A stretch of DNA of 64,000 bases from Desulfobacteraceae bacterium (lineage in GTDB: Bacteria; Desulfobacterota; Desulfobacteria; Desulfobacterales; SURF-7), in assembly GCA_003599865.1 (NCBI GenBank), contig QZKS01000056.1, positions 1 through 64,000 of the forward strand, given 5' to 3'. Positions 1-64,000 of the stretch are shown one piece after another. Within the stretch, counting starts at the first letter, position 1. Each line of letters begins with the position of its first letter. The notes under the pieces were generated by a model that did not search any database, was not told where the DNA came from, and saw nothing but the letters and a program-made list of their open reading frames with translations. The translations under genes and the position numbers were made by a program.

Positions 1-954
1 TCAGAGGATCAGGGAACCACTCCGGAAGGTGAAAATTCATCCGATGCCGAAACAGGAAATGAGCAATCCGAAGTTCCGGAAAATGATCCGGCTCCGATTT
101 CTTCCGCAGGAAAATATATTGCGGATCATACAATTGCCAAGGAGACGGTTCTGCGCAGCATTCCCGTAGAGGCGATCAACCGGGCCAGAAACAACCTGCA
201 CATCATGTATTGCGGAACATCCCACTCTTCCCAGACAACCGATGGCATGGATCACCTTCAGGATTATAAATCAGGAGATGACACGCTATTTGCCGTTACA
301 TTCAACGGCAATCCGGTCAGCGGAAGCCTGGATATTCACTATCGGCCCACCTCACCGGTCAATGTTTATTCCGCCGCCGATCTGAGCAACGATACGACGG
401 ATGCGGGCGGTCATACCGCGTATTATCGGCGGACCGTAGAATATCTGGATCATCCGGACCATCAGGATGTGAATGTGGTGATGTGGTCCTGGTGTTCCAT
501 TGAAGGACATAATGTGGAGATTTATCTGGATAATTTTTCGGAGTTGATCGAACTGTACAAGGCTGGCGGCGCCAAGGGCCGAACCCTGGAAAATCAGGTT
601 ACCTTTGTGTTCATGACCGGTTATGCCAGAGGCTCCGACGGTAATACGCCGGAACCGCCTTATATCCGGTCCCCGTATCAGAACCACAAAAGAATTGTGG
701 ATTTCTGCAAGGCCAACAGCTATTTTTGTCTGGACTACTGGTCTCACGACACCCACCAGTATGAAACAGACGAATTTTACCCCAATGCACAGGGAAACAC
801 CCCGACTCATCTCCTGGACTGGATGAATGATCATCCGGGAGACTGGTATGAATGCGATCCTGCCCATGCATCCGACTATGACCTTCTGGGAAACCGCAGG
901 GCATATGCCGCCTGGTGGCTCTGGGCCAGAATCGCCGGATGGGACGGTAATTGA
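1..954 (+). CDS. Secreted SGNH-like protein of unknown function, 5' end missing
   Basis: The frame is open from base 1, so the start lies outside the window; 317 residues are visible. The first ~40 residues are a Ser/Glu/Pro-rich acidic linker, typical of a stretch between a signal peptide or other domain and a folded domain. The folded part opens with LHIMYCGTSHSSQ; a G-x-S-H-S element after a hydrophobic strand resembles block I of SGNH-type hydrolases. It ends with an aromatic stretch (YAAWWLWARIAGWDGN). MWSWCSIEGH and DYWSHDTHQYE contain candidate polar residues. I cannot name a family. The next gene starts 94 bases downstream with its own ribosome site. Extracellular location is inferred from composition only; a hydrolase role is a guess from the GTSHS motif. 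Confidence 0.6.
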   Translation, partial: SEDQGTTPEGENSSDAETGNEQSEVPENDPAPISSAGKYIADHTIAKETVLRSIPVEAINRARNNLHIMYCGTSHSSQTTDGMDHLQDYKSGDDTLFAVTFNGNPVSGSLDIHYRPTSPVNVYSAADLSNDTTDAGGHTAYYRRTVEYLDHPDHQDVNVVMWSWCSIEGHNVEIYLDNFSELIELYKAGGAKGRTLENQVTFVFMTGYARGSDGNTPEPPYIRSPYQNHKRIVDFCKANSYFCLDYWSHDTHQYETDEFYPNAQGNTPTHLLDWMNDHPGDWYECDPAHASDYDLLGNRRAYAAWWLWARIAGWDGN

Positions 955-1048
955 TGTCTTGCATGGGAACGGAGAGTATTATAAAAGTGGACGGCATTAC
1001 AAGGATATCCAATTTGGACATTCAGACGGAGTATAAAAGGAGCCGGAT

Positions 1049-2536
1049 ATGACGGATTACGATGCCGTGATTATCGGCGCAGGAAACGGGGGTCTTACCG
1101 CCGGTCTGACCCTGGCCAGGGCAGGGGTGAAAACCCTGATGCTGGAACGCCATAATATCCCCGGAGGGTGCGCCACCAGTTTTGTGCGGGGGCGGTTCGA
1201 GTTTGAAGTGGCCCTGCACCAGTTGAGCGGAATGGGTACGGAGAGCTTTCCCGGTCCGCTCCGCTCCATGCTGAAGGATCTGGACATGATGAAAGATCTT
1301 GCCTTTGTTCAGATGGAGAATCTTTACCGGGCGGTCTTGCCCGGTCAAATGGACATCACCCTCAAGGCAGACCGCGCAGAAGCCATCCAAGCGCTCAAGG
1401 CGAAATTTCCGCAGGAGACATCCGGAATAGACGGATTTTTTGATCTGGTCTGGGCGTTCTGCAACCAGTGGATTCATGTGGTCATCATGAAGGACCCGGA
1501 AGCGACCTCGGAAAAACATCCGGTGTATTTTCAATATGCCCTGAAAGACACCCAGTCGGTCCTGGATGAGTTTTTCAAAAATCCGCTGCTGAAGTCAGCC
1601 GTCGGCATTTACTGGTCATATATGGGCATGCCTCCCTCCCGGCTTCCCTTTGGTGATTTTGCCGTTATTTTCTGGGCCTATACGGAGTTCAAGCCCTTTC
1701 ATATCAAGGGAGGATCACAGGCTCTGTCCAATGCCCTGCTGAACGCCTATATACAGGCCGGGGGTGATGTCCATTTCAACTGCGGGGTGAAAAAAATCAT
1801 TGTAAAAGATAACCGGGTAACGGGTATTGTGACGGATCAGGGTGATGAGATTGCTACCGCCAATATTGTTTCCAATGCCGGAACCTATACGACCTATGTG
1901 GAACTGATCGACAGGGAACACATACCGGAAGAGAGTCGGCGAGAGCTTGGGGCCCGGACCGTCGGGACATCGGCGGTGACGATTTTTCTGGGAATGGACG
2001 CGGAACCGGAAGCTTTGGGAATCCGGGAAGCAACCAACTTCATAACGGAAACAACGGACAACGACCTGGCTTTTTCAACCTTCCGAACGTTGGACCCACC
2101 TATGGCCATGCTGTTTACCTGTTATGATGTGGATGATCCGGAATTTTCCCCCAAAGGGGCCTGTCAGGCTGCGATTGTTTCACTGGCCTATTCCGAGCCA
2201 TGGCTTTCCATTCCCACCACCCGTTACCATGAAACCAAATACCGGTATGCACAGGACATGCTGAACACTTTGTATAAGGTGTTTCCGGATGTCCGGCATC
2301 ATATTGAGGAGATCGATGTGGCCACTCCCCTGACGCACATGCGTTATCTGGGGCATCCGGGCGGAGCCATTTATGGATTTGAGCAATCAGCCAGGGATTC
2401 GGAGCTGTTTCTGGACGGCAGCTCTCCCATTGAAGGCCTGTATCATGCCGGCGCCTTTGCCGGAATGGGCGGGTTTCAGCCCACACTGATGTCCGGCCAG
2501 TCTGCCGCGAGGAAGTTGATCCGTCAATTGAAGTGA
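1049..2536 (+). CDS. Phytoene desaturase / retinol saturase-like FAD oxidoreductase
   Basis: This 495-residue flavoprotein has the N-terminal dinucleotide-binding fold of the CrtI/amine-oxidase group: GAGNGGL at residues 10-16, then an acidic end of strand 2 (MLERHNIPGGCATSF). The C-terminal FAD-contacting segment reads YHAGAFAGMGGFQPTLMSG. Family members saturate or desaturate polyenes such as carotenoids, retinol or quinone precursors; the substrate here cannot be told. The start is supported by AAAGGAG just upstream. The next gene, a flavin/2Fe-2S reductase, begins 12 bases after the stop, so the two are probably co-transcribed and the reductase may supply its electrons. No carotenoid synthesis genes are visible nearby, which argues against routine carotenogenesis. 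Confidence 0.85.
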   Translation: MTDYDAVIIGAGNGGLTAGLTLARAGVKTLMLERHNIPGGCATSFVRGRFEFEVALHQLSGMGTESFPGPLRSMLKDLDMMKDLAFVQMENLYRAVLPGQMDITLKADRAEAIQALKAKFPQETSGIDGFFDLVWAFCNQWIHVVIMKDPEATSEKHPVYFQYALKDTQSVLDEFFKNPLLKSAVGIYWSYMGMPPSRLPFGDFAVIFWAYTEFKPFHIKGGSQALSNALLNAYIQAGGDVHFNCGVKKIIVKDNRVTGIVTDQGDEIATANIVSNAGTYTTYVELIDREHIPEESRRELGARTVGTSAVTIFLGMDAEPEALGIREATNFITETTDNDLAFSTFRTLDPPMAMLFTCYDVDDPEFSPKGACQAAIVSLAYSEPWLSIPTTRYHETKYRYAQDMLNTLYKVFPDVRHHIEEIDVATPLTHMRYLGHPGGAIYGFEQSARDSELFLDGSSPIEGLYHAGAFAGMGGFQPTLMSGQSAARKLIRQLK

Positions 2537-2548
2537 CAAGGAAACATC

Positions 2549-3712
2549 ATGAAGAAAAAAGTAAAACAGCAAATCAGCGGATTTTCCGAGATCGAACAGG
2601 AAATCCGGATTCTTCGGAAACAGGCACCGGACCGGTCTGTTGAGAAAGGGCAGGTGAGCCGGATCATCGAACGTCTTCATCCCCGGAAGCTGAATCTGGC
2701 CGTATCGGAAATCCGGGAGGAAACCGCGTCCGCCAAAACCTTCCGGCTGGTGTCCGGGGATCACTACCTGCCGCCGTTTCTGGCCGGGCAGTATATCAAC
2801 CTGTTCCTGGATGTGAACGGGATCAGAACCAGCCGCCCTTACAGCATATCGTCCTCACCCGGCCAGACAGCCTATTACGACATCACGCTGCGCCGGGTTA
2901 AAAACGGCTTTTTTTCAAACTACCTGATGGATGAAGTCAAGACCGGAGACGGGTTTCAGAGCACTTCGCCGGCCGGATATTTTCATCACAATCCCTTGTT
3001 CCATGGCAAGGATCTGGTCTTTCTTGCCGGGGGAAGCGGCATCACCCCGTTCATGAGCATGATCCGGGAGGTGACGGATAAAGGCATGGACCGCCGGATT
3101 CACCTGATCTACGGATCGCAGCAGGAGGATGATATCATTTTCAGCCAGGAGCTGTCGGAACGAGCTTCCCGCCATGTGAACCTGTCCGTCACCCATGTGA
3201 TCACGGCACCGTCTTCCTCCTATGCCGGGCATACCGGGTTTATCACGGGAGAAGTGATCCGGTCGGCGCTGGGGAATCAGGGCCTCACGGAAAAAATGTT
3301 CTATCTCTGCGGACCGGAGGCCATGTATGGGTTTGTTCTTTCGAACCTGGAAAAACTGGGCGTGCCCAAACGCCGCATCCGGATCGAGATTTTCGGCCCC
3401 CCTGCGGACATCACCGCTCATCCGGGCTGGCCGGAACAGATTACCAAAGCAGACCGTTTTCAGATCCGGCTGAAAAACGGCAGGGTTTTTGAAGCCGCAG
3501 CCGGAGAACCATTGATGAATTCCCTGGAAAGAAACAACATTACCCTTGAAACATCCTGCCGGTCCGGCGTGTGCAGCCTGTGCCGCACCAAACTACTTTC
3601 CGGAAAGGTTTTCCATCCAGCCGGGGCCCAGATCCGAAAATCGGATCGCAAATACGGATACATCCATCCGTGCATGGCCTATCCGCTGGAAGATCTGGAG
3701 CTGCTGATATAG
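2549..3712 (+). CDS. FAD/NAD(P)H-dependent 2Fe-2S ferredoxin reductase
   Basis: This 387-residue electron-transfer protein has a ferredoxin-NADP-reductase module followed by a plant-type 2Fe-2S domain. The flavin-binding motif RPYSIS is near residue 96 and the NAD(P)-binding GGSGITPF near 161, with the usual late LCGPEAM. The cluster ligands are CRSGVCSLC near residue 337 and a last Cys in HPCMAYP near 375. An N-terminal ~55-residue charged extension precedes the flavin domain. Known relatives include the Hcp reductase and oxygenase reductase components; in an anaerobe the hcr type is the closest analogue, but no hcp is adjacent. It lies 12 bases behind the CrtI-like flavoprotein, so a two-component redox pair is likely. 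Confidence 0.85.
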   Translation: MKKKVKQQISGFSEIEQEIRILRKQAPDRSVEKGQVSRIIERLHPRKLNLAVSEIREETASAKTFRLVSGDHYLPPFLAGQYINLFLDVNGIRTSRPYSISSSPGQTAYYDITLRRVKNGFFSNYLMDEVKTGDGFQSTSPAGYFHHNPLFHGKDLVFLAGGSGITPFMSMIREVTDKGMDRRIHLIYGSQQEDDIIFSQELSERASRHVNLSVTHVITAPSSSYAGHTGFITGEVIRSALGNQGLTEKMFYLCGPEAMYGFVLSNLEKLGVPKRRIRIEIFGPPADITAHPGWPEQITKADRFQIRLKNGRVFEAAAGEPLMNSLERNNITLETSCRSGVCSLCRTKLLSGKVFHPAGAQIRKSDRKYGYIHPCMAYPLEDLELLI

Positions 3713-3738
3713 AAATTTTTAAACAGATGAATCTCTCT

Positions 3739-3767
3739 TTCAACTGTTGCAGAATAGGCAACAGTTG
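3739..3767. other. Perfect 11-bp hairpin without a U tract
   Basis: TCAACTGTTGC and GCAACAGTTGA form a perfect 11-bp stem around a 7-base loop, 27 bases after the stop of the 2Fe-2S reductase. No T run follows on either strand, so it is not a standard intrinsic terminator. It may stabilise the 3' end of the mRNA or be a protein-binding dyad. Confidence 0.6.
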
Positions 3768-4015
3768 ACATTTCCCGCAAAAATACCCCTTGTTGATTTC
3801 TCGATCTTTCCATTGAAATGAATTTCTATTCCTTTTTTTTGAATCATTTGATACGAATGAGAATATGATCCTGAATTCAGTAGCGATATTAAAACGCAGT
3901 GTTGGAAAACAATGACATCCGAAACCTTGAAAAAACGGGAAGCCATAGTATGGTTAAAATTGATTGTATCCCAGTCTTTTTGTCCGGAATCGATTGAGGC
4001 AAAGTGTGGCATGGT

Positions 4016-5524
4016 ATGATTCGCGATATCAAACATCTGCTGCAAAAGGGCGAAGGTCTTACGCTCGAATTCAAGGAAGCCCAAAGAGGCTTGCCGCGCA
4101 ATCTGTTTGAAACCATCTGTGCGTTTCTGAACACCCAGGGTGGAACCATCCTGCTGGGAGTAACCGATGCAGGTACGGTGAAAGGTGTGGTCCCGGATCA
4201 GGTGGCGGCCCTGAAAACCGATCTGGTGAATCTGTCCAATAATCCCCAGAAAATCGATCCGGTGTTTGTGCTGTCTGTGCATGACATAACCTATCAAAAG
4301 AAATCCCTGATCGTCATTCAGGTGCCGGAAAGTTCTCAGGTTCATCGCTGCCATGGGAATATCTTTATCCGCCGGGAAGACGGTGATTTCCGGGTGGATC
4401 GGCCCGAACAGATTGCCGGGATCGTAAATCGCAAGACCAGCTATTTCTCCGAACAAAAGGTGTTGCCCTATGTTACCCTGGAGGATTTCCGGCCGGATCT
4501 GTTTGACCGGTCGGCCCGGCTGATGCGCGCCAATCATTCCAGTCATCCGTGGGTCGGGCTGGCGCCGGAAAAGTTGCTGATAAAAGCCGGGTTTTATAAA
4601 AAAGATTCTTTCACCAATCATGAAGGGTATACCCTGGCCGCGGTTCTGATGTTCGGCACGGATGAGGTGATTCAGGCCAATGTACCGGCCTACAAGTTTG
4701 ATGCCCTGTTGCGGCGCAAGGATACGGAGCGCTATGATGACCGGCTGATGGTCCGCACCAACCTGATCGACGCTTATGACCAGCTCATGGGCTTTGTGGA
4801 AAAGCATCTCAATGACCCGTTTTATCTGGAAGGAGATATGCGTATTAGCCTGCGGGACAAGATCTTCCGGGAGTTGGTGGCCAACATCATCGCCCACCGG
4901 GAGTACACGGATGCCCGGCCGGCTACTATGGTCATTTACCGTAACCGGGTGGAGTTCAAGAATCCCAACATCCCCAACGGGACCGGTCCCATTGATCCAG
5001 CTGATTTTACCCCGTGTCCGAAAAATCCTACCATCTGCAAATTCATGATCCAGTTGGGCCGGTTTGATGAGCTGGGCTCCGGGGTGATGAATGTGAGCCG
5101 GTATCTGCCCTTGTATACCAAGGGGGCCAAACCATTGTTTGTCGAGGGGGATATGTTTTCTGTGAGTATTCCCGTGGATGGGGAGGAGGGGGCGGAACTC
5201 GGGCCGCAGGCCGAGTCAAGGCCTAAGTCGGGGCTAGAGTCGGGGCTAGAGTCGGGGCTAGAGTCGGGGCTAGAGTCGGGGCTAGAGTCAGCTGTGGATA
5301 TTGCCATCGTAAAAAAGTTGAAAAAACCTTTGTCGCGCAGTGAAATTGCAAAAGAATTGGGGCATAAGATCGTATCCGGTGCGGAAAATCGAGCCATTTC
5401 GAGACTGCTGGATCAGGGGCTGATTGAATATACCATTCCGGAAAAGCCTCAAAGCCGATTGCAGAAGTATAAGCTGACTGAAAAGGGAAGGGTGTGGCTG
5501 CAAAAACATGGAAAGAAAATATGA
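4016..5524 (+). CDS. AlbA_2 / Schlafen-type putative regulator with (GLES)5 linker
   Basis: This 502-residue protein starts with an AlbA_2 (Schlafen-like nucleic-acid-binding) domain: EFKEAQRGLP, then FLNTQGGTILLGV, roughly residues 10-120. The middle has the GHKL-like region common to this family (ELVANIIAHREY, VEFKNPNIP, ELGSGVMNVSRYLP). Residues 406-425 are five GLES repeats encoded by a perfect 12-bp tandem repeat, followed by a winged-helix-like C terminus (LSRSEIAKELG, QKYKLTEKGRVWL). Family members are often annotated as ATP-dependent DNA helicase-related or transcriptional regulators; the biochemical role is unsettled. A GTG at 4004 is an alternative start; ATG 4016 was chosen because the domain begins soon after. 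It stands alone, with ~290 bases of non-coding DNA upstream. Confidence 0.8.
   Translation: MIRDIKHLLQKGEGLTLEFKEAQRGLPRNLFETICAFLNTQGGTILLGVTDAGTVKGVVPDQVAALKTDLVNLSNNPQKIDPVFVLSVHDITYQKKSLIVIQVPESSQVHRCHGNIFIRREDGDFRVDRPEQIAGIVNRKTSYFSEQKVLPYVTLEDFRPDLFDRSARLMRANHSSHPWVGLAPEKLLIKAGFYKKDSFTNHEGYTLAAVLMFGTDEVIQANVPAYKFDALLRRKDTERYDDRLMVRTNLIDAYDQLMGFVEKHLNDPFYLEGDMRISLRDKIFRELVANIIAHREYTDARPATMVIYRNRVEFKNPNIPNGTGPIDPADFTPCPKNPTICKFMIQLGRFDELGSGVMNVSRYLPLYTKGAKPLFVEGDMFSVSIPVDGEEGAELGPQAESRPKSGLESGLESGLESGLESGLESAVDIAIVKKLKKPLSRSEIAKELGHKIVSGAENRAISRLLDQGLIEYTIPEKPQSRLQKYKLTEKGRVWLQKHGKKI
5231..5290 (+). repeat. 12-bp in-frame tandem repeat, five copies
   Basis: Five consecutive units of GGGCTAGAGTCG (the last ends in A) lie inside the AlbA_2 gene. 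Each unit encodes Gly-Leu-Glu-Ser, so copy-number change would lengthen or shorten the linker without a frameshift. Confidence 0.9.
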
Positions 5525-5637
5525 TTTTTTGGAGTCAGGTAGTGGGTATGTATCTCAATGAATTTTTACAGGATCTGTACAAGCGATCCGATTCGTGATA
5601 ATGGCGTACACGTACTGGAATACAGATAAGTGAAATC

Positions 5638-6288
5638 ATGAAAATCTATTTAAAACGAATCCAAAAGGAAATCCTGCCCTTTATCCTGATCGGCCTGCTC
5701 ACCAAGCTGCTGTTCCTGTTTCAGGGCGATCTGCTGCGATGGAAATGGATGAAATCCTATTTTCGTTATGCGGATATTTCGCTGAGCCTGAAGCTGCGTT
5801 CGTTTCAGCTGTTCGGGGAGTATATTGCGCCGGTTACCATTGCCTACTGTCTGATATTTTTGTACCTTTCGGCAGCACTGCACCGGCTGATTATCGGCCG
5901 AACCGGGGAGGGGGGTTCGTTTTTTGTAAACAAGATTATCCTTCCCATTGAAGAGTTTGCGAGCCTGTTGTCCATCGCGACCCTGGGGTTGCTGATCGGA
6001 ATTTCCCTCGGTTCGATTGTGAACGGTCCCGAAGCGGCGGTTTCGTTTCTGGTTTTTGGTCTGTACCCGGTTTTTTTTCTGCTGCTGCTGGCCATCGGGG
6101 TGGGGTTTGTGGTGGTGCAGAACAAGACCGTCTGCACCGGGTGGATGCAAGGTCATCTTCCCGGATTCATCTGTTCGCGGATGGACGGATTGTATCTTTT
6201 GGCACTGTTCTTTGTGACCATCACCTTTCATAACAAAATCGATGAACAGATCAGGATGATCGGCAAGTGGCTGCTGAGGCAGTTATAA
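5638..6288 (+). CDS. Multi-pass membrane protein of unknown function
   Basis: This 216-residue protein has about four to five hydrophobic segments: residues ~12-28 (ILPFILIGLLTKLLFLF), ~63-85, ~105-127 (LLSIATLGLLIGISLGSIV), ~135-160 (FLVFGLYPVFFLLLLAIGVG) and ~184-197. Loops are short and basic. I recognise no family. It is monocistronic as far as can be seen, with 113 bases separating it from the AlbA_2 gene and 136 bases from the next gene. It has no signal peptide with a cleavage site and no cysteine clusters, so a structural, transport or small-sensor role are all possible. Confidence 0.65.
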   Translation: MKIYLKRIQKEILPFILIGLLTKLLFLFQGDLLRWKWMKSYFRYADISLSLKLRSFQLFGEYIAPVTIAYCLIFLYLSAALHRLIIGRTGEGGSFFVNKIILPIEEFASLLSIATLGLLIGISLGSIVNGPEAAVSFLVFGLYPVFFLLLLAIGVGFVVVQNKTVCTGWMQGHLPGFICSRMDGLYLLALFFVTITFHNKIDEQIRMIGKWLLRQL

Positions 6289-6424
6289 GCGAGTTTGTTT
6301 CTGGAAATAAAATAACGCGCTATCCGGATATTGCCTCTGGATGCCGGATCAGGTCCATCATGACGGAACGAGAAGCCGAAGATATTATAGAAACAATTAA
6401 AATGCTATAGGGAGATTCAGCCTT

Positions 6425-7447
6425 ATGCCCATCCCGGGAAACCTTTATACAACCGCCATGGCGGTCATGCCGCACAAAGATCCCCAGCGCGCTCTGGAAA
6501 TGGCTCTGTCTCTGGATATTCCATTCTGGCCGCAGCTTCCCAACCTGAACTACTACGAAGACATGTATGTGCAGGCATCCGAGCACTTTCCGGGAATCGT
6601 GCTGGACATGGACAATCAGAAGCTCGGTTTTTCCATGGACAAGTTTATGGAAGAGTATGAAACGGCCATGGTCCATTTTGAGGAGCCGGCGTTTTTTGAT
6701 ATCAGCGAGCAATATTCCCAGGTTTACCATGCATTTCTGAAAATGGACCTGTCGGATCGTCCGGCCATCCGGGGGCAGCTGGAAGGCCCCATCAGCTTCG
6801 GCCTGAATGTCCTGGATCAGGATCAGCGGCCGATTCTGTTTGACGACAACATCCGGCCCCTGATGTTCGAGTTCATGGCCAAACGCATCAACGTGCAACT
6901 GGAAAGGTTGAAGGCAGTCAATCCCCATGCCTTCATGTTTGTGGATGAGCCGGGCTTGCAGTTTATTTTCAGTGCCCTGTCCGGTTATGACAGCGCCAGG
7001 GCAAGGGTAGACATGGAATCCTTTTTTGCCATGACCGAAAGACCGCGGGGGATTCATCTGTGCGGAAATCCAGACTGGGATTTTCTGCTGAACCTGGATC
7101 TGGATATTCTATCCATGGATATTTATCAGAACGGAGAGGTGTTCTCCTCCTATGCGCCGGCTATCAAGCGGTTTCTGGATCGCGGTGGCGTCCTTTCCTG
7201 GGGGATTGTTCCTACCAATGTGGAGCCGTTTCAAGCGGAAACCATAGACTCCCTGCACGCCAGACTGATCAGCCTGTGGGATTTTTTGGATCAGAAGGGG
7301 ATTGACCGGGATTTCCTCCTCTCCCGCAGCCTGCTGTCTCCGGCTACCTGCTGCCTGGTAAATCCGGATCGTGAAAAAACAGTGGAAAAGGCATTCGGTG
7401 TTGTGACGGAATTGTCCAAACGCCTGCGCGCTGAATTCGGTCTCTAG
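6425..7447 (+). CDS. MetE/UROD-like (methionine synthase-fold) protein
   Basis: This 340-residue protein has the TIM-barrel signature of cobalamin-independent methionine synthase C-terminal domains and uroporphyrinogen-decarboxylase-like methyltransferases. It opens with GNLYTTAMAVMPHKDP; MFVDEPGLQF is the usual acidic strand. HLCGNPDWDFLL near residue 211 and SPATCCL near 306 supply the His/Cys and Cys expected of a zinc site that activates a thiol. This group transfers methyl groups to or from corrinoids or thiols; the substrate is not deducible here. A GGGAG ribosome site lies upstream. Its stop codon shares the palindrome CTAG with the stop of the convergent exonuclease III gene. Confidence 0.75.
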   Translation: MPIPGNLYTTAMAVMPHKDPQRALEMALSLDIPFWPQLPNLNYYEDMYVQASEHFPGIVLDMDNQKLGFSMDKFMEEYETAMVHFEEPAFFDISEQYSQVYHAFLKMDLSDRPAIRGQLEGPISFGLNVLDQDQRPILFDDNIRPLMFEFMAKRINVQLERLKAVNPHAFMFVDEPGLQFIFSALSGYDSARARVDMESFFAMTERPRGIHLCGNPDWDFLLNLDLDILSMDIYQNGEVFSSYAPAIKRFLDRGGVLSWGIVPTNVEPFQAETIDSLHARLISLWDFLDQKGIDRDFLLSRSLLSPATCCLVNPDREKTVEKAFGVVTELSKRLRAEFGL

Positions 7448-8232
7448 TATTCCAGAAGAAGTCCTACCGGGCAGTGATCCGAACCCAAGACGTCATTTAA
7501 GATAAACGGCTCTTTGATCCACCCTTTGTCAATAATGTCCTGCGTGACAAAAAAATAGTCAATACGCCACCCGGCATTGGATTTCCGGGCACTGAATCGG
7601 TATGACCACCATGAGTACTGAACCTTGTCCGGATAAAAATGCCGGAAGGTGTCCACGTATCCCCGCTGAACCAGATCATCCAGTACTTCCCGTTCAATTT
7701 TCAGAAACCCCGAACTGTTCTCATTGGCCTTTGGATGCCGGAGATCGATTTCGTTGTGGGCGGTATTGAAATCACCGGTGATGATCAGACTTTTGCCGGC
7801 TTTTTTGAGCATATCCGCATAGGTGAAAAAGTCCTGATAAAAATCCAGTTTGTATTGGAGGCGGTCTTCACTCATTCCCCCGTTGGGGAAGTAGATATTG
7901 AACAGGAGAAAATCGTTGAAATCCAGTTCCAGGATACGGCCTTCATCATCATACCGGGGGATTCCGATTCCGGTTTTGACATTTAGGGGCTTGATCCGGG
8001 AGTAGGCAGCCACCCCGCTGTATCCCTTCTTGACCGTGGAATAGGACCAATAGGATTCATAGGGAGGAATGCTGATCATGTCTTCGGTCCTCTGACCTTC
8101 CTGAAGCTTGGTTTCCTGCAGAACCAGGATATCCGCATCAAGGTCTTTTACAATATCCAAAAAATTTTTCTGCATGACAGCCCGAAGGCCGTTGACATTC
8201 CAGGAGATGATTTTGATCTGTTTGGCAGCCAA
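7444..8232 (-). CDS. xth: Exodeoxyribonuclease III
   Basis: This AP endonuclease / 3'-5' exonuclease acts in base-excision repair. The whole family signature is present: KIISWNVNGLRA near the N terminus, LQETKLQ (metal-binding Glu), NIYFPNGG, TGDFNTAHNEIDL, WRIDYFF and the final LGSDHCPV with the catalytic His. The start was set at TTG 8232 because AGAAGGAA lies 6 bases upstream and the protein then begins like its homologues (262 residues). An upstream GTG at 8274 has no ribosome site. The gene faces the MetE-like gene tail to tail, with stop codons overlapping in CTAG. It is not obviously part of an operon. Confidence 0.93.
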   Translation of the reverse strand: MAAKQIKIISWNVNGLRAVMQKNFLDIVKDLDADILVLQETKLQEGQRTEDMISIPPYESYWSYSTVKKGYSGVAAYSRIKPLNVKTGIGIPRYDDEGRILELDFNDFLLFNIYFPNGGMSEDRLQYKLDFYQDFFTYADMLKKAGKSLIITGDFNTAHNEIDLRHPKANENSSGFLKIEREVLDDLVQRGYVDTFRHFYPDKVQYSWWSYRFSARKSNAGWRIDYFFVTQDIIDKGWIKEPFILNDVLGSDHCPVGLLLEY

Positions 8233-8341
8233 GATTGTTTCCTTCTCAAGTATTTTCCGGTTTTTGTTTTTCACTTTATGATATCAAATATGCTGGACAA
8301 TTGAAATCCATTAATCATCTCCGGCAAAGTCACGTTCAAGC

Positions 8342-10234
8342 TTATAAAACATCCGCATAATAATCATCCCCGGCAGCCAAATTGATCCAGCGTTTCTGGT
8401 GTTTTGTTTTGGCAAAGTTGATCAACAGGATATCCGATGAAAAACCGGCAAAGCGGTCCTGCCAGGTTTGGATCTCATGGTCGGAGTGCCGGGTATCGAT
8501 CAGAATTCCGGAAAAATCGGACAGGCCGTCAAGATCGGATTTTGAAGGAAGAATGGATTGCTTCCACCAGAATACCTGCCGTTTCATCGCACCGGAAAAG
8601 AAAATGGTTTCATGGGAAGAAACCAGCGTAAAGATAACCGCCCGGTTGCCGGAGGTATCATACAGAAAGCGAAGGTCATTGTCCAGATAGTGGGGCCTTT
8701 TGATCCGTACAGCGGAGAGAAGTTCTTCTGTATGGACCGGGAAAGCCGGTTCCAGAAACACGATCTCAAAAGGAGTATGCGGGTTTTCACCGGAAACAAT
8801 CCCAAGGATATGTTTTACATGCTCTTTATCGGAAACATCCGGTGTAATAAAAACCTGATATGGATGGGTCAGCCGGGCGGACAGGGTTACTATTTCCGGC
8901 AGGGCGCTTTCCGGCGTGATCAGGAGCTTGGAAATATATTCCCGGCCATGGATGGTCACCTGATGATGATGGACAGGTGATTCTGCGGAAACCGTCCGGA
9001 AAGATACATCCATATGGGGGTCCGGGAACAGGGAGATGTCGAAAATTTCTTCCGCATAATCAAAGGCGGACAGCATGTCCTCACGGGAAAATGCCGGGGT
9101 GCGCACAATCGAATACGGCGGACTGTCTTCAAAGGTCAGTTGCAGGGCCTGATGATTTTTCCGGAAATCGGTTCCGGGCAGCACGGACAGGGGAAAGACC
9201 ATGATGTCATCGAACAGATCGTGTGCTGCAATAAAATCAACCGATTGTCTGAAGGTATCCAGGGTATCCCCCGGCAGCCCGACAATCAGATCGATCCGGG
9301 GAAGGATGCCCCTTTCCTTGAGAAGGGCGGTTCCGTTCAGAAAACGGGGAAGGTCTGTTTTCCGGTTCATGATCCTGAGCGCTTCGGGATTGGTGCTTTG
9401 CAGACCGATTTCAAACAGGGAAAAGCCGGCATGGGCAAAGAGGTCTGCTATGTGGTTGTCGATCTGTTCCGCCCTGGTTTCACCGGAAATGCAGATCGCT
9501 TTTTTCGTGTTGATGGCTCCGATTTTGCCAAGAAGGGACGGAAGATCCGGCCGTGAATTCAGAGACGGGTCCAGAATGCACAGCTCTTCAACCTGGTGAC
9601 GCAAACCCCATTCTACAGCCTGGATCACCACATCTTCGGCAGCCCGTGCCGGCTGTTTCATGGATTTGTTGTAGTAGCAGAACCCGCAACGGAAAGGGCA
9701 GCCGCGCTGGGTTTCCAGATACATGAGGCGGTTGATGGAAGGGTCGAGAAGTCCTTCGACATAGGGGCTTTTGGCGGATTGGAAAATGTTTTCGGAAATC
9801 CCCTCTCCTTTTCCTTTGTTCCAGATCCGATCATCCTGAAGCAGTTGTCGGAATATGGATTCTCCTTCCCCATAGACCAGAAAGTCAGCGATGGAAAGTC
9901 CGTTCATGGTATTGTCCGGGGTCACTTCCGGACCGCCGAACACGATTTTCAGTTTACAGGCTGCCTTGATCCGACGGGCAATATGGATGGAACGTTCCAC
10001 ATTCCAGTTGAACAGGGTAAAGCCGACAATATCCGGTTTTTTCTCAACGAGAAGTCGGACCAGGGCGGAGTCCCCCAGGTAGGAGGCGGCAATTTCCGGA
10101 AGAATTTCCACCGACAGGTCCGGCATGCCATGGACAGCCTGTTTCAGGCATGCGGCAGCCATAGGGATATTGCCGGTTCTGCGGCCGAAATTCAGCTGGG
10201 GGATCGGCAGTTGCAGCAGGAGAATACGGGTCAC
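8342..10234 (-). CDS. B12-binding-domain radical SAM protein
   Basis: This 630-residue protein combines an N-terminal cobalamin-binding Rossmann domain (ILLLQLPIPQLNFG; KIVFGGPEV) with a radical SAM barrel carrying the cluster motif RGCPFRCGFCYYN. IGLQSTNPEALRIM and DLIVGLPGDT are typical later barrel strands. About 250 C-terminal residues have no recognisable fold. Such proteins methylate or rearrange inert carbon positions; the substrate is unknown. The start is placed at GTG 10234, because it forms a GTGA overlap with the stop of the upstream kinase and the fold begins at once. A longer reading to 10291 would run into the kinase gene. Translational coupling implies the two proteins are made together. 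Confidence 0.85.
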   Translation of the reverse strand: MTRILLLQLPIPQLNFGRRTGNIPMAAACLKQAVHGMPDLSVEILPEIAASYLGDSALVRLLVEKKPDIVGFTLFNWNVERSIHIARRIKAACKLKIVFGGPEVTPDNTMNGLSIADFLVYGEGESIFRQLLQDDRIWNKGKGEGISENIFQSAKSPYVEGLLDPSINRLMYLETQRGCPFRCGFCYYNKSMKQPARAAEDVVIQAVEWGLRHQVEELCILDPSLNSRPDLPSLLGKIGAINTKKAICISGETRAEQIDNHIADLFAHAGFSLFEIGLQSTNPEALRIMNRKTDLPRFLNGTALLKERGILPRIDLIVGLPGDTLDTFRQSVDFIAAHDLFDDIMVFPLSVLPGTDFRKNHQALQLTFEDSPPYSIVRTPAFSREDMLSAFDYAEEIFDISLFPDPHMDVSFRTVSAESPVHHHQVTIHGREYISKLLITPESALPEIVTLSARLTHPYQVFITPDVSDKEHVKHILGIVSGENPHTPFEIVFLEPAFPVHTEELLSAVRIKRPHYLDNDLRFLYDTSGNRAVIFTLVSSHETIFFSGAMKRQVFWWKQSILPSKSDLDGLSDFSGILIDTRHSDHEIQTWQDRFAGFSSDILLINFAKTKHQKRWINLAAGDDYYADVL

Positions 10235-12033
10235 GTGACGATTGGAATTGTGATGGCAAAGGCAATTCCCTCCCTGGGCGCACTGGTGCATTCGATCTGG
10301 CCGTTGAGCTTTTGCGTGACAAGGTTGTACACAATATGCATCCCAAGTCCGCTTCCCCCCTGAGCGCGTTTGGTGGTAAAAAAAGGATCGAAGATTTTTT
10401 TGACCATACCGGGGTTCATCCCAACACCGTTATCCGTGTAGTGAAGCAGCAGGTTGTCATGGTCAACCGAGACATGGATGATAATCCTTCCCTGTTCCAC
10501 CCCCTCAAATCCATGAATCAGTGAATTCATGACCAGGTTGGTAAGAATCTGGGAAAAAACGCCGGGGTAGCTGTTGATTTTTAAGGATTCCGGACAGCTG
10601 ATGGTAATGGTGTGTTGGGTTCTTTTATACTTGGGTTGCAGGCTGATCAGGATTTCATTCAGATACTGGCTCAGATCAAAAACGCGCTGTTCGTCACCGG
10701 ACTGATCCACGGCAACCTGTTTGAAGCTGTTCAGGAGATCGGCAGCCTGCGTCAGGTTATTCAGCACCAGGCTTGCGGCTTCCCGGGCATTCCGGGTGTA
10801 TTTTTCAAATTCGGACCGGCTCAATTGACCGGAGGTCATTCGGTCATAAAATTTTTGTGTGGTATCATTCAGGTAGGATGCCGACATCAGGCCGACACCC
10901 AGCGGTGTGCTGATCTCATGGGCCACACCGGCGACAAGATCGCCCAGGGCAGCCATTTTCTCTGACTGGACCAGCCTGCTTTGGGCTTTTCGGAGGGTTT
11001 TCAGGGATTCATTCAACGCCTTGTTGGTGTTCTGCAATTCTTCCTCTGCCTGTTTCCGTTCGGTAATATCCTTGACAAAGGCCTGGAATCCGATCGGTTC
11101 GTCGGCCTGGTTTTTTTTAAACAGTGCTTCCGAGGTGACTTCCACCCAGAGAGTCTTACCGGACGCATCCATAATTCTGACTTCATAGGGTGTGAGTGAT
11201 TTGTCCCCGCGGATGGAGGCCTGCATTTTGTTTTTGATGATCGGGATATCGTCTTGGTGGGCCATGGGCATAAACGGTTTTCCTATCCAGTCCTCGATGG
11301 TATATCCGGTCAGCTTACGGCAGGCCTGATTGGCGTAAGTGAATTTTCCTTCCAGATCAACCGTGAACATTCCGATGGGGGCATTTTCGATAAACTCCCG
11401 ATATCGGATCTCACTTTCCCGAAGGGCCTGCTCCGCCTTTATTCGGTTTTCAATCTCTTCGATCAGTTGCTTGTTGGTGGCGATCAGATCCTTGGTTCGT
11501 TCGATGACGCGCTTTTCCAGGTTTGCGTGGGCATTTTGCAATTGTTTTTCAATCTGTTTGCGGGCGGAAATATCCCTTGAAATCCCGAGCAGTCCGACCG
11601 GGATGCCGTTGCTGTCCCGGATCAGGGAGATGTTGGACTCTGCCCAGACAATGGAGCCGTTCCGGTGATAAAATTCCAGTTCGATGGTGGTGGGGACGGA
11701 ATGGTCCAGTTCGCCCCGTTCTTCCTTGCAGGCATCCTCATAAAGCTTTCGTGCCGCTCTTTCCAGGGATTCGGGTGTCAGCTGCTTTTCCACCGGAAGC
11801 TTTATGTATTCTTCGGCAGTATAGTCGAGCCATCTGGATATGGAGGGGCTGATATAATAAGGTGTAAACAGAAAATCGGCCGTCCAGATCACATCCGTGA
11901 TATTGTCGGCAAGCAGTCGATATCGATCTTCGCTTTCCTGTGAGACATATGCGGATTGGAAGTATCGGCGGCTTGCGTCTTCAACAGCCTTGAATTTCTG
12001 CAATAATTCGGTCTGTATGGTCTCAATATCCAA
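10231..12033 (-). CDS. Multi-PAS sensor histidine kinase, cytoplasmic
   Basis: This 600-residue kinase has at least two PAS domains (RYRLLADNITDVIWTAD near residue 37, and RYREFIENAPIGMFTVDLEG after a coiled coil), each followed by a PAC-like segment (ISRDISARKQ, VKDITERKQ). The HisKA box is GVAHEISTPLGVGL, with the phosphoacceptor His. The ATPase part shows NLVMNSLIHGF, DNGVGMNPG and FDPFFTTK, ending GSGLGMHIV. There is no transmembrane segment, so it probably senses an internal ligand or redox state. No response regulator is adjacent; the coupled downstream gene is a B12-radical SAM enzyme, an unusual partner. An orphan kinase phosphorylating a distant regulator is the simplest reading. Confidence 0.9.
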   Translation of the reverse strand: MDIETIQTELLQKFKAVEDASRRYFQSAYVSQESEDRYRLLADNITDVIWTADFLFTPYYISPSISRWLDYTAEEYIKLPVEKQLTPESLERAARKLYEDACKEERGELDHSVPTTIELEFYHRNGSIVWAESNISLIRDSNGIPVGLLGISRDISARKQIEKQLQNAHANLEKRVIERTKDLIATNKQLIEEIENRIKAEQALRESEIRYREFIENAPIGMFTVDLEGKFTYANQACRKLTGYTIEDWIGKPFMPMAHQDDIPIIKNKMQASIRGDKSLTPYEVRIMDASGKTLWVEVTSEALFKKNQADEPIGFQAFVKDITERKQAEEELQNTNKALNESLKTLRKAQSRLVQSEKMAALGDLVAGVAHEISTPLGVGLMSASYLNDTTQKFYDRMTSGQLSRSEFEKYTRNAREAASLVLNNLTQAADLLNSFKQVAVDQSGDEQRVFDLSQYLNEILISLQPKYKRTQHTITISCPESLKINSYPGVFSQILTNLVMNSLIHGFEGVEQGRIIIHVSVDHDNLLLHYTDNGVGMNPGMVKKIFDPFFTTKRAQGGSGLGMHIVYNLVTQKLNGQIECTSAPREGIAFAITIPIVT

Positions 12034-12244
12034 TCAACCCCCTACAGGCGGCTTATGCCTTTTTGAAAAACCAAGGAACGGGAAATGATTGTAAATTATT
12101 GCAGAGCCTTGAATTGGTGTCAAGGCATTGTATCAGGATCAAAAACATTGTACATGTGGTTGCCGGGCCGGAAATGTGATACGGTTGAATCCGGGCCGGA
12201 ATGATGATAACAGATCTGCGATCATGATATGGACAGGTGAAAGA

Positions 12245-13015
12245 ATGGAATGTTCAGCACGTGCGGCAAGGGAAAACAGACATATACGGGAAGGAGAACG
12301 ATTTTCCTTCCAATGCCATTCCGGGCTGCCGTGTTTTACGGCCTGCTGCCGGAAGGCGGACATGTATCTGTATCCGTATGATATTATCCGGTTGAAAAAC
12401 AGGCTGGGGATAACCTCCGGGGAATTTTTGGAAAGGTACACTTTTACGGCCATCCGGGAGAATCCGTATTTCCCGAATGTCATGCTGAAGATGTCGGATC
12501 AGGATGACGGCGCCTGTTTCTTTTTATCCAAAGACGGATGCCGCGTGTATGAGGACCGTCCGTTTTCCTGCCGAGCCTATCCCATGGAGCGGGGTGTTTC
12601 CACCCTGGACCGCATGGGCAACCGGGATGTCCATCATTTTATTGCCGTTCATTCCTATTGCCGGGGACATAATACTATAAACGATTGGACCGTGAATGAC
12701 TGGATTGACAATCAGGAGATTCAGCCGTTTATTGAGATGAACGATCCCTGGGCGGATCTGGACGGAATCTTTCGGACAAACCCATGGGGAGAGCAGGGTT
12801 TGAACGCCCGGTCATTCAAGATGGCGTTCATGGCCAGCTATAATATGGATACGTTCAAAGCGTTTATATTCAACAGCTCCTTTCTGGATCGCTTTTCCCT
12901 GTCTGAAAAAAGAATGGCGGAACTCCAAAACTCGGAAACGGAACTGCTGAGACTGGGATTTCAATGGATCACTTTTTTCCTGACCGGAAAAGGCCCATTG
13001 GGTGACCGGTCATGA
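12245..13015 (+). CDS. YkgJ-type Cys-cluster (putative metal-chelating) protein
   Basis: This 256-residue protein belongs to the zinc/iron-chelating CxxxCC family. The pattern is FQCHSGLPCFTACCRK near the N terminus, LYPYDIIRLKNRLG, and a second cluster DDGACFFLSKDGCRVYEDRP then FSCRAYP, so the Cys ligands are C..C..CC, C, C and C. The biochemical role of the family is unproven; a bound Fe or Zn centre is assumed. ATG 12245 was chosen because AGGTGA lies 4 bases upstream; the frame is open upstream to a TTG at 12128. A close paralogue lies at 46260. The next gene starts about 30 bases after the stop, suggesting an operon. Confidence 0.75.
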   Translation: MECSARAARENRHIREGERFSFQCHSGLPCFTACCRKADMYLYPYDIIRLKNRLGITSGEFLERYTFTAIRENPYFPNVMLKMSDQDDGACFFLSKDGCRVYEDRPFSCRAYPMERGVSTLDRMGNRDVHHFIAVHSYCRGHNTINDWTVNDWIDNQEIQPFIEMNDPWADLDGIFRTNPWGEQGLNARSFKMAFMASYNMDTFKAFIFNSSFLDRFSLSEKRMAELQNSETELLRLGFQWITFFLTGKGPLGDRS

Positions 13016-13040
13016 AATATATTTTGGGGGGCAAAACAGG

Positions 13041-14108
13041 ATGGTTCACATGAAAACAAGAATAACGGAGCTATTTGGAATCCAATATCCCATTATCCTT
13101 TCCGGAATGACCGGTGTCAGTACGCCTGAACTGGTGGCTTCGGTATCCAATGCCGGCGGACTCGGGATTCTGGCAACCGGAAATCTGAATACGGATGAGA
13201 TCCGAAAAGCGGTGAAAACCGTGAAACAGTTAACCAATAAGCCGTTTGGCGCCAATATTCCCCTGTTGATTCCCGGGGCCGGCAAAAAGGCGGAGGTCCT
13301 GATTCAGGAACAGGTTCCGGTCGTGAATTATTCACTGGGAAAAGGGGACTGGCTGGTCAAAAAGGTTCATTCATACGGCGGAAAGGTTGTTGCAACGGTT
13401 GTGACCCACAAGCATGCAAAAGCAGCGGAAAGAGACGGTGCCGATGCGCTGATCGTCACCGGCCACGAAGCAGCCGCTCATGGCGGAGCGGTCACCTCCC
13501 TGGTATTGACCCCGAGTATTGCCAATGCGGTCGTGATTCCGGTCATTGCAGCCGGCGGTTTTGCGGACGGCAGCGGACTGGCGGCAGCCCTTGCCTTGAA
13601 AGCGGAAGGAATCGCCATGGGAACCCGTTTCATGAATACCCTGGAGAGCCCGGTCCATGAAAACATGAAAAGGCAGAGCATTGAAAGAAGCGTTCATGAT
13701 ACGGTCTATTCGGATCGGATCGACGGGCTTCCCTGCCGGGCGATGAAATCACCGGGAACGGAAAAACTGGTCAGAAGCCGGTTCGTGATATTCAGAGCGC
13801 TGGTCAATTCCCGTTACGCGGCAAAGGCCTATGGATTTCCCTGGCTCAAACTGACGGCAGGCATTTTGTTTGCCGGATACCGGAAAGCCATTACCCTGGC
13901 CCGGATGGCCAACGCTTTCAAGCCGATTCAACTGGCCATGTCCCATGGGGATTCGGATCAGGGCGTTCTCCTGCTCGGGCAGGTGACCGGCATGATCGAA
14001 GACACCCCTTCGGTTTCGGATTTAATCAACCGGATGGTCAAAGAAGCGTGTGATGCTTCCCGGAGCATTACCGAAAAGTTGGCGAGCGAAATTGAATTGA
14101 TACCGTGA
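13041..14108 (+). CDS. Nitronate monooxygenase / FabK-like flavoprotein
   Basis: This 355-residue TIM-barrel FMN protein resembles the nitronate monooxygenase (2-nitropropane dioxygenase) and enoyl-ACP reductase II group: ITELFGIQYPIILSGMTGV at the start, NAGGLGILATG, the glycine-rich VTGHEAAAHGG with the family His, and VIPVIAAGGFADG with MGTRFMNT as phosphate-binding strands. The family oxidises alkyl nitronates or reduces enoyl-ACP; without neighbours of fatty-acid synthesis the substrate is uncertain. Starts at ATG 13041 and ATG 13050 are both plausible. The frame reaches GTG 13002, overlapping the preceding Cys-cluster gene, but the conserved N terminus favours the later starts. Confidence 0.82.
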   Translation: MVHMKTRITELFGIQYPIILSGMTGVSTPELVASVSNAGGLGILATGNLNTDEIRKAVKTVKQLTNKPFGANIPLLIPGAGKKAEVLIQEQVPVVNYSLGKGDWLVKKVHSYGGKVVATVVTHKHAKAAERDGADALIVTGHEAAAHGGAVTSLVLTPSIANAVVIPVIAAGGFADGSGLAAALALKAEGIAMGTRFMNTLESPVHENMKRQSIERSVHDTVYSDRIDGLPCRAMKSPGTEKLVRSRFVIFRALVNSRYAAKAYGFPWLKLTAGILFAGYRKAITLARMANAFKPIQLAMSHGDSDQGVLLLGQVTGMIEDTPSVSDLINRMVKEACDASRSITEKLASEIELIP

Positions 14109-14550
14109 TAAGATGATGAAAAATGGGAGGTGGATCAGACACCGCGCCATGAATCATTTTAAGACTGCGTCGTTCAAACTCGTGGATAAGGGCTCGTAAT
14201 CAACAAACAGGATCAGGGAAGTTAATGAACGGCGACTCCGCTTTAAAATCATTCATTGCGCTACCGCCGGAAAATATCGTCATTCCTGATTTCTATCAAC
14301 GATAAATACCCAGTTTTTAAGTGAGAGCTTTTTAGGGATATTTGATCTCCGATCTCAGGGGACGGTTTTCAAGGAAATCCAGATATCATATTCCTATCGC
14401 CGAAGAAAAAAGTGGCTTAACTGCGAGAACAGTTTTTTGGGGAAGGTTCATAGATTTTAGAAAAAATCACATGAAAATTAGTGAAATGGATGGTAAGAAG
14501 GGGGTAAGCTGTGAGCAACAACTGAATCTGAAATAAAAAAGTAGGTTACC
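14109..14550. other. Non-coding boundary of the AT-rich island
   Basis: These 442 bases hold no convincing gene. The first part carries repeat copy A (14145-14262). After it the sequence becomes A+T rich. A 64-codon frame at 14342-14536 has no ribosome site or family resemblance. Confidence 0.6.
14145..14262 (+). repeat. ~110-bp palindromic repeat, copy A
   Basis: The left arm (14148-14191) matches the reverse complement of 18222-18262 with few mismatches, through the core TTCAAACTCGTGGATAAGGG. The right arm (14225-14262) contains CTCCGCTTTAAAATCATTCA, which matches copy B reversed and is also partly complementary to the left arm. Copy A is therefore an imperfect palindrome in opposite orientation to copy B, 4 kb away. 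The central part has diverged and the right arm carries 3 extra bases. No coding capacity. Confidence 0.8.
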
Positions 14551-15267
14551 ATGATGATGTACTTTCCGCGGAACTGGGTAAAAAGGATGTCTGTTTGTAT
14601 AATGATCAGCATGTTGTCCGCAGGATGCGGACAACCGCAAAGGGAATCGGGTTCTGTTACTAACATGCCGGATTCGTTTCATTTCATGGATATCGGTGCC
14701 AATACGGTCATCGATTCATCAATGCGCAATCAACTTATCAAAACGCTTGGATCCGAAGCGGTGAATAGAAAAAGCACCATCTATTTGGACTTGAAATACA
14801 CAGGATTTCTGAAAAAAACATACCCGGATCTGGCTGAATTGGACCAAAAGCTGAACATTAACGATATGGTGCGTAAAGAATATCCGGCCACAAAGCTGAC
14901 CTTCCGGCATACCAAAGAGACGGGCTCGCTGTTTGATTTTGTAGAACTTATTTATGACAACAACTCTGGATGCCCACTTTTGATCAAAATGGCCGTCAAA
15001 AAAGAAATTCCAAATTTAATCAATACGATAAAGGAAAAATACGGCCCCCCTCAAAAGATACCCATCGAGGACGGACGAGGATTTTCCCTGTCATGGCGAA
15101 AAGAATCGGATGTTTTTGTCATTGCGCGTTTTCCCGGTCTTTACAAGACGGAACTCCCCGAATATCGTATGATGATTGTTTATCGAAATCGGCTGGAACA
15201 TTTATTATCCCAACAGGCAGCGGCAGAAAAGCAGCCAAAAGACCAGAGCGCGGATCATTTCTTTTAA
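14551..15267 (+). CDS. Putative lipoprotein of unknown function
   Basis: This 238-residue protein starts with a basic n-region, a hydrophobic core and the lipobox LSAGC (residues ~25-29), so it should be lipid-anchored on the cell envelope. The mature part is soluble and mixed alpha/beta, with KYGPPQKIPIEDGRGFSLSW reminiscent of periplasmic proteins that compare chain-length or solute parameters, but I recognise no family. The C terminus is Gln/Lys rich (QQAAAEKQPKDQ). It lies within the AT-rich island, with higher A+T and Lys/Ile content than the flanking genes. Its stop overlaps the 3' end of the convergent frameshifted lipoprotein remnant. Confidence 0.6.
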   Translation: MMMYFPRNWVKRMSVCIMISMLSAGCGQPQRESGSVTNMPDSFHFMDIGANTVIDSSMRNQLIKTLGSEAVNRKSTIYLDLKYTGFLKKTYPDLAELDQKLNINDMVRKEYPATKLTFRHTKETGSLFDFVELIYDNNSGCPLLIKMAVKKEIPNLINTIKEKYGPPQKIPIEDGRGFSLSWRKESDVFVIARFPGLYKTELPEYRMMIVYRNRLEHLLSQQAAAEKQPKDQSADHFF

Positions 15268-16141
15268 TGAATTCCCGAATGAAATTGAAATGACCGCATC
15301 CAAAAAATTACTTCGCAGCCATCTGCAATACCAATCCAAAAAGGCATCAGTATTCCTTGGACCGTTTTGTGGTTCTTATAATGAACCACACCTTTATAAG
15401 ACTTCATGAGGTCTCGCATGGTGAACTCAACATAGTCGATTCGGCTGTTTTGGGCATTAATGTAAATCAGATATTGGTCATGTTGATCCAATTTTGCACA
15501 GAACCCTCAACAGTGTATACAATCCAGTATGGTATATTGTTTATCTCACGCATCCCCAGAAGTTTTTGTGTGGGGTGGCGCATCAGAGTCTGGCTCCACT
15601 CCAGGTAGCTTTGCAGGGGGCCCAGATATAGAGAACTGCCCGTACTCTCCGTATAGCGCTTTTCGGTTTTAACGTATTCATAACTTTGTCCGTCAAAACC
15701 GATGGTCTGTCCTTTTTTTTCACCGTTTAGAAAGGTATATTCAATACCCTGGTGATAGAGTGCAAGACGTGCCTGAAATTTTTGTTTATCCCGGTCAAGC
15801 GGTGTCATCCAACGAATCAGGGTTGAATTCCAGATGTCGGAGGCTGTCACGCGCATGATTGTGCCGCGCTGATAGCGGTTGAATGGATCAATCTGCTGCA
15901 ATACTTCCTGCTGCAGTTGCTGAATGGATTTTTCTGATTGGAGGGGCGTCCATTCTTTCTGCCGGTCTTCTGAAATCAGGTTTGAGGTGGAACATCCGGT
16001 CAGAATCAGAAAGAGTAAAATTGCGCCATATCCAAGAATCAGTCGGAAACCGACATTCAAAGTGAAGGTTGTTATGTTCTGCTTCAAGAAGTGCAGCGGG
16101 TCATAATATGGATTAAAATTTTTATGGGGTATACCAAACAT
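15264..16141 (-). pseudogene. Frameshifted LolA-like lipoprotein gene
   Basis: Two frames make up one gene. The 5' part (16141 to 15467, 224 residues) has a long N terminus, a membrane segment ending in the lipobox LILTGC near residue 50, and a body ending YWIVYTVEGSVQNWINMTNI before a premature stop. The continuation is in another frame from about 15490 to 15264 (DQHDQYLIYINAQNSRIDYV and beyond). Adding one A to the CAAAATT run at about 15493 would join them as ..SVQKLDQHDQYLIYI.., which reads like a natural beta-rich sequence of outer-membrane-lipoprotein-carrier type. The gene is probably inactive, unless the base is a sequencing error or slippage is programmed. A GGAGAAAG site precedes ATG 16141. 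The last ~20 residues look abnormal too. Confidence 0.65.
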
Positions 16142-16170
16142 AAAATTCTTTCTCCACCCCCTTCGGAATT

Positions 16171-16401
16171 TTAAACATGATTCCGAAGTTTACGTTCCAC
16201 CGGATGTGGATGTAAATAAATCTGCTCCCTGAGGTAGGCTTGATCATATTTTCTCACATAACGGTTGATCAATGTCAGCGGAACAATCAATGGAACCAGA
16301 CTGTCCTTGTATCGGATGATGATTTCCAGAAATTCCTGCTTCTCATCCGGTGACAGATCCTTTTTATCAATTATACACAAAATAAATTCATGGCAACTCA
16401 A
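16171..16401 (-). pseudogene. 5'-truncated DUF1722 (YbgA-like) remnant
   Basis: The 76 codons carry the C-terminal signature of DUF1722/YbgA proteins: LSPDEKQEFLEII, then VPLIVPLTLINRYVRKY, then QIYLHPHPVERKLRNHV at the end. A complete domain is about twice this length and is usually fused to DUF523. Upstream the reading frame runs without a start into the remains of a different gene (16398-16532), so the 5' half has been lost and replaced. It is almost certainly a non-functional remnant. Confidence 0.7.
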
Positions 16402-16532
16402 TTCGCATTTGTCCCCCAGAAGGCAACCAGGCTGGTATAGGGCTGCCCGGCATTGCTCGTCGTCAGTACTGCCAGTTTCCGGCTGATGAAAAGTTCTTCT
16501 ATTTTATTGCGAATTTTCGTGGTTCTTTCCAT
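16398..16532 (-). pseudogene. N-terminal fragment of a pyridoxamine-phosphate-oxidase-like gene
   Basis: ATG 16532 opens 44 codons beginning MERTTKIRNKIEELF and containing KLAVLTTSNAGQPYTSLVAF, which matches the first strand-turn-strand of the PPOX flavin-binding family. The frame then breaks off (WGTNAN, stop), exactly where the DUF1722 remnant begins. An AGAGGAG element lies upstream. The fragment is a third or less of the expected length, so this looks like a deletion that fused the head of one gene to the tail of another. Confidence 0.6.
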
Positions 16533-16585
16533 GGACAATTCAATCTCCTCTCTTCCTTTGAGCAACGGCCATATGGAGAGCAGTT

Positions 16586-17554
16586 CTAATATAGCGTTTC
16601 AAGAAGCTTTACCAGTTCTTTTTTGGACGATGGCGGTGTTGGATTCATGATGCCCTGCTTCTGCAGAACATTGATCAGCTTGGTGGGAATAATATTCTCA
16701 TCACCCACAATTTCCATATGACCGGCATTAACCTCAACATTCACCAGCAAAGGGTCGATATCCACTTTGGTGAAATATTGCTCCTCCACAGTGAATATAT
16801 AATCATTCTCAATACACTCGCCCGCCTCATTTTGATACAGGCAACTTTCCCGCTCATCTGTGACGATTTTCAGATAATAATCCACCGGATCAATCAGGGT
16901 CCCGGGTTGTTGGATAAAGTCGGATGAATGGTGAATTTCACTCCATTTATCGCCGGTAATCATCTGGCAAATGGGAATGCTAGCGCCTAAGGATAAAAAA
17001 AGGGCGACATTGGAGCCACAATATTTTGCGGCAGATATGCCCGCAAAGGGGGCAGAAATAGTAATCAGGTGCAGTTCAATATCTTGTTCCCATTGGGAGG
17101 CTTCTGTCCGTTCTCGAATCAACGCTTTACGGGCAACAAGGCCGCCCTGGCTATGGGCGATTACTGTTATTTTTGGATTGTTCATGTGTTCACGGAGTAC
17201 TCGAATCGCCCGGATGAATTGGGCGGAACTGGTCATCATGCTGTCGCGGTCATTATAATTAAAACAAGCCGTTTGTTGCCCATGAAAAGCGAATACATTG
17301 GCAAGGGCCAGGAACTTGCCGGCAGACCCATTGCAGCCATGCACCAGGATAAGCATCGGTTCATCCGGATTGAACTGTAGTAGTTGATCCTGCGAATGGG
17401 AACAATTGCTAAGAAATGGTATGGTTATCTCCATTGTGCCTTCCGGAAGATTACCGGTTTGGATTTTTGGCAGGGTGGTGAGTGAAGGGGATAAAGAGCG
17501 ACTACAAGCACTAATAAAAAATATCAACAACAGTTTGATAATCACTTTATACAT
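16586..17554 (-). CDS. Alpha/beta-hydrolase lipoprotein (lipase/esterase-like)
   Basis: This 322-residue protein begins with a signal peptide and lipobox (LLLIFFISAC, Cys near residue 17), so it is expected as an envelope lipoprotein. The hydrolase fold shows the oxyanion strand MLILVHGCNGS, the nucleophile elbow TVIAHSQGGLVARKAL with the catalytic Ser, and a late EVNAGHMEIVGDENII that supplies the His. An acidic member may be in DPVDYYLKIV. The pattern is that of PGAP1/lipase-like esterases; the substrate is unknown. AAGGAGAG precedes the ATG. It lies in the AT-rich island and is the best preserved gene there. There are 744 bases without a gene upstream. Confidence 0.78.
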   Translation of the reverse strand: MYKVIIKLLLIFFISACSRSLSPSLTTLPKIQTGNLPEGTMEITIPFLSNCSHSQDQLLQFNPDEPMLILVHGCNGSAGKFLALANVFAFHGQQTACFNYNDRDSMMTSSAQFIRAIRVLREHMNNPKITVIAHSQGGLVARKALIRERTEASQWEQDIELHLITISAPFAGISAAKYCGSNVALFLSLGASIPICQMITGDKWSEIHHSSDFIQQPGTLIDPVDYYLKIVTDERESCLYQNEAGECIENDYIFTVEEQYFTKVDIDPLLVNVEVNAGHMEIVGDENIIPTKLINVLQKQGIMNPTPPSSKKELVKLLETLY

Positions 17555-17755
17555 GGCCTGATTCTCTCCTTAGATCCAGATGTCATTGGATAAGGTTTTG
17601 AAAAGTCTTCTTATCGAAATTTAAATTGGGCTGTCATTGGGTTGTGGTTTGGCGAGACTCATATCAAATATTTAATTAAATATCAAAAAGTATCATTTTC
17701 TGCCGATCTCATATATCCATCCACAGAGAAAGACAGGGGGGAAATCTCAGGAACC

Positions 17756-17904
17756 ATTACAAGCTATCTCAAAATTATCTTTTGACCCAACATCTGCGTT
17801 GGTTCGATTTTTAAGTCTTCGGAATATTACAATATGCCTGTGGCTTACAAATCGAATCCGCCTTGATCTTGAAACAAAATCTTTATTTTTAGATAGCTTG
17901 TAAT
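17756..17904. repeat. ~149-bp element with 14-bp perfect terminal inverted repeats (MITE-like)
   Basis: ATTACAAGCTATCT at 17756-17769 is the exact reverse complement of 17891-17904. Inward, a second paired block (TTCGATTTTTAAG on the left, CTTACAAATCGAA on the right) shows that the whole element is an imperfect palindrome with a ~30-base centre. It has no coding capacity. Size and structure fit a non-autonomous miniature transposable element or a large mobile hairpin. No target-site duplication is obvious. Confidence 0.65.
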
Positions 17905-18156
17905 TTGGGAGGGTGGGCTATGTATCATTGACAGTTTTCATCGAAAAAAAAAGTAGTTGGGCTCAAAATTGAATTAAAAAAATCAAACCTGTGATTTACT
18001 CAAAAATAATTTTGGTTGTGCTTTTTAGGGGATTTCATTTCCCGAACTGCAATTTCTGGAAAAATTGTTTTTTTGATAATGCTTGGTGAACATAAGATTT
18101 TCATTTACGAAGTTTCTTTCATGAAGTTTCAGGAATATGGATATTTACTTTCTACA

Positions 18157-18265
18157 GCGCAATGAATGATTTTAAAGCGGAGTCGTTCACTGTCTGAGCT
18201 GGATAAGGGATTTATCCCTTATCCGCGAGTTTGAACGACGAAGTCTTAAAATTATTCATGGAGCG
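18157..18265 (-). repeat. ~110-bp palindromic repeat, copy B
   Basis: This copy is inverted relative to the one at 14145-14262. It is better preserved as a palindrome: outer arms AATGAATGATTTTAAAGCGG (18161-18180) and the TCTTAAAATTATTCAT block (18244-18259) pair imperfectly, and the centre is GGATAAGGGATTTATCCCTT continuing to ATCC, a near-perfect inner stem. The RNA could fold into one long hairpin. Confidence 0.8.
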
Positions 18266-18298
18266 GGATCGAAGCCAAAGGGATACACAGGTTGCTTT

Positions 18299-18886
18299 CT
18301 ATGCTCTCCGGCCGCTTTGACCGGTAATAACCGCTGAGCCGATCAGGTGGGCGATCCGCAAGGCTTCGGGAATATTGCCTTGAATAGAGATGCGTTTGAG
18401 GGCTTCGGATGTGATGTCGGAATCTTCTCCCATGACCTGAAAACAGAAGTTGTCCGCCTGATGAACAGGTCCTGCTTTTTCCAGCAGATCAAGGCGGTGC
18501 TGACAGTCATCAAAGTGCCTGAGCGCATTTCGGATGGCGGCAATGTCGGGCGGTTTTCTCATCACGGCAACACAGGGGCGGTCAAGCTGTCCGGCCAATA
18601 ACGGGAGGTCGATGAGATTGAATCCGCCGAATGCCAGACCGTCGATCAGTACCATATGAACCTGTTCATGGAATTTGCTTCCGGAAACCATCCGGTAAAG
18701 GACATCGGTTGCATCATTGCCGTCTTTTCGAACCTTTCCCCACAGCATTCCTTCAAACCTGGTTCCGGCACAGACAGCACCTGCGATGTAAACGCGGCTG
18801 TTCCGGCGCCGGGCAAAGGGCGCGTCATCAAAGCCGATGACGCGAATCTGCAGGTTGCGGCTGATTAAGGTTTGCAATGACTTCAT
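18299..18886 (-). CDS. DUF99 family protein (endonuclease V-like fold)
   Basis: This 195-residue protein matches DUF99/UPF0215: RVIGFDDAPF at the start, RVYIAGAVCAGTRFEGMLWG, KDGNDATDVLY, the motif VLIDGLAFGGFNLIDLPLL, and CVAVMRKPPD. These proteins share an endonuclease-V-like RNase H fold, but no activity is established, and they are commoner in archaea than in bacteria. The gene starts 19 bases after the stop of the TRAP large permease in the same direction, so it may be the last gene of that operon. No metabolic link between the two is known to me. Repeat copy B begins just beyond its 3' end. Confidence 0.85.
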   Translation of the reverse strand: MKSLQTLISRNLQIRVIGFDDAPFARRRNSRVYIAGAVCAGTRFEGMLWGKVRKDGNDATDVLYRMVSGSKFHEQVHMVLIDGLAFGGFNLIDLPLLAGQLDRPCVAVMRKPPDIAAIRNALRHFDDCQHRLDLLEKAGPVHQADNFCFQVMGEDSDITSEALKRISIQGNIPEALRIAHLIGSAVITGQSGRRA

Positions 18887-18905
18887 AATAACAGAAAGCA
18901 GTTGC

Positions 18906-20207
18906 CTATTTCATCAATCCCGGCAGAAAGGTTGCGATCTGCGGAAACGGGATCAGCAGAACCGTTGCCACCAGAAGTGCGATCAGGAGCGGTATCACCC
19001 CCTTGAAAATGGTTTGCAGGGGCACATCCCGGGCAACGGAATTCACGACATACACGTTGATTCCCACCGGCGGCGTGATGACGCCGATCTGGGTGACCAG
19101 AACGATCACAACCCCGAACCAAATGGGGTCATATCCCAGAGAATCGATCACCGGATAGAAAATGGGTACGGTGAGCATGATCAATGCCAGGGCATCGATA
19201 AAACATCCTCCGGCCAGATACACCAGGATGATCAGCCCCATGATGGCATAGGGAGGCAGGCTCAGTCCGGAAACCCAGTTTGCGATATCAAAAGGGATTC
19301 GGGTGATGGCCAGGAAGTGTCCGAAAACCGTTGCGCCTGCGACAATGACCAGAATCATGCAGGAGATTCTGGTTGTTTCCAGCAGGGATTGGACCAGCCC
19401 TGAAAAATCGATTTTCCGTCGGAGCATGGAGATGATAATTGTACCGAAGGCTCCCACTGCACCGGCTTCCGTGGGCGTAAACAGACCCAGAAACAGGCCG
19501 CCCATGACCATGATGAACAGCAGGATGGTTTCGATCAGGCCGTAGAGAGATTGTATTTTGTCCTTCAGGTCCGCAGCCGGACCGCGGGGTGCGAGTTCCG
19601 GTTGTACGGTTGTCCAGATCAGAATGGCAAGGATAAACAGAATCGTCAGCAGAATGCCCGGAAGGATGCCGGCCATGAAAAGCTTGCCGATGGACTGTTC
19701 CGTCATGATGCCGTAGATGATGAAGATCACGCTGGGCGGTATCAGAATACCCAGACTCCCCCCGGCTGCCACCACGCCGGTAGCCAGACTGTCCTTGTAT
19801 CCGTATTTTTTCATTTCCGGAAGGGTAACGGAGGCCATGGTGGCGGCGGTGGCATTGGTTGATCCGCATATGGCCGAAAAACCGGCGCATGCGCCGATGG
19901 TCGCAATGGCAAGTCCGCCGGGCCAGTGTCCCATGAATTTATAGGCGGCATGAAAAAGCCGGCTGCTGATTCCGGCATGAAAGGCAACCTGTCCCATGAG
20001 GATGAACAGGGGAATAACCGTAAGGTTGTAAGATCCGAAAACATCAAACAGATCTTTGGCCAGCATGTTCAGTGCCGCATCAATACTGATGATATACCCG
20101 AATCCCGTAATGCCGATGATGGCCATGGCAAATCCAACCGGTGTCTCCAGAAAGATCAACACCATGAGTATCAGGATTCCGATAATTCCGATCAGGGTAG
20201 GTGTCAT
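18906..20207 (-). CDS. dctM: TRAP transporter large permease (DctM)
   Basis: This 433-residue, about 12-helix membrane protein is the transport subunit of a TRAP uptake system driven by an ion gradient. Characteristic stretches are IFLETPVGFAMAIIGITGFG, the conserved ICGSTNATAATMASVTLPEM loop, GGSLGILIPPSVIFIIYGI and LGLFTPTEAGAVGAFG. It starts 1 base after the stop of the small permease, so translation is coupled. With DctP and DctQ it would import an organic anion such as a carboxylate. The ligand cannot be read from the permease. Confidence 0.95.
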   Translation of the reverse strand: MTPTLIGIIGILILMVLIFLETPVGFAMAIIGITGFGYIISIDAALNMLAKDLFDVFGSYNLTVIPLFILMGQVAFHAGISSRLFHAAYKFMGHWPGGLAIATIGACAGFSAICGSTNATAATMASVTLPEMKKYGYKDSLATGVVAAGGSLGILIPPSVIFIIYGIMTEQSIGKLFMAGILPGILLTILFILAILIWTTVQPELAPRGPAADLKDKIQSLYGLIETILLFIMVMGGLFLGLFTPTEAGAVGAFGTIIISMLRRKIDFSGLVQSLLETTRISCMILVIVAGATVFGHFLAITRIPFDIANWVSGLSLPPYAIMGLIILVYLAGGCFIDALALIMLTVPIFYPVIDSLGYDPIWFGVVIVLVTQIGVITPPVGINVYVVNSVARDVPLQTIFKGVIPLLIALLVATVLLIPFPQIATFLPGLMK

Positions 20208-20208
20208 G

Positions 20209-20694
20209 TCAGGCCTCTTTGCTGCGGAACAGGTTGAAAAACTGGAAGATCAGCACAATACACAGAGATCCGCAGCCGATGGCCGTTCCCAGGATAAACG
20301 GATAGATCGGCATCTGAAGGGTGAGGGAAACCTCTCCGACCTGTTTTGAATCAAGGGCATCGTAAAGACAATACCAGAAGGCAAGGCCGAACAGCACTGC
20401 GCTGATAAAGGCATTGAAAGCGGAGACTGCCCGGCGCAGCTTCCGGGGAAATCGGCTCACAAAGAAATTAACCGCAATATGTCCTTGATCCAGAGAGGTC
20501 TTGGCCAGGGAAAGCGATACAAAAACAGCGCCCAGAAAACCGACCATTTCATAGGTTCCGGGAATGGGGAATCGAAACAGTCGCAAAATCACATCTGCAC
20601 AGGTCAGCAGCATCATGGCGGCAACAGAGAGCGCTGCAATCCAGTTTAAGACCTGGGCAGATGTTGCGATTTTTTTCGGCAATTCGGAAAACAT
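20209..20694 (-). CDS. dctQ: TRAP transporter small permease (DctQ)
   Basis: This 161-residue protein has four membrane helices, the usual DctQ topology: residues ~16-34, ~47-65 (VGFLGAVFVSLSLAKTSLDQ), ~91-110 and ~130-150. The motif TYEMVGFLGAVFVSLSLAKT followed by GHIAVNFFVSR is characteristic. It pairs with DctM in the inner membrane and helps the binding protein dock. The gene lies between the binding protein and DctM with a GGGGAG ribosome site. Length and position agree with the family. Confidence 0.92.
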   Translation of the reverse strand: MFSELPKKIATSAQVLNWIAALSVAAMMLLTCADVILRLFRFPIPGTYEMVGFLGAVFVSLSLAKTSLDQGHIAVNFFVSRFPRKLRRAVSAFNAFISAVLFGLAFWYCLYDALDSKQVGEVSLTLQMPIYPFILGTAIGCGSLCIVLIFQFFNLFRSKEA

Positions 20695-20734
20695 GGTGTT
20701 TCACTCCCCATCAAAGATCCGTCACTTCGGTGCG

Positions 20735-21748
20735 TTATTGTGCCGACTGAATCAGGGCCTGTAATTCCGTGACATATTGTTTGCCGGGAAGACCCTGCTT
20801 TTCCATATTGGCGATGTATTCATCAATCAGCGGATTGACGGCCTTTTTCCATTTCATATTCTCTTCTTTTGAGAGATCGATGACCGTATTGCCCAGTTCA
20901 AGGGTATATTCCCGGCCGTTGGAATCAACATCATTCCAGGTTTTGCCATGAACATCGATCCATTCGTTGCTCACATCGGTCATCACTTTTTGGAGTTCTT
21001 TGGGCAGGGCATTCCATTTGTCCAGGTTCATCACGACAAACATGGCCGTGGTGTATCCGACGGCAGCGCAATCGGTTGTATGCTTGATCACTTCCGCCTG
21101 TCTCCATCCCTTCAACACCTCCATGGGGCCGAAGGTTCCTTCCACCACGCCTTTTTGAAGGGATTCATAGGTGGAACCCTGGGGCATGGCAACGGCCACA
21201 CCGCCCAGCGCCTCAACCACTTTTGCGCTGAGACCCGTGGACCGGATTTTCATTTTGTTCATATCCTCAAGTTTGCTGACCGGTTTCTGGGTATGCAGAA
21301 GGCCCGGGCCATGGGCATGAATGTACAGAACCTTTACATCTTCCAGCTCTTTGGGTTTGGTTTTTTGATAAAATTGATTCACGACTCTGGTGGCCACCAT
21401 TCCGTCCGGATAGCCCATGGGCAAATCCACCGCTTCCATTACCGGAAATCGGCCCCTGGTGTAGGCAAAGCAGGACATGCCCAGATCGGAAATTCCCTTG
21501 ACGACACCATCATAACACTGATTGGCATTGGTCAGGGTTCCCCCCGGGAAAACCGTGATTTTCACCTGGCCGTTGGTTCGTTTTTCAATCTCTTTGGCCC
21601 AGTCCATGCCGGCCTGGCACTGGCCATGGGAAGCAGGGAAAAAAATGCTGTAGTTCAGGTTGTATGTTTTTGCCTGTGCATGATCAAAGGCGGTGAATTG
21701 CAGGGCCAGAAACATCAATGCAGCGGAAAGCAGAGCTACTTTTTTCAT
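20735..21748 (-). CDS. dctP: TRAP transporter substrate-binding protein (DctP)
   Basis: This 337-residue periplasmic binding protein has a cleavable signal peptide ending near AQA-KTYN (residue ~26). Family signatures are FPASHGQCQAGMDWAKEIEK, KITVFPGGTL, KIRSTGLSAKVVEALGG (the Arg that normally clamps the ligand carboxylate is in MKIRSTG), VAMPQGSTYESLQKGVVEG and the late GYTTAMFVVMNLDKW. It captures an organic acid for DctQM. The Arg suggests a carboxylate ligand. It is the first gene of the operon. The promoter should lie between 21749 and 22017, shared divergently with the DUF2804 gene. Confidence 0.93.
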   Translation of the reverse strand: MKKVALLSAALMFLALQFTAFDHAQAKTYNLNYSIFFPASHGQCQAGMDWAKEIEKRTNGQVKITVFPGGTLTNANQCYDGVVKGISDLGMSCFAYTRGRFPVMEAVDLPMGYPDGMVATRVVNQFYQKTKPKELEDVKVLYIHAHGPGLLHTQKPVSKLEDMNKMKIRSTGLSAKVVEALGGVAVAMPQGSTYESLQKGVVEGTFGPMEVLKGWRQAEVIKHTTDCAAVGYTTAMFVVMNLDKWNALPKELQKVMTDVSNEWIDVHGKTWNDVDSNGREYTLELGNTVIDLSKEENMKWKKAVNPLIDEYIANMEKQGLPGKQYVTELQALIQSAQ

Positions 21749-21932
21749 AGAGTCTCCTTATCGTCCAGTGTTTGTAAGGTTTCGACGGCGATATTATTTA
21801 CCATCTTCATCATCGTTTTATTTTCATCCGGGTGTATTCATCATGTATTGTCAACAGGATACTTGTATATTTTCTATCTCCCGAACCTGTCAAGGAATAT
21901 TATTGAATGGCGGAATGAAAGTTCTAATTCCC

Positions 21933-21961
21933 TTGACAGGAATTTGCCATCCTGCAATATT
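21933..21961 (+). promoter_or_regulatory. Possible sigma-70 promoter of the DUF2804/kinase genes
   Basis: TTGACA (21933-21938) is followed after 17 bases by AATATT (21956-21961), 57 bases before ATG 22018. The -35 box is perfect but the -10 box is weak. Confidence 0.35.
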
Positions 21962-22017
21962 CTGATCCAAACGACCGAATTCCAATATAATATATCAACC
22001 TTATTCAGGAGCATACC

Positions 22018-23076
22018 ATGTCCATACCGCTTCGACCGATTCTTCCCAATCCGGGAAGATTGGTATCCAACGGACGATTTAATCTGGGAACGTTCAAAGA
22101 AGAGTTTACGGAAATCAATCCCCTGGATGCGGATATCGCCGGTTTTTTTCCCTATCCCCGTGCGTTCCGGAATTTCCGTTTGAAGGAGTGGCAGCATTTT
22201 GCACTGGTCAATGAAGACTATTATATCAGTCTGGCATTGTTTAATGCCAAAACAATGGCTTTGGCCCAGGTATGTCTGTATGACCGGCAATCCGGCAATA
22301 TCCATTTTTATGAAAAAAAGACCCTTCCCAAAAACATCAGCCTGCCGGGGACGCTCTGGAACAGCCGTGCCTTCATTGACCGGAAAGGATTCAATGTGAC
22401 GATTCACAATGAGCTGGCGGAAGGACGGCATACCATTCATTTCAAGATCGATGCCGTAAAAGCGCTGCCCCCCGTGGAAGGCAGCTTTACCTGTTTCGAA
22501 GATATGCGGGTGTCCGAACCGATTGTGGTGTGCCTTCCATTGAAAAAAAACCGGGCCATGTATTCTCATAAATTTGTATGCCCCATCGAGGGGGAATTGA
22601 TCATCTCCGGAAAGCCGGTGATTTTTTCACGCAAGAACAGCTATGGTCTGGTGGATATCCATAAGGGGTATTATCCGTTTGTCATGAAATGGCATTGGGC
22701 GACCGCCGGGGGATTTGATTCCCATCACGGTCTTGTGGGGTTGAACCTGACGGACAACCAGGTCAGGGACCAGAATGCCTATAATGAAAATTGCGTCTGG
22801 CTGAACGGCAAGCTTCATCTTCTGCCGAAGGTTCGGTTTACCTTCCTGAAGGAGGATTTATACAAACCATGGCATATTCAGGATCAATATGGAATGGTTG
22901 ATCTGACATTCACACCGGAAGTGATTCGCACGGTGGATATCAATGCGATTGTGGTAAAGACAAAATATCGTGGCCCGTTCGGATCATTTTCAGGCCATAT
23001 CAAGCCGGCGGGCCAAGAAAATCTGTCGGTGGATCGTTTATTTGGAATGTGCGAGGATTTTTTCCTGCAAACATGA
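22018..23076 (+). CDS. DUF2804 family protein
   Basis: This 352-residue soluble protein carries the DUF2804 features: FPYPRAFRNFRLKEWQHFAL near residue 43, and in the middle LVDIHKGYYPFVMKWHWATA followed by GLVGLNLTDNQ. The fold is predicted beta-rich and lipocalin-like by analogy; no function is established. It sits at the head of the same-strand run of kinase, phosphatase and SET genes, ending 37 bases before the preferred kinase start, so co-transcription is likely. It has no signal peptide. CAGGAGC precedes the ATG. Confidence 0.8.
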   Translation: MSIPLRPILPNPGRLVSNGRFNLGTFKEEFTEINPLDADIAGFFPYPRAFRNFRLKEWQHFALVNEDYYISLALFNAKTMALAQVCLYDRQSGNIHFYEKKTLPKNISLPGTLWNSRAFIDRKGFNVTIHNELAEGRHTIHFKIDAVKALPPVEGSFTCFEDMRVSEPIVVCLPLKKNRAMYSHKFVCPIEGELIISGKPVIFSRKNSYGLVDIHKGYYPFVMKWHWATAGGFDSHHGLVGLNLTDNQVRDQNAYNENCVWLNGKLHLLPKVRFTFLKEDLYKPWHIQDQYGMVDLTFTPEVIRTVDINAIVVKTKYRGPFGSFSGHIKPAGQENLSVDRLFGMCEDFFLQT

Positions 23077-23113
23077 GGTCATGGCCGTTCTCGATCCGCT
23101 AAAGGAAAAGGAA

Positions 23114-26050
23114 ATGGAAAATCATAATAGTCTGTCATGCTGGAATTGCAAAAAGACAATTGAACACGTGGGCATGAACTGCCCGCACTGCAATGTATTT
23201 ATCGACAAGGAAATGATCGATCGTATTGCTGCCGGCGGGATAACGAAGATTTCTTCCGGCGGGCTGCAACCGGGCATTGTTTTTGACGAACGGTATGAAA
23301 TCATCAAACCCCTTGGAAGAGGCGGAATGGGGGTTGTTTATAAAGCCCATGACAAATACATGGATCGGGATGTGGCATTGAAGCTGATTCCCAGCGAACT
23401 TTCCATGGATCCCAAGGCGGTTTCGGATTTAAAGCGGGAAACCGCACTTGCACTTGACCTGACCCATGAGCATATCGTACGGTTTTACAATCTGGATACA
23501 TGGGAATCCTATACCTTTGTCACCATGGAATATGTCCAGTGCGGAACCCTTTCGCACCTCATGGTGGAAAAGGGCGGCAGCCTCTCTCTGAACGAAGCGC
23601 TTCCTCTTCTGACACAGATCGGACAGGCACTGGACTACGCCCATGGCAAAAATCCGCCGGTTGTCCATCTGGATTTAAAACCGTTGAATATTCTGCTGAC
23701 CGTTGACGGATATGCCAAGATTACCGATTTTGGCCTGGCCAGGGTATTGCGGGATCTGGCGACACGCGTCTCTGCATGGGAGGCTGCCGGATCACTGGCA
23801 TACATGGCACCGGAGCAGATCCGGGGCAAAGGGATCGGCACCTGGACGGATGTGTATGCGCTGGCAGCGGTTGCCTATGAGCTCTTATCCGGGCACCCTC
23901 CTTTTTATACAGGAGATTTGCGCTGGCAGATCATGCATGAAGAAGTGGATCCGATTCTGGATATGCCGGAACATGTCAACAGGGCGCTTCTCATTGGTCT
24001 TGCCAAGGAAAGCTCCCTGCGCCCCAAGACAGCCGGAGAGTTTGTAAAAATGATTTCCAATGAGATACCGGTTCCGGATATCTATGGGAAAACAGCATCC
24101 GTCAGCCAGGAGTTTTCCGGGGAAGCGGATGAAGAGACCGGGGAATCGTCCGTCTGGAAAGAGGAATGGTTTGAAAACTTCGTGGCTGACGAAGGAAAAA
24201 AACCTCCGGAATCTGCCGGGAAGCCTGTTTTCGTATTCGGCATTATTGCGTTTTTATGCCTGCTTGTGCTGGGACAGCTGGGCTGGATACTCTATTCGCA
24301 GAATTATATAAACGGCCGAATCGTGGACCGGTTGATCTCCGTTTTCAAGCCGGAGAAACAGGAACCCGGAACATCCGACAGGAAAATTCTTCCCGCGGAC
24401 CATCCGCAATCCGTATCTGTTGCCGTAACGAAAGCAGAAAAGAATACGAGCTTCAAGATCCCTATACATGAGGAAAAGGCGGTGGATTCTCCGGCTGTCG
24501 GCGGATTGTCTTTGGCAACCACCCCGACTGGAGCGATGGTACAGATTGACGATCGCGAACAGCAGCTTTCTCCTGTTGTTGTCAGCGATCTGCCGGAAGG
24601 CTCCCATACCGTAAAGGTGTCAAAGCAAGGTTTTGCCCCATGGCAGGGAAAGGTGCTGGTTCAATCTTCACAGGTTCTGGAATTACAGATCGATCTTTCC
24701 CCCATGTCCGGATTCATTTCAATCGACAGCCTGCCGGCCGAAGCGGCTGTTTTTATCGGAGGAAATCCGGTCGGTATGACACCGCTTGTTCTGGATCAGG
24801 AGACGGCAGGAGAGCTGATCGTTGAACTGAAAAAGGAGGGATATGAAACATGGAAAAAAACCTTCGATATTCAACCCGGTAAAGAGATGGCCATTAATGC
24901 AACCCTGACACTCCTCCCCGGGAAGCTGCGTATCACCAGCAGTCCGAAATCGGCGGATGTCTATATTTCCGGAAATCCGGTCGGCAAGACACCGGTAGCG
25001 CTGGATAAGATCAGTGAGGAAAAGGTTATAGTGGAGGTCCGGAAGTCGTGTTATGATTCGGCAAAAAAGACGGTTGCCATCTCACCGGGCAAGGAAGCGG
25101 AAGCTGATTTTGTTTTGAAACCATCATGCGGGGATCTTGTTGTCAAAAGCCTGCCGGAGGGAGCAGAGTGGTTTTTAAACGGGGAGCGGAAGGGAAAAAC
25201 GCCGGGAAAAGCAGGATCGCTGGAAAAAGGGGTGTACAAAATAAAAGTTGCAAAAGAGAAATATGCGGATTGGGAAGTGGATGTTACGGTCAGCCCGCAA
25301 AAAAACAAACCGGTCATTGCAACGCTGGACCCGATTGCTGAAATGGATGAGAATCTGTATATTGATCCGGTCACGGAAATGGAATTTGTATGGGTGGAAA
25401 AAGGCTGCTTTCAAATGGGAAGCATTCCGGAAGATCCGGATAGAAGTTCCGATGAAAGTCCGGTTCATGAGGTTTGCCTTGACGGATTCTGGATTGGGAA
25501 ATATGAAGTGACCCAGCGGCAATGGGTGAAAATCATCGGAGAGAATCCCTCGTCATTTCAAAATGGGTTGGATTATCCGGTGGAAAATATATCCTGGAAC
25601 GATACACAGATATTTCTTTCCAGGCTCAATGAACTGAACCAGGGCAAGGCGAGTTATCGCCTTGCCACGGAAGCGGAATGGGAATATGTCTGCCGGAGCG
25701 GCGGCAAGTCCGAGAAATATGCGGGAGGTGAAAATCCGGATCTGGTCTCCTGGTATAAAGACAACAGCATGGGAGCAACCCATCCTGTTGGAAAGAAAAA
25801 GCCAAACGGTCTGGGTGTGTTTGATATGAGCGGAAATGTCTTTGAGTGGGTTGAAGATGTTTACTTGGCAGATGCATATTTGCGGCACAAGCCATCCAAT
25901 CCGACCTATAAGGGAGAAGGGTCTTACCGGGTATGCAGGGGCGGGAGCTGGCTTTTGGGAAGCAAAGAGAGCCGATCCGTCAATCGGAGCTATTATTTTA
26001 CGACCAGTCGAAATTACAATCTTGGATTCCGGGTCGTCCGGAATCCATAA
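23114..26050 (+). CDS. Membrane Ser/Thr kinase with four PEGA repeats and SUMF1-like C terminus
   Basis: This 978-residue protein reads in order: a zinc-ribbon-like head (CWNCKKTIEHVGMNCPHC, residues ~9-26); a Hanks-type kinase at ~58-325 with GRGGMGVVYKAHD, the ATP-binding Lys in VALKLIP, the catalytic loop HLDLKPLNILL near 185, TDFGLAR and APEQIRG; one membrane helix at ~374-396; four PEGA repeats at ~463-741 (e.g. GNPVGKTPVAL); and an FGE/SUMF1-like domain at ~756-978 (KYEVTQRQW, LATEAEWEYVCRSGG, FDMSGNVFEWVEDVY, RVCRGGSWLLGS). The catalytic loop is HLD rather than HRD. The C terminus lacks the Cys pair of true formylglycine-generating enzymes, so a binding role is more likely. The PEGA and SUMF1 parts should be outside the inner membrane. 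ATG 23114 was chosen for AAGGA; ATG 23081 is the alternative. A PP2C phosphatase follows. Confidence 0.88.
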   Translation: MENHNSLSCWNCKKTIEHVGMNCPHCNVFIDKEMIDRIAAGGITKISSGGLQPGIVFDERYEIIKPLGRGGMGVVYKAHDKYMDRDVALKLIPSELSMDPKAVSDLKRETALALDLTHEHIVRFYNLDTWESYTFVTMEYVQCGTLSHLMVEKGGSLSLNEALPLLTQIGQALDYAHGKNPPVVHLDLKPLNILLTVDGYAKITDFGLARVLRDLATRVSAWEAAGSLAYMAPEQIRGKGIGTWTDVYALAAVAYELLSGHPPFYTGDLRWQIMHEEVDPILDMPEHVNRALLIGLAKESSLRPKTAGEFVKMISNEIPVPDIYGKTASVSQEFSGEADEETGESSVWKEEWFENFVADEGKKPPESAGKPVFVFGIIAFLCLLVLGQLGWILYSQNYINGRIVDRLISVFKPEKQEPGTSDRKILPADHPQSVSVAVTKAEKNTSFKIPIHEEKAVDSPAVGGLSLATTPTGAMVQIDDREQQLSPVVVSDLPEGSHTVKVSKQGFAPWQGKVLVQSSQVLELQIDLSPMSGFISIDSLPAEAAVFIGGNPVGMTPLVLDQETAGELIVELKKEGYETWKKTFDIQPGKEMAINATLTLLPGKLRITSSPKSADVYISGNPVGKTPVALDKISEEKVIVEVRKSCYDSAKKTVAISPGKEAEADFVLKPSCGDLVVKSLPEGAEWFLNGERKGKTPGKAGSLEKGVYKIKVAKEKYADWEVDVTVSPQKNKPVIATLDPIAEMDENLYIDPVTEMEFVWVEKGCFQMGSIPEDPDRSSDESPVHEVCLDGFWIGKYEVTQRQWVKIIGENPSSFQNGLDYPVENISWNDTQIFLSRLNELNQGKASYRLATEAEWEYVCRSGGKSEKYAGGENPDLVSWYKDNSMGATHPVGKKKPNGLGVFDMSGNVFEWVEDVYLADAYLRHKPSNPTYKGEGSYRVCRGGSWLLGSKESRSVNRSYYFTTSRNYNLGFRVVRNP

Positions 26051-26103
26051 TGTGAACCGGCTTCAATCATTGAATATGTTGAGGCGTTTTCTATGAATAA
26101 ACA

Positions 26104-26931
26104 TTGCTGAGCAGATTCTCCTACAATCAGAATAGAATTCTCTGGGCCGCAGAAACCAATCCCGGACTCATTCGATCCCGGAACGAGGATTATTATATTG
26201 CCCGTCCGGCTTTTGGCTTGTGGGTTCTGTGCGATGGTCTGGGCGGCCATGCAAAAGGTGCTTTGGCAAGCCGTGTTTGCGCGGAAACCATAGCGGGTCA
26301 AATCATTCGGGGAAAGCCGCTGGAACAGGCGATTCAGATTTCCCATGAAGCGGTGAGCCGGCTGGGACAGGGTGAGCCGGGTCATTCCGGCCGGCCATGC
26401 AGCACATTTGCCGCGCTGCTGATTGAAAAACGAAAGTGGACGGTTGCATGGGTCGGCGATACCCGTGTGTGGCTGTTTGAAAAAAAGAGAATCAGGCAGA
26501 TTACAAAAGACCACACGGTTATCCGGAAATTGCTGGACTGGGACATCATCACGGAAGAGGAAGCAACGGTCCATCCGGACCGGCATAAAGTCACCAAGGC
26601 CGTCGGGATGGGAGATGAGCATCTTGCAATCGGTATGCGGAAAGGGAAATGGCATCCTGATCAGGTTTTTGTTCTCGGTACGGACGGAATGGCCTTTCGT
26701 GATGAACCGGACGTCTTGTCCAATATACTCTCCAATACCGTGAATCCGGATCAAATTGTCGATGAGCTGTCCCATGCCAGTTTAACAGCCGGCGGCAAGG
26801 ATAATTTTACGATTGCCGTGGTGGGAAGATCCCTGAAAAACAGTTTTATCCGGAATGCGGTAATCAAGAGCCGGGAAATGTGGAATCGACAGTTGCAAAT
26901 GAACGGTATTTTTCAGCCGGCCGGCTCGTAG
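26104..26931 (+). CDS. PP2C-type protein phosphatase
   Basis: This 275-residue protein is a bacterial PPM/PP2C Ser/Thr phosphatase. Metal-binding and catalytic motifs are present: RSRNEDYYIARP, LCDGLGGHAKG, VAWVGDTRVWLF, VLGTDGMAFRD and GGKDNFTIAVV. There is no membrane segment, so it acts in the cytoplasm. It follows the Ser/Thr kinase by 53 bases and is its obvious antagonist. The start TTG 26104 lacks a good ribosome site, but the conserved ILWAAETNPGLIRSRNED begins about 12 residues later, so the N terminus cannot be much shorter. The next gene starts 2 bases after its stop. Confidence 0.88.
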   Translation: MLSRFSYNQNRILWAAETNPGLIRSRNEDYYIARPAFGLWVLCDGLGGHAKGALASRVCAETIAGQIIRGKPLEQAIQISHEAVSRLGQGEPGHSGRPCSTFAALLIEKRKWTVAWVGDTRVWLFEKKRIRQITKDHTVIRKLLDWDIITEEEATVHPDRHKVTKAVGMGDEHLAIGMRKGKWHPDQVFVLGTDGMAFRDEPDVLSNILSNTVNPDQIVDELSHASLTAGGKDNFTIAVVGRSLKNSFIRNAVIKSREMWNRQLQMNGIFQPAGS

Positions 26932-26933
26932 CT

Positions 26934-27590
26934 ATGTTATGCAGATCGGATTTATGGATTGAGGCGTGCAGTGTAAAGATGTGTGTTTATCAAAGCAGGG
27001 AAGAGATTCGGCGGTTTTTTCAGCAGCAGAATATAAAATACCTGGAGCGGACACGAATCGGGTGGGAGCCTCTCCTTACCATGAGGCTGGACACCACGCC
27101 ATACTACCGTGAAAACATGGAACTGTTTCAGGAAATATCCTGCCGGTATCAGGAAGATATCGAGAAATGCAGGATGGCGCCCATATATATCAAACAGATT
27201 GATCAAAAGCTGGGTTACGGCGTTTTTGCAGCGGAAGACATACCAAAAGATGCTTTTATCGGGGAGTATACCGGTGTGGTTCAGGTTCCTGCCGTGAATG
27301 CCGGCAGAAAAATGAGGGAAGGAGGCTTTGAATCCGATTTTTCGTGGTATTATCTGGATCAGCCCGAGGGTGCGCCGGAGCTGGAGATCAATGGCAGGCT
27401 GGAAGGCAATGAAATGCGGTTTGTCAACCACAGCGACAATTTCAATGTGGATGTCGAGCACACACTTTTCCAGGGATACTGGATCATTTTTTTCAAGGCG
27501 GCAAGGGCCATTCCAAAAGATGAACAGCTGCTGATCAGTTATGGTGAACAATACTGGGGGGATCAATACAGGGAAATTCTGGACATCTGA
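26934..27590 (+). CDS. SET-domain protein (putative lysine methyltransferase)
   Basis: This 218-residue protein ends in a SET domain: KLGYGVFAAEDIPKDAFIGE then YTGVVQV, the substrate/SAM-site NEMRFVNHSDNFNVD (the RFxNHxxxxN motif) and ISYGEQYW near the C terminus, equivalent to the catalytic GEELxxDY region. The N-terminal ~90 residues are helical and charged. SET proteins methylate lysine side chains with S-adenosylmethionine; bacterial examples are scarce and their targets mostly unknown. Its place directly behind a Ser/Thr kinase and PP2C suggests a second layer of protein modification in one operon. ATG 26934 follows the PP2C stop by 2 bases; ATG 26979 is an alternative start. The frame also runs upstream within the PP2C gene to 26880. 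Confidence 0.8.
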   Translation: MLCRSDLWIEACSVKMCVYQSREEIRRFFQQQNIKYLERTRIGWEPLLTMRLDTTPYYRENMELFQEISCRYQEDIEKCRMAPIYIKQIDQKLGYGVFAAEDIPKDAFIGEYTGVVQVPAVNAGRKMREGGFESDFSWYYLDQPEGAPELEINGRLEGNEMRFVNHSDNFNVDVEHTLFQGYWIIFFKAARAIPKDEQLLISYGEQYWGDQYREILDI

Positions 27591-27618
27591 TGCAGATATC
27601 GAAATTGACTTTTTTTCC

Positions 27619-27662
27619 GATTGAGCTATCCGGGTTCCATGCGGGAGCCGGACAGCTCAATC
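27619..27662. other. 15-bp hairpin between convergent genes
   Basis: GATTGAGCTATCCGG (27619-27633) and CCGGACAGCTCAATC (27648-27662) pair with a single mismatch around a 14-base loop. It lies between the ends of the SET and Fe-S protein genes. There is no T run on the 3' side in either direction, so it is either a poor terminator or an mRNA 3'-end barrier. Confidence 0.55.
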
Positions 27663-27684
27663 AGGAGTAAAGCCACGTCATGGT

Positions 27685-28689
27685 TTACTGGGGAATAAAA
27701 TCAGCACTCCTTGCTTCGATCATGGTGATGGCTTTTTCCGGGCAGGTAATCATGCAGAGTCCGCACCCTAGGCATTTTTCAGTCAGGACCTTCATGACGG
27801 AACCATTGGATGACGCGTCTGTTTCCTCGATGGCACCGAAGTAACACCGGTCCTGACAGGTTCCGCAGCCAATGCAGCTATCCGGGTCGATGCTTGCCTG
27901 AAACCGGCTTGGGTCACAAATTTTGATCCCTTCCGAGATGATCAGCGGCAGCGCCTGACAGCAGTCACCACAGCAGTTACAGATAAAATGGCCGACATGC
28001 GCCTTGTTCATGGTCACGTGGACAAGGCCTTTTTCTTCGCATTCCCGTAAAATTTTGAATGCTTCTTCTTTTGTGATCTCACGGCCCGATCCTCTGTCGA
28101 TGGTATATTTTGCGGCATTATTGACCTGGAGACACACCTCAAGGGGCATGTCACACTTATGGGCGATGACACGGCAGGTACATTTGGTCAATGCCACCGT
28201 ATCGGCCGATTCGATAATATTGTTGACGCTGTCCACATCCAGTACCTGCTGCTTTCCCGGATCAATGGATTCCTGAACCGGTATAACCCTGGTAAATGGT
28301 TTGGGGAAAAATTGTTCCGCCAGCCGGGCAAAGGCAGGCCACTCTTCTTCCATGAACCGCTGCCACAAATCATGATACTCTCTGGATGCTTCGGACCAGA
28401 GTATGGTGGCATCGTGAAACTGAATCATGTCCCGGCACATTTTATATCCGACCTCGCCGCCTTTGAATGACTTAAAGGCAAGCCCTTTTTGATAGAGTGT
28501 TTTGCAAAGGGTCGCAACCCGTTCAACCGGCTGATTGGTTTTTGCCGCCAGTTGCGCGGGTGTTCCGGGCATGGCCATGAGAAGTTCGGCCTCCTCCTGA
28601 TCCGCGATCATTTCAAACAGTTTGGGGACGATTTTCGATCCGGTCAGCATGATCTTGTCGGTCATTTTTTCATAGATACTTTTGCTCAT
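27685..28689 (-). CDS. Multi-cluster 4Fe-4S protein
   Basis: This 334-residue protein has an N-terminal winged-helix-like region (LMAMPGTPAQLAAKTNQPVE resembles a small HTH) and a Cys-rich second half. A first Cys group is TKCTCRVIAHKCDMPLEVCLQ, then CNCCGDCC, then two standard ferredoxin motifs CIGCGTCQDRC and CLGCGLCMITC, each with a following CP or CYFGAI. This architecture recurs in sulfate reducers and other anaerobes; the redox partner is not known. AAGGAG precedes ATG 28689. The gene diverges from the Cys-rich miniprotein gene at 28877. Confidence 0.85.
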   Translation of the reverse strand: MSKSIYEKMTDKIMLTGSKIVPKLFEMIADQEEAELLMAMPGTPAQLAAKTNQPVERVATLCKTLYQKGLAFKSFKGGEVGYKMCRDMIQFHDATILWSEASREYHDLWQRFMEEEWPAFARLAEQFFPKPFTRVIPVQESIDPGKQQVLDVDSVNNIIESADTVALTKCTCRVIAHKCDMPLEVCLQVNNAAKYTIDRGSGREITKEEAFKILRECEEKGLVHVTMNKAHVGHFICNCCGDCCQALPLIISEGIKICDPSRFQASIDPDSCIGCGTCQDRCYFGAIEETDASSNGSVMKVLTEKCLGCGLCMITCPEKAITMIEARSADFIPQ

Positions 28690-28876
28690 TTCACGCTCCT
28701 TGCCGTATTGAATTTTGTGTATCCAGCTACACGCTTATCATCTTGATATTGTTAAGGTTGGACCATACGATATCTTGGTTTTTTATACAAGTGTTTAAAC
28801 AAAATATCCGGCACAAACTCGTCATTGACTTTATCAAAATTGCATAATAGAAGGATGATGCAAGGAGTGTAATTTT

Positions 28877-29059
28877 ATGAAACACAATAAGATGACGGTA
28901 AAAATGGCTGAATTCTGTAAGAAGTCATGCCCGGTCTGCACCAGAGGCAGAGAAAAAGGAAAGGGCATTTTGTACCAGATGGTGAGACTGGAGGAAGATC
29001 TGTGTCCGGCATGCAGATCCTATCGTAAAGTATATGGAAAGTATGCCCATGAAAAATAG
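28877..29059 (+). CDS. Small Cys-rich (CPxC x2) protein
   Basis: This 60-residue basic protein has two CPxC knuckles, SCPVCTRGREKGKG and LCPACRSY, spaced like a small zinc ribbon or rubredoxin-like knuckle. A good AAGGAG site lies 9 bases before ATG 28877, which supports real translation despite the size. It may bind Zn or Fe and act as a nucleic-acid or protein adaptor. It precedes the MinD-like gene by 72 bases in the same direction. I recognise no family. Confidence 0.65.
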   Translation: MKHNKMTVKMAEFCKKSCPVCTRGREKGKGILYQMVRLEEDLCPACRSYRKVYGKYAHEK

Positions 29060-29131
29060 TGATGCGCATGTGGGTATCCAGCCTGGTATGATTGAAATTA
29101 ACCTGATGATTATATAACGGAGTGTTTTGTC

Positions 29132-30055
29132 ATGTCTTGCATTTATCCCATTGGAGGAGGCAAGGGGGGTATTGGAAAAAGTTTTATCGCAGCCAATCTG
29201 GGCGCCCTGCTCGCCAGGCAGGGAAACCGGGTCGTACTGGTTGACCTGGACCTTGGCGGAGCAAACCTTCACACCTTTACCGGGATTAGCAATATACCCG
29301 TCGGGATAGAATCCTTTTTAAATAAAAGTGCCAGAAACCTGGAGGATGTGGCTGTTCCCACGAATATCGATCATCTTTCCATTATCAGTTCCGTGAACTG
29401 TTCCATGGAAATCACGAATCTTTACGCTGCCCAGAAAATAAAAATTATCAATGCGCTGGCAAAGCTTCCCTATGATTATATCCTGCTGGATCTCGGGGCA
29501 GGGACGAATTATAATACACTTGATTTTTTCCTGTCTTCCTATGAAGGGATCATCACGCTGACTCCGGAGCCCACCTCGGTTGAAAATGCGTTTAAATTCA
29601 TCAAGGCCTTGTATTTCAGGAAAGTGAAGCAGATCCTCGGCCAGAATGATTTTTCTTTTTATTCGAAACAGGTTGAAATGAATTCAAATGCCCTTGAGGT
29701 GACATCACAGGTGATCGATTCCGTACTGGAGCGTGATCCGGCAAAGGGAGAACGGCTGCTTCAGGAGCTTCGAAAGTTCAAGTTTAAATTCATCATCAAC
29801 CAGTTCCGAAAAACAGTCGGCGCCAAGCTGGGAGAAAAAATCGAAAAGGTCTGTAATAAACATTTTTATTCCGAATTTACCTTTCTGGGTAATGTCTGCT
29901 ACGATGAACGGGTTCATGACTCCATCTATTCAAGAACCATCTTTGTCAACAAATACTCATATACCGTCAGTGCGATTGATTTAAGCCATATTGTCAAAAA
30001 TTTGCAGGGGAATATGGAGACCGCTGCACTGCGAACCATAGGGCACTATGAGTGA
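29132..30055 (+). CDS. MinD/ParA-type (FlhG-like) ATPase
   Basis: This 307-residue P-loop ATPase has the deviant Walker A GGGKGGIGKSFIAANLGALL (residues ~8-27), the switch VVLVDLDLGGANLHT and the Walker B-like YDYILLDLGAG. EGIITLTPEPTSVENAFKF is the usual loop of the FlhG/MinD group. These proteins position flagella, septa or other structures by ATP-driven membrane or nucleoid association. No flagellar genes are near, so the cargo is unknown. Its stop overlaps the start of the next gene by 8 bases, so the J-like/HTH protein is probably its partner or regulator. Confidence 0.88.
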   Translation: MSCIYPIGGGKGGIGKSFIAANLGALLARQGNRVVLVDLDLGGANLHTFTGISNIPVGIESFLNKSARNLEDVAVPTNIDHLSIISSVNCSMEITNLYAAQKIKIINALAKLPYDYILLDLGAGTNYNTLDFFLSSYEGIITLTPEPTSVENAFKFIKALYFRKVKQILGQNDFSFYSKQVEMNSNALEVTSQVIDSVLERDPAKGERLLQELRKFKFKFIINQFRKTVGAKLGEKIEKVCNKHFYSEFTFLGNVCYDERVHDSIYSRTIFVNKYSYTVSAIDLSHIVKNLQGNMETAALRTIGHYE

Positions 30056-30698
30056 TAATAAGAAAATGAATTATTACGAGATTCTGGAAATTCCGGTGAA
30101 CGCATCTTTTTTTGAAATCCGGCATGCCTACAAGGAAGCTCTTTCCGTATATGGGGAAGACTCTTTGAGCACCTATTCCCTGTTTTCCGAAGGGGAGAGG
30201 GAAAATCTGCTCCGGAAAATTGAGGAAGCATTTCATACCTTGGTTGATGAGAAAAAACGATCCGAATACAATCATCATCTGGTTGAAAACGGAGTGATTG
30301 ATCCAACGGAATTGTCCCGGGAGGAAAAGCAGAAATCCATACCGATTTTTCTGGCGCACAATTCGATCGATAAAAACATGTTTTTTAAAAAAGTGAAGAA
30401 AAAGGTCGAGGAGAGCAGTATCCGGGAGCTTACCCGGGAGATTATGGAAACAGCCCTGATCTCGGGTCAGGACCTGAAACGGCTGAGACAGGCAATTGGA
30501 ATCGAACTGGATGATATCTTTGAGGTCGCCAGAATCAGCATATCGATTTTGAAGGCCATTGAAAACAATGAATTTCAAAATCTACCATCCCTGATTTATC
30601 TTCGAAATTTTTTAAAGTCCTATGCGGAAATCCTTCATCTTGATCCGGAAAAAGTAGCGGACAGCTATATCATTAACATTTCTCTTCTGCAAAAGTAG
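30048..30698 (+). CDS. J-domain-like protein fused to a RodZ-type HTH
   Basis: This 216-residue protein starts like a J domain (MNYYEILEIPVNASFFEIRH, then AYKEALSVYGEDSLSTY and IEEAFHTLVDEKKRSEYN), but the HPD tripeptide needed to stimulate Hsp70 is replaced by YGED, so classical co-chaperone activity is unlikely. The C-terminal ~75 residues (SGQDLKRLRQAIGIELDDIF, then ISILKAIENNEFQNLPS and LIYLRNFLKSYA) match the HTH of RodZ/YfgA cytoplasmic domains. There is no membrane segment. It overlaps the MinD-like gene by 8 bases, which points to a polar-organising or scaffold function with the ATPase. Confidence 0.75.
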   Translation: MSDNKKMNYYEILEIPVNASFFEIRHAYKEALSVYGEDSLSTYSLFSEGERENLLRKIEEAFHTLVDEKKRSEYNHHLVENGVIDPTELSREEKQKSIPIFLAHNSIDKNMFFKKVKKKVEESSIRELTREIMETALISGQDLKRLRQAIGIELDDIFEVARISISILKAIENNEFQNLPSLIYLRNFLKSYAEILHLDPEKVADSYIINISLLQK

Positions 30699-30710
30699 AA
30701 ATGGGCCGTG

Positions 30711-31166
30711 ATGAACAGAAAAAGAAAAACCATTGTTTGTTGTTATCTGCTGTTGTTCATGGGTTTATGGATCGGGTGCGCCCATGGCCCCGCAAGACAC
30801 CACACCCTCGGGTATTACCGATATGCAACATCTGAATTTACAAAACGATCTTCTTTTTTGGTCAAACCGGTTGCACTGACAGCAGGGCTTGCAACAGACA
30901 TGGTGCTGATGGTTGTGGATACAGCGGTGACACCGATTGCGGCATTCTTCGTTCCCGGTGAGCTCATTGCGGTCAGTTCGAATGAAGAAACCACCGGCCT
31001 GGCAAATCTTGTGATTCCCACATACCCGGTAACGCTGGCCAATATCGGTGCATTGGGAATGGGATCGGGAACCAAAGAAGAGTATGAATCGATCTTCGGC
31101 TATGAATCCTCATTGTTCCACGACACACTCCCGGACAACCCTCCTGAAAAACGGGATTCCCCATAA
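30711..31166 (+). CDS. Small lipoprotein of unknown function
   Basis: This ~151-residue protein has a signal peptide with the lipobox LWIGC near residue 23 (LLLFMGLWIGCAHGPARHH) and a mostly hydrophobic middle (ALTAGLATDMVLMVVDTAVT). The stretch VTPIAAFFVPGELIA resembles short lipoproteins of unknown function from proteobacteria. It starts 13 bases after the J-like/HTH gene, so it may be the third gene of that operon. A GTG at 30708 is an alternative start. No domain name can be given. Confidence 0.65.
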   Translation: MNRKRKTIVCCYLLLFMGLWIGCAHGPARHHTLGYYRYATSEFTKRSSFLVKPVALTAGLATDMVLMVVDTAVTPIAAFFVPGELIAVSSNEETTGLANLVIPTYPVTLANIGALGMGSGTKEEYESIFGYESSLFHDTLPDNPPEKRDSP

Positions 31167-31493
31167 GTTGAAACCGGACCTTGCACCGGTAATCCGATTG
31201 ATTTTTTTTTTTCGATATTGCCGCTTTTTTCCGGTTATGGGTTCAGGCTTTCAGAAAAAAGCGAGATCATTTTCAGGGCGAGGCCTTACAGTCTGTAAAA
31301 ATTATTGACAGTGTTTTTCGCATCCTCTCGAATACCATAAAGTTATCCTGCTGATATAACAATTGATTCAGGATGGCCCTCTCTTGGCACCGGTATTGCT
31401 TTTTCCACAAATAAACTTGTCTTTTTCCCCAAAAGACAAATGGGATCGGAAACGAAATAAACATGGGGAACGGATTCTCTGCAGGAGGCGGTT
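31167..31493. other. Intergenic region carrying a sigma-54 promoter
   Basis: No gene is seen in these 327 bases. A T-rich run follows a weak 5-bp stem near 31172-31210 and may end the lipoprotein transcript. The sigma-54 promoter at 31385-31400 serves the next gene. Confidence 0.55.
31385..31400 (+). promoter_or_regulatory. Sigma-54 (RpoN) promoter
   Basis: TGGCACCGGTATTGCT matches the -24/-12 consensus TGGCAC-N5-TTGCW in every defined position. It lies ~94 bases before ATG 31494 of the CBM48 gene, so transcription of that gene probably needs an enhancer-binding activator. Confidence 0.75.
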
Positions 31494-31784
31494 ATGACCA
31501 CCAAAATCAGCAAACAGGTTATCAAACGGAAAAAAATTGTTTTCAGATTTGAATCACCCGATGCCGAAAGTGTATCTCTGGTCGGCAGTTTCAACAACTG
31601 GGACAAAACCAGACATCCCATGATTAAGAATGGCAATGGGGTATGGTCCAAAACCGTAACGCTGAACCAGGGGACCTACCAGTATAAATTCCTTGCAGGG
31701 GACAAATGGCTGCAGGATCCGGAAAATGAAAACGTGGTTTCCAATGAATTTGGAACCCAGAATAATATCATTGATGTGAAATGA
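31494..31784 (+). CDS. CBM48 glycogen-binding-domain protein
   Basis: This 96-residue protein is a lone CBM48/AMPK-beta-type domain: KIVFRFESPDAESVSLVGSF, NNWDKTRHPM, then NGNGVWSKTVTLNQGTYQYK and FLAGDKWLQDPENE. The Trp residues of FNNWD and GDKWLQD are those that normally contact glucan. There is no signal peptide, so it acts in the cytoplasm, perhaps as an adaptor that recruits a partner to glycogen. GGAGG precedes the ATG. It sits alone behind a sigma-54 promoter, which is unusual for a carbohydrate-binding adaptor. Confidence 0.88.
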   Translation: MTTKISKQVIKRKKIVFRFESPDAESVSLVGSFNNWDKTRHPMIKNGNGVWSKTVTLNQGTYQYKFLAGDKWLQDPENENVVSNEFGTQNNIIDVK

Positions 31785-31852
31785 CCGGCTTTCATCTCAA
31801 TGCAGGCTTCTGAAAAAATCTAAAAATCCGTAAGATAAGGAGTGCGTTTATC

Positions 31853-32146
31853 ATGGCATCCAACTTCAGGGTATTTACGCATCGAAATGGAGAGAATGTA
31901 CATATTAAACTCAGCGGCGGGTTTGACGGCGCATCCGCCAATGAACTGCTGTATATTTTAAGCCGCTATACCGGAAATACAGAGAAGATCTTTATCCATA
32001 CAGACGGTCTTTCCTATGTCCACTCATTTGGAAGAGATGTTTTTCAATCAAAATGCCGCCTGCAGAAAGATCTGATTCCACATCTGGTTTTTACCGGACA
32101 AGCCGGAAGCGAAATGGTTTTATTGGGAAGTCGATATATCCCCTGA
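31853..32146 (+). CDS. Small STAS-like protein
   Basis: This 97-residue protein alternates strands and helices in the order of STAS/anti-sigma-antagonist domains: FRVFTHRNGENVHIKLSGGF, then GASANELLYILSRY and KIFIHTDGLSYVHSFGRDVF. The residue expected to be phosphorylated in classical antagonists (a Ser before the helix) is not obvious: the segment reads LSYVHSFGRD. TAAGGAG precedes ATG 31853. The assignment is fold-level only. It may share a transcript with the CBM48 gene 68 bases upstream. Confidence 0.6.
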   Translation: MASNFRVFTHRNGENVHIKLSGGFDGASANELLYILSRYTGNTEKIFIHTDGLSYVHSFGRDVFQSKCRLQKDLIPHLVFTGQAGSEMVLLGSRYIP

Positions 32147-32258
32147 ACATCAGAAGGCAAAGCACAAGAGACAACAAAACAACCGAAGCCAGGTTTGGGG
32201 ACCCGGCTTTGGTTGTCGGACAGGATTGGTTGTTCACAAGGGGGCGGCTGCAGCGCAT

Positions 32259-32483
32259 CTACCAGTTCACTAATTCCGCATCATATTTTATGGAAAGCGT
32301 AATTCTGGCGCGATAGGCAACCACTTTTCCGTTTTCAATTTTCATATCCAGTTTGGTTACTTCCGCGACTCTCATGTTGATCAGTGTGTTGCTTGCCGTT
32401 TCCACTGCATTGGCAGCCGCTTCTTCCCATGAATTTTTGCTTGTTCCGACTAGCTCGATGATTTTATAAACGCTATCGCCCAT
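32259..32483 (-). CDS. Dodecin
   Basis: This 74-residue protein is a dodecin, the small flavin-storing protein that assembles into hollow dodecamers. The family pattern is complete: VYKIIELVGTSKNSWEEAA, ANAVETASNTLINMRVAEV and KLDMKIENGKVVAYRARITL, with the Trp that stacks on flavin in NSWEEA. It sequesters FMN/FAD or lumichrome and buffers free flavin, plausible in a cell with as many flavoenzymes (AprA, QmoA, QmoB) as this one. A GAGGGGG site precedes the ATG. It is transcribed alone. Confidence 0.95.
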   Translation of the reverse strand: MGDSVYKIIELVGTSKNSWEEAAANAVETASNTLINMRVAEVTKLDMKIENGKVVAYRARITLSIKYDAELVNW

Positions 32484-32789
32484 TCTTCCCCCTCATATCC
32501 ATTTGATAATACCTTTCCGGCTGATTCATACCATTGATCCGAATCATCCGCTTATGTAACCGACTGTTGAAGAGAATTATCGGATATACGGATTTTTGTA
32601 AATAAAAAAATAATCCCGATAGGCCGGTCTGTTACCGGGCATGATGCATCCTCGCATTTTTCCATTTGTCATACTCCCATGAAACATGGAAATCAGCGAA
32701 AAAAAGCCCGCTCCTTTACAAGAAGCGGGCTTTTTCCGTTCAGTCAGATTGTGTGAACCAACTATACAGCCGAAAATCGTTGTTGGCTG
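32484..32789. other. Intergenic region between dodecin and sat
   Basis: These ~306 bases contain the sat terminator at 32701-32735 and presumably the dodecin promoter nearer 32500-32600. No gene is seen. Confidence 0.5.
32701..32735 (-). terminator. Intrinsic terminator of sat
   Basis: AAAAAGCCCGCT and AGCGGGCTTTTT form a 12-bp stem. Read on the minus strand it is followed by a run of seven T, directly downstream of sat. It can also stop plus-strand transcription. Confidence 0.9.
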
Positions 32790-33974
32790 TTATTTTGAAG
32801 ATTCGTAGTATTTGATCAGAATTTCTGCAACTTCCGGCCGGGAGAATTCTTTCGGCGGTTTAATTCCCTGGCCGAGCATTTCACGAACTTTGGTACCGGA
32901 AAGAAGGACAAAGTCTTCTTTGGTGTGGTCGGTTACCCGGTTCATCATGACAACCTTACCCAGTTTCTTGGAGTAAGCGGTATGATCTGCCCGGTAAATA
33001 TCAATCAGAAGATCCTTTTTGGAAATGTTGTCAAAAATGGTTTGCGCGTCAAAAGGACCATAATAGTCGCCGACGCCGGCATGGTCGCGGCCCACGATCA
33101 GGTGAGTACAACCGGCATTCTGACGGAAAACAGCGTGAAGAACGGCTTCTTTCGGACCGGCATACAGCATGTCGAATCCATATCCGGTTACCATGACGGT
33201 ATTGGGTTCAAAATAGACATCAACCATTTTGCGGATACAAGCATCACGGACATCGGCCGGAATATCGCCTTTTTTCAGCTTTCCAAGCAGCATGTGAATC
33301 AGAATACCATCTAATTTTAAGTCAGTATAGGCCATGCGGCAGAGTTCTTCATGGGCCAGGTGCATCGGGTTACGGGTCTGGAAGGCAACCACTTTTTCCC
33401 AGCCGCGTTTTTTCATTTCTTCACGGATCTGTACAGCGGTTTTGAAGGTGCCGGCAAATTCTTTGTCAAAATAGGAATAGTTCAGAACCTGGATCGGACC
33501 GGAGATGACGGTTTTGCCTACGGTATTGAAGGTTTTTACGCCTACATGCTCCATGTCATCCGTTCCATATACGGATTTTGTAATGGTTTTCATCTGGTCA
33601 TCGGTAAAGGTTTCGATGGCCTTAACGTCCTGAATGGCGATCACCGGATTACCGGCAACATTTGGATCTTTCAGGGCGATTCTTTTGGCGCCTTTGATTG
33701 CGGATGCATCTTCGACCATATTCAAAACCGGCGTCGGCCAGAACAGGCCGCTGGTGGTTTTCATGTTTTTTGCAACGCTCATGGCGTCGGCAACATTCAT
33801 ATAACCGGTAAGGGGGTTGAAATAGCCACCGCCCAGCATGACGGCATTTCCTGCGGCTGCTGAACTGATTAGAATTGATGGAAGGCCGGCCGCCTCTTTG
33901 ATCAGGGCAGCACGTTTGGCGTCATCCGCTACATACAGCGGATTTAATTTGTCGGAACCATGGGGTTTAATCAT
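32790..33974 (-). CDS. sat: Sulfate adenylyltransferase (dissimilatory ATP sulfurylase)
   Basis: This 394-residue enzyme activates sulfate with ATP to APS, the first step of sulfate respiration. Signature stretches are VVAFQTRNPMHLAHEELCR, with the QTRNP and HxxH elements of the nucleotide site, and HLIVGRDHAGVGDYYGPFDA. There is no APS-kinase domain, as expected of the homo-oligomeric dissimilatory form. AAGGAGAAA lies 6 bases before ATG 33974. It is transcribed alone in the same direction as aprBA-qmoABC but separated from qmoC by four opposite-strand genes. A -35/-10 pair and a ~185-base leader lie upstream. Confidence 0.97.
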   Translation of the reverse strand: MIKPHGSDKLNPLYVADDAKRAALIKEAAGLPSILISSAAAGNAVMLGGGYFNPLTGYMNVADAMSVAKNMKTTSGLFWPTPVLNMVEDASAIKGAKRIALKDPNVAGNPVIAIQDVKAIETFTDDQMKTITKSVYGTDDMEHVGVKTFNTVGKTVISGPIQVLNYSYFDKEFAGTFKTAVQIREEMKKRGWEKVVAFQTRNPMHLAHEELCRMAYTDLKLDGILIHMLLGKLKKGDIPADVRDACIRKMVDVYFEPNTVMVTGYGFDMLYAGPKEAVLHAVFRQNAGCTHLIVGRDHAGVGDYYGPFDAQTIFDNISKKDLLIDIYRADHTAYSKKLGKVVMMNRVTDHTKEDFVLLSGTKVREMLGQGIKPPKEFSRPEVAEILIKYYESSK

Positions 33975-34166
33975 AATTTTCTCCTTTTGTGCATTTCTTT
34001 TGAAACGTTCTTTTCTTTAGTCTTTTAAAGGGAACTCCCTTCCCAAATATCATCTCATGGATAACTTCATCCTGCCCGGGAATTGGCATAGCAACGGTTT
34101 CTGCTGCGGGGCAAATCAATGTCACAACGCAAACAGAGCCAAGATACGCTTTACTTAAAAGAGTGA

Positions 34167-34195
34167 TTAATATCAATTGTTTTTTTTAATGTCAA
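34167..34195 (-). promoter_or_regulatory. Probable sat promoter
   Basis: On the minus strand TTGACA (34195-34190) and TATTAA (34172-34167) are 17 bases apart, a close sigma-70 match. The start site would be near 34160, giving a leader of ~185 bases. Confidence 0.55.
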
Positions 34196-34287
34196 GATGA
34201 TATTGAAGATTATACCGGGTGTTTTTTGATGCCTGATTTTTGACAGGAAACCAATGGGCGGGAACGGTTTTCGATTGTATATTCGGT

Positions 34288-34317
34288 TTGACCCGTTATT
34301 ATTTTTGCTGGTATAGT
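34288..34317 (+). promoter_or_regulatory. Probable promoter of the GAF-kinase-Usp-MscS cassette
   Basis: TTGACC (34288-34293) and TATAGT (34312-34317) are 18 bases apart. The predicted start is near 34324, about 140 bases before ATG 34463. Confidence 0.5.
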
Positions 34318-34462
34318 CGTTACGGGAAAACACTCTCCCGAAGCGACATCTGTATATCAAATTCCGGAATTATTTTATTTTTAGAGGTGTGTAAATGGAT
34401 TGTATGTAGAAGCGTGTTATGAAGTGGAATGAAAACAGGAATTCAGGAAGGAGATTGACTTC

Positions 34463-35023
34463 ATGCAACAAGCAGAGAGAAAGTTCCATCTGAAGGAATT
34501 CAAATCCATCAGCCATGCCATTTCAACTTACGAAGATCTGGATCTGCTGATTAAACATCTTGCAGAAGGAACCACAAGAGCCTTTAACGCCAAAGGTTGC
34601 TGCATCATGCTCCTGGATGAGAGGGAGAAGCAGCTTTTTACGGTAAGCAGCTATGGAATCAGTGATGAATATCTTCAAAAAGGCCCTTTGTTTGTGGATG
34701 ATCAATACTCGGCGATGGTTACCGGAAAACCGGTTTTTATTCCGGATATGCAGAAAGAAAAGAATATCCAGTATCCTGACGCTGCCAAGGCCGAAGGGAT
34801 TGTTTCCATGCTGTCCGTACCCATAAAATTCCGGAATGTCATATTGGGTGTTATTCGGATATATATGGGAGAATCCAGAAACATACATGAAGAGGATATC
34901 GATTCTCTGCGCGTTATCGGGGTTAACCTAGGGCTGGTGATTGAGATTAACGGTCTCAACAATTTTCTGGAAAAGGTCAAGATTGCCATGGAATCTCTTC
35001 CACTGCGAATGACTCAGGAGTAA
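34463..35023 (+). CDS. GAF-domain protein
   Basis: This 186-residue protein is essentially one GAF domain: LDLLIKHLAEGTTRAFNAKG, CCIMLLDEREKQLFTVSSYG, then GKPVFIPDMQKEKNIQYPDA and VSMLSVPIKFRNVILGVIRI. No output domain is attached, so it must signal through a partner. GAF domains bind cyclic nucleotides, haem or small molecules; the ligand is not readable. AAGGAGA precedes the ATG. The kinase-like gene starts 3 bases after its stop, strongly suggesting a functional pair. Confidence 0.85.
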   Translation: MQQAERKFHLKEFKSISHAISTYEDLDLLIKHLAEGTTRAFNAKGCCIMLLDEREKQLFTVSSYGISDEYLQKGPLFVDDQYSAMVTGKPVFIPDMQKEKNIQYPDAAKAEGIVSMLSVPIKFRNVILGVIRIYMGESRNIHEEDIDSLRVIGVNLGLVIEINGLNNFLEKVKIAMESLPLRMTQE

Positions 35024-35026
35024 TGG

Positions 35027-35929
35027 ATGGCAGAAAGGGTCTTTACAGACACATCCGATATCTTTGCGATTGATTATGGAGATGTCGTCCAGATTGGCGA
35101 TAAACGATATCTTGTCAAGGGGCACGAACGGGAAGAACGGTTTGGCCTGGATGAACCCAAATTCTGGGTAAAAAAGGTCATTGATCTGAGTACCGGAGAA
35201 AGAAAAATTATCAAATTATCTTTCTTTGAAACATTTGAAACCAATATTGGAGAAATCAAAATACAATGTTTCCGGCATCCTGAAAAAGAGGGGGCCGTAC
35301 TGGATCTGGTGAAAGGTCATCCCCACTTCATGCAGGGAACCCATTATCATGATGAAAAGGGGAACAATGTAAGGGTCCTTGATATTGTCCAGGGGAGAAA
35401 TCTGTTTGTGCATATCAGTCTGCTTGAAATGGAGCATGAGCAATATTTCCATGAACAGCTGCCCGGCATTCTGAAGAAACTCATTCCAGCTTTTCAGGCC
35501 CTGCATTATTTGCATCAGAACGGATTCAAGCACGGTGATGTCAGAAATGATCATGTCATCATTGAGCAAGGTACGGGAAATTATGTCTGGATCGATTATG
35601 ACTATGACTATGAGCTGGTGGAAAATCCATTCAGTCTGGATATCATGGGCGTTGGGAACATTTTGCTGTATACGATTGGAAAAGGTTTCCATAACCTGAA
35701 ACAGAAGGACAAGGGTGAACTGATCTATAAAAAACTGCTGGGAAATACAAAACCTGAGGATTTTTCGATTCTTCATAAGTGGCGGTTCATGAATCTGAAA
35801 AAACTGTATCCCTATATACCGGTTACTGTAAATGACATTTTGTCGCATTTTACGGCGGGTGCTGAAATTTTTTATGAGTCTGTCACGGAGATCATTGATG
35901 ATTTGAATGAATGTATCCATGCACAATGA
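35027..35929 (+). CDS. Atypical protein-kinase-like protein
   Basis: This 300-residue protein has a kinase-like fold. GFKHGDVRNDHVII is the catalytic loop (HGD with the general-base Asp) and YVWIDYDYDYELV takes the place of DFG (metal-binding Asp). The conserved Asn five residues after the catalytic Asp is His here. VQIGDKRYLVKGHEREERFG at the N terminus has no glycine-rich loop; an ATP-contacting Lys may be in RKIIKLSFFE. It may be a weakly active kinase, a small-molecule kinase or a pseudokinase. The frame begins directly behind the GAF gene and overlaps the next gene by up to 23 bases. Confidence 0.7.
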   Translation: MAERVFTDTSDIFAIDYGDVVQIGDKRYLVKGHEREERFGLDEPKFWVKKVIDLSTGERKIIKLSFFETFETNIGEIKIQCFRHPEKEGAVLDLVKGHPHFMQGTHYHDEKGNNVRVLDIVQGRNLFVHISLLEMEHEQYFHEQLPGILKKLIPAFQALHYLHQNGFKHGDVRNDHVIIEQGTGNYVWIDYDYDYELVENPFSLDIMGVGNILLYTIGKGFHNLKQKDKGELIYKKLLGNTKPEDFSILHKWRFMNLKKLYPYIPVTVNDILSHFTAGAEIFYESVTEIIDDLNECIHAQ

Positions 35930-36404
35930 TGATCATAACATGGGGGCCATTTTGGAAACGAAAGAAAAAAAAGTACTCGTGGCGCTTAATGATTCAATGA
36001 GTTCAAAAGCGGTGATTGAGTTTATCATCCGGATGCCGTTATGCCCGGAAGAGTGGCATATTTATTTGTTGCATATTCTGCGAAAATCATCTGCCAGTGA
36101 AGAACTGATGGGCAGAAAATTTACTGCGGAACAACCGGAGCGGATGGTTGAAATGCTCCGGAAAGCGAAAATGAATCTGATTCGGAATGGTTTTCGTGAA
36201 GATAGAGTGAGTGTTCAGATGGCTGAGCACGAATATCCCACGGTTACGGACGGTATCATCGATCAGCATCAAAAATATCATTACGACTTGGTGGTGATCG
36301 GACGGAAGAGCATGTCCAAAGCAGAGGAGTTTGTCATGGGAGATATCAGTATCAAATTGATCCGGCTTTTAAAAGGAACAGCAGTTCTGGTGGTAACATC
36401 CTGA
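35907..36404 (+). CDS. UspA-like universal stress protein
   Basis: This 165-residue protein has the UspA fold: KKVLVALNDSMSSKAVIEFI at the start, VHL-like strand WHIYLLHILRK, and the end YHYDLVVIGRKSMSKAEEFV followed by GDISIKLIRLLKGTAVLVV. The G-x2-G-x9-G-S loop of ATP-binding members is altered to GRKSMSKAEEFVMGDIS, so nucleotide binding is doubtful. The start may be ATG 35907, 35919 or 35940; the conserved strand begins at about residue 19 of the longest form. It is embedded in a tightly packed cassette with the GAF, kinase-like and MscS genes. Confidence 0.8.
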   Translation: MNVSMHNDDHNMGAILETKEKKVLVALNDSMSSKAVIEFIIRMPLCPEEWHIYLLHILRKSSASEELMGRKFTAEQPERMVEMLRKAKMNLIRNGFREDRVSVQMAEHEYPTVTDGIIDQHQKYHYDLVVIGRKSMSKAEEFVMGDISIKLIRLLKGTAVLVVTS

Positions 36405-36467
36405 GGTTGATGGTGGCGGGGTTGGGCGGTTTTTAACGGACTTTATGCGTATGACGGAGGATCGGGA

Positions 36468-37940
36468 ATGATGGGTTTTTCATGGGCGACACTGCTTTGC
36501 ATTCTGTTAATGAGTCTCTATACCATTGCCTCCAAAAAGATCGAAAAACTTCCGCGTATTCCCTTTGCCCTGTTCATCACTTTTTTTGTATTGCAGTTTG
36601 CCATTCAAATTCTGGAAGGGCATGAATGGAGCCGACCGTGGATGAGGTATGCAGCGATCGCGTCCGATATTGTTCTATCATGGGCGGTGGCGAGATTTGT
36701 TTTTTGGTTTGTCATTGAATTTCTCGCGAAAATTAAAAATAATGATGACGTTCTACCAAAAATCACGCGGGATTTTATCCTGTTTGTGACATTTGTTATT
36801 TTGTTTTTTGTGGTTCTTCGTGTCCGAAGCGATATCAATCTGGCCAGCCTGTTGACGACGTCGGCGCTCCTGACCGTTGTCATCGGTCTTGCTGCCCAGG
36901 CAACCCTCAGCAACCTGTTTTCCGGTCTGATCATTCAGGCAGAGAGGCCCTTTGCCATCGGTGATTGGATTCAGTTTGAAGGATATGAAGGCACGGTAAT
37001 CGGGATATCCTGGAAATCAACACAGGTGCTGACCAGGGAAAAAATACTGGTGTATATTCCCAATTCTGTTCTGGCATCCAGCACGTTCAGCAATTTTTCC
37101 AGACCCAACCGCAAGAAAATCGCCAGTCAGTCGATTGGCCTGGACTACAGTGTGCCTCCGAACAGGGCGATAAAAATCATTACCCAGGTTCTGGACCAGA
37201 ACCCCAAGGTATTGAAACAGCCGAAGCCCGCTGTCCGGGTTGCGGAATTCTCCGATTTTTCCATTCAATATGAAATCCGCTACTGGCATAACAACTATGC
37301 ATTGGAACCGCAGTTGAAAGGGGAGATCAACAATCAGCTCTGGTATGCTCTCCAAAGAAATCACATTCGCATTCCATTTCCGGTTCGTGACGTTCAGCAT
37401 GCTCATATTGAGCGGAAATACCATAAAGAAAATCAAAATAAGATGGCCGGAGAAATTCAGACCATGTTCGAAGGCGTCCCCATTCTGTCACCGCTTTCCG
37501 ATTCGGAACGGGCGGACCTGGCCCGGAAGGTACACATGGAAATGTATGGAGCAGGTGAGCTGGTTGTACAGGAAGGAGAAGAAGGTGATTCCATGTATAT
37601 CGTACGTTCCGGTTCCTGTGAGGCGATTCTCGGCGGACACCGGCATCAGGCCAAGATCGTATCGACCTTTAACAAAGGAGATTTTTTCGGGGAAATCAGT
37701 CTATTGACCGGTGAAAAACGAACGGCAACCATACGGACGATTGAGGATACGACCCTGATTGTGGTGGATAAAAATGCGTTTTCCACGTTGATCAACGCCA
37801 ATGCGATGATTTCGGAGCAGATCGGAAAAGTGGTCGTTCAACGGAAAATGGAGGATGAAATGAATTTTGAAGCCTCCATTGACATGAGTACGGATTCCCA
37901 GAAGCTGATCCGAAAGATCAAGCTGTTTTTCGGCATATAA
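36468..37940 (+). CDS. MscS-type channel with C-terminal cyclic-nucleotide-binding domain
   Basis: This 490-residue membrane protein has four N-terminal helices (residues ~1-120) and the MscS pore/vestibule signature: LLTTSALLTVVIGLAAQATL, SNLFSGLIIQAERPFAIGDW, IPNSVLASSTFSNFSRP. Residues ~340-470 form a cNMP-binding domain with DSMYIVRSGSCEAIL and the phosphate-binding cassette GDFFGEISLLTGEKRTAT, a near-canonical FGE-I-S-LL..R-AT. A ligand-gated or modulated mechanosensitive channel is the natural reading; such fusions are known but uncommon. GGAGG precedes ATG 36468. It closes the cassette and is followed by a bidirectional terminator. Confidence 0.9.
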   Translation: MMGFSWATLLCILLMSLYTIASKKIEKLPRIPFALFITFFVLQFAIQILEGHEWSRPWMRYAAIASDIVLSWAVARFVFWFVIEFLAKIKNNDDVLPKITRDFILFVTFVILFFVVLRVRSDINLASLLTTSALLTVVIGLAAQATLSNLFSGLIIQAERPFAIGDWIQFEGYEGTVIGISWKSTQVLTREKILVYIPNSVLASSTFSNFSRPNRKKIASQSIGLDYSVPPNRAIKIITQVLDQNPKVLKQPKPAVRVAEFSDFSIQYEIRYWHNNYALEPQLKGEINNQLWYALQRNHIRIPFPVRDVQHAHIERKYHKENQNKMAGEIQTMFEGVPILSPLSDSERADLARKVHMEMYGAGELVVQEGEEGDSMYIVRSGSCEAILGGHRHQAKIVSTFNKGDFFGEISLLTGEKRTATIRTIEDTTLIVVDKNAFSTLINANAMISEQIGKVVVQRKMEDEMNFEASIDMSTDSQKLIRKIKLFFGI

Positions 37941-38000
37941 AGGCATATGCGGAAACAGACTGTTTTCGCGGTCCGGCATACGATCGGAATGCGTCCATAA

Positions 38001-38038
38001 AAAAACGCGGGAAGACGGAACGTCCTTCCCGCGTTTTT
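38001..38038. terminator. Bidirectional terminator between the MscS gene and qmoC
   Basis: A CGCGGGAAG / CTTCCCGCG stem with an ACG/CGT inner pair (one bulged C) is flanked by A and T runs on both sides, so it can terminate transcription from either direction. Confidence 0.88.
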
Positions 38039-38066
38039 TTATGGATAGTAATGCAGCGTTTTACGA

Positions 38067-39218
38067 TTAAGCGGTTGCTGCTTTTTTGTCTCTTTCCGCC
38101 CATTCATCATAAGCAAGCGCTACAGTTCTGTATACCAGATGCGCCAGCTTGGAGAAGGGCAGGAATGCGAACAGGTTGAATACAAAGATCAGGTGGATGA
38201 AATACAGTGCATATGACAGAAATGCTGCATCCGCCAGACGGGTCATCTCCGTGAGCATGCCGGTCACGCCAAGGCCGAGAACCAGACCCAGGAGGTACCA
38301 GTCCTTGTAGGTGCTGACCTGATCGGTTTTGGCCTTTCGTTCCTTGATCATTAACAGGGCACCGATCACCAGAGCAACGCCGCCGATGTTGGCAAGCCAT
38401 TTTACCGGATTCAACTGGGAATAGGGTCCGTGGATCTGGAAAACATAGAGAACCACAAAGAATATGTTGGTAACGATAAACAGTGCGATGAACGCAAACA
38501 ATACCATCATATGGGACGTGGATCGTTCCCGGTTTTCATTACAGTCTGAAAACTTGTTATGCTTCAGGATGTTCGGAATCACGGTAATGAGGGCCTGAAC
38601 AAAACCGGATAGATCAATGGTTTCTTTCTTGGTCTTGCCGGTGAGCAGCGCGTTGGCATGAATATCCGTGATAAATCGTTTCAGGCCGAGCGCAAAAACA
38701 GCCACAACAAAACCCGCCAGCGGCACAAAAATGAGGTCCACCAGCCATGTGGAAAAGAAATGGCTGTGGACGATCTCGTCTCCACCCGGCGAAAAATCAA
38801 GTAAACCGGTCAGCAATCCCAGCACAATAAAAATGACTGTGGGGATCAAAAACAGGATGGGCAGTTTTTTGGGATCATTGACCAGATCACCCATGAATTT
38901 GGGAGAAGCATATTCCCGAATGGCATAGGCTCGAATTGCGGCAATCACGTCTCCGGGTTTTGCATCCCGCGGACATAGTGTAGAGCAATCCCCGCACTGA
39001 TGGCACAGCCAGATATCATGGTTTGCCACCAGCCGATCTTTCAGGCCCCAGGAAGCGGCAATCATCTCTTTTCGCGGAAATGGTTTATTGTCCGGGGAGA
39101 TGGTACATGCCACTGAACATGTTGCACATTGGTAACACTTTTTGAGGCTCTCGCCCCCCTGACTCATAATTTGCTTAATGAAATTTGAATCAGGCTCAAT
39201 CAAATATTGACCAGCCAT
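38067..39218 (-). CDS. qmoC: Quinone-interacting membrane oxidoreductase subunit QmoC
   Basis: This 383-residue subunit has an HdrC-like N-terminal Fe-S part (CYQCATCSVACTISP and CHQCGDCSTLCPRDAKPG, two 4Fe-4S sites) and a C-terminal cytochrome-b-like part of about six helices (FVVAVFALGLKRFITDIHAN, then FVLGLGVTGMLTEMTRLADA) with His residues for haem. It passes electrons from menaquinol to QmoAB and on to APS reductase. It starts 65 bases after the qmoB stop, with GGAGG upstream, and ends at the bidirectional terminator. Confidence 0.96.
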   Translation of the reverse strand: MAGQYLIEPDSNFIKQIMSQGGESLKKCYQCATCSVACTISPDNKPFPRKEMIAASWGLKDRLVANHDIWLCHQCGDCSTLCPRDAKPGDVIAAIRAYAIREYASPKFMGDLVNDPKKLPILFLIPTVIFIVLGLLTGLLDFSPGGDEIVHSHFFSTWLVDLIFVPLAGFVVAVFALGLKRFITDIHANALLTGKTKKETIDLSGFVQALITVIPNILKHNKFSDCNENRERSTSHMMVLFAFIALFIVTNIFFVVLYVFQIHGPYSQLNPVKWLANIGGVALVIGALLMIKERKAKTDQVSTYKDWYLLGLVLGLGVTGMLTEMTRLADAAFLSYALYFIHLIFVFNLFAFLPFSKLAHLVYRTVALAYDEWAERDKKAATA

Positions 39219-39282
39219 AATAATACCTCCTATTCATGGCATTAATAGCGTAAAAGCAATTCCAGCCTGAAAGCAGACCGGA

Positions 39283-41619
39283 CTAGAAACCCTTGAAGGG
39301 ATTCGGGCCAAGTGCTTCGACTTCTTCCACAAATTTATTAATGATTTCCGGAATTTTGTCATATTCGTCAATAGCAACCTGGAACTGGGTAACCCTTTCC
39401 TCTTCCAGTGCAAGACTGGCCAGGGCGTCACCGATTTTTTTCATTCGGATATCAGCCAGTTCGCTGCCTTTGACAAAGTGACACTGGTAGTCATCACCAT
39501 GTTTGCACCCCAGAAGGAAAACACCGTCCATTCCCTGTGCCAGCGCGTCCTTGATCCAGATCACATTCACGGACCCCAGACATCGCACCGGAATCAGCCG
39601 GACATCTGCAGAAAATGAAAGCTTGTTCATGCCTGCAATGTCGATTGCCGGATAGGCGTCGTTTTCGCACACCAGGCCGAGAATCCGGAAAGGCGGTTCA
39701 TCATAGTCATCTTCAGACGGCACACGAATGGCTTTGACCTGTGAACCGATACTGTCGATGTTATAATCCGCAAAACCGATAATTCTTTCCGGGCAGGCAC
39801 CCATGCAGGTACCACATCGACGACACCGGCTCGGATTCGGTTTGGGTGTTCCTTTTTCATCATCATCCAATGCACCAAACGGACATTCCTCTGTGCAGCG
39901 CTTGCACTGGGTACATCTCTGAAAAAAGAAATCCGGGAAGGTCATATCTCCGGATCTTGGATGTACGGAAACACCCCGACTGGAGGACTCAATACACTGG
40001 ATCGCTTTGAGAGCTGCGCCGGCGGCGTCTTCCATGGATTCTTCCATGGTCATGCTTCGACGAACACAACCCGCAGCATAAATACCGGTACGCTGGGTCT
40101 CATACGGGAAGCAGATGAAGTTGGAATCCGCATATTGATCAAACAGCGCATTATCACGGAATCCGGGTCCCTGACGATAGGCAAGATTGACAACCGGGTC
40201 GAATTTGGTTTCCGGCACCATGCCTGCAGCCAGAACCACCATATCAGCCTTGATCTGAATTTTTTCTCCCAGAAGGGTATTGTCGGCTTCAACGATCAGC
40301 CCGCCGCCATTTTTGGAAACACTTGCAATGGTTCCCTTGGTCAGAAAAATTCCTTCATCCTGTTGAACGGCTTTGTAAAAATTCTCCTGAAGTCCGGGCG
40401 TTCTCATATGCTGGTAGATGACATAGGCTTTTCCATCGGCGTAATCTTCTCTCACATATTTGGCCTGTTTCAAGGATACCAGACTGGTAACTGCGCCGCA
40501 GTAATTGAAATCGGAATCATCGTCTTTGCCCGGGCTCTGTATAAAGACAACATTTTTCGCTTCCTTGCCGTCGGACGGACGTTTGATTTTTCCTTTTGCC
40601 GCAATTTCTTCAAACTGGGAGTTGGTTACTACATCCGGAATTGTGCCGACACCCAGATGTGCATAGGCATCCCCTTCAATGTTATCGGGACGCCAGCCGG
40701 CAGCCAGGATTACCGCTCCGAATTTTTCTCCGTTCGGATCAAATTGAAGGATATCTGTTTTACCGACATTGTATTCCTTGTAAAGTTCGACGAGCTTATC
40801 TTTCTCATATTCCTTCCCGTTTTCATCAACTTTCATCTCTGCCGGGAGCGGAAACGGTACGTCGAATTCAATTTTTTCACCCGGTTTTTTCAAGGTAACA
40901 TTGAAATTTCCAGGTTCGCCTGCAATACGGGCGACAAGCGTATTGGTTTTAACGGTAATTTTGGGCTCCGCTTCCACTGCCCGGATTTTATCGCCGACAA
41001 CAGGAGAAATCAGGTTTTGAAAAGGTGCGTCAACCGGCAGCTGTTTGCGTACTTTTTTCGCATAACCGCCAAGGGTGGATTCTTTTTCAACGATAGTGAC
41101 TTCATAACCTGCTGCTGCCGCATCAAGGGCGGAAGACATTCCGGTAATACCGCCACCGATTACCAGTATTTTTCTGGTAAAGGAGTCCAGCTTGTAAGCT
41201 TCCGGCAGTTTGACCTTTTCTACCCGGGCCATTCCCATTTTGATGTAATCTTCGGCGAGCATCTGAACGCGGTCACAATGCTCGGAACTGCCTTTTTGGT
41301 CTTCCGTCAGGGCGGGATATACGGAACGCGGATGGGACCAGACAACCTGTTCTCTCAGGTTTACCCGCTCAACAATGCAGCCGTCAAACTTGAAAACGTC
41401 AAAGTTGACCCGGCGTGAGCAGGCCCCAATCACCATTGTGTTGATTCCCTTTTCTTTCATGTCCTTCTTGATCAGATCAATTCCTTCTTTGCCGCACAGG
41501 AACGGATGAGTCTGGACCGGCAGACCTTCTTCCTCCGGTACACCGCACAAGTCTTTTATATCCAGTGCATCACCGATTCCACAGCCTGTGCAGATATATA
41601 CACCATATTTTTTATCCAT
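39283..41619 (-). CDS. qmoB: Quinone-interacting membrane oxidoreductase subunit QmoB
   Basis: This 778-residue flavo-Fe-S protein is the large HdrA-like subunit. It opens with VYICTGCGIGDALDIK and has the FAD site VIGGGITGMSSALDAAAAGY near residue 152, two 4Fe-4S motifs (CTQCKRCTEECPFGALDDDE and CRRCGTCMGACPERIIGFAD), and an MvhD-like C-terminal domain with VRCLGSVNVIWIKDAL and LLGCKHGDDYQCHFVKG. The domain order and length are those of sulfate-reducer QmoB. A GGAGG site precedes ATG 41619, 10 bases after the qmoA stop. Confidence 0.96.
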   Translation of the reverse strand: MDKKYGVYICTGCGIGDALDIKDLCGVPEEEGLPVQTHPFLCGKEGIDLIKKDMKEKGINTMVIGACSRRVNFDVFKFDGCIVERVNLREQVVWSHPRSVYPALTEDQKGSSEHCDRVQMLAEDYIKMGMARVEKVKLPEAYKLDSFTRKILVIGGGITGMSSALDAAAAGYEVTIVEKESTLGGYAKKVRKQLPVDAPFQNLISPVVGDKIRAVEAEPKITVKTNTLVARIAGEPGNFNVTLKKPGEKIEFDVPFPLPAEMKVDENGKEYEKDKLVELYKEYNVGKTDILQFDPNGEKFGAVILAAGWRPDNIEGDAYAHLGVGTIPDVVTNSQFEEIAAKGKIKRPSDGKEAKNVVFIQSPGKDDDSDFNYCGAVTSLVSLKQAKYVREDYADGKAYVIYQHMRTPGLQENFYKAVQQDEGIFLTKGTIASVSKNGGGLIVEADNTLLGEKIQIKADMVVLAAGMVPETKFDPVVNLAYRQGPGFRDNALFDQYADSNFICFPYETQRTGIYAAGCVRRSMTMEESMEDAAGAALKAIQCIESSSRGVSVHPRSGDMTFPDFFFQRCTQCKRCTEECPFGALDDDEKGTPKPNPSRCRRCGTCMGACPERIIGFADYNIDSIGSQVKAIRVPSEDDYDEPPFRILGLVCENDAYPAIDIAGMNKLSFSADVRLIPVRCLGSVNVIWIKDALAQGMDGVFLLGCKHGDDYQCHFVKGSELADIRMKKIGDALASLALEEERVTQFQVAIDEYDKIPEIINKFVEEVEALGPNPFKGF

Positions 41620-41629
41620 GGTTAACCTC

Positions 41630-42907
41630 CTACCTCTTCACCAGGGTTTGAATCGCTTTAAGAGCCATACCGGTTGCATTCTGGTTGGATGAGACTACAT
41701 CTGCCGGCTTGTTGGCGCAGCCTGCCGCAAACATGCCGCCTTTTGAGAAGTCATTCAGAATAAACCCATCTTCCGTGTATTTCAGATCCGCCGGAAGTTT
41801 TGAATTTGCTGCACTCGGTTGCATACCGGTTGCCAGAACCACCATATCAACTGTTTGTTTGACCTTATCCCCGGTAACTGCATTTTCAGCAACAACGGTA
41901 ATATTTCCGGTTCCTGCTTCCTCATTAACCTCGGCAACCTTGCCTTTGATCAAGAAGATATTCCGATCTTCCTTGATCTTTTTGTAAAATTTTTCATAAC
42001 GGTTGCCCGGTGTTCTCAGGTCAATGTAGAAGATATAGATTTTTGCATCCGGATATCGTTCGCGCACATAGGTGGCCTGCTTGAGGGAGGCCATGCAGCA
42101 AATATACGAGCAATATGGCAGATGGTTTTCATCTCTTGATCCGGCACATTGCACAAAAGCGATGCTTTCCGGTTCCTTGTTGTCCGAAGGTCTCAGAATT
42201 TTACCTTTTGTCGGTCCATTTGTTGCCGCCAGACGTTCCATCATCATGTTGGTGATGATGTTCTGATACTGACCGAATCCCAGGTTGTCAATGCGCGTTG
42301 CATCGTATGGTTCCCAGCCTGTCGCCCAGATCACGGAACCCACTTTCAATGTCAGTGATTTGGGCTCCATATTGAAGTCTATGGCGTCATACTTACAGGC
42401 TTCCTGACACCTTTGGGCATCTTCAGTCCCCTTGATCTGGGAAGAAATTGTGTATCGTGTCGGAAAAGCCATGTTGTGCGGCAGGTAAGCCGCTTTGATT
42501 CTATCCATTCCAAAATTGAATTCATTTGCAATTTCAGCCTGGCAAGCTTCGGCACATGCACCGCAGGCAGTGCAGTTTTCATTTACAAAGCGTGGATTTA
42601 ATTTAATGGTAACATCATAGTTACCCGGTGTCCCGGATACCTTTTCTACCTCGGCGAGTGTAAAAACCTTTACCTTCGGGTTGTCCTTGATTCGTCGGAA
42701 ATTGATTTCAAGGCCGCAGGAAGGCGGACACAGCTTCGGAAAATACTGATTCAACTGTGAAACCCTTCCCCCAAGATATGGATTTTTTTCGACCAGGAAT
42801 ACTTCGTATCCGACTTCGGCAGCTTCGAGGGTCGCCGTAAGCCCACTGATCCCTCCTCCGACTACCAAAATGCTTCCGCTAGCAGGGGCGGCGTTGTCTG
42901 TTGTCAT
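41630..42907 (-). CDS. qmoA: Quinone-interacting membrane oxidoreductase subunit QmoA
   Basis: This 425-residue HdrA-like flavoprotein has an N-terminal FAD site (ILVVGGGISGLTATLEAAEV), a Cys motif CTACGACAEACQAEIANEF that coordinates an Fe-S cluster, and a second dinucleotide-binding region ending LATGMQPSAANSKLP. The C terminus GMFAAGCANKPADVVSSNQN is characteristic. It is thought to confurcate or relay electrons between QmoC/quinol and AprBA. It is the first gene of the qmo operon, with GGAGGG upstream, 315 bases behind aprA and its terminator. Confidence 0.96.
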   Translation of the reverse strand: MTTDNAAPASGSILVVGGGISGLTATLEAAEVGYEVFLVEKNPYLGGRVSQLNQYFPKLCPPSCGLEINFRRIKDNPKVKVFTLAEVEKVSGTPGNYDVTIKLNPRFVNENCTACGACAEACQAEIANEFNFGMDRIKAAYLPHNMAFPTRYTISSQIKGTEDAQRCQEACKYDAIDFNMEPKSLTLKVGSVIWATGWEPYDATRIDNLGFGQYQNIITNMMMERLAATNGPTKGKILRPSDNKEPESIAFVQCAGSRDENHLPYCSYICCMASLKQATYVRERYPDAKIYIFYIDLRTPGNRYEKFYKKIKEDRNIFLIKGKVAEVNEEAGTGNITVVAENAVTGDKVKQTVDMVVLATGMQPSAANSKLPADLKYTEDGFILNDFSKGGMFAAGCANKPADVVSSNQNATGMALKAIQTLVKR

Positions 42908-43222
42908 GCTATCCCTCCGTGCATAAAATGTTCAATTCGTCAAAAAAATTGTGTTTAACTGTATTGTGTATTCTCTGGAAGTCTTTCGTCGGGCGATATC
43001 CTTTGGGCAGATGTGGCAAAATCCATAAGAATTTTATAAAACCAAGAACAAGATAAAACTCTTAGGCATTCCACCACGATAGTGACTTTGCCTTGGATAC
43101 CGCCTCGGATCGGATGACAATCCAAAAAGTTTCAGTAGTTAATAAAAACCTCCAGGAGCCCGAAGGCGCCTGGAGGTGTATACGTCATTGACGATTCATG
43201 TTCGCCATCAGATTACTATGCA
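42908..43222. other. aprA-qmoA intergenic region
   Basis: These 315 bases contain the aprA terminator (43148-43177) and ~240 bases of qmo leader/promoter. No strong -35/-10 pair stands out. A T-rich segment around 43030-43060 (minus strand TTGTTCTTGGTTTTATAAAA) is the best candidate. No gene is seen. Confidence 0.5.
43148..43177 (-). terminator. Intrinsic terminator of aprBA
   Basis: ACCTCCAGG..GCC / GGC..CCTGGAGGT form a long stem with a short CGAA loop. On the minus strand it is followed by TTTTTATT, 46 bases after the aprA stop. Confidence 0.85.
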
Positions 43223-45196
43223 TTAAGAAATGATTTTTACATAGTCAACTTTCTTCAGACTCCACTTGTTGGCGGCTTTGTCGTATGAAGAGTTGGTAAA
43301 CGCGAACCAGTTTTCATCATCCTGTCCCGGATAATCAGCCTGATAGTAGAATCCCGGATAACGGGTTTCTTTTCTGAACTGGATGTGACGGAGATGAGCT
43401 TCTACTGTGTAAATACGATGGTAGATTTCCCATGCTCTCATCAGCTCGTGCAGGTCTCCGGCAGCCAGTTTTTCACAATCTTCACGCATGGTCTCCAGAA
43501 GATCAATTACAATTTCCAGGGATTTGCTTGAAGTCTGGTAGTATGTGGCAGTACCGGCACCATACTCATGGGTGGCTTTCATCAGGCGAAGAGCCATTCC
43601 GGACGGTTTAACATAAGCCGGATTGATGTCCTGAGCAGTTGTATAGTTGCAATTTGCAAGATAGGTTCGAACCGGTTTGTAAACCAGGTCAACCAGTTGT
43701 TCTTTGGTTTCTTTGATGGTCGGTTTGAAACCGGCATGATCACGAACAAATTTGACCATTTCTTTTGCAGCAATACGACCTTCAGCATGAGAACCGGAGG
43801 AGAACTTATGGCCGGAACAGGCCACACCGTCACCAGAGGTGAACAGACCAACAACGGTGGTCATACGGTTGTAAACTTTTCCGGCATCACCCCATTTGTA
43901 ATGATTCGGAACCCAGTCTTCATCCGGACCGGATGTCCAGATACCGCAGCAGCCGGAGTGAGAACCCAACAGGTACGGTTCGGTCGGCATAATTTCGGAA
44001 TTTTTCTTTTCCGGTTCGCAGTTCTGTGCACACCAAAGGTTTGCCTGTCCGCAGGTCATGTCAAGGAAGTCTTCCCATGCTTCGGACTCAAGATGTTTCA
44101 ACTCTTTTTTGTCCATGGTCTTGCCAAGGGCAGCCAGGGCGGAAACAGTGTCCATAATGATCGGGCCGCGGCCTTCTTTCATTTCGAACAGCATCAGGTG
44201 GTTACGGAGGCAGGTCGGGGTGATTGCCGCTGTTCCGTAAGGAGCGTATTTCTGCAGCTCTGCTTTTGCAGCGTCGCTGGCACCAAAGTTCTCACCAAGA
44301 CCGTTTTGCAGTTTGGCTTTGAACAGCAGGAACCATGCACCTACCGGGCCGTAACCATCTTTGAAACGAGCCGGGGTGAAACGGTTTTCCATCATGGAGA
44401 GTTCTGCACCAGCGCGCAGAGCCATGGTGTAGGTGGAGCCGGCATTCCATACCGGGTACCATGCACGTCCTTTTCCTTCACCAACTGAACGGGGCTGATA
44501 AATATTGACAGCACCACCACATGCAACCATCATGGTTTTGCATTTGATGATGTATACTTTGTTTTCACGCACGGAAAAACCGACGGCGCCGGCAATCTGT
44601 TTCGGGTTATTGGCGTCGTTCAGAAGCTCAACGATGAAGCAACGTTCAATAATATTTTCTTCGCCAAGAGCCAGTTTGGCAGCTTCTGCAACGATTCTTT
44701 TGTAGGACTCACCATTGATCATGATCTGCCATTTACCGGTACGAACCGGTTTGGCGCCGGATTTCAGGGTTCCCATCTTCTGGCCTTTTTTTCCATCCAG
44801 GTTCTTCCCATCTTCGGTTTTTTTCCAGATCGGGAGTCCCCATTCTTCGAACAGATGAACAGAATCGTCAACGTGACGGCCAAGGTCGAAAATCAGGTCT
44901 TCACGAACAATACCCATCAGGTCGTTACGTACCATGCGAACATAATCGTCCGGTGTGTTGTCGCCGACATAGGTATTGATAGCGGACAGACCCTGCGCTA
45001 CAGCGCCACTTCTTTCCATGGCGGCTTTGTCGCAGAGTAAAATTTTGGTATCTGCGGAAGCCCATTTTTTGACTTCAAAAGCGGTACCGCAAGCGGCCAT
45101 ACCGCCACCGACGATCAGGATATCCACTTCGCGCTCTTCAACTGCCGGATCTTTTACGGCTTTGATTTCACCCAAAGGTCTATTTGGTAATGCCAT
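43223..45196 (-). CDS. aprA: Adenylylsulfate reductase subunit alpha
   Basis: This 657-residue flavoprotein carries the FAD of dissimilatory APS reductase and reduces APS to sulfite and AMP in the cytoplasm. It starts MALPNRPLGEIKAV; the FAD motif is DILIVGGGMAACGTAFEVKK. Conserved segments around the active site include MIMINGESYKRI-like KWQIMINGESYKRIVAEAA, AELSMMENRFTPARFKDGYG, MTCGQANLWCAQN and LGSHSGCCGIWTSGPDEDWV. Length and sequence fit sulfate reducers, not sulfur-oxidiser forms, but that is a reading, not a tree. An AGGAGG site precedes ATG 45196, and aprB lies 79 bases upstream. Confidence 0.98.
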   Translation of the reverse strand: MALPNRPLGEIKAVKDPAVEEREVDILIVGGGMAACGTAFEVKKWASADTKILLCDKAAMERSGAVAQGLSAINTYVGDNTPDDYVRMVRNDLMGIVREDLIFDLGRHVDDSVHLFEEWGLPIWKKTEDGKNLDGKKGQKMGTLKSGAKPVRTGKWQIMINGESYKRIVAEAAKLALGEENIIERCFIVELLNDANNPKQIAGAVGFSVRENKVYIIKCKTMMVACGGAVNIYQPRSVGEGKGRAWYPVWNAGSTYTMALRAGAELSMMENRFTPARFKDGYGPVGAWFLLFKAKLQNGLGENFGASDAAKAELQKYAPYGTAAITPTCLRNHLMLFEMKEGRGPIIMDTVSALAALGKTMDKKELKHLESEAWEDFLDMTCGQANLWCAQNCEPEKKNSEIMPTEPYLLGSHSGCCGIWTSGPDEDWVPNHYKWGDAGKVYNRMTTVVGLFTSGDGVACSGHKFSSGSHAEGRIAAKEMVKFVRDHAGFKPTIKETKEQLVDLVYKPVRTYLANCNYTTAQDINPAYVKPSGMALRLMKATHEYGAGTATYYQTSSKSLEIVIDLLETMREDCEKLAAGDLHELMRAWEIYHRIYTVEAHLRHIQFRKETRYPGFYYQADYPGQDDENWFAFTNSSYDKAANKWSLKKVDYVKIIS

Positions 45197-45275
45197 GTTA
45201 TATCCTCCTTCAATAGATGTAATTTCATCATTTAATCAGTTTTCGCATCAAGTTGTAAAGATGACTTCCCGCCGG

Positions 45276-45710
45276 TTATTTTCCCTGCGGTCTGATCAGT
45301 TTCATTCCATCAGCTTCTTCCGTGGAGAGCAGTCCGGAATCAAGATCTTTACCCTTGAGACCCTTATACGCATTTGCAGCGCCTTCAGGAGTGGTTCGAA
45401 TGGGGAACTTAAAGCGTTTTACAAGGCCGTTTCGGAACTTGCAGGTCCACATAACGTCTTCGGTACCCATCATCGGCATAATGCTGCTTCCCAACGGCAC
45501 GAAGTCTGAGTATCCTCTGACTTCAATTGCCTGTGTGGGGCAGATTTTAACACAAGAAAAGCATTCCCAGCACTGATCCGGCTCTTGATTGTAAGCCTTC
45601 ATTGCATTGGGATCCAGAACCATCAGATCATTGGGGCAAATATACATACATGCTGTTTTATCCCCGCCTTTGCATCCGTCACATTTCTCAGTAATTACAA
45701 AGCTTGGCAT
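45276..45710 (-). CDS. aprB: Adenylylsulfate reductase subunit beta
   Basis: This 144-residue protein carries two 4Fe-4S clusters that feed electrons to AprA. It starts MPSFVITEKCDGCKGGDKTA; ligands are CDGCKGGDKTACMYICP and CWECFSCVKICP. The C-terminal tail (FPIRTTPEGAANAYKGLKG) wraps AprA in known structures. ATG 45710 was chosen over an upstream in-frame ATG at 45749 because a perfect AGGAGG lies 8 bases before it. It is the first gene of the aprBA operon, with a ~280-base leader to the probable promoter. Confidence 0.97.
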   Translation of the reverse strand: MPSFVITEKCDGCKGGDKTACMYICPNDLMVLDPNAMKAYNQEPDQCWECFSCVKICPTQAIEVRGYSDFVPLGSSIMPMMGTEDVMWTCKFRNGLVKRFKFPIRTTPEGAANAYKGLKGKDLDSGLLSTEEADGMKLIRPQGK

Positions 45711-46259
45711 TGATATACCTCCTAAGTATTGCGTTGTAATGATTATCACTTCAACATTAATCGATTAACTTCATTAAAACTTTATGATTTTTGCACCCCC
45801 CTTCATAACAGTGACCCGAAAAAGTTCATTTCCGGATTTGATTTTGATTATTCTATTAAAGATTTTATCATATAAGACATTTAAAAATGCAGTGAATCCG
45901 TTTGTATCGCCGGGTACGAAAGGACCGCATAACCTGTTGATTGATTAAACGATTCTTTGGACCATGAATTATCATAACTTCCTAAAACAAAGCGTTAAAT
46001 TACCATCCGAAAAAATGCTTGTCAAGAACTTTTGAGCAGCGATACGCCACAGATGATAAGCCATTTCAAAAAGTCCAATTGAATTCCAATATGTAGTAAT
46101 AAAGGAGTTTATATTCACTATATATGGTGGCGTTTGGGTTCAGCTATGGATTTTTTCCGGGTTCAATGATAACGGATAGAAGGTGATCGGTCAGAGATGG
46201 TTACATTTTACGGAACGATACCGGAATAAAAGAGAATACACAACGGTGAAGGAAAAAGA
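45711..46259. other. Region upstream of aprBA, divergent to the Cys-cluster gene
   Basis: These 549 bases contain the probable aprBA promoter (45997-46025) and a very A+T-rich leader (45750-45900). A 20-codon frame at 46127 was judged not a gene. The promoter of the gene at 46260 was not identified. Confidence 0.5.
45997..46025 (-). promoter_or_regulatory. Probable aprBA promoter
   Basis: On the minus strand TTGACA (46025-46020) and TAATTT (46002-45997) are 17 bases apart. The -35 is perfect and the spacing is optimal. The start site near 45990 gives a ~280-base leader before aprB. The sat promoter has the same layout. Confidence 0.5.
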
Positions 46260-46976
46260 ATGAATGCGGAAATGACCCCAATCGATATGGATGAACCCTT
46301 TCAATTTTCATGTAGTAAAAGAGTTCCTTGTTTTAATGAGTGCTGCAGGGATCTGAATCAGTTTCTGACGCCGTATGATATTTTGCGACTGAAAACCGGT
46401 TTGGGAATGAAATCAACGGATTTTTTAAAGGAGTATACCTTGCAGCATACCGGTCCGGGATCGGGTCTTCCGGTCGTAACGCTGAAACCGGCGAATCAGA
46501 AAGATCTGGTTTGTCCTTTTGTTACCGATGACGGCTGCCGTGTTTATCCGGACAGGCCGGGATCATGCCGTATGTACCCCCTTGCCCGGATGATTTCCCG
46601 ATCCAGAGAAACCGGAAAGGTGACGGAACACTGGGCGCTGATTCGGGAACCACATTGTCAGGGATTTCAGCAAAACATCAGGATGACGGTCCGGGAGTGG
46701 ATTCAAACACAAAAACTGCTCGAATATAATGAGATGAACGACCGGCTGATGGAAATTATCAGCTTGAAAAATCAACGGAAACCAGGACCTCTGGATGTAA
46801 GGTCAAGGCACCTCTTTCATATGGTATGCTATGACCTGGATAATTTTAAGAGTCATATATTTGAAAAGGGAATTCTCAATGGATTGAATATGGATTCAAA
46901 CCAGATGGAATCTTTACAGGATGATACCACTTTGCTCAAATTCGGTTTAACCTGGTTGAAGGAGGCACTGTTTTAG
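46260..46976 (+). CDS. YkgJ-type Cys-cluster protein, paralogue of the one at 12245
   Basis: This 238-residue protein repeats the pattern of the gene at 12245: FSCSKRVPCFNECCRDLNQF, LTPYDILRLKTGLGM, then VCPFVTDDGCRVYPDRPGSC and RMYPLARM. Both contain the same Cys spacing and the LTPYDI/LYPYDI helix, so they are paralogues. A metal centre is assumed from the family; function is unknown. AAGGA precedes ATG 46260. The next gene (SDR) starts 13 bases after the stop, suggesting an operon. It diverges from aprBA. Confidence 0.75.
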   Translation: MNAEMTPIDMDEPFQFSCSKRVPCFNECCRDLNQFLTPYDILRLKTGLGMKSTDFLKEYTLQHTGPGSGLPVVTLKPANQKDLVCPFVTDDGCRVYPDRPGSCRMYPLARMISRSRETGKVTEHWALIREPHCQGFQQNIRMTVREWIQTQKLLEYNEMNDRLMEIISLKNQRKPGPLDVRSRHLFHMVCYDLDNFKSHIFEKGILNGLNMDSNQMESLQDDTTLLKFGLTWLKEALF

Positions 46977-46989
46977 GAGGGCGTTTTTC

Positions 46990-47805
46990 ATGGCGGAAGA
47001 GAAAAGGGTGGCTCTGGTATTGGGTGCAATCAAAGGTATCGGCAGGGAGATCGGACTGGCCCTTGCCAAAAAGGGGATGCGGGTTGTTCTGACATATCAT
47101 GACTGGGAAGACAGCCTGGAAGAGATGAAAGCGGCTTTCCAGTCTGTTGGTGAAGAACATCTCATTATAAAGGTCAATCTGTTGGACGTGGAAACGATTC
47201 CCGGTCTAGTGGAGAAGGCGATCAGCCGTTTCGGCAGACTGGATATTCTGATCAACAACATTGAAAGGGGCGGATGGCCGGTTGTCCACGGTCCGTATTG
47301 TCAAGACCAGTGGGATCTTGAATTTTCCACCACGCTTCGGGCGAAACAGTGGGTTTTTGAGTCTGCCTTTCCGCATCTGAAAGAATCCGGCAACGGAGTG
47401 GTGATCAATTTCTCATCGATTGCCGGAATTATCGGAAGGTCCGGACCTGCCAGCCTGATTTTCAATGAAGGATATTCGGCTGCGAATCGGGGGATTTCCC
47501 TGCTGACCGAAACCTGGGCAAGACTTGGCGCTCCGGAAGTCCGGGTCAATGAAATCATGCTTGGAATCATGGAAACACGGCATGGAGAAAATACTAGAGG
47601 ATGGGGGCTTTTGACGGATGATCAGAAAAAAGCGATTCTGGACCATACCCTGCTGGGCCGAACCGGAAAAATGGAGGATATCATCAAAGCTGTTTTGTTC
47701 ATGATCGATGATGCTCCTTTTATGACCGGTGCGGTGCTTCGCCTTGATGGAGGGTATGTGCCGGGTGGGGAAAAAGTGCTGCCCATGCCGAAGGGGGTTG
47801 TCTGA
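46990..47805 (+). CDS. Short-chain dehydrogenase/reductase
   Basis: This 271-residue Rossmann enzyme has the cofactor motif VLGAIKGIGREIGLALAKKG (the usual TGxxxGxG reads LGAIKGIG), IKVNLLDVETIPGLVEKAIS, RLDILINNIERGGW (NNAG replaced by NNIE) and an active-site region NFSSIAGIIG followed by YSAANRGI, where the Tyr-x3-Lys is YSAAN, so the usual Lys is not in place. The C-terminal FMTGAVLRLDGGYVPGG is standard. The altered catalytic Lys means activity is uncertain. It follows the Cys-cluster gene in an apparent operon. Confidence 0.85.
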   Translation: MAEEKRVALVLGAIKGIGREIGLALAKKGMRVVLTYHDWEDSLEEMKAAFQSVGEEHLIIKVNLLDVETIPGLVEKAISRFGRLDILINNIERGGWPVVHGPYCQDQWDLEFSTTLRAKQWVFESAFPHLKESGNGVVINFSSIAGIIGRSGPASLIFNEGYSAANRGISLLTETWARLGAPEVRVNEIMLGIMETRHGENTRGWGLLTDDQKKAILDHTLLGRTGKMEDIIKAVLFMIDDAPFMTGAVLRLDGGYVPGGEKVLPMPKGVV

Positions 47806-47865
47806 GAGCGATAACAGATCAAGGTTCATTCCGCCGCTCCGGATGATGGTTTTTTGATCTGATTA

Positions 47866-48615
47866 TTATTGGTCAAGGTTGATAATGGTTGACTGACTGT
47901 CATGCCGGCGGGTTTCCGTATGCCGGATGTTCTGGATTTTATTAACACACTCCGATATTCTCATTCCCGCATTTTTGATGTTTTTAAGATATTTTGTCAG
48001 GGTTTCCGGGGTTTCCGTGGAGAGCTCCAGGAGTTCAATATTGCCTAACAGGATCATCAGCGGCTGGTTCAATTCATGGGCGGTTGCGCCGGCCATCTGA
48101 AGTAATACTTTCAGCTTTTCTTCCTGAATGACCGCCTGCTGCTGCTCTTTAATCTTTTTGTTTGCGCGCTTCAGATTGGATATGGTTTTTTTCAACCGGT
48201 CACTGGTTTTTTTCAGGGACTCCCGCTGTCGAAACAATTCCAGGAAAACATTGACCTTGCTTTTGATAATCTGCGTATCAAGGGGTTTGAACAGATAGTC
48301 AACAGCTCCTTTTTCATACCCTTTGAAAATGTGTTTTTCCTCTTTGCTGATGGCGGTGACAAATAGAACGGGCAGATGCTTTGTTTTTTCGTTTTTACGC
48401 ATGATTTCAGCCGTTTCATATCCATCCATTTCCGGCATCTGAACATCCAGCAGGACCAGTGCAAAATGATAATCAAACATCAGGGAAAGCGCTTCGTTTC
48501 CGGAATGCGCCTTGATAATGTTCAGATCCGGAGATTCCAGAATGGCTTCAAGCGCCACAAGGTTTTCTTCAATGTCATCGACGATCAGGATATTGGTTTT
48601 TTGCGGGTCGTTCAT
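47866..48615 (-). CDS. Response regulator with HisKA domain but no ATPase
   Basis: This 249-residue protein has an N-terminal receiver domain (ILIVDDIEENLVALEAILE, ALVLLDVQMPEMDGYETAEI with the phosphoacceptor Asp, VLFVTAISKEE, DYLFKPLD), a coiled coil, and a HisKA dimerisation domain with phosphorylatable His in AGATAHELNQPLMILLGNIE. The protein stops before any HATPase domain. It could dimerise with, be phosphorylated by, or transfer phosphate to another kinase. ATG 48615 follows a GAGGAA site; the frame extends to 48678. The HisKA region is very similar to that of the protein at 50356. It ends ~60 bases from the convergent SDR gene. Confidence 0.85.
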   Translation of the reverse strand: MNDPQKTNILIVDDIEENLVALEAILESPDLNIIKAHSGNEALSLMFDYHFALVLLDVQMPEMDGYETAEIMRKNEKTKHLPVLFVTAISKEEKHIFKGYEKGAVDYLFKPLDTQIIKSKVNVFLELFRQRESLKKTSDRLKKTISNLKRANKKIKEQQQAVIQEEKLKVLLQMAGATAHELNQPLMILLGNIELLELSTETPETLTKYLKNIKNAGMRISECVNKIQNIRHTETRRHDSQSTIINLDQ

Positions 48616-48670
48616 TTTACGATTTTTCCTCGGTTTATGGCTCGTTACGTACCGGCAGAGGTATAAAATA

Positions 48671-49558
48671 TCAGGCAAGGAACAGTTCCAGAATATCCTT
48701 TTCCTGTTCTTTGCCGGCGATCAATTCCTCCCTGTACCGGGTCAGCATTTTTAGGTTGAAGTCAAGGCCGCTCAATTTGCCGGTGTGAATGATGTTTGAA
48801 AATTCATTTTCCATGTCCTTGCTGTCGGATTTATTTTCAGGGAACGGGATCATGTGTGAGAGGCGATTTGCAGTATGGACAATGACTGGAAACAGTCGGT
48901 CTCCAGGAGCCTTTTCCGGTTGATGATGAAAACCAACCGCCTTGACCAGGTTTTCCGGAAACATCCACCGGGTGAGCAGGCTTGAACCGATCCGGTCATG
49001 GCCGGCTCCGATGATTTTTGTTTCGGCATCTATGGTATGCAAGGAGCGGGGATCGGACTGTCTAATGATCATACGGAAGTCATCAGGCATTGCCATCAGA
49101 ATGACAAGCTTTCCAATATCATGAATCAGGCCGGCAACGAAAAAATCATTACTTTCTTCTGAAAGGTCATGGGAAATAATTTTTGCGGCAAGTCCGCATA
49201 AAAAAGAGTGTTCCCAAAATTTGCGAATCGGAAAGAGGCTGTCCGGCCGGATGTTTTTAAAACTGTTGAATACGGCTTTGGACAGGACGATATTCTGGAT
49301 TTCGGAAAATCCGAGCACCATCAGTGCCTGCTTCAGGGAGCTTACTTTTCTCATCCGGCCGAAAAAGGCGGAGTTGGAAATTTTCAGAATGGCCGTATGG
49401 AGTGCCAGATCCGGACTGATGGCACGGATCAGTTCTTCCACGGTGCTTTTGGGGTCAGCCGTGATCTTCAGAACATGATTCACGACAGAAGGAAGTGACG
49501 GGAAAGACTTTATTTTGGCCGAAAGCACGGCGATTTTTGGATTTTCCGATTCTTTCAT
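48671..49558 (-). CDS. HDOD-domain protein
   Basis: This 295-residue protein is a HDOD (metal-independent HD-related) output domain: AKIKSFPSLPSVVNHVLKIT, KISNSAFFGRMRKVSSLKQA, ALMVLGFSEIQNIVLSKAVF, and FFVAGLIHDIGKLVILMAM (HD-like LIHDIGK). In other bacteria HDOD proteins work in c-di-GMP or two-component networks, and here it sits between REC and GGDEF genes. ATG 49558 was chosen because the domain begins ~15 residues later; ATG 49648 is the longest possible start. Its stop region overlaps the upstream limit of the REC-HisKA gene, which it precedes in the same direction. Confidence 0.85.
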   Translation of the reverse strand: MKESENPKIAVLSAKIKSFPSLPSVVNHVLKITADPKSTVEELIRAISPDLALHTAILKISNSAFFGRMRKVSSLKQALMVLGFSEIQNIVLSKAVFNSFKNIRPDSLFPIRKFWEHSFLCGLAAKIISHDLSEESNDFFVAGLIHDIGKLVILMAMPDDFRMIIRQSDPRSLHTIDAETKIIGAGHDRIGSSLLTRWMFPENLVKAVGFHHQPEKAPGDRLFPVIVHTANRLSHMIPFPENKSDSKDMENEFSNIIHTGKLSGLDFNLKMLTRYREELIAGKEQEKDILELFLA

Positions 49559-49902
49559 GGATTGTATCAGGGATAAACGGGAAACAGGGAAAAGATGGTG
49601 CTTTGATTTAGAGCCAGTATAAGCCAATGGCAACTGTGTGTCAATCATTTCATTTCAGAGTCGGGCCACATTCTATTTGCCTTCCGGTCTTATTTTTGAT
49701 ATATTTTCTGTAATCAATGTGTTACCAGACTCAGCCGGCTGATCTGACGTTTCCCCAACAAACACCATGATTTCATTTTTTAAAATACACGAAAGCAAGT
49801 CATCGTTATGCAATAATCTATCTCAGCTCCAAACCGGTTTTCCTGAAAAATGACAGTCTTTTCGGAATGGGAAACGCAGAAAGATCCAAATGAGGATTAA
49901 CC

Positions 49903-50349
49903 ATGAACATTCATTCCTATCCACCGATTTTACTGGTTGAAGACAGTCCGGAAGATTTTCATGCAGCCATGCGTGCTTTTCAAAAAGCAGGGCTTGCCAA
50001 TCCGATTATCCGCTGTGAAGACGGCGATGAAGCGCTGGAATATCTGTTTTGCCGAGGCCGGTTTGCACCGCCGGCAGACGCACCGCTTCCGGGCATCATT
50101 CTGCTCGACCTGAATCTTCCCGGGACAGACGGGCATGAGGTACTGGAAGCAGTAAAAAAGAACGGCCGACTGAAAAAAATTCCGGTGATTGTGCTGACGA
50201 CATCCTGTGAAAAAATGGATATTGATCGATGCTTTTCGGAAGGTGCCAGCAGCTATATCTGCAAGCCGGTTGATCTGGGCGGGTTGATGAATGCCGTTCA
50301 AAGATTGAAAGAATACTGGTTTGAGATCGCCGTTTTTTCAAAGGAGTAG
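49903..50349 (+). CDS. Single-domain response regulator (Rcp1-like)
   Basis: This 148-residue protein is one receiver domain: PILLVEDSPEDFHAAMRAFQ, GIILLDLNLPGTDGHEVLEA with the acceptor Asp, IPVIVLTTSCEKMD and the Lys in SSYICKPVDLGG. The loop after strand 3 (EYLFCRGRFAPPADAPLP) is the insertion typical of Rcp1, the regulator paired with phytochrome-type kinases. No output domain is attached. It precedes the REC-HisKA-REC-GGDEF gene by 6 bases, and a PAS kinase with a phytochrome-like transmitter follows, so phosphotransfer among them is plausible. Confidence 0.88.
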   Translation: MNIHSYPPILLVEDSPEDFHAAMRAFQKAGLANPIIRCEDGDEALEYLFCRGRFAPPADAPLPGIILLDLNLPGTDGHEVLEAVKKNGRLKKIPVIVLTTSCEKMDIDRCFSEGASSYICKPVDLGGLMNAVQRLKEYWFEIAVFSKE

Positions 50350-50355
50350 GGAGGG

Positions 50356-52017
50356 ATGGACGATATGCAATACCGTTTGCTGATCATTGACGATAATCCG
50401 GAAGATCGCCTGCTGTATCGGCGTTTGCTCAAAGGGATCACCGGGCGGCGATTCGGATTTGTAGAAGCCGATACAGCAACCGAAGGCCTTGATTTTCTTC
50501 ACGGAGAAACAATCGACTGTGTTTTGCTGGATTACAACCTGCCGGATATGGATGGTATTGAGCTGCTGTCGGAACTCAGAAAAGATCAAAGGTTTGCCGA
50601 CCTTCCCATTGTATTTCTGACCGGTCAGGGAAATGAAGCCATCGCTGTAAATGCCATGAAAAGCGGCGCAACCGAATATCTGGTGAAGAGTGTGATTACC
50701 CAGGATCTTCTATCCCGGGCCATTGCCTATGCCATTGATAAAAAAGCCAATGAAAAGGCGTTGAAACAAAAAACAGAGGAGCTCCAAAAGAGTTTTGCAG
50801 AACTAGAGAAGGCCAACCGCCAAATTATTGAACAGCAAAAAGCGATCGTGGAAGAAGAGCGTCTGAAGGTTCTGCTGCAAATGGCCGGAGCAACCGCCCA
50901 TGAACTCAACCAGCCGCTGATGGTTCTTCTGGGAAACATTCAGCTTCTGGAAATGGACCAGCATGAACCCGATAAAATGATGAAGTATGTTAAAAAAATT
51001 GAAAACGCCGGACAGCGTATTGCCGATATTGTGAAAAAAATACAAACCCTCCGTCACCATGAAGTCAAGAATTATCCCGGAGAGGCGAGCATCGTGAAGA
51101 TTGATCAGAACATCACCCTTCTTTCCATTGAAGATATGGATGATGATTACAACAAGCTGAAAAGTGTTCTCAGCAGCTTTGAACCGTCCCGGCTGTTGCG
51201 TGCCAAAACCTTTGGCCAGGCCTTTGGATTGATTCAAAAAGAACAGATCGACCTGATTCTGCTCGATTATCAATTGCCTTCGGGAAACGGGATTGAATTT
51301 TTATTGGAAATGGATGTCAGAAATATCGAGATTCCGGTTGTGGTCATTACCGGCCAGGGTGATGAAATGATTGCCTCCCGGGTCATCCAGGCCGGGGCGT
51401 ATGATTATCTTCCCAAATCCAAATTAAGTGCAAAACCGTTATCACGGATTATCTCCAATGCGTTGGAAAAATTCAAGCTCAAACAGGAAGTGAAGCAGGC
51501 AGTCAATAAAATGGCGAAGATGTCTGTCATCGATGAACTGACAGGTCTGAACAACCGGCGGTATCTGATGGAAGCGCTGGTGCGCGAGACAAGCCGTGCG
51601 GAACGTTATCATACGGATCTTACGGTTTGTATTCTGGATCTGGATCATTTTAAGGAAATCAATGATGCTCATGGTCATCCGGCAGGAGACAAGATGTTGA
51701 AATTCATAGCGGCGCTATTGAAAAGAACGGTTCGCAGAAATGATATTGCCTGCCGGTATGGCGGTGAAGAGTTTGCCGTGCTTTTTCCGGACACATCCAT
51801 GGATGATGCCATACAGATATGTGAACGATTCAGAGCTCAGGTGGAAAACAGTTCAATATCCCATAACCATTTGGAAATCAGTGTAACGGTCAGCATTGGC
51901 CTGGCAAAATTTTCACCACTGAAAAAAGATTCCATGGAGAGCATTATCAATCTTGCCGACCAGGCAATGTATGAAGCCAAATCAAATGGCCGAAACCGCA
52001 TTATATCAAAATCATGA
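50356..52017 (+). CDS. REC-HisKA-REC-GGDEF diguanylate cyclase
   Basis: This 553-residue protein reads REC1 (RLLIIDDNPEDRLLYRRLLK; CVLLDYNLPDMDGIELLSEL), coiled coil, HisKA (AGATAHELNQPLMVLLGNIQ), REC2 (ITLLSIEDMDDDYNKLKSVL; LILLDYQLPSGNGIEFLLEM) and GGDEF. The cyclase site is intact (RYGGEEFAVLF, GGEEF at residues 469-473) and an inhibitory I-site RRND lies five residues upstream, so it should make c-di-GMP under product inhibition. No HATPase domain is present, so the HisKA His must be served by another kinase. In REC2 the first acidic patch is IEDMDDD. ATG 50356 follows a GGAGGG site. It shares a HisKA module with the gene at 47866. Confidence 0.9.
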   Translation: MDDMQYRLLIIDDNPEDRLLYRRLLKGITGRRFGFVEADTATEGLDFLHGETIDCVLLDYNLPDMDGIELLSELRKDQRFADLPIVFLTGQGNEAIAVNAMKSGATEYLVKSVITQDLLSRAIAYAIDKKANEKALKQKTEELQKSFAELEKANRQIIEQQKAIVEEERLKVLLQMAGATAHELNQPLMVLLGNIQLLEMDQHEPDKMMKYVKKIENAGQRIADIVKKIQTLRHHEVKNYPGEASIVKIDQNITLLSIEDMDDDYNKLKSVLSSFEPSRLLRAKTFGQAFGLIQKEQIDLILLDYQLPSGNGIEFLLEMDVRNIEIPVVVITGQGDEMIASRVIQAGAYDYLPKSKLSAKPLSRIISNALEKFKLKQEVKQAVNKMAKMSVIDELTGLNNRRYLMEALVRETSRAERYHTDLTVCILDLDHFKEINDAHGHPAGDKMLKFIAALLKRTVRRNDIACRYGGEEFAVLFPDTSMDDAIQICERFRAQVENSSISHNHLEISVTVSIGLAKFSPLKKDSMESIINLADQAMYEAKSNGRNRIISKS

Positions 52018-52070
52018 AATGATGGATACAATGCCCACCTTGCCCGGCATTGTAAAAAGCGAGTCATTCG

Positions 52071-54104
52071 ATGTCATTGGAAAAGATCGCACAAATCATT
52101 ATGGAAAATGAAGACTGGCTCATTCACCGGATCCTGCATTATTCCAAAGCAAACGATTATACAAAATATACTTCCACGCTGGCAGAGGCTTGGCGATTAT
52201 CGATTTCCGGTCTTTCCGATTCGCTTGTACAGGGAGTGAATCATTATAGATGTATACCGGAGCTGAATCCGGAAGACGATTTCCGGAATGATCCGCTTAC
52301 CCATTTCGGGATTGTGGAAGCCGGACGCCATCGTGAGCGCGGTGTCAGCCTTTCCATGTTTCTGGGGTTGATGAAGTATTATCGCCAGAGCTATGTTGAT
52401 CTGATTCGGGAAAAGAAAGATGAAATCCGGGATGTTGAATTGGCCAGGCTGTTTATCGACAGAAGCTTTGATCGAATTGAAATCGCATTCTGCCAGGAAT
52501 GGTGCGGCACGGATTTGAATCATCAGGTTGTGGAACTTCAGTCAGCCAACCGTCTGATGACCAATGAAAAAAACGCGTATTTGACTGTTTTTGAGAGTCT
52601 TTCCGATCCGGTGATCATTCTGAACAAAGAACAGGAGATCGTGAATGTGAACCATGCAGCCATGTCCCTGATCGATTCCGCCGGTTTGCCGGGCGCAATG
52701 TATTACAAGCCGGAGGACAACCGGTTTTTTGATAACGGGGGTCCGGATAAGCAGCAGGGCATGACATGTAATCGGGTCATCGGATGCCCGCTGAAGGATG
52801 TATTTCCATGGTTGCAGCAAATTATCTTTGCGTTTTCAAGAAGCAATCGTCAGGAAGGTTTTCTGGAATGCAGTGCCGTGATTCGCAACGAAAAACGGTT
52901 TTTCGAGGTTAACTCGGCAGAAATGCTTGATATATCAGAAAAATATAACGCAACCATTCTTTCCCTTCGGGAAATTACCCAAAGAGTGATCATCAAAGAG
53001 GCTTTGCGGGAAAGTGAGCAGCGATATAAAAGCCTGTTCCACAACAATCACGCCGTAATGCTGCTGATTGATCCGGAAAACGGTCAAATCATGGATGCGA
53101 ACCCGGCAGCTGAAAAATATTATCAATATGATCAAGATACCCTGCTGAAAATGAAAATATTCGAAATCAACATCATGTCTCCGGAGGTGCTGGCTGTTGA
53201 AATCAATCATGCCAGAGAAGAAAAACGCAACCGGTTTTATTTTCAGCATCGACTGGGAAACGGGGAGATCCGTGATGTGGAGGTTTTCAGCGGACCGATC
53301 ATCGTCGCTGATCAACAACTTCTCTATTCCATCATTCATGATATAACGGATCGTAAGCAAGCGGAAGAAGCTTTTCGGAAGAGCAACCAGGAGTTGGATG
53401 ATTTTGCCTATATCGCCTCTCATGACTTGCGGGAGCCGCTCAGGGGGATTTCCAATTATGCAACTTTTTTAATGGAAGATTATGGTGACCAAATCGATGT
53501 GGAAGGAAAAAGCAAACTGGAGACCCTCCAGCGGCTTTGCAAACGGGAAGAAGATCTTATCCAGTCCCTTTTGAACTATTCCCGGGTCGGCCGGACCGAT
53601 TTAAAATTCATCCCGCTGGATTTGAATGTTCTGCTGGAAGAGGTCCGGGAAACGATTGAATCCTCCTATCCTGACCAGACCATCCGGATCTCTGTCCCCC
53701 ATACACTTCCAACCATCCTGTGCGATGCCGTTCGTATCGGGGAAGTGTTTTTCAATCTGATTTCCAATGCCGTCAAATACAACGACAACACGGAGAAACA
53801 GATTGAAATCGGATGTGTAAACGGTCCGGCGGATATCCATCCACCGGACAATCTGTCTGAAACCATCAGTTATCCGGTCTACTATGTCCGGGATAACGGC
53901 ATTGGTATCCCGAAAAGGCACCAGGAAAAAATTTTTATGATTTTCAAAAGACTCCACGGAAGGGATAAATACGGGGGCGGAACCGGTGCGGGATTGACCA
54001 TTGTCAAAAAAATCATCGAGCGGCACGGGGGTGTGATCTGGCTTGATTCAAAAGTGGGAACAGGAACAACCCTCTACTTTACCCTTCCTTCTGAAAATTC
54101 ATGA
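52071..54104 (+). CDS. PAS sensor kinase with phytochrome-type transmitter
   Basis: This 677-residue soluble kinase has an unusual ~160-residue helical N-terminal region (WLIHRILHYSKANDYTKYTS, VSLSMFLGLMKYYRQSYVD) resembling RsbR-type sensor/bacterioglobin-like folds, then two PAS domains (FESLSDPVIILNKEQEIVNV; YKSLFHNNHAVMLLIDPENG). The HisKA box is DFAYIASHDLREPLRGISNY, followed by NLISNAVKYND, VRDNGIGIPKRHQEKIF and GAGLTIVKKIIERHGG. The transmitter resembles that of phytochromes; no bilin-binding PAS-GAF-PHY is seen. It lies 53 bases after the GGDEF gene and may be the kinase for the Rcp1-like regulator. Confidence 0.88.
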   Translation: MSLEKIAQIIMENEDWLIHRILHYSKANDYTKYTSTLAEAWRLSISGLSDSLVQGVNHYRCIPELNPEDDFRNDPLTHFGIVEAGRHRERGVSLSMFLGLMKYYRQSYVDLIREKKDEIRDVELARLFIDRSFDRIEIAFCQEWCGTDLNHQVVELQSANRLMTNEKNAYLTVFESLSDPVIILNKEQEIVNVNHAAMSLIDSAGLPGAMYYKPEDNRFFDNGGPDKQQGMTCNRVIGCPLKDVFPWLQQIIFAFSRSNRQEGFLECSAVIRNEKRFFEVNSAEMLDISEKYNATILSLREITQRVIIKEALRESEQRYKSLFHNNHAVMLLIDPENGQIMDANPAAEKYYQYDQDTLLKMKIFEINIMSPEVLAVEINHAREEKRNRFYFQHRLGNGEIRDVEVFSGPIIVADQQLLYSIIHDITDRKQAEEAFRKSNQELDDFAYIASHDLREPLRGISNYATFLMEDYGDQIDVEGKSKLETLQRLCKREEDLIQSLLNYSRVGRTDLKFIPLDLNVLLEEVRETIESSYPDQTIRISVPHTLPTILCDAVRIGEVFFNLISNAVKYNDNTEKQIEIGCVNGPADIHPPDNLSETISYPVYYVRDNGIGIPKRHQEKIFMIFKRLHGRDKYGGGTGAGLTIVKKIIERHGGVIWLDSKVGTGTTLYFTLPSENS

Positions 54105-54271
54105 CGGATTGTCGGCTGTTTTTTCATTGACCATCGTGACGGTTTTTAATAACCAGAAAAGATAAAGTTGATTCATTGGCTCCCAATGCAAAATCATTGC
54201 ATAAAATCTTGTATTTCTGAATGATATGATGATATCTGTACGAAAACGGTAATACAGGAAAAGGAAAAAAC

Positions 54272-57070
54272 ATGCAGAACATCAAAAAATGGATACTCAT
54301 TCTGAGCGGCCTGATCATTGTCGGCGGTATTTTTTACCTGGTTTTCAGCTTTCGGTTTCTTGATTTTTTTGTAGACCGGTGGTGGTACAAATCCCTAGGG
54401 TATGAGTTTTACTTCTGGCAGCGATTTCTCTATAAATATCTGACATCCGGCGGAATCACCACGCTGTTTTTCGGCATCTTTTTTTTCAATTTCTGGATTG
54501 CTTCCCGATTCCTTGGGCATGCATCATCATCCAACACAAACCAGAAATCCTATCGCAAGCTTTTAGAGATGTTTCGTTCCGGGTCCATGAAAATCTATTT
54601 CCCGCTTTCCATTATCCTGGCTGTTCCGATTGCCCTGCCGTTTTATAGGGAATGGGAAAAGGGTTTATTATTTCTGCTCGGACAGCCCGCTGGTGCACAG
54701 GATCCGGTTTTCGGCCACGATATCGGTTTTTATCTTTTTTCCTTTCCTTTTTTCAAGCTCATTCAGAATGAGCTGTTATTGATTTCCCTGCTTCTGTTTA
54801 TCAGTATTGCCCTGCTGTACTGGATTGAGAAACGGATTCTGGCCGGGAAAGAACAAGGGTTTCCGGCAGGAGCGAAAATCCATGTCATCCTGCTGTTGAT
54901 TTTTGCAGTTGCCATACAGGTCTGGGGATTTATACTGCAGGGGTACTCCCTTCTCTATACCACCTCTCATCAACCGAATTTTTTTGGTCCGGGATTTTCC
55001 GAGATGTGGATAATCCTTCCCCTGATCGTCGCTTCGACGATCTTTTTTATCGCCACCGCCGTATCGGTTATCTATTATATGGCAAAAGGCAGAGGCCTTT
55101 CGAAAATATTGATTTTCGGCGTTCTGCTTCTGCTGTCACTGCTTGGCAGCACTTCTGATCTGCTGCCAAGGCTGGTGGAGGAAAACCTGATCGAGGCAAA
55201 TGCCGTTGCCTATGAAAAACCGTATATCGCAAATAATATCAAGGCCACTCTGGCGGCTTATGATTTAAACCGGATCACCAAGACCCGGTATGACATTGAA
55301 CAGACGTTTCATATCATAGACACGGCAGGTGTCCGGGAAATCCTTCGGAATATTCCTGTCTGGGACAGCACCCTTCTGGATGATGTATACAAGCAGATTC
55401 AGGGGATCAAGCCCTATTACAATTTTCATAGTGTGGATGTGGGACGGTATAATGTTTTCGGCCGATATCAGCAGGTATATCTGGCGCCACGGGAGCTGGA
55501 TCTTGGAAATCTTCCGGAATCCGCCAGAACATGGCAGAGCAGGCATCTGCAATATACCCATGGATACGGTATCGTGATGACCCCTGCAGCGCAGGGAGGG
55601 GATGAATCCATGACCTGGTTTCTCCGGGACATGCCTGTCCGCTCAGAATACGGCATGCAGGTTGTTAATCCGGGTATTTATTATGGACTGGGTCATTACG
55701 ACTATGCCATTGTACCCAACGAAGAGGGAGAGATCGATCATCCCAATGATGTATCCAATGCACTGGTAAACTATCAGGGAAGGGGCGGCATACCGCTTTC
55801 ATCCATATTCCGGAAATTGTTGTTTGGCGCCTATTTCCAGGATCGGAATATCGTGAGCACAACAAAAACAATGGAAAAAAGCCGGATTCTGTTTCACCGG
55901 AATATCCGGGAATCGATCAACATGCTGACGCCTTTTTTTCATCTGGACGATGATCCCTATATTGTCACCACATCCAAAGGTCTTTTCTGGATTCAGGATG
56001 CTTATACCATCTCCAGACTTTATCCCAATGCACAGCCGTTTAAAGGAGAGTTCAATTACATTCGAAACTCGGTCAAAATTGTTGTGGATGCTTATCATGG
56101 CTCAATCGATTATTACATTGCCGACAAAAATGATCCGATCATTCTGACATATGACAGGATATATCCGAATCTGCTGAAACCGCTGGATAAGATGGATGCG
56201 GAACTGCGACAGCATATTCGGTATCCCAGGGATCTGTTTGAATGTCAGATAGCGATGTATGCGGATTATCATCAGCAGGATCCGGAGATGTTTTATCTTC
56301 ATGAGGATTCCTGGGAAATGCCAAAACATTCCTTTCAGAATCAATCCGTTCCCATGGAACCATACTATCTGACGTTGAATCTGCTGAATCCGGAAAGGCC
56401 GGAGTTTCTTCTGTTGAGCCCTTTAAGTCCGATCCGAAGAAGCAATTTAAGTGCACTGGCGATTGCGGGTTGTGACGGTGATCATTACGGCAGGATTTCG
56501 GTCTATCAATTTCCAAAGGGAATTCAGGTGTACGGTCCTTCCCAGATCAACACCTTAATCGACCAGGATACGGACATTTCTCAGCAGCTTACACTTTGGA
56601 GTCAGGTCGGTTCCGAAGTGATTCGCGGCCGGATGATTATCCTGCCGATTGGAAACATGGTTTTGTATATTCAACCGGTATATCTGAGTTCTTCCACGCG
56701 CCTGAAGATACCGGAATTAAAACGGTTGATTGTCAGTCAGGGGGAGGTCGTTGCCATGGCGGCATCCCTGGAGGAGGCCATCGAGATTCTGGAAGGGAAG
56801 CTTGAAAAAAGGATTGAACGGCAAAAAAGTCGGTTCCCGACCGCTTCCGATAAGGCATCTGCAAAAATGGGCACTCAAGAGCCGGCAAAGAACCAAGCGG
56901 AAAAAAAGCAAAACGACGACCCGGACCCGGATGTTTCGGACCCGGAACAAATGGAGGAAATGAACACCGATCCTTTTGCTGAAGATCAGGAGCCGGATGC
57001 CGGGCCCTCCGATAGGCCGGAAGTTTTATCGGATACGCCCTATGGGCCGGATAAAATGGACAGTATATAA
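54272..57070 (+). CDS. UPF0182 family membrane protein
   Basis: This 932-residue protein belongs to UPF0182: FLDFFVDRWWYKSLGYEFYF in the first loop, about seven membrane helices in the first ~310 residues (LSIILAVPIALPFYREWEKG, LLISLLLFISIALLYWIEKR), and a large soluble domain with DLLPRLVEENLIEANAVAYE, YTHGYGIVMTPAAQGG and KIVVDAYHGSIDYYIADKND. The C-terminal ~100 residues are charged and disordered (KQNDDPDPDVSDPEQMEEMN). Family members are conserved in many bacteria, without known biochemical function. No neighbour suggests a role. AAGGAAAA precedes ATG 54272. Confidence 0.92.
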   Translation: MQNIKKWILILSGLIIVGGIFYLVFSFRFLDFFVDRWWYKSLGYEFYFWQRFLYKYLTSGGITTLFFGIFFFNFWIASRFLGHASSSNTNQKSYRKLLEMFRSGSMKIYFPLSIILAVPIALPFYREWEKGLLFLLGQPAGAQDPVFGHDIGFYLFSFPFFKLIQNELLLISLLLFISIALLYWIEKRILAGKEQGFPAGAKIHVILLLIFAVAIQVWGFILQGYSLLYTTSHQPNFFGPGFSEMWIILPLIVASTIFFIATAVSVIYYMAKGRGLSKILIFGVLLLLSLLGSTSDLLPRLVEENLIEANAVAYEKPYIANNIKATLAAYDLNRITKTRYDIEQTFHIIDTAGVREILRNIPVWDSTLLDDVYKQIQGIKPYYNFHSVDVGRYNVFGRYQQVYLAPRELDLGNLPESARTWQSRHLQYTHGYGIVMTPAAQGGDESMTWFLRDMPVRSEYGMQVVNPGIYYGLGHYDYAIVPNEEGEIDHPNDVSNALVNYQGRGGIPLSSIFRKLLFGAYFQDRNIVSTTKTMEKSRILFHRNIRESINMLTPFFHLDDDPYIVTTSKGLFWIQDAYTISRLYPNAQPFKGEFNYIRNSVKIVVDAYHGSIDYYIADKNDPIILTYDRIYPNLLKPLDKMDAELRQHIRYPRDLFECQIAMYADYHQQDPEMFYLHEDSWEMPKHSFQNQSVPMEPYYLTLNLLNPERPEFLLLSPLSPIRRSNLSALAIAGCDGDHYGRISVYQFPKGIQVYGPSQINTLIDQDTDISQQLTLWSQVGSEVIRGRMIILPIGNMVLYIQPVYLSSSTRLKIPELKRLIVSQGEVVAMAASLEEAIEILEGKLEKRIERQKSRFPTASDKASAKMGTQEPAKNQAEKKQNDDPDPDVSDPEQMEEMNTDPFAEDQEPDAGPSDRPEVLSDTPYGPDKMDSI

Positions 57071-57119
57071 CGATCTATCCGCTTGTGGGCCCGCTGCTTG
57101 TGGGGATGGACAGCCGAGA

Positions 57120-57215
57120 TTATAGCCCTGCGGCCAACGTCCCCAGTACGGAGATGCTGAGAATCACCACCATAAATATACATTCCAATAAACAGTCGAG
57201 TATTCTGGATATCAT
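57120..57215 (-). CDS. 31-residue hydrophobic small protein
   Basis: ATG 57215 opens 31 codons (MISRILDCLLECIFMVVILS, then ISVLGTLAAGL). CGGAGGG lies 5 bases before it, a better ribosome site than many large genes here. The product would be one membrane helix with two Cys residues. No family is recognised. It sits between the UPF0182 gene and a 57-residue protein and is shorter than usual gene-caller limits. Confidence 0.5.
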   Translation of the reverse strand: MISRILDCLLECIFMVVILSISVLGTLAAGL

Positions 57216-57273
57216 TTTTCCCTCCGTTTTTTATTGAATCATTTGCTTTTCCATATGATTTCCATGTCTGATC

Positions 57274-57447
57274 TTAGGGTCCGTCGATATTGTTGTTGAA
57301 AAAGTCCTGGGCCTCTTCCACGGAATCAAACAAGATCCAGTCGCGGCTTAAGGTGTTTCCGGTTCCTTTTTTAATTCTGACAACCATGGTGTTCCCATGA
57401 TACTCAAAATATTCATGATGATGCTGAACAAAGATGTGCTTTGTCAT
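57274..57447 (-). CDS. Small protein of unknown function
   Basis: This 57-residue protein starts at ATG 57447, with a perfect AGGAGG 7 bases upstream (MTKHIFVQHHHEYFEYHGNT, then MVVRIKKGTGNTLSRDWILF and SVEEAQDFFNNNIDGP). The longer frame to 57468 lacks a ribosome site. It is soluble and His-rich at the N terminus. No domain is recognised. The good ribosome site argues that it is real. It lies downstream of the repressor gene at 57588, on the same strand. Confidence 0.6.
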   Translation of the reverse strand: MTKHIFVQHHHEYFEYHGNTMVVRIKKGTGNTLSRDWILFDSVEEAQDFFNNNIDGP

Positions 57448-57559
57448 GTTTTGCCTCCTATGATTCAAAAAGGTTGAGATCGGCCTCGTTGCAAAATGGC
57501 GACAACGCTGTTTATTGAAATTAATAAAAATACATTTAAATAAACATTAAGGGCATAAA

Positions 57560-57589
57560 AAAAGGCGGCTCCACGGCATGCCGCCTTTT
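57560..57589 (-). terminator. Intrinsic terminator of the repressor gene
   Basis: AAAAGGCGGC (57560-57569) and GCCGCCTTTT (57580-57589) form a 10-bp stem, followed on the minus strand by a T run. It overlaps the stop codon of the repressor by two bases. Confidence 0.85.
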
Positions 57590-58241
57590 ACCGAAATTCT
57601 CTGCATACCCAAATCACTTTCCCGATGATACGAATCGTATCCATTTCTTCATGCTGTAGAAAAATGGGCGCATAATCCTTGTTGTCACTGATCAGGACCA
57701 GTTTGTTGGGATGCTTTTCCACCCGCTTTACCATAATGGTGTCATCGATTCCAATGGCATACAAGGCCCCGGCCAGAACATCCTTCTGGGATTCATCAAT
57801 CAGTACGGTGTCGCCGTCTTTTAGCTCGGGAGTCATGCTGTTGCCAAAAATATCCATCAGCACCATATGATCTGAATTCCCTTTGTGGAGAAGCCACTCG
57901 GTTTGAAAGGAATAGTATCCTTCAATTTCAGAGCCGACCTCAAAGGAGCCGCCCCCTGCACATAATCTGGCTTTCACCTTGGGAATGCCTTTGAATGCAT
58001 ATTCCTGGGAAGCGGCCGGCTTTAAATAAGCCGGCCCTTTACCGGTTTCCAGCCAATCCGGATTGAGCCCGAACAGCCGATACAGATCCAGGAGCCATTT
58101 TGCCGGAAAATCATTCTTGTTTTTCGCCTGGGTGATGGCAGACCGATTGATATCCAGTGCAGCGGCCAGTTCATTCTGGGAATGGATTCCGGTTGCAGAG
58201 TAGACCCTTTGGAGAAAAGATTCGAATTTTGATGTGGGCAT
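57588..58241 (-). CDS. LexA/CI-type repressor (HTH plus S24 peptidase domain)
   Basis: This 217-residue protein has an N-terminal HTH (FLQRVYSATGIHSQNELAAA, LDINRSAITQAKNKNDFPAK) and a C-terminal S24 autoprotease domain with the Ser in DIFGNSMTPELKDGDTVLID and the Lys in DDTIMVKRVEKHP. Such proteins repress DNA-damage or prophage genes until self-cleavage; a cleavage-like Ala-Gly pair is in ARLCAGGGSFE. ATG 58241 has AAAGGA 8 bases upstream; the frame starts at TTG 58244. No phage genes flank it, so it may be a host regulator or a prophage relic. The A+T-rich region upstream (58260-58340) has an imperfect TTGTT/AACAA dyad that could be an operator. Confidence 0.88.
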   Translation of the reverse strand: MPTSKFESFLQRVYSATGIHSQNELAAALDINRSAITQAKNKNDFPAKWLLDLYRLFGLNPDWLETGKGPAYLKPAASQEYAFKGIPKVKARLCAGGGSFEVGSEIEGYYSFQTEWLLHKGNSDHMVLMDIFGNSMTPELKDGDTVLIDESQKDVLAGALYAIGIDDTIMVKRVEKHPNKLVLISDNKDYAPIFLQHEEMDTIRIIGKVIWVCREFR

Positions 58242-58459
58242 CAAGAGTCCTTTAATCCGGTAATAATGGTTGCTTTACTATCTTGTTAAGTTACATAAAC
58301 AAAAAAAATGAAAATTGCAACACATTTTTTACAAAAAATCGATTGTTCCGTCAAAAAAAGATTTTTCACGGTTCGATCATCTTGGGTGGTATTGTCCTGA
58401 ATTTCTTGCTATGATCACGACTATCGCATGAGGATTCTGAAACATAAGGAACGTATATC

Positions 58460-58786
58460 ATGATTTTACGAGAAATTGTCAATCGAAGCATTGGGTTAGC
58501 CATACACGAAATGCGGTGTGATCAGGATGACTATTATGAAGTCGTTGTGCTGAACAGCGAAATCGAACGTTGGGAAAAAATCCTGACCGCAATTTTGGGT
58601 CTGCCACGAAAGCCGAAGGGTGTAAAACCCAGCGAGGATGACTTGAAACTGACACGGGGGTCTGGTGGAATCCGTGTGAATCAGACCCTGTTTGAAAGGT
58701 CTTTCGGGGATTATACCATTATTGTAAAATTCTGGCCTTGGGATGACAATGAGCATACCACCATTAAAATGGCGCATCTCTCCTGA
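58460..58786 (+). CDS. Uncharacterised 108-residue protein
   Basis: This short soluble protein (ILREIVNRSIGLAIHEMRCD, WEKILTAILGLPRKPKGVKP, YTIIVKFWPWDDNEHTTIKM) has no recognisable domain. It starts 219 bases upstream-opposed to the repressor, with only a weak GGAACG before ATG 58460. Single Cys and several acidic patches. It may be controlled by the divergent repressor, but nothing in the sequence proves that. The coding evidence is an uninterrupted frame with normal codon use; confidence is moderate. Confidence 0.5.
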   Translation: MILREIVNRSIGLAIHEMRCDQDDYYEVVVLNSEIERWEKILTAILGLPRKPKGVKPSEDDLKLTRGSGGIRVNQTLFERSFGDYTIIVKFWPWDDNEHTTIKMAHLS

Positions 58787-58831
58787 ATGGAAGAACCTCC
58801 CATATCCGTTTGCAGTTTCAACCGTTTCTGA

Positions 58832-59836
58832 TTAATCGCTTATCCCCGGTTCCCATATATAGCAGAATCGATTCTGCAAAAGCGGCATCATTTCCCGGGG
58901 AAGACCAAGATCGATCAATGACAATGGCCTTGTGCCGAGCTGTGTTGTGGCGGTATTATAAAGGTTGTCGTCCGGTTGTTCGACCCTCCGATAGGTGATG
59001 ATTTTTGCATCTTCCAGAAGGTTTGTCATCTTTTTCGATTGCTCAATGGCATCGTTCAGATAACCGACTTCATCGATCAGACCGATCTGAAATGCGTCAT
59101 CGGCCAGAAAAACCCGGGCAGTAGATACTTCTTCAAGCGCTTCGGGTGAAAGGTTTCGATGCTTTTTGACCAGGGCAATGAAGCGGTTGTTCAGGCCATC
59201 AATCAAACCCTGAAATATTTTGATTTCTTCCCGTGTCGGTTCCCGGAAGGGAGATCCCATATCCTTGTGCTTGCCGGATTTGCTCACATCCCTTTTCACC
59301 CCGATCTTTTCCATCAAACCATAAGCCTGCCAACGGGGAAACAGAACACCCACAGAACCGGTGACGGTTGTCGGATGCGCAACAATATAATCAGCGGGAA
59401 GTGAAATGTAATAACCGCCGGATGCGGCAAGGTCCATCATCACGGCGACAATTTTAATGCTTGTTTTTTCCTTGAATCGCATCAGTTCATGATAGATGAT
59501 GTCGCTTGCCGTGACGGTTCCTCCCGGAGAGTCTATTTTTAATATCAACGCCTTGATATTCGTATCCGCCTCGGCTTTCCGGAGCTGGGAAACGATTTCC
59601 TGGAGCATGCTGGGGCCGGATAAAATAAAGCCCTCTTTTCGTTCATCCCAGATAATGCCTTTTACCTGAATCACCAGAATTTTTTGTTTCCCGTCTCCTT
59701 CCAGCGTAAATTCCTGCAAGGGTTCCGTACCGAATGCAAACAGGTTGATTTTTGGCGTAGCGCATCCGGAGATGGAAAGGACGAGCAACAGAAGAATGAT
59801 CGGAAAAATCGCTTTTGGGGGGATGGAATCATTCAT
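58832..59836 (-). CDS. sppA: Signal peptide peptidase SppA-type lipoprotein (S49)
   Basis: This 334-residue S49 serine protease has a lipobox LLLVLSISGCATPK (Cys near residue 25) instead of a plain membrane anchor. The catalytic Ser is in MMDLAASGGYYISLPADYIV, with TVTGSVGVLFPRW next to it, and the base Lys is likely in VSKSGKHKDMGSPFREPTRE. IKALILKIDSPGGTVTASDI is the usual oxyanion strand. It cleaves leader peptides or membrane protein fragments in the envelope. ATG 59836 overlaps the stop of the upstream kinase as ATGA and has GAGGAGA upstream, so their synthesis is coupled. Confidence 0.9.
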   Translation of the reverse strand: MNDSIPPKAIFPIILLLLVLSISGCATPKINLFAFGTEPLQEFTLEGDGKQKILVIQVKGIIWDERKEGFILSGPSMLQEIVSQLRKAEADTNIKALILKIDSPGGTVTASDIIYHELMRFKEKTSIKIVAVMMDLAASGGYYISLPADYIVAHPTTVTGSVGVLFPRWQAYGLMEKIGVKRDVSKSGKHKDMGSPFREPTREEIKIFQGLIDGLNNRFIALVKKHRNLSPEALEEVSTARVFLADDAFQIGLIDEVGYLNDAIEQSKKMTNLLEDAKIITYRRVEQPDDNLYNTATTQLGTRPLSLIDLGLPREMMPLLQNRFCYIWEPGISD

Positions 59837-61635
59837 TTTATCTCCTCTTCGTCCGTATCCCGGCAAGTAAATTCATCGTCAATGGGAAGCATGGTTTCAT
59901 TCCCTGTTTTCAGTTGATAGTCGGTTTGGTCATCCTTGTCTATTGTTTTATCTGATGCAGGCAGAAGGATCGTAAAAATGGCACCCCGATTCGGTTCACT
60001 GTAAACATCAATATAGCCATAATGATTTTTGATGATACCGTAAGCGGACGAAAGGCCAAGGCCGGTTCCCTTTCCCTGCTCCTTGGTGGTGAAAAACGGG
60101 TCAAAAATTTTGGATCTGGTGTCCTTGTCCATTCCGAAACCCGTATCCCGAACCGTTATGGAGACAAAATTTCCCGGAGTTCCGAGGTGTTGTTTTGCTT
60201 CCGTTTCCGAAATCATGGTGTTTCGGGTATCCAGATAGATCTCTCCACCTTCCGGCATGGCATCGGTGGAGTTGATGAGCAGATTCAGAATCACCTGTTC
60301 CAGTTGCGTGCGATCCCCTTCGATTGTCCAGATGTCTTGCTGGAACCGGGTGTGGATTTGATTGTTTTTACAGGTCCGGCCAAACATTTCCAGTGTGTCC
60401 TGTATCAGGCGGTTCATATTGATCGGCACAACTTTATATTTTCCGCCTCGTGCAAATCCCAGAAGCTGTCCGGCAAGATTGGCGCCGCGATGTACGATTT
60501 TTTCAATGGTAACGGCTTTTTGATAAGAAGGGCTATCCACGGGAAGCAATTTTTTCAACAAACCGGCATTGCCCAGTATGCCTCCCAGAAGATTGTTGAA
60601 ATCATGGGCAACACCTCCTGCCAGGGTTCCAATGGCTTCCATTTTTTGCAGCTGGATCAGCCGCTCTTCATTTTCCCGTATGGCGGTCTCTGTCCTTTTC
60701 CGTTCCGTGATATCACGGAATTCCGTAACCCTGACCCTTCGGCCATGATAGGGAATCTCTTTTCCCTGGATTTCCAGAGGATAGGTTGATCCATCCTTTC
60801 GGATACCCACTGCATCATAGGGTTTTTCATATCCGGATATGATTTTTTTCATAACCATATCGCGGGTGGATTCATCGATGAGTAAGAGGCCGTTCATGCC
60901 GATCAGTTCATCGTGGGAATATCCGGTCAGTTTGGAAAGCCCCTGGTTTGCATCCAGGATCAACCCTTTTTCATGGATGCCGATACCCCCAAAGGATGCC
61001 TCCTGCAGGGTTCGAAACCGCTCTTCACTTTCCCGCAGGGTGTCTTCCGCTTTTTTACGTTCAACGGCAGTGGCAACATAATGGGAGACCGAGTGGAGGA
61101 GGTTGATGTCGGTTTCTCCATACTGGTTCGGGTCAGTGTAGCTTTGTGCAGCCATTACGCCGATGACCTCATTACGAACCTTGAGCGGTATTCCGATCCA
61201 GATTTCCGGAGGCTGAAAAGAGAGAGGTTTATCCTGGTTTTGAAATGTTTGTGAAAAGTCGTCTCTGGTGAGCATGAGAGATCGGCCGGATTTGACGATA
61301 TCCTTAATGAGCAGTTCAATCTGCTCCACATTCTGCGGCGGCTCAACCGTGTTTTCCCGGGCAGGGGAATGGTATGGAAAAGAAACCGTTTTTTGGGCGG
61401 GATCCACCAGGGCAATATAAAAGCCGGGGACATGGATAATCCTGCTCAGTGCCAGATGGATCATATCACAGAGCTGGTTCAGGTCAAATGCAGTATTGAG
61501 GGCATTGGTTATCCGGAAGAGAACCTGGTTGATTTTTTGAGACCGGTTCAATTCAAGAATTTTTTTCTTGAGCAATTCGTTTTCCTGTTTCAGGTTATGG
61601 AATTGCTCAAGAAGGGGTTTTTCATGTGTTTTCAT
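59833..61635 (-). CDS. GAF-PAS histidine kinase with a truncated receiver tail
   Basis: This 600-residue soluble kinase has a coiled coil and GAF domain ([40 protein letters not shown]), a PAS domain ([32 protein letters not shown]), HisKA of the [20 protein letters not shown] type and an ATPase with [32 protein letters not shown] and [14 protein letters not shown]. After the ATPase comes [20 protein letters not shown], whose start resembles the first strand of a receiver (GNETILxVDDE), but the protein then ends. So a hybrid kinase seems to have lost its receiver. It is coupled to sppA by an ATGA overlap. Confidence 0.88.
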
Positions 61636-61636
61636 A

Positions 61637-62755
61637 CTATGATGAAATATGATCCAGCAGGATGAGAAGCATTCGCCGGATGGGTTCGGCTGCGCCCCAG
61701 AGCAGCTGGTCTCCCACAGTAAAAAGAGTCAGATACTCTCTTCCCAGATTCATCTTGCGAATCCTGCCCACCGGCACGGTCAGTGTGCCGGTAACATGTG
61801 CCGGAGACAGATATTTCAGGGTATCTTCCTTTGTATTGGGAATGACCTTCACCCATTCATTGGACTCGGAAATCAATCCCCTGATTTCATCCACCGGAAC
61901 ATCCTTGGTCAATTTGATGGTGAGGGCCTGGGAATGGCAGCGCATGGCGCCGATCCGGACGCATATTCCGTCGATTGGAATCATGGATTTGGTCTGGAGA
62001 ATTTTATTGGTTTCCGCAGATCCTTTCCACTCTTCCCGGGTCTGGCCGTTTTCCATGGGGGAATCAATCCAGGGAATGACGCTGCCGGCAAGAGGCGCCC
62101 CAAAGTGCTGAACCGGAAAACGCTCATGATTCATGGTCTGGAGAACCCTTCGGTCCAGATCGGCAATATCGGATTCCGGATCTTTCAGATATTCTTCCGA
62201 AGCCCTGCCGATCATATCCATCTGGGATACAAGCTCGCGCATGTTTTTCGCCCCGGCACCGGATGCTGCCTGATAGGTCATGGAGGTCATCCATTCAATC
62301 AGATTTTTTTGAAACAGGACGCCAATCCCCATCAGCATCAGGCTAACCGTGCAGTTGCCTCCGATAAAATCTTTTTTCCCGTCGGCAAGCGCCTGATCGA
62401 TGACCGTTCTGTTGACGGGATCCAGGATGATCACACTGCCGGCTTCCATGCGGAGCGCCGATGCCGCATCGAGCCAGTATCCGTTCCATCCGGATTTTCG
62501 AAGCAGGGGATACATTTTTTTAGTATAATCACTTCCCTGGCAGGTCACAATGATATCCATTGTTTTCAGCATTGCCGGATCAAAGGCATCTTTCAGGGGC
62601 GGGATTTTCATTCCGATGTCCGGCCCGGCTTGCCCGATCTGGGATGTGGTGGCAAAAACAGGTTCAAAACCGGAAAAATCTTTTTCTGCCAGCATTCTTT
62701 CCATCAACACCGAACCAACCATACCTCGCCATCCGATAAAACCGACTTTCATCAT
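61637..62755 (-). CDS. asd: Aspartate-semialdehyde dehydrogenase
   Basis: This 372-residue enzyme reduces aspartyl phosphate to the semialdehyde, the branch point to Lys/DAP, Thr and Met. It belongs to the longer ~370-residue class: MKVGFIGWRGMVGSVLMERM at the start, the active-site GGNCTVSLMLMGIGVLF with the catalytic Cys, AASGAGAKNMRELVSQM, and RIGAMRCHSQALTIKLTKDV with the substrate Arg. AAGGATG lies before the paired ATGs (62755, 62752). It ends 2 bases before the kinase gene in the same direction; whether they share a transcript is unclear. Confidence 0.95.
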   Translation of the reverse strand: MMKVGFIGWRGMVGSVLMERMLAEKDFSGFEPVFATTSQIGQAGPDIGMKIPPLKDAFDPAMLKTMDIIVTCQGSDYTKKMYPLLRKSGWNGYWLDAASALRMEAGSVIILDPVNRTVIDQALADGKKDFIGGNCTVSLMLMGIGVLFQKNLIEWMTSMTYQAASGAGAKNMRELVSQMDMIGRASEEYLKDPESDIADLDRRVLQTMNHERFPVQHFGAPLAGSVIPWIDSPMENGQTREEWKGSAETNKILQTKSMIPIDGICVRIGAMRCHSQALTIKLTKDVPVDEIRGLISESNEWVKVIPNTKEDTLKYLSPAHVTGTLTVPVGRIRKMNLGREYLTLFTVGDQLLWGAAEPIRRMLLILLDHISS

Positions 62756-63149
62756 GACACATCCTTTTCTGCTTGCGTTATTTGTTTCTTTTCAGGTGGG
62801 GGTTCTTATTTTTTTTTCGGAAGTATAAGAAATTGAATGTTTTATGTCAAATACAAAAGCTTTTAAGGAAAGGGTGTCCAGCAGAATGCTTTGCATATCA
62901 GTAGAGACAGGGCGGGGGTCATCTATGGTGCTGCTTATGATATCAAATGGTTATTGAATTAGGATTGACATTTGCTTTCCTGTATAATAAGCAGTTATCA
63001 ACTGCCGAAAAATTGCCTGAAATCAACCCATCAATCAGAAAATCCGATCCATACCATATGACCGAACAGCTGTAAAATTCAGTTAACTATTTGATTATAC
63101 ATCTGTTGGTAAACAATAACCATCAAACAATCTATGGAAAGGGGGGGAA
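62756..63149. other. Intergenic region before the penicillin-acylase-family gene
   Basis: No gene is seen in these ~394 bases. They are A+T rich and separate divergent genes, so they should contain the asd promoter and the promoter of the gene at 63150. No clear -35/-10 pair is recognised. Confidence 0.4.
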
Positions 63150-64000
63150 ATGATCAAGCGCGTATTGATATACCTGCTGGTGATTGTCAGTATGGCCTTA
63201 TGGGGACAGCATCCGGCAGCGGCCGCCAATCTGGCGGACATTGAAACACCCTTGCCGGCTGAGGAAGTGGATTTTACGCCGGTGGAGGTGTTTGTCAGCC
63301 TGGAGCCGGGTGCAAATCCGGACACTTTCCGGGCCTGGCTGAACGGCAAAGAAATCAGCTCAAAATTCGAATCCGTCGACAACGGCAAAAAAGCCCTGCT
63401 GGGTCCGGAGGATGGACTGCGGATTTTGGAGGAAGATGAATCCGGGTCAATCTATGGAAAAGGGCTCAACCTTCTCAGCACCCTGGTAAAGGGTTCGTCC
63501 TGGTGGGCGGATCTGGATTTCCGGATGTTTTTTGTGGAAACCGGAACGGTTCAGACCGAGAGGGATGATAAAGGCGTATGGTTTATTTCCGGATCGGACC
63601 GCGTCAGCCTCTACTATATCTTTGAAGCCATGGGATATGCGGTTGCTTCCGACCGGTTGTGGCAGATGGAGACCTACCGGCGCCAGGGACTGGGGACTCT
63701 TTCCGAGATTTTTGGAAACAGTCAGTTGCCTACGGATATCTTTATCCGCACCATCCGGTACTCAGACGAAGAGCTGACACAGGGGTTCGAGGATCTGGAT
63801 CCGGACGTCCAAAAGGTAGTCAAGGGGTATGTTGCGGGCATCAACCGGCGCATCGTCGAGATTGAAAACGATCCTTCCCTGCTGCCCTTCGAGTTTGCCG
63901 CTCTTGGATTCCAGCCGGCCAAGTGGACCCATGAGCATGTGTTGGCATGGATTTCCATGCTGCTGCGGAATTTTGACCCCGAAGCCATGGATACCGGGCA
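63150..64000 (+). CDS. Penicillin acylase family (Ntn hydrolase) protein, 3' end missing
   Basis: The frame is open from ATG 63150 (strong GGGGGGG site upstream) to the end of the window, 283 codons so far. It has a signal peptide (VLIYLLVIVSMALWGQHPAAAA) for export. The segment YYIFEAMGYAVASDRLWQME followed by TYRRQGLGTLSEIFGN matches the S45 penicillin/cephalosporin/AHL-acylase alpha-chain helix (AqDRlwQMe..RR..GrlsE), and VVKGYVAGINRRI with FEFAALGFQPAKWTHEHVLA continues it. The autocatalytic Ser of the beta chain lies beyond the window. The substrate cannot be told; homoserine lactones and beta-lactams are both known in the family. An unusual ~110-residue insert-like region precedes the conserved helix. 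Confidence 0.8.
   Translation, partial: MIKRVLIYLLVIVSMALWGQHPAAAANLADIETPLPAEEVDFTPVEVFVSLEPGANPDTFRAWLNGKEISSKFESVDNGKKALLGPEDGLRILEEDESGSIYGKGLNLLSTLVKGSSWWADLDFRMFFVETGTVQTERDDKGVWFISGSDRVSLYYIFEAMGYAVASDRLWQMETYRRQGLGTLSEIFGNSQLPTDIFIRTIRYSDEELTQGFEDLDPDVQKVVKGYVAGINRRIVEIENDPSLLPFEFAALGFQPAKWTHEHVLAWISMLLRNFDPEAMDTG

Follow-up and report, generated by a model that had tools for sequence, protein, structure and literature searches.

A receptor kinase/PP2C gene pair probably joined by a SET-domain gene in one lineage of Desulfobacterales

The window analyzed here, a stretch of 64,000 nucleotides, belongs to a 5.0-Mb draft genome; the named relatives closest to this genome are MAGs of the Desulfobacterales. 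It carries genes for a transmembrane Ser/Thr kinase, a PP2C-family phosphatase and a SET-domain protein, each directly next to the other on the same strand, as an earlier sequence-only reading had described. We consider it probable that this locus is a conventional receptor kinase/PP2C pair that acquired, in a single lineage, a free-standing bacterial SET methyltransferase as its neighbour. We favor this explanation because the kinase-PP2C pair occurs without SET in a third genus, more than half of the surveyed PP2C genes lie near a kinase and SET genes are mostly found elsewhere. It is further favored because the SET proteins of the trio form a single clade, the genes form a one-strand run with a hairpin after SET, and insertions are found only downstream of SET.

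The three genes are part of a forward-strand run of four, in the order DUF2804, kinase, PP2C and SET, with intergenic gaps of 37, 53 and 47 bases. The run is flanked by divergent TRAP-transporter genes on one side and by a convergent gene for a ferredoxin-domain protein on the other. The sequence-only reading had assigned positions 22018-27590 to kinase, PP2C and SET; all three are indeed encoded on the forward strand, but 22018 is the start of the DUF2804 gene, which it did not mention. This first gene of the run (22018-23076) encodes a protein of 352 amino acids (PF10974, E 7.3e-53) and is found at the equivalent position with 82-83% identity in three genomes of the same genus (G001-G003).

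In the window genome, shared transcription of the run, with its single strand and short gaps, is likely. Between PP2C and SET the window shows no promoter- or terminator-like site, and the other gaps of the run contain no terminator-like site on the forward strand. A single promoter-like match, at 26098-26127, covers the PP2C start. A strong hairpin without a U-tract (27606-27675, inverted repeat I1; -39.1 kcal/mol, z -4.85) lies 3' of SET, where this gene and the ferredoxin-domain gene converge, and is likely to mark where the transcription unit ends. Because G001 has a terminator-like hairpin between PP2C and SET, co-transcription is not certain in every genome.

The kinase gene (23114-26050, forward strand) encodes a zinc ribbon, a kinase domain, a transmembrane segment, four PEGA repeats and a tail of FGE/SUMF1 fold. 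ATG 23114 is the best candidate for its start, with a strong Shine-Dalgarno sequence (AAGGAAAAGGAA) upstream and Met-Glu-Asn/Lys kept in the relatives. The head of the protein is a CxxC-CxxC zinc ribbon (CWNC-x10-CPHC), followed by the Pfam domains Pkinase (PF00069, E 2e-45), four PEGA stretches and FGE-sulfatase (SUMF1). All Hanks-type motifs are present (GRGGMGVV, VALK, HLDLKPLN and DFG), which predicts an active kinase, and the nearest structures of the kinase domain are StkP and PknB. The catalytic loop (23660-23690) reads HLD instead of HRD, with Leu replacing the Arg before the catalytic Asp, and the same HLD loop is found in all three relatives whose sequence covers this region. Non-RD kinases are often independent of activation-loop phosphorylation. 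Matches of this locus to anti-phage defence systems in PADLOC spanned the generic kinase domain only, together with one weak PP2C match, and a defence function was rejected.

The tail of the kinase aligns with SUMF1, its best match being the ligand-binding protein TvpA (2y3c, E 4e-25). The FGE catalytic Cys pair, which follows the GGSxxC motif, is absent from the tail, where GGSWLLGSKESRSVNR aligns with the region that is catalytic in the FGE structures; the catalytic Cys is likewise missing in all five homologues compared. By its sequence, the tail is thus a member of the same fold family as FGE and not the enzyme, and the earlier label 'non-catalytic' was correct, as was the overall kinase architecture proposed with it. 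Diversity-generating variation of the tail was rejected, since the tail is conserved in the relatives and its last ~200 bases were found only once in the genome.

The PP2C gene (26104-26931, forward strand) starts with TTG, or CTG in the window. Its product (PF13672) is Stp1/PppA-like and retains all metal-binding Asp motifs (RxxNED, DGxGGH, TDG and DN). It matches the 5iti/2j82 structures in profile searches (E 1e-28), with PppA and PstP as the closest types. Against the Stp1 model NF033484 it scores 151 bits, below the equivalog cut-off of 230 bits, and it is assigned to the PP2C family and not filed as an Stp1 equivalog. The intergenic stretch between kinase and PP2C (26051-26103) contains a hairpin and an SD-like GAGG that are conserved in four genomes of one genus. 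Across 26051-26110 in these four genomes, the hairpin arms GCTTCAA/TTGAGGC surround the GAGG and show one C-G to T-A double change; the z-scores, from this one genus only, range from -0.3 to -3.4. An SD-preceded ORF of five codons (26093-26110, ATG-x4-TGA) ends in a stop that overlaps the PP2C start codon region. From the sequence, this arrangement suggests that kinase and PP2C are translationally coupled.

The SET protein (26979-27590, forward strand) comprises 203 amino acids, with a conserved helical N-terminal part of ~65 amino acids preceding the SET domain (PF00856, E 3e-18). The sequence-only reading had placed the gene 2 bases behind PP2C, which depends on a start at ATG 26934. Homology begins at ATG 26979 and this start is conserved, and the 2-base junction was therefore rejected in favor of a gap of 47 bases after the PP2C stop; in relatives the gap measures 45-129 bases, varying with the start chosen. 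The SET motifs GxG, RFxNHxxxxN and ISYG are kept. No variation was seen across 11 SET orthologues in GxG, the Asn-His of the cofactor loop, the Asn after it or the catalytic Tyr, and these residues align with EZH2, so that the methyltransferase residues, whose lack on structural alignment had been named as refuting evidence, are present. Profile and structure searches matched EZH2 and SETD8. The AlphaFold model is weak (pLDDT 62), and its Foldseek matches to SETD8 (TM ~0.4) and SETD2 are supportive only. Overall, the three enzymes of the run are apparently active, with catalytic motifs intact except for HLD in place of HRD in the kinase. The window genome encodes three SET genes in total; the other two lie in tandem elsewhere (L026:5825-6866, G000:C50; E 8e-11 and 5e-10), and such tandem SET genes were also observed in G485, G382, G518 and G555.

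Conservation of gene order was assessed in about 300 genomes each of the class and of the phylum and by one pattern scan of GTDB. The four-gene run is kept in all four genomes of the genus that were compared (the window genome and G001-G003). There, the whole block from the TRAP genes through the DnaJ-HTH gene is collinear as well, and order within the genus is therefore weak evidence by itself. The distal part of this block (29132-30698 in the window) consists of a gene for a ParA/MinD-like ATPase followed by a fusion of DnaJ and a RodZ-type HTH, and is collinear across the genus and in G007. In G007, which represents a second genus of the same family, kinase, PP2C and SET are kept at 54, 62 and 65% identity; its contig ends inside the kinase, placing the DUF2804 position outside the comparison. 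The flank after SET is rearranged in this genome, with about 7 kb between SET and the ancestral downstream block. The insertions seen in G001, G002 and G007 all lie after SET and none within the run. In G006, from a third genus of the family, the kinase-PP2C pair is present at 47/51% identity without SET and is followed by a gene for a ChaN-like protein.

The SET orthologues of nine other genomes sit in unrelated surroundings, next to genes for RecD2, RecBC/PilZ-LuxR, RadC/trypsin-like protease, an AI-2E transporter, flavodoxin and carbamoyltransferase. DNA-repair genes were considered as a recurrent neighbour and discarded, as three different genes in three genomes form no pattern. Adjacency to the carbamoyltransferase gene was observed in two related genomes of another family (L062:6358-8232 and L064:3931-5835; carbamoyltransferases 65% identical). 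Outside the trio, 38 SET genes were examined, the nine orthologues and 29 from a sample of 296 genomes of the phylum. No kinase or PP2C was detected within 10 kb of any of them, and some neighbours may be missed on the few contigs that end near SET. In the same genomes, a kinase lies within 3 kb of 25 of 45 PP2C genes, and kinase-PP2C adjacency is an ordinary, commonplace arrangement. The five trio SETs form one clade in the tree (support 96/97), and SET linkage is therefore most simply read as a single event in one lineage. Recurrence of the kinase-PP2C-SET order across genomes, which the sequence-only reading had named as a check, was seen beyond chance in one genus (4/4) and in one genome of a second; the order is not widespread, and recurrence across independent lineages was not found, the trio being confined to five genomes, two genera and one SET clade.

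It is conceivable, and rather less than an even chance in our estimate, that the genes are passive neighbours, SET having landed behind PP2C by chance and remaining there through regional collinearity among close relatives. The collinearity of the entire TRAP-to-DnaJ-HTH block and the single origin of the SET linkage agree with this, whereas the single strand, the short gaps and the survival of the trio in G007 despite the ~7 kb separation speak against it. That the trio persists at identities as low as 54-65% next to a rearranged flank hints at more than passive linkage and, to that extent, also counts against the explanation we favor. Passive linkage is a form of that explanation, so the likelihoods assigned to the explanation and to its rivals overlap.

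A functional tie of SET to the kinase and PP2C, specific to this lineage, is possible. In one version, which we regard as unlikely, SET would be a dedicated third enzyme: the kinase would phosphorylate SET or its substrate, or SET would methylate the kinase or PP2C, with phospho-methyl cross-talk on one target. This would fit a trio that is unbroken in five genomes from two genera, all insertions lying behind it, and the retention of all three sets of catalytic motifs. Moreover, only five kinase matches above the Pfam cut-off were found in the window genome, so the locus is one of its main kinase loci. On the other hand, G006 keeps kinase and PP2C without SET, the nine genomes with a SET orthologue lack a nearby kinase or PP2C, the PP2C-SET gaps amount to 45-129 bases, and G001 has its terminator-like hairpin in this gap. 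We assign a similarly low probability to recruitment of SET into the kinase/PP2C circuit, where an envelope signal received by the PEGA/FGE-like ectodomain would set the phosphorylation as well as the lysine methylation of a cytoplasmic target common to both enzymes and thereby form a bacterial phospho-methyl switch. Very improbable is a degenerate, non-catalytic SET fold serving as a binding module, for which NHSD or NHG/NHN where NHSC is usual, the lack of a visible post-SET cysteine cluster and the pLDDT of just 62 could be cited, but which conflicts with the catalytic residues invariant in 11 orthologues and aligned with EZH2.

The sequence-only reading had gone further and proposed a new combined protein-modification system. 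As it implied, genes for three types of enzyme lie side by side; they are probably transcribed together, and the encoded enzymes are apparently active. A general three-enzyme modification system is not supported by the genomes compared: the claim overreaches because kinase-PP2C pairing is ordinary, SET is mostly found apart and the association is restricted to one clade.

For the conventional pair joined by SET, we infer a scheme of sensing, enzyme activities, co-transcription and any shared target from the observed gene order, domains, catalytic motifs and phylogenetic range. The periplasmic PEGA and lectin-fold (FGE-like) part would sense a ligand or a state of the envelope, the kinase domain in the cytoplasm would phosphorylate itself and target proteins, and the adjacent PP2C, judged from its family, would strip these phosphates. 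The SET protein would act as a soluble lysine methyltransferase with a cytoplasmic substrate of its own. Its gene would have become part of the transcription unit a single time, in an ancestor common to the two genera, and would now probably be co-transcribed, so that methylation may arise alongside the phosphorylation circuit and not as an obligate part of it.

To our knowledge, native substrates have been described for few of the free-standing SET proteins of bacteria. For a lineage that keeps SET linked to a kinase/PP2C pair, a concrete, testable guess at the SET pathway can be made; if there is no link, the locus cautions against inferring a system from genes that are adjacent in close relatives. 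A literature search for a SET-kinase-phosphatase gene cluster in Deltaproteobacteria found no paper. Among known systems, the PknB/StkP and PstP/Stp1 pairs likewise place a membrane Hanks-type kinase beside its PP2C; they carry PASTA repeats, whereas the window kinase has a PEGA and FGE-like ectodomain, HLD for HRD and a SET gene next to the pair. The kinase tail matches ligand-binding domains of FGE/SUMF1 fold (Treponema denticola TvpA and the FGE-like domains of kinases, PDB 7spq and 5nxl), which also lack the catalytic Cys pair. It differs from these domains in being conserved among relatives, with its last ~200 bases in single copy, and nothing points to diversity-generating variation. The free-standing SET proteins of bacteria are short, single-domain proteins numbering 1-4 per genome (review PMC3980110; Chlamydia NUE, PMC2904774), in line with the three of the window genome. 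The SET protein described here differs in coming from a free-living sulfate reducer without a host-directed sign, in its distinct conserved N-terminal part and in its kinase/PP2C neighbour. Chlamydia, with Pkn1/PknD, Cpp1 and NUE, similarly combines Hanks-type kinases, a PP2C and a SET protein in one organism.
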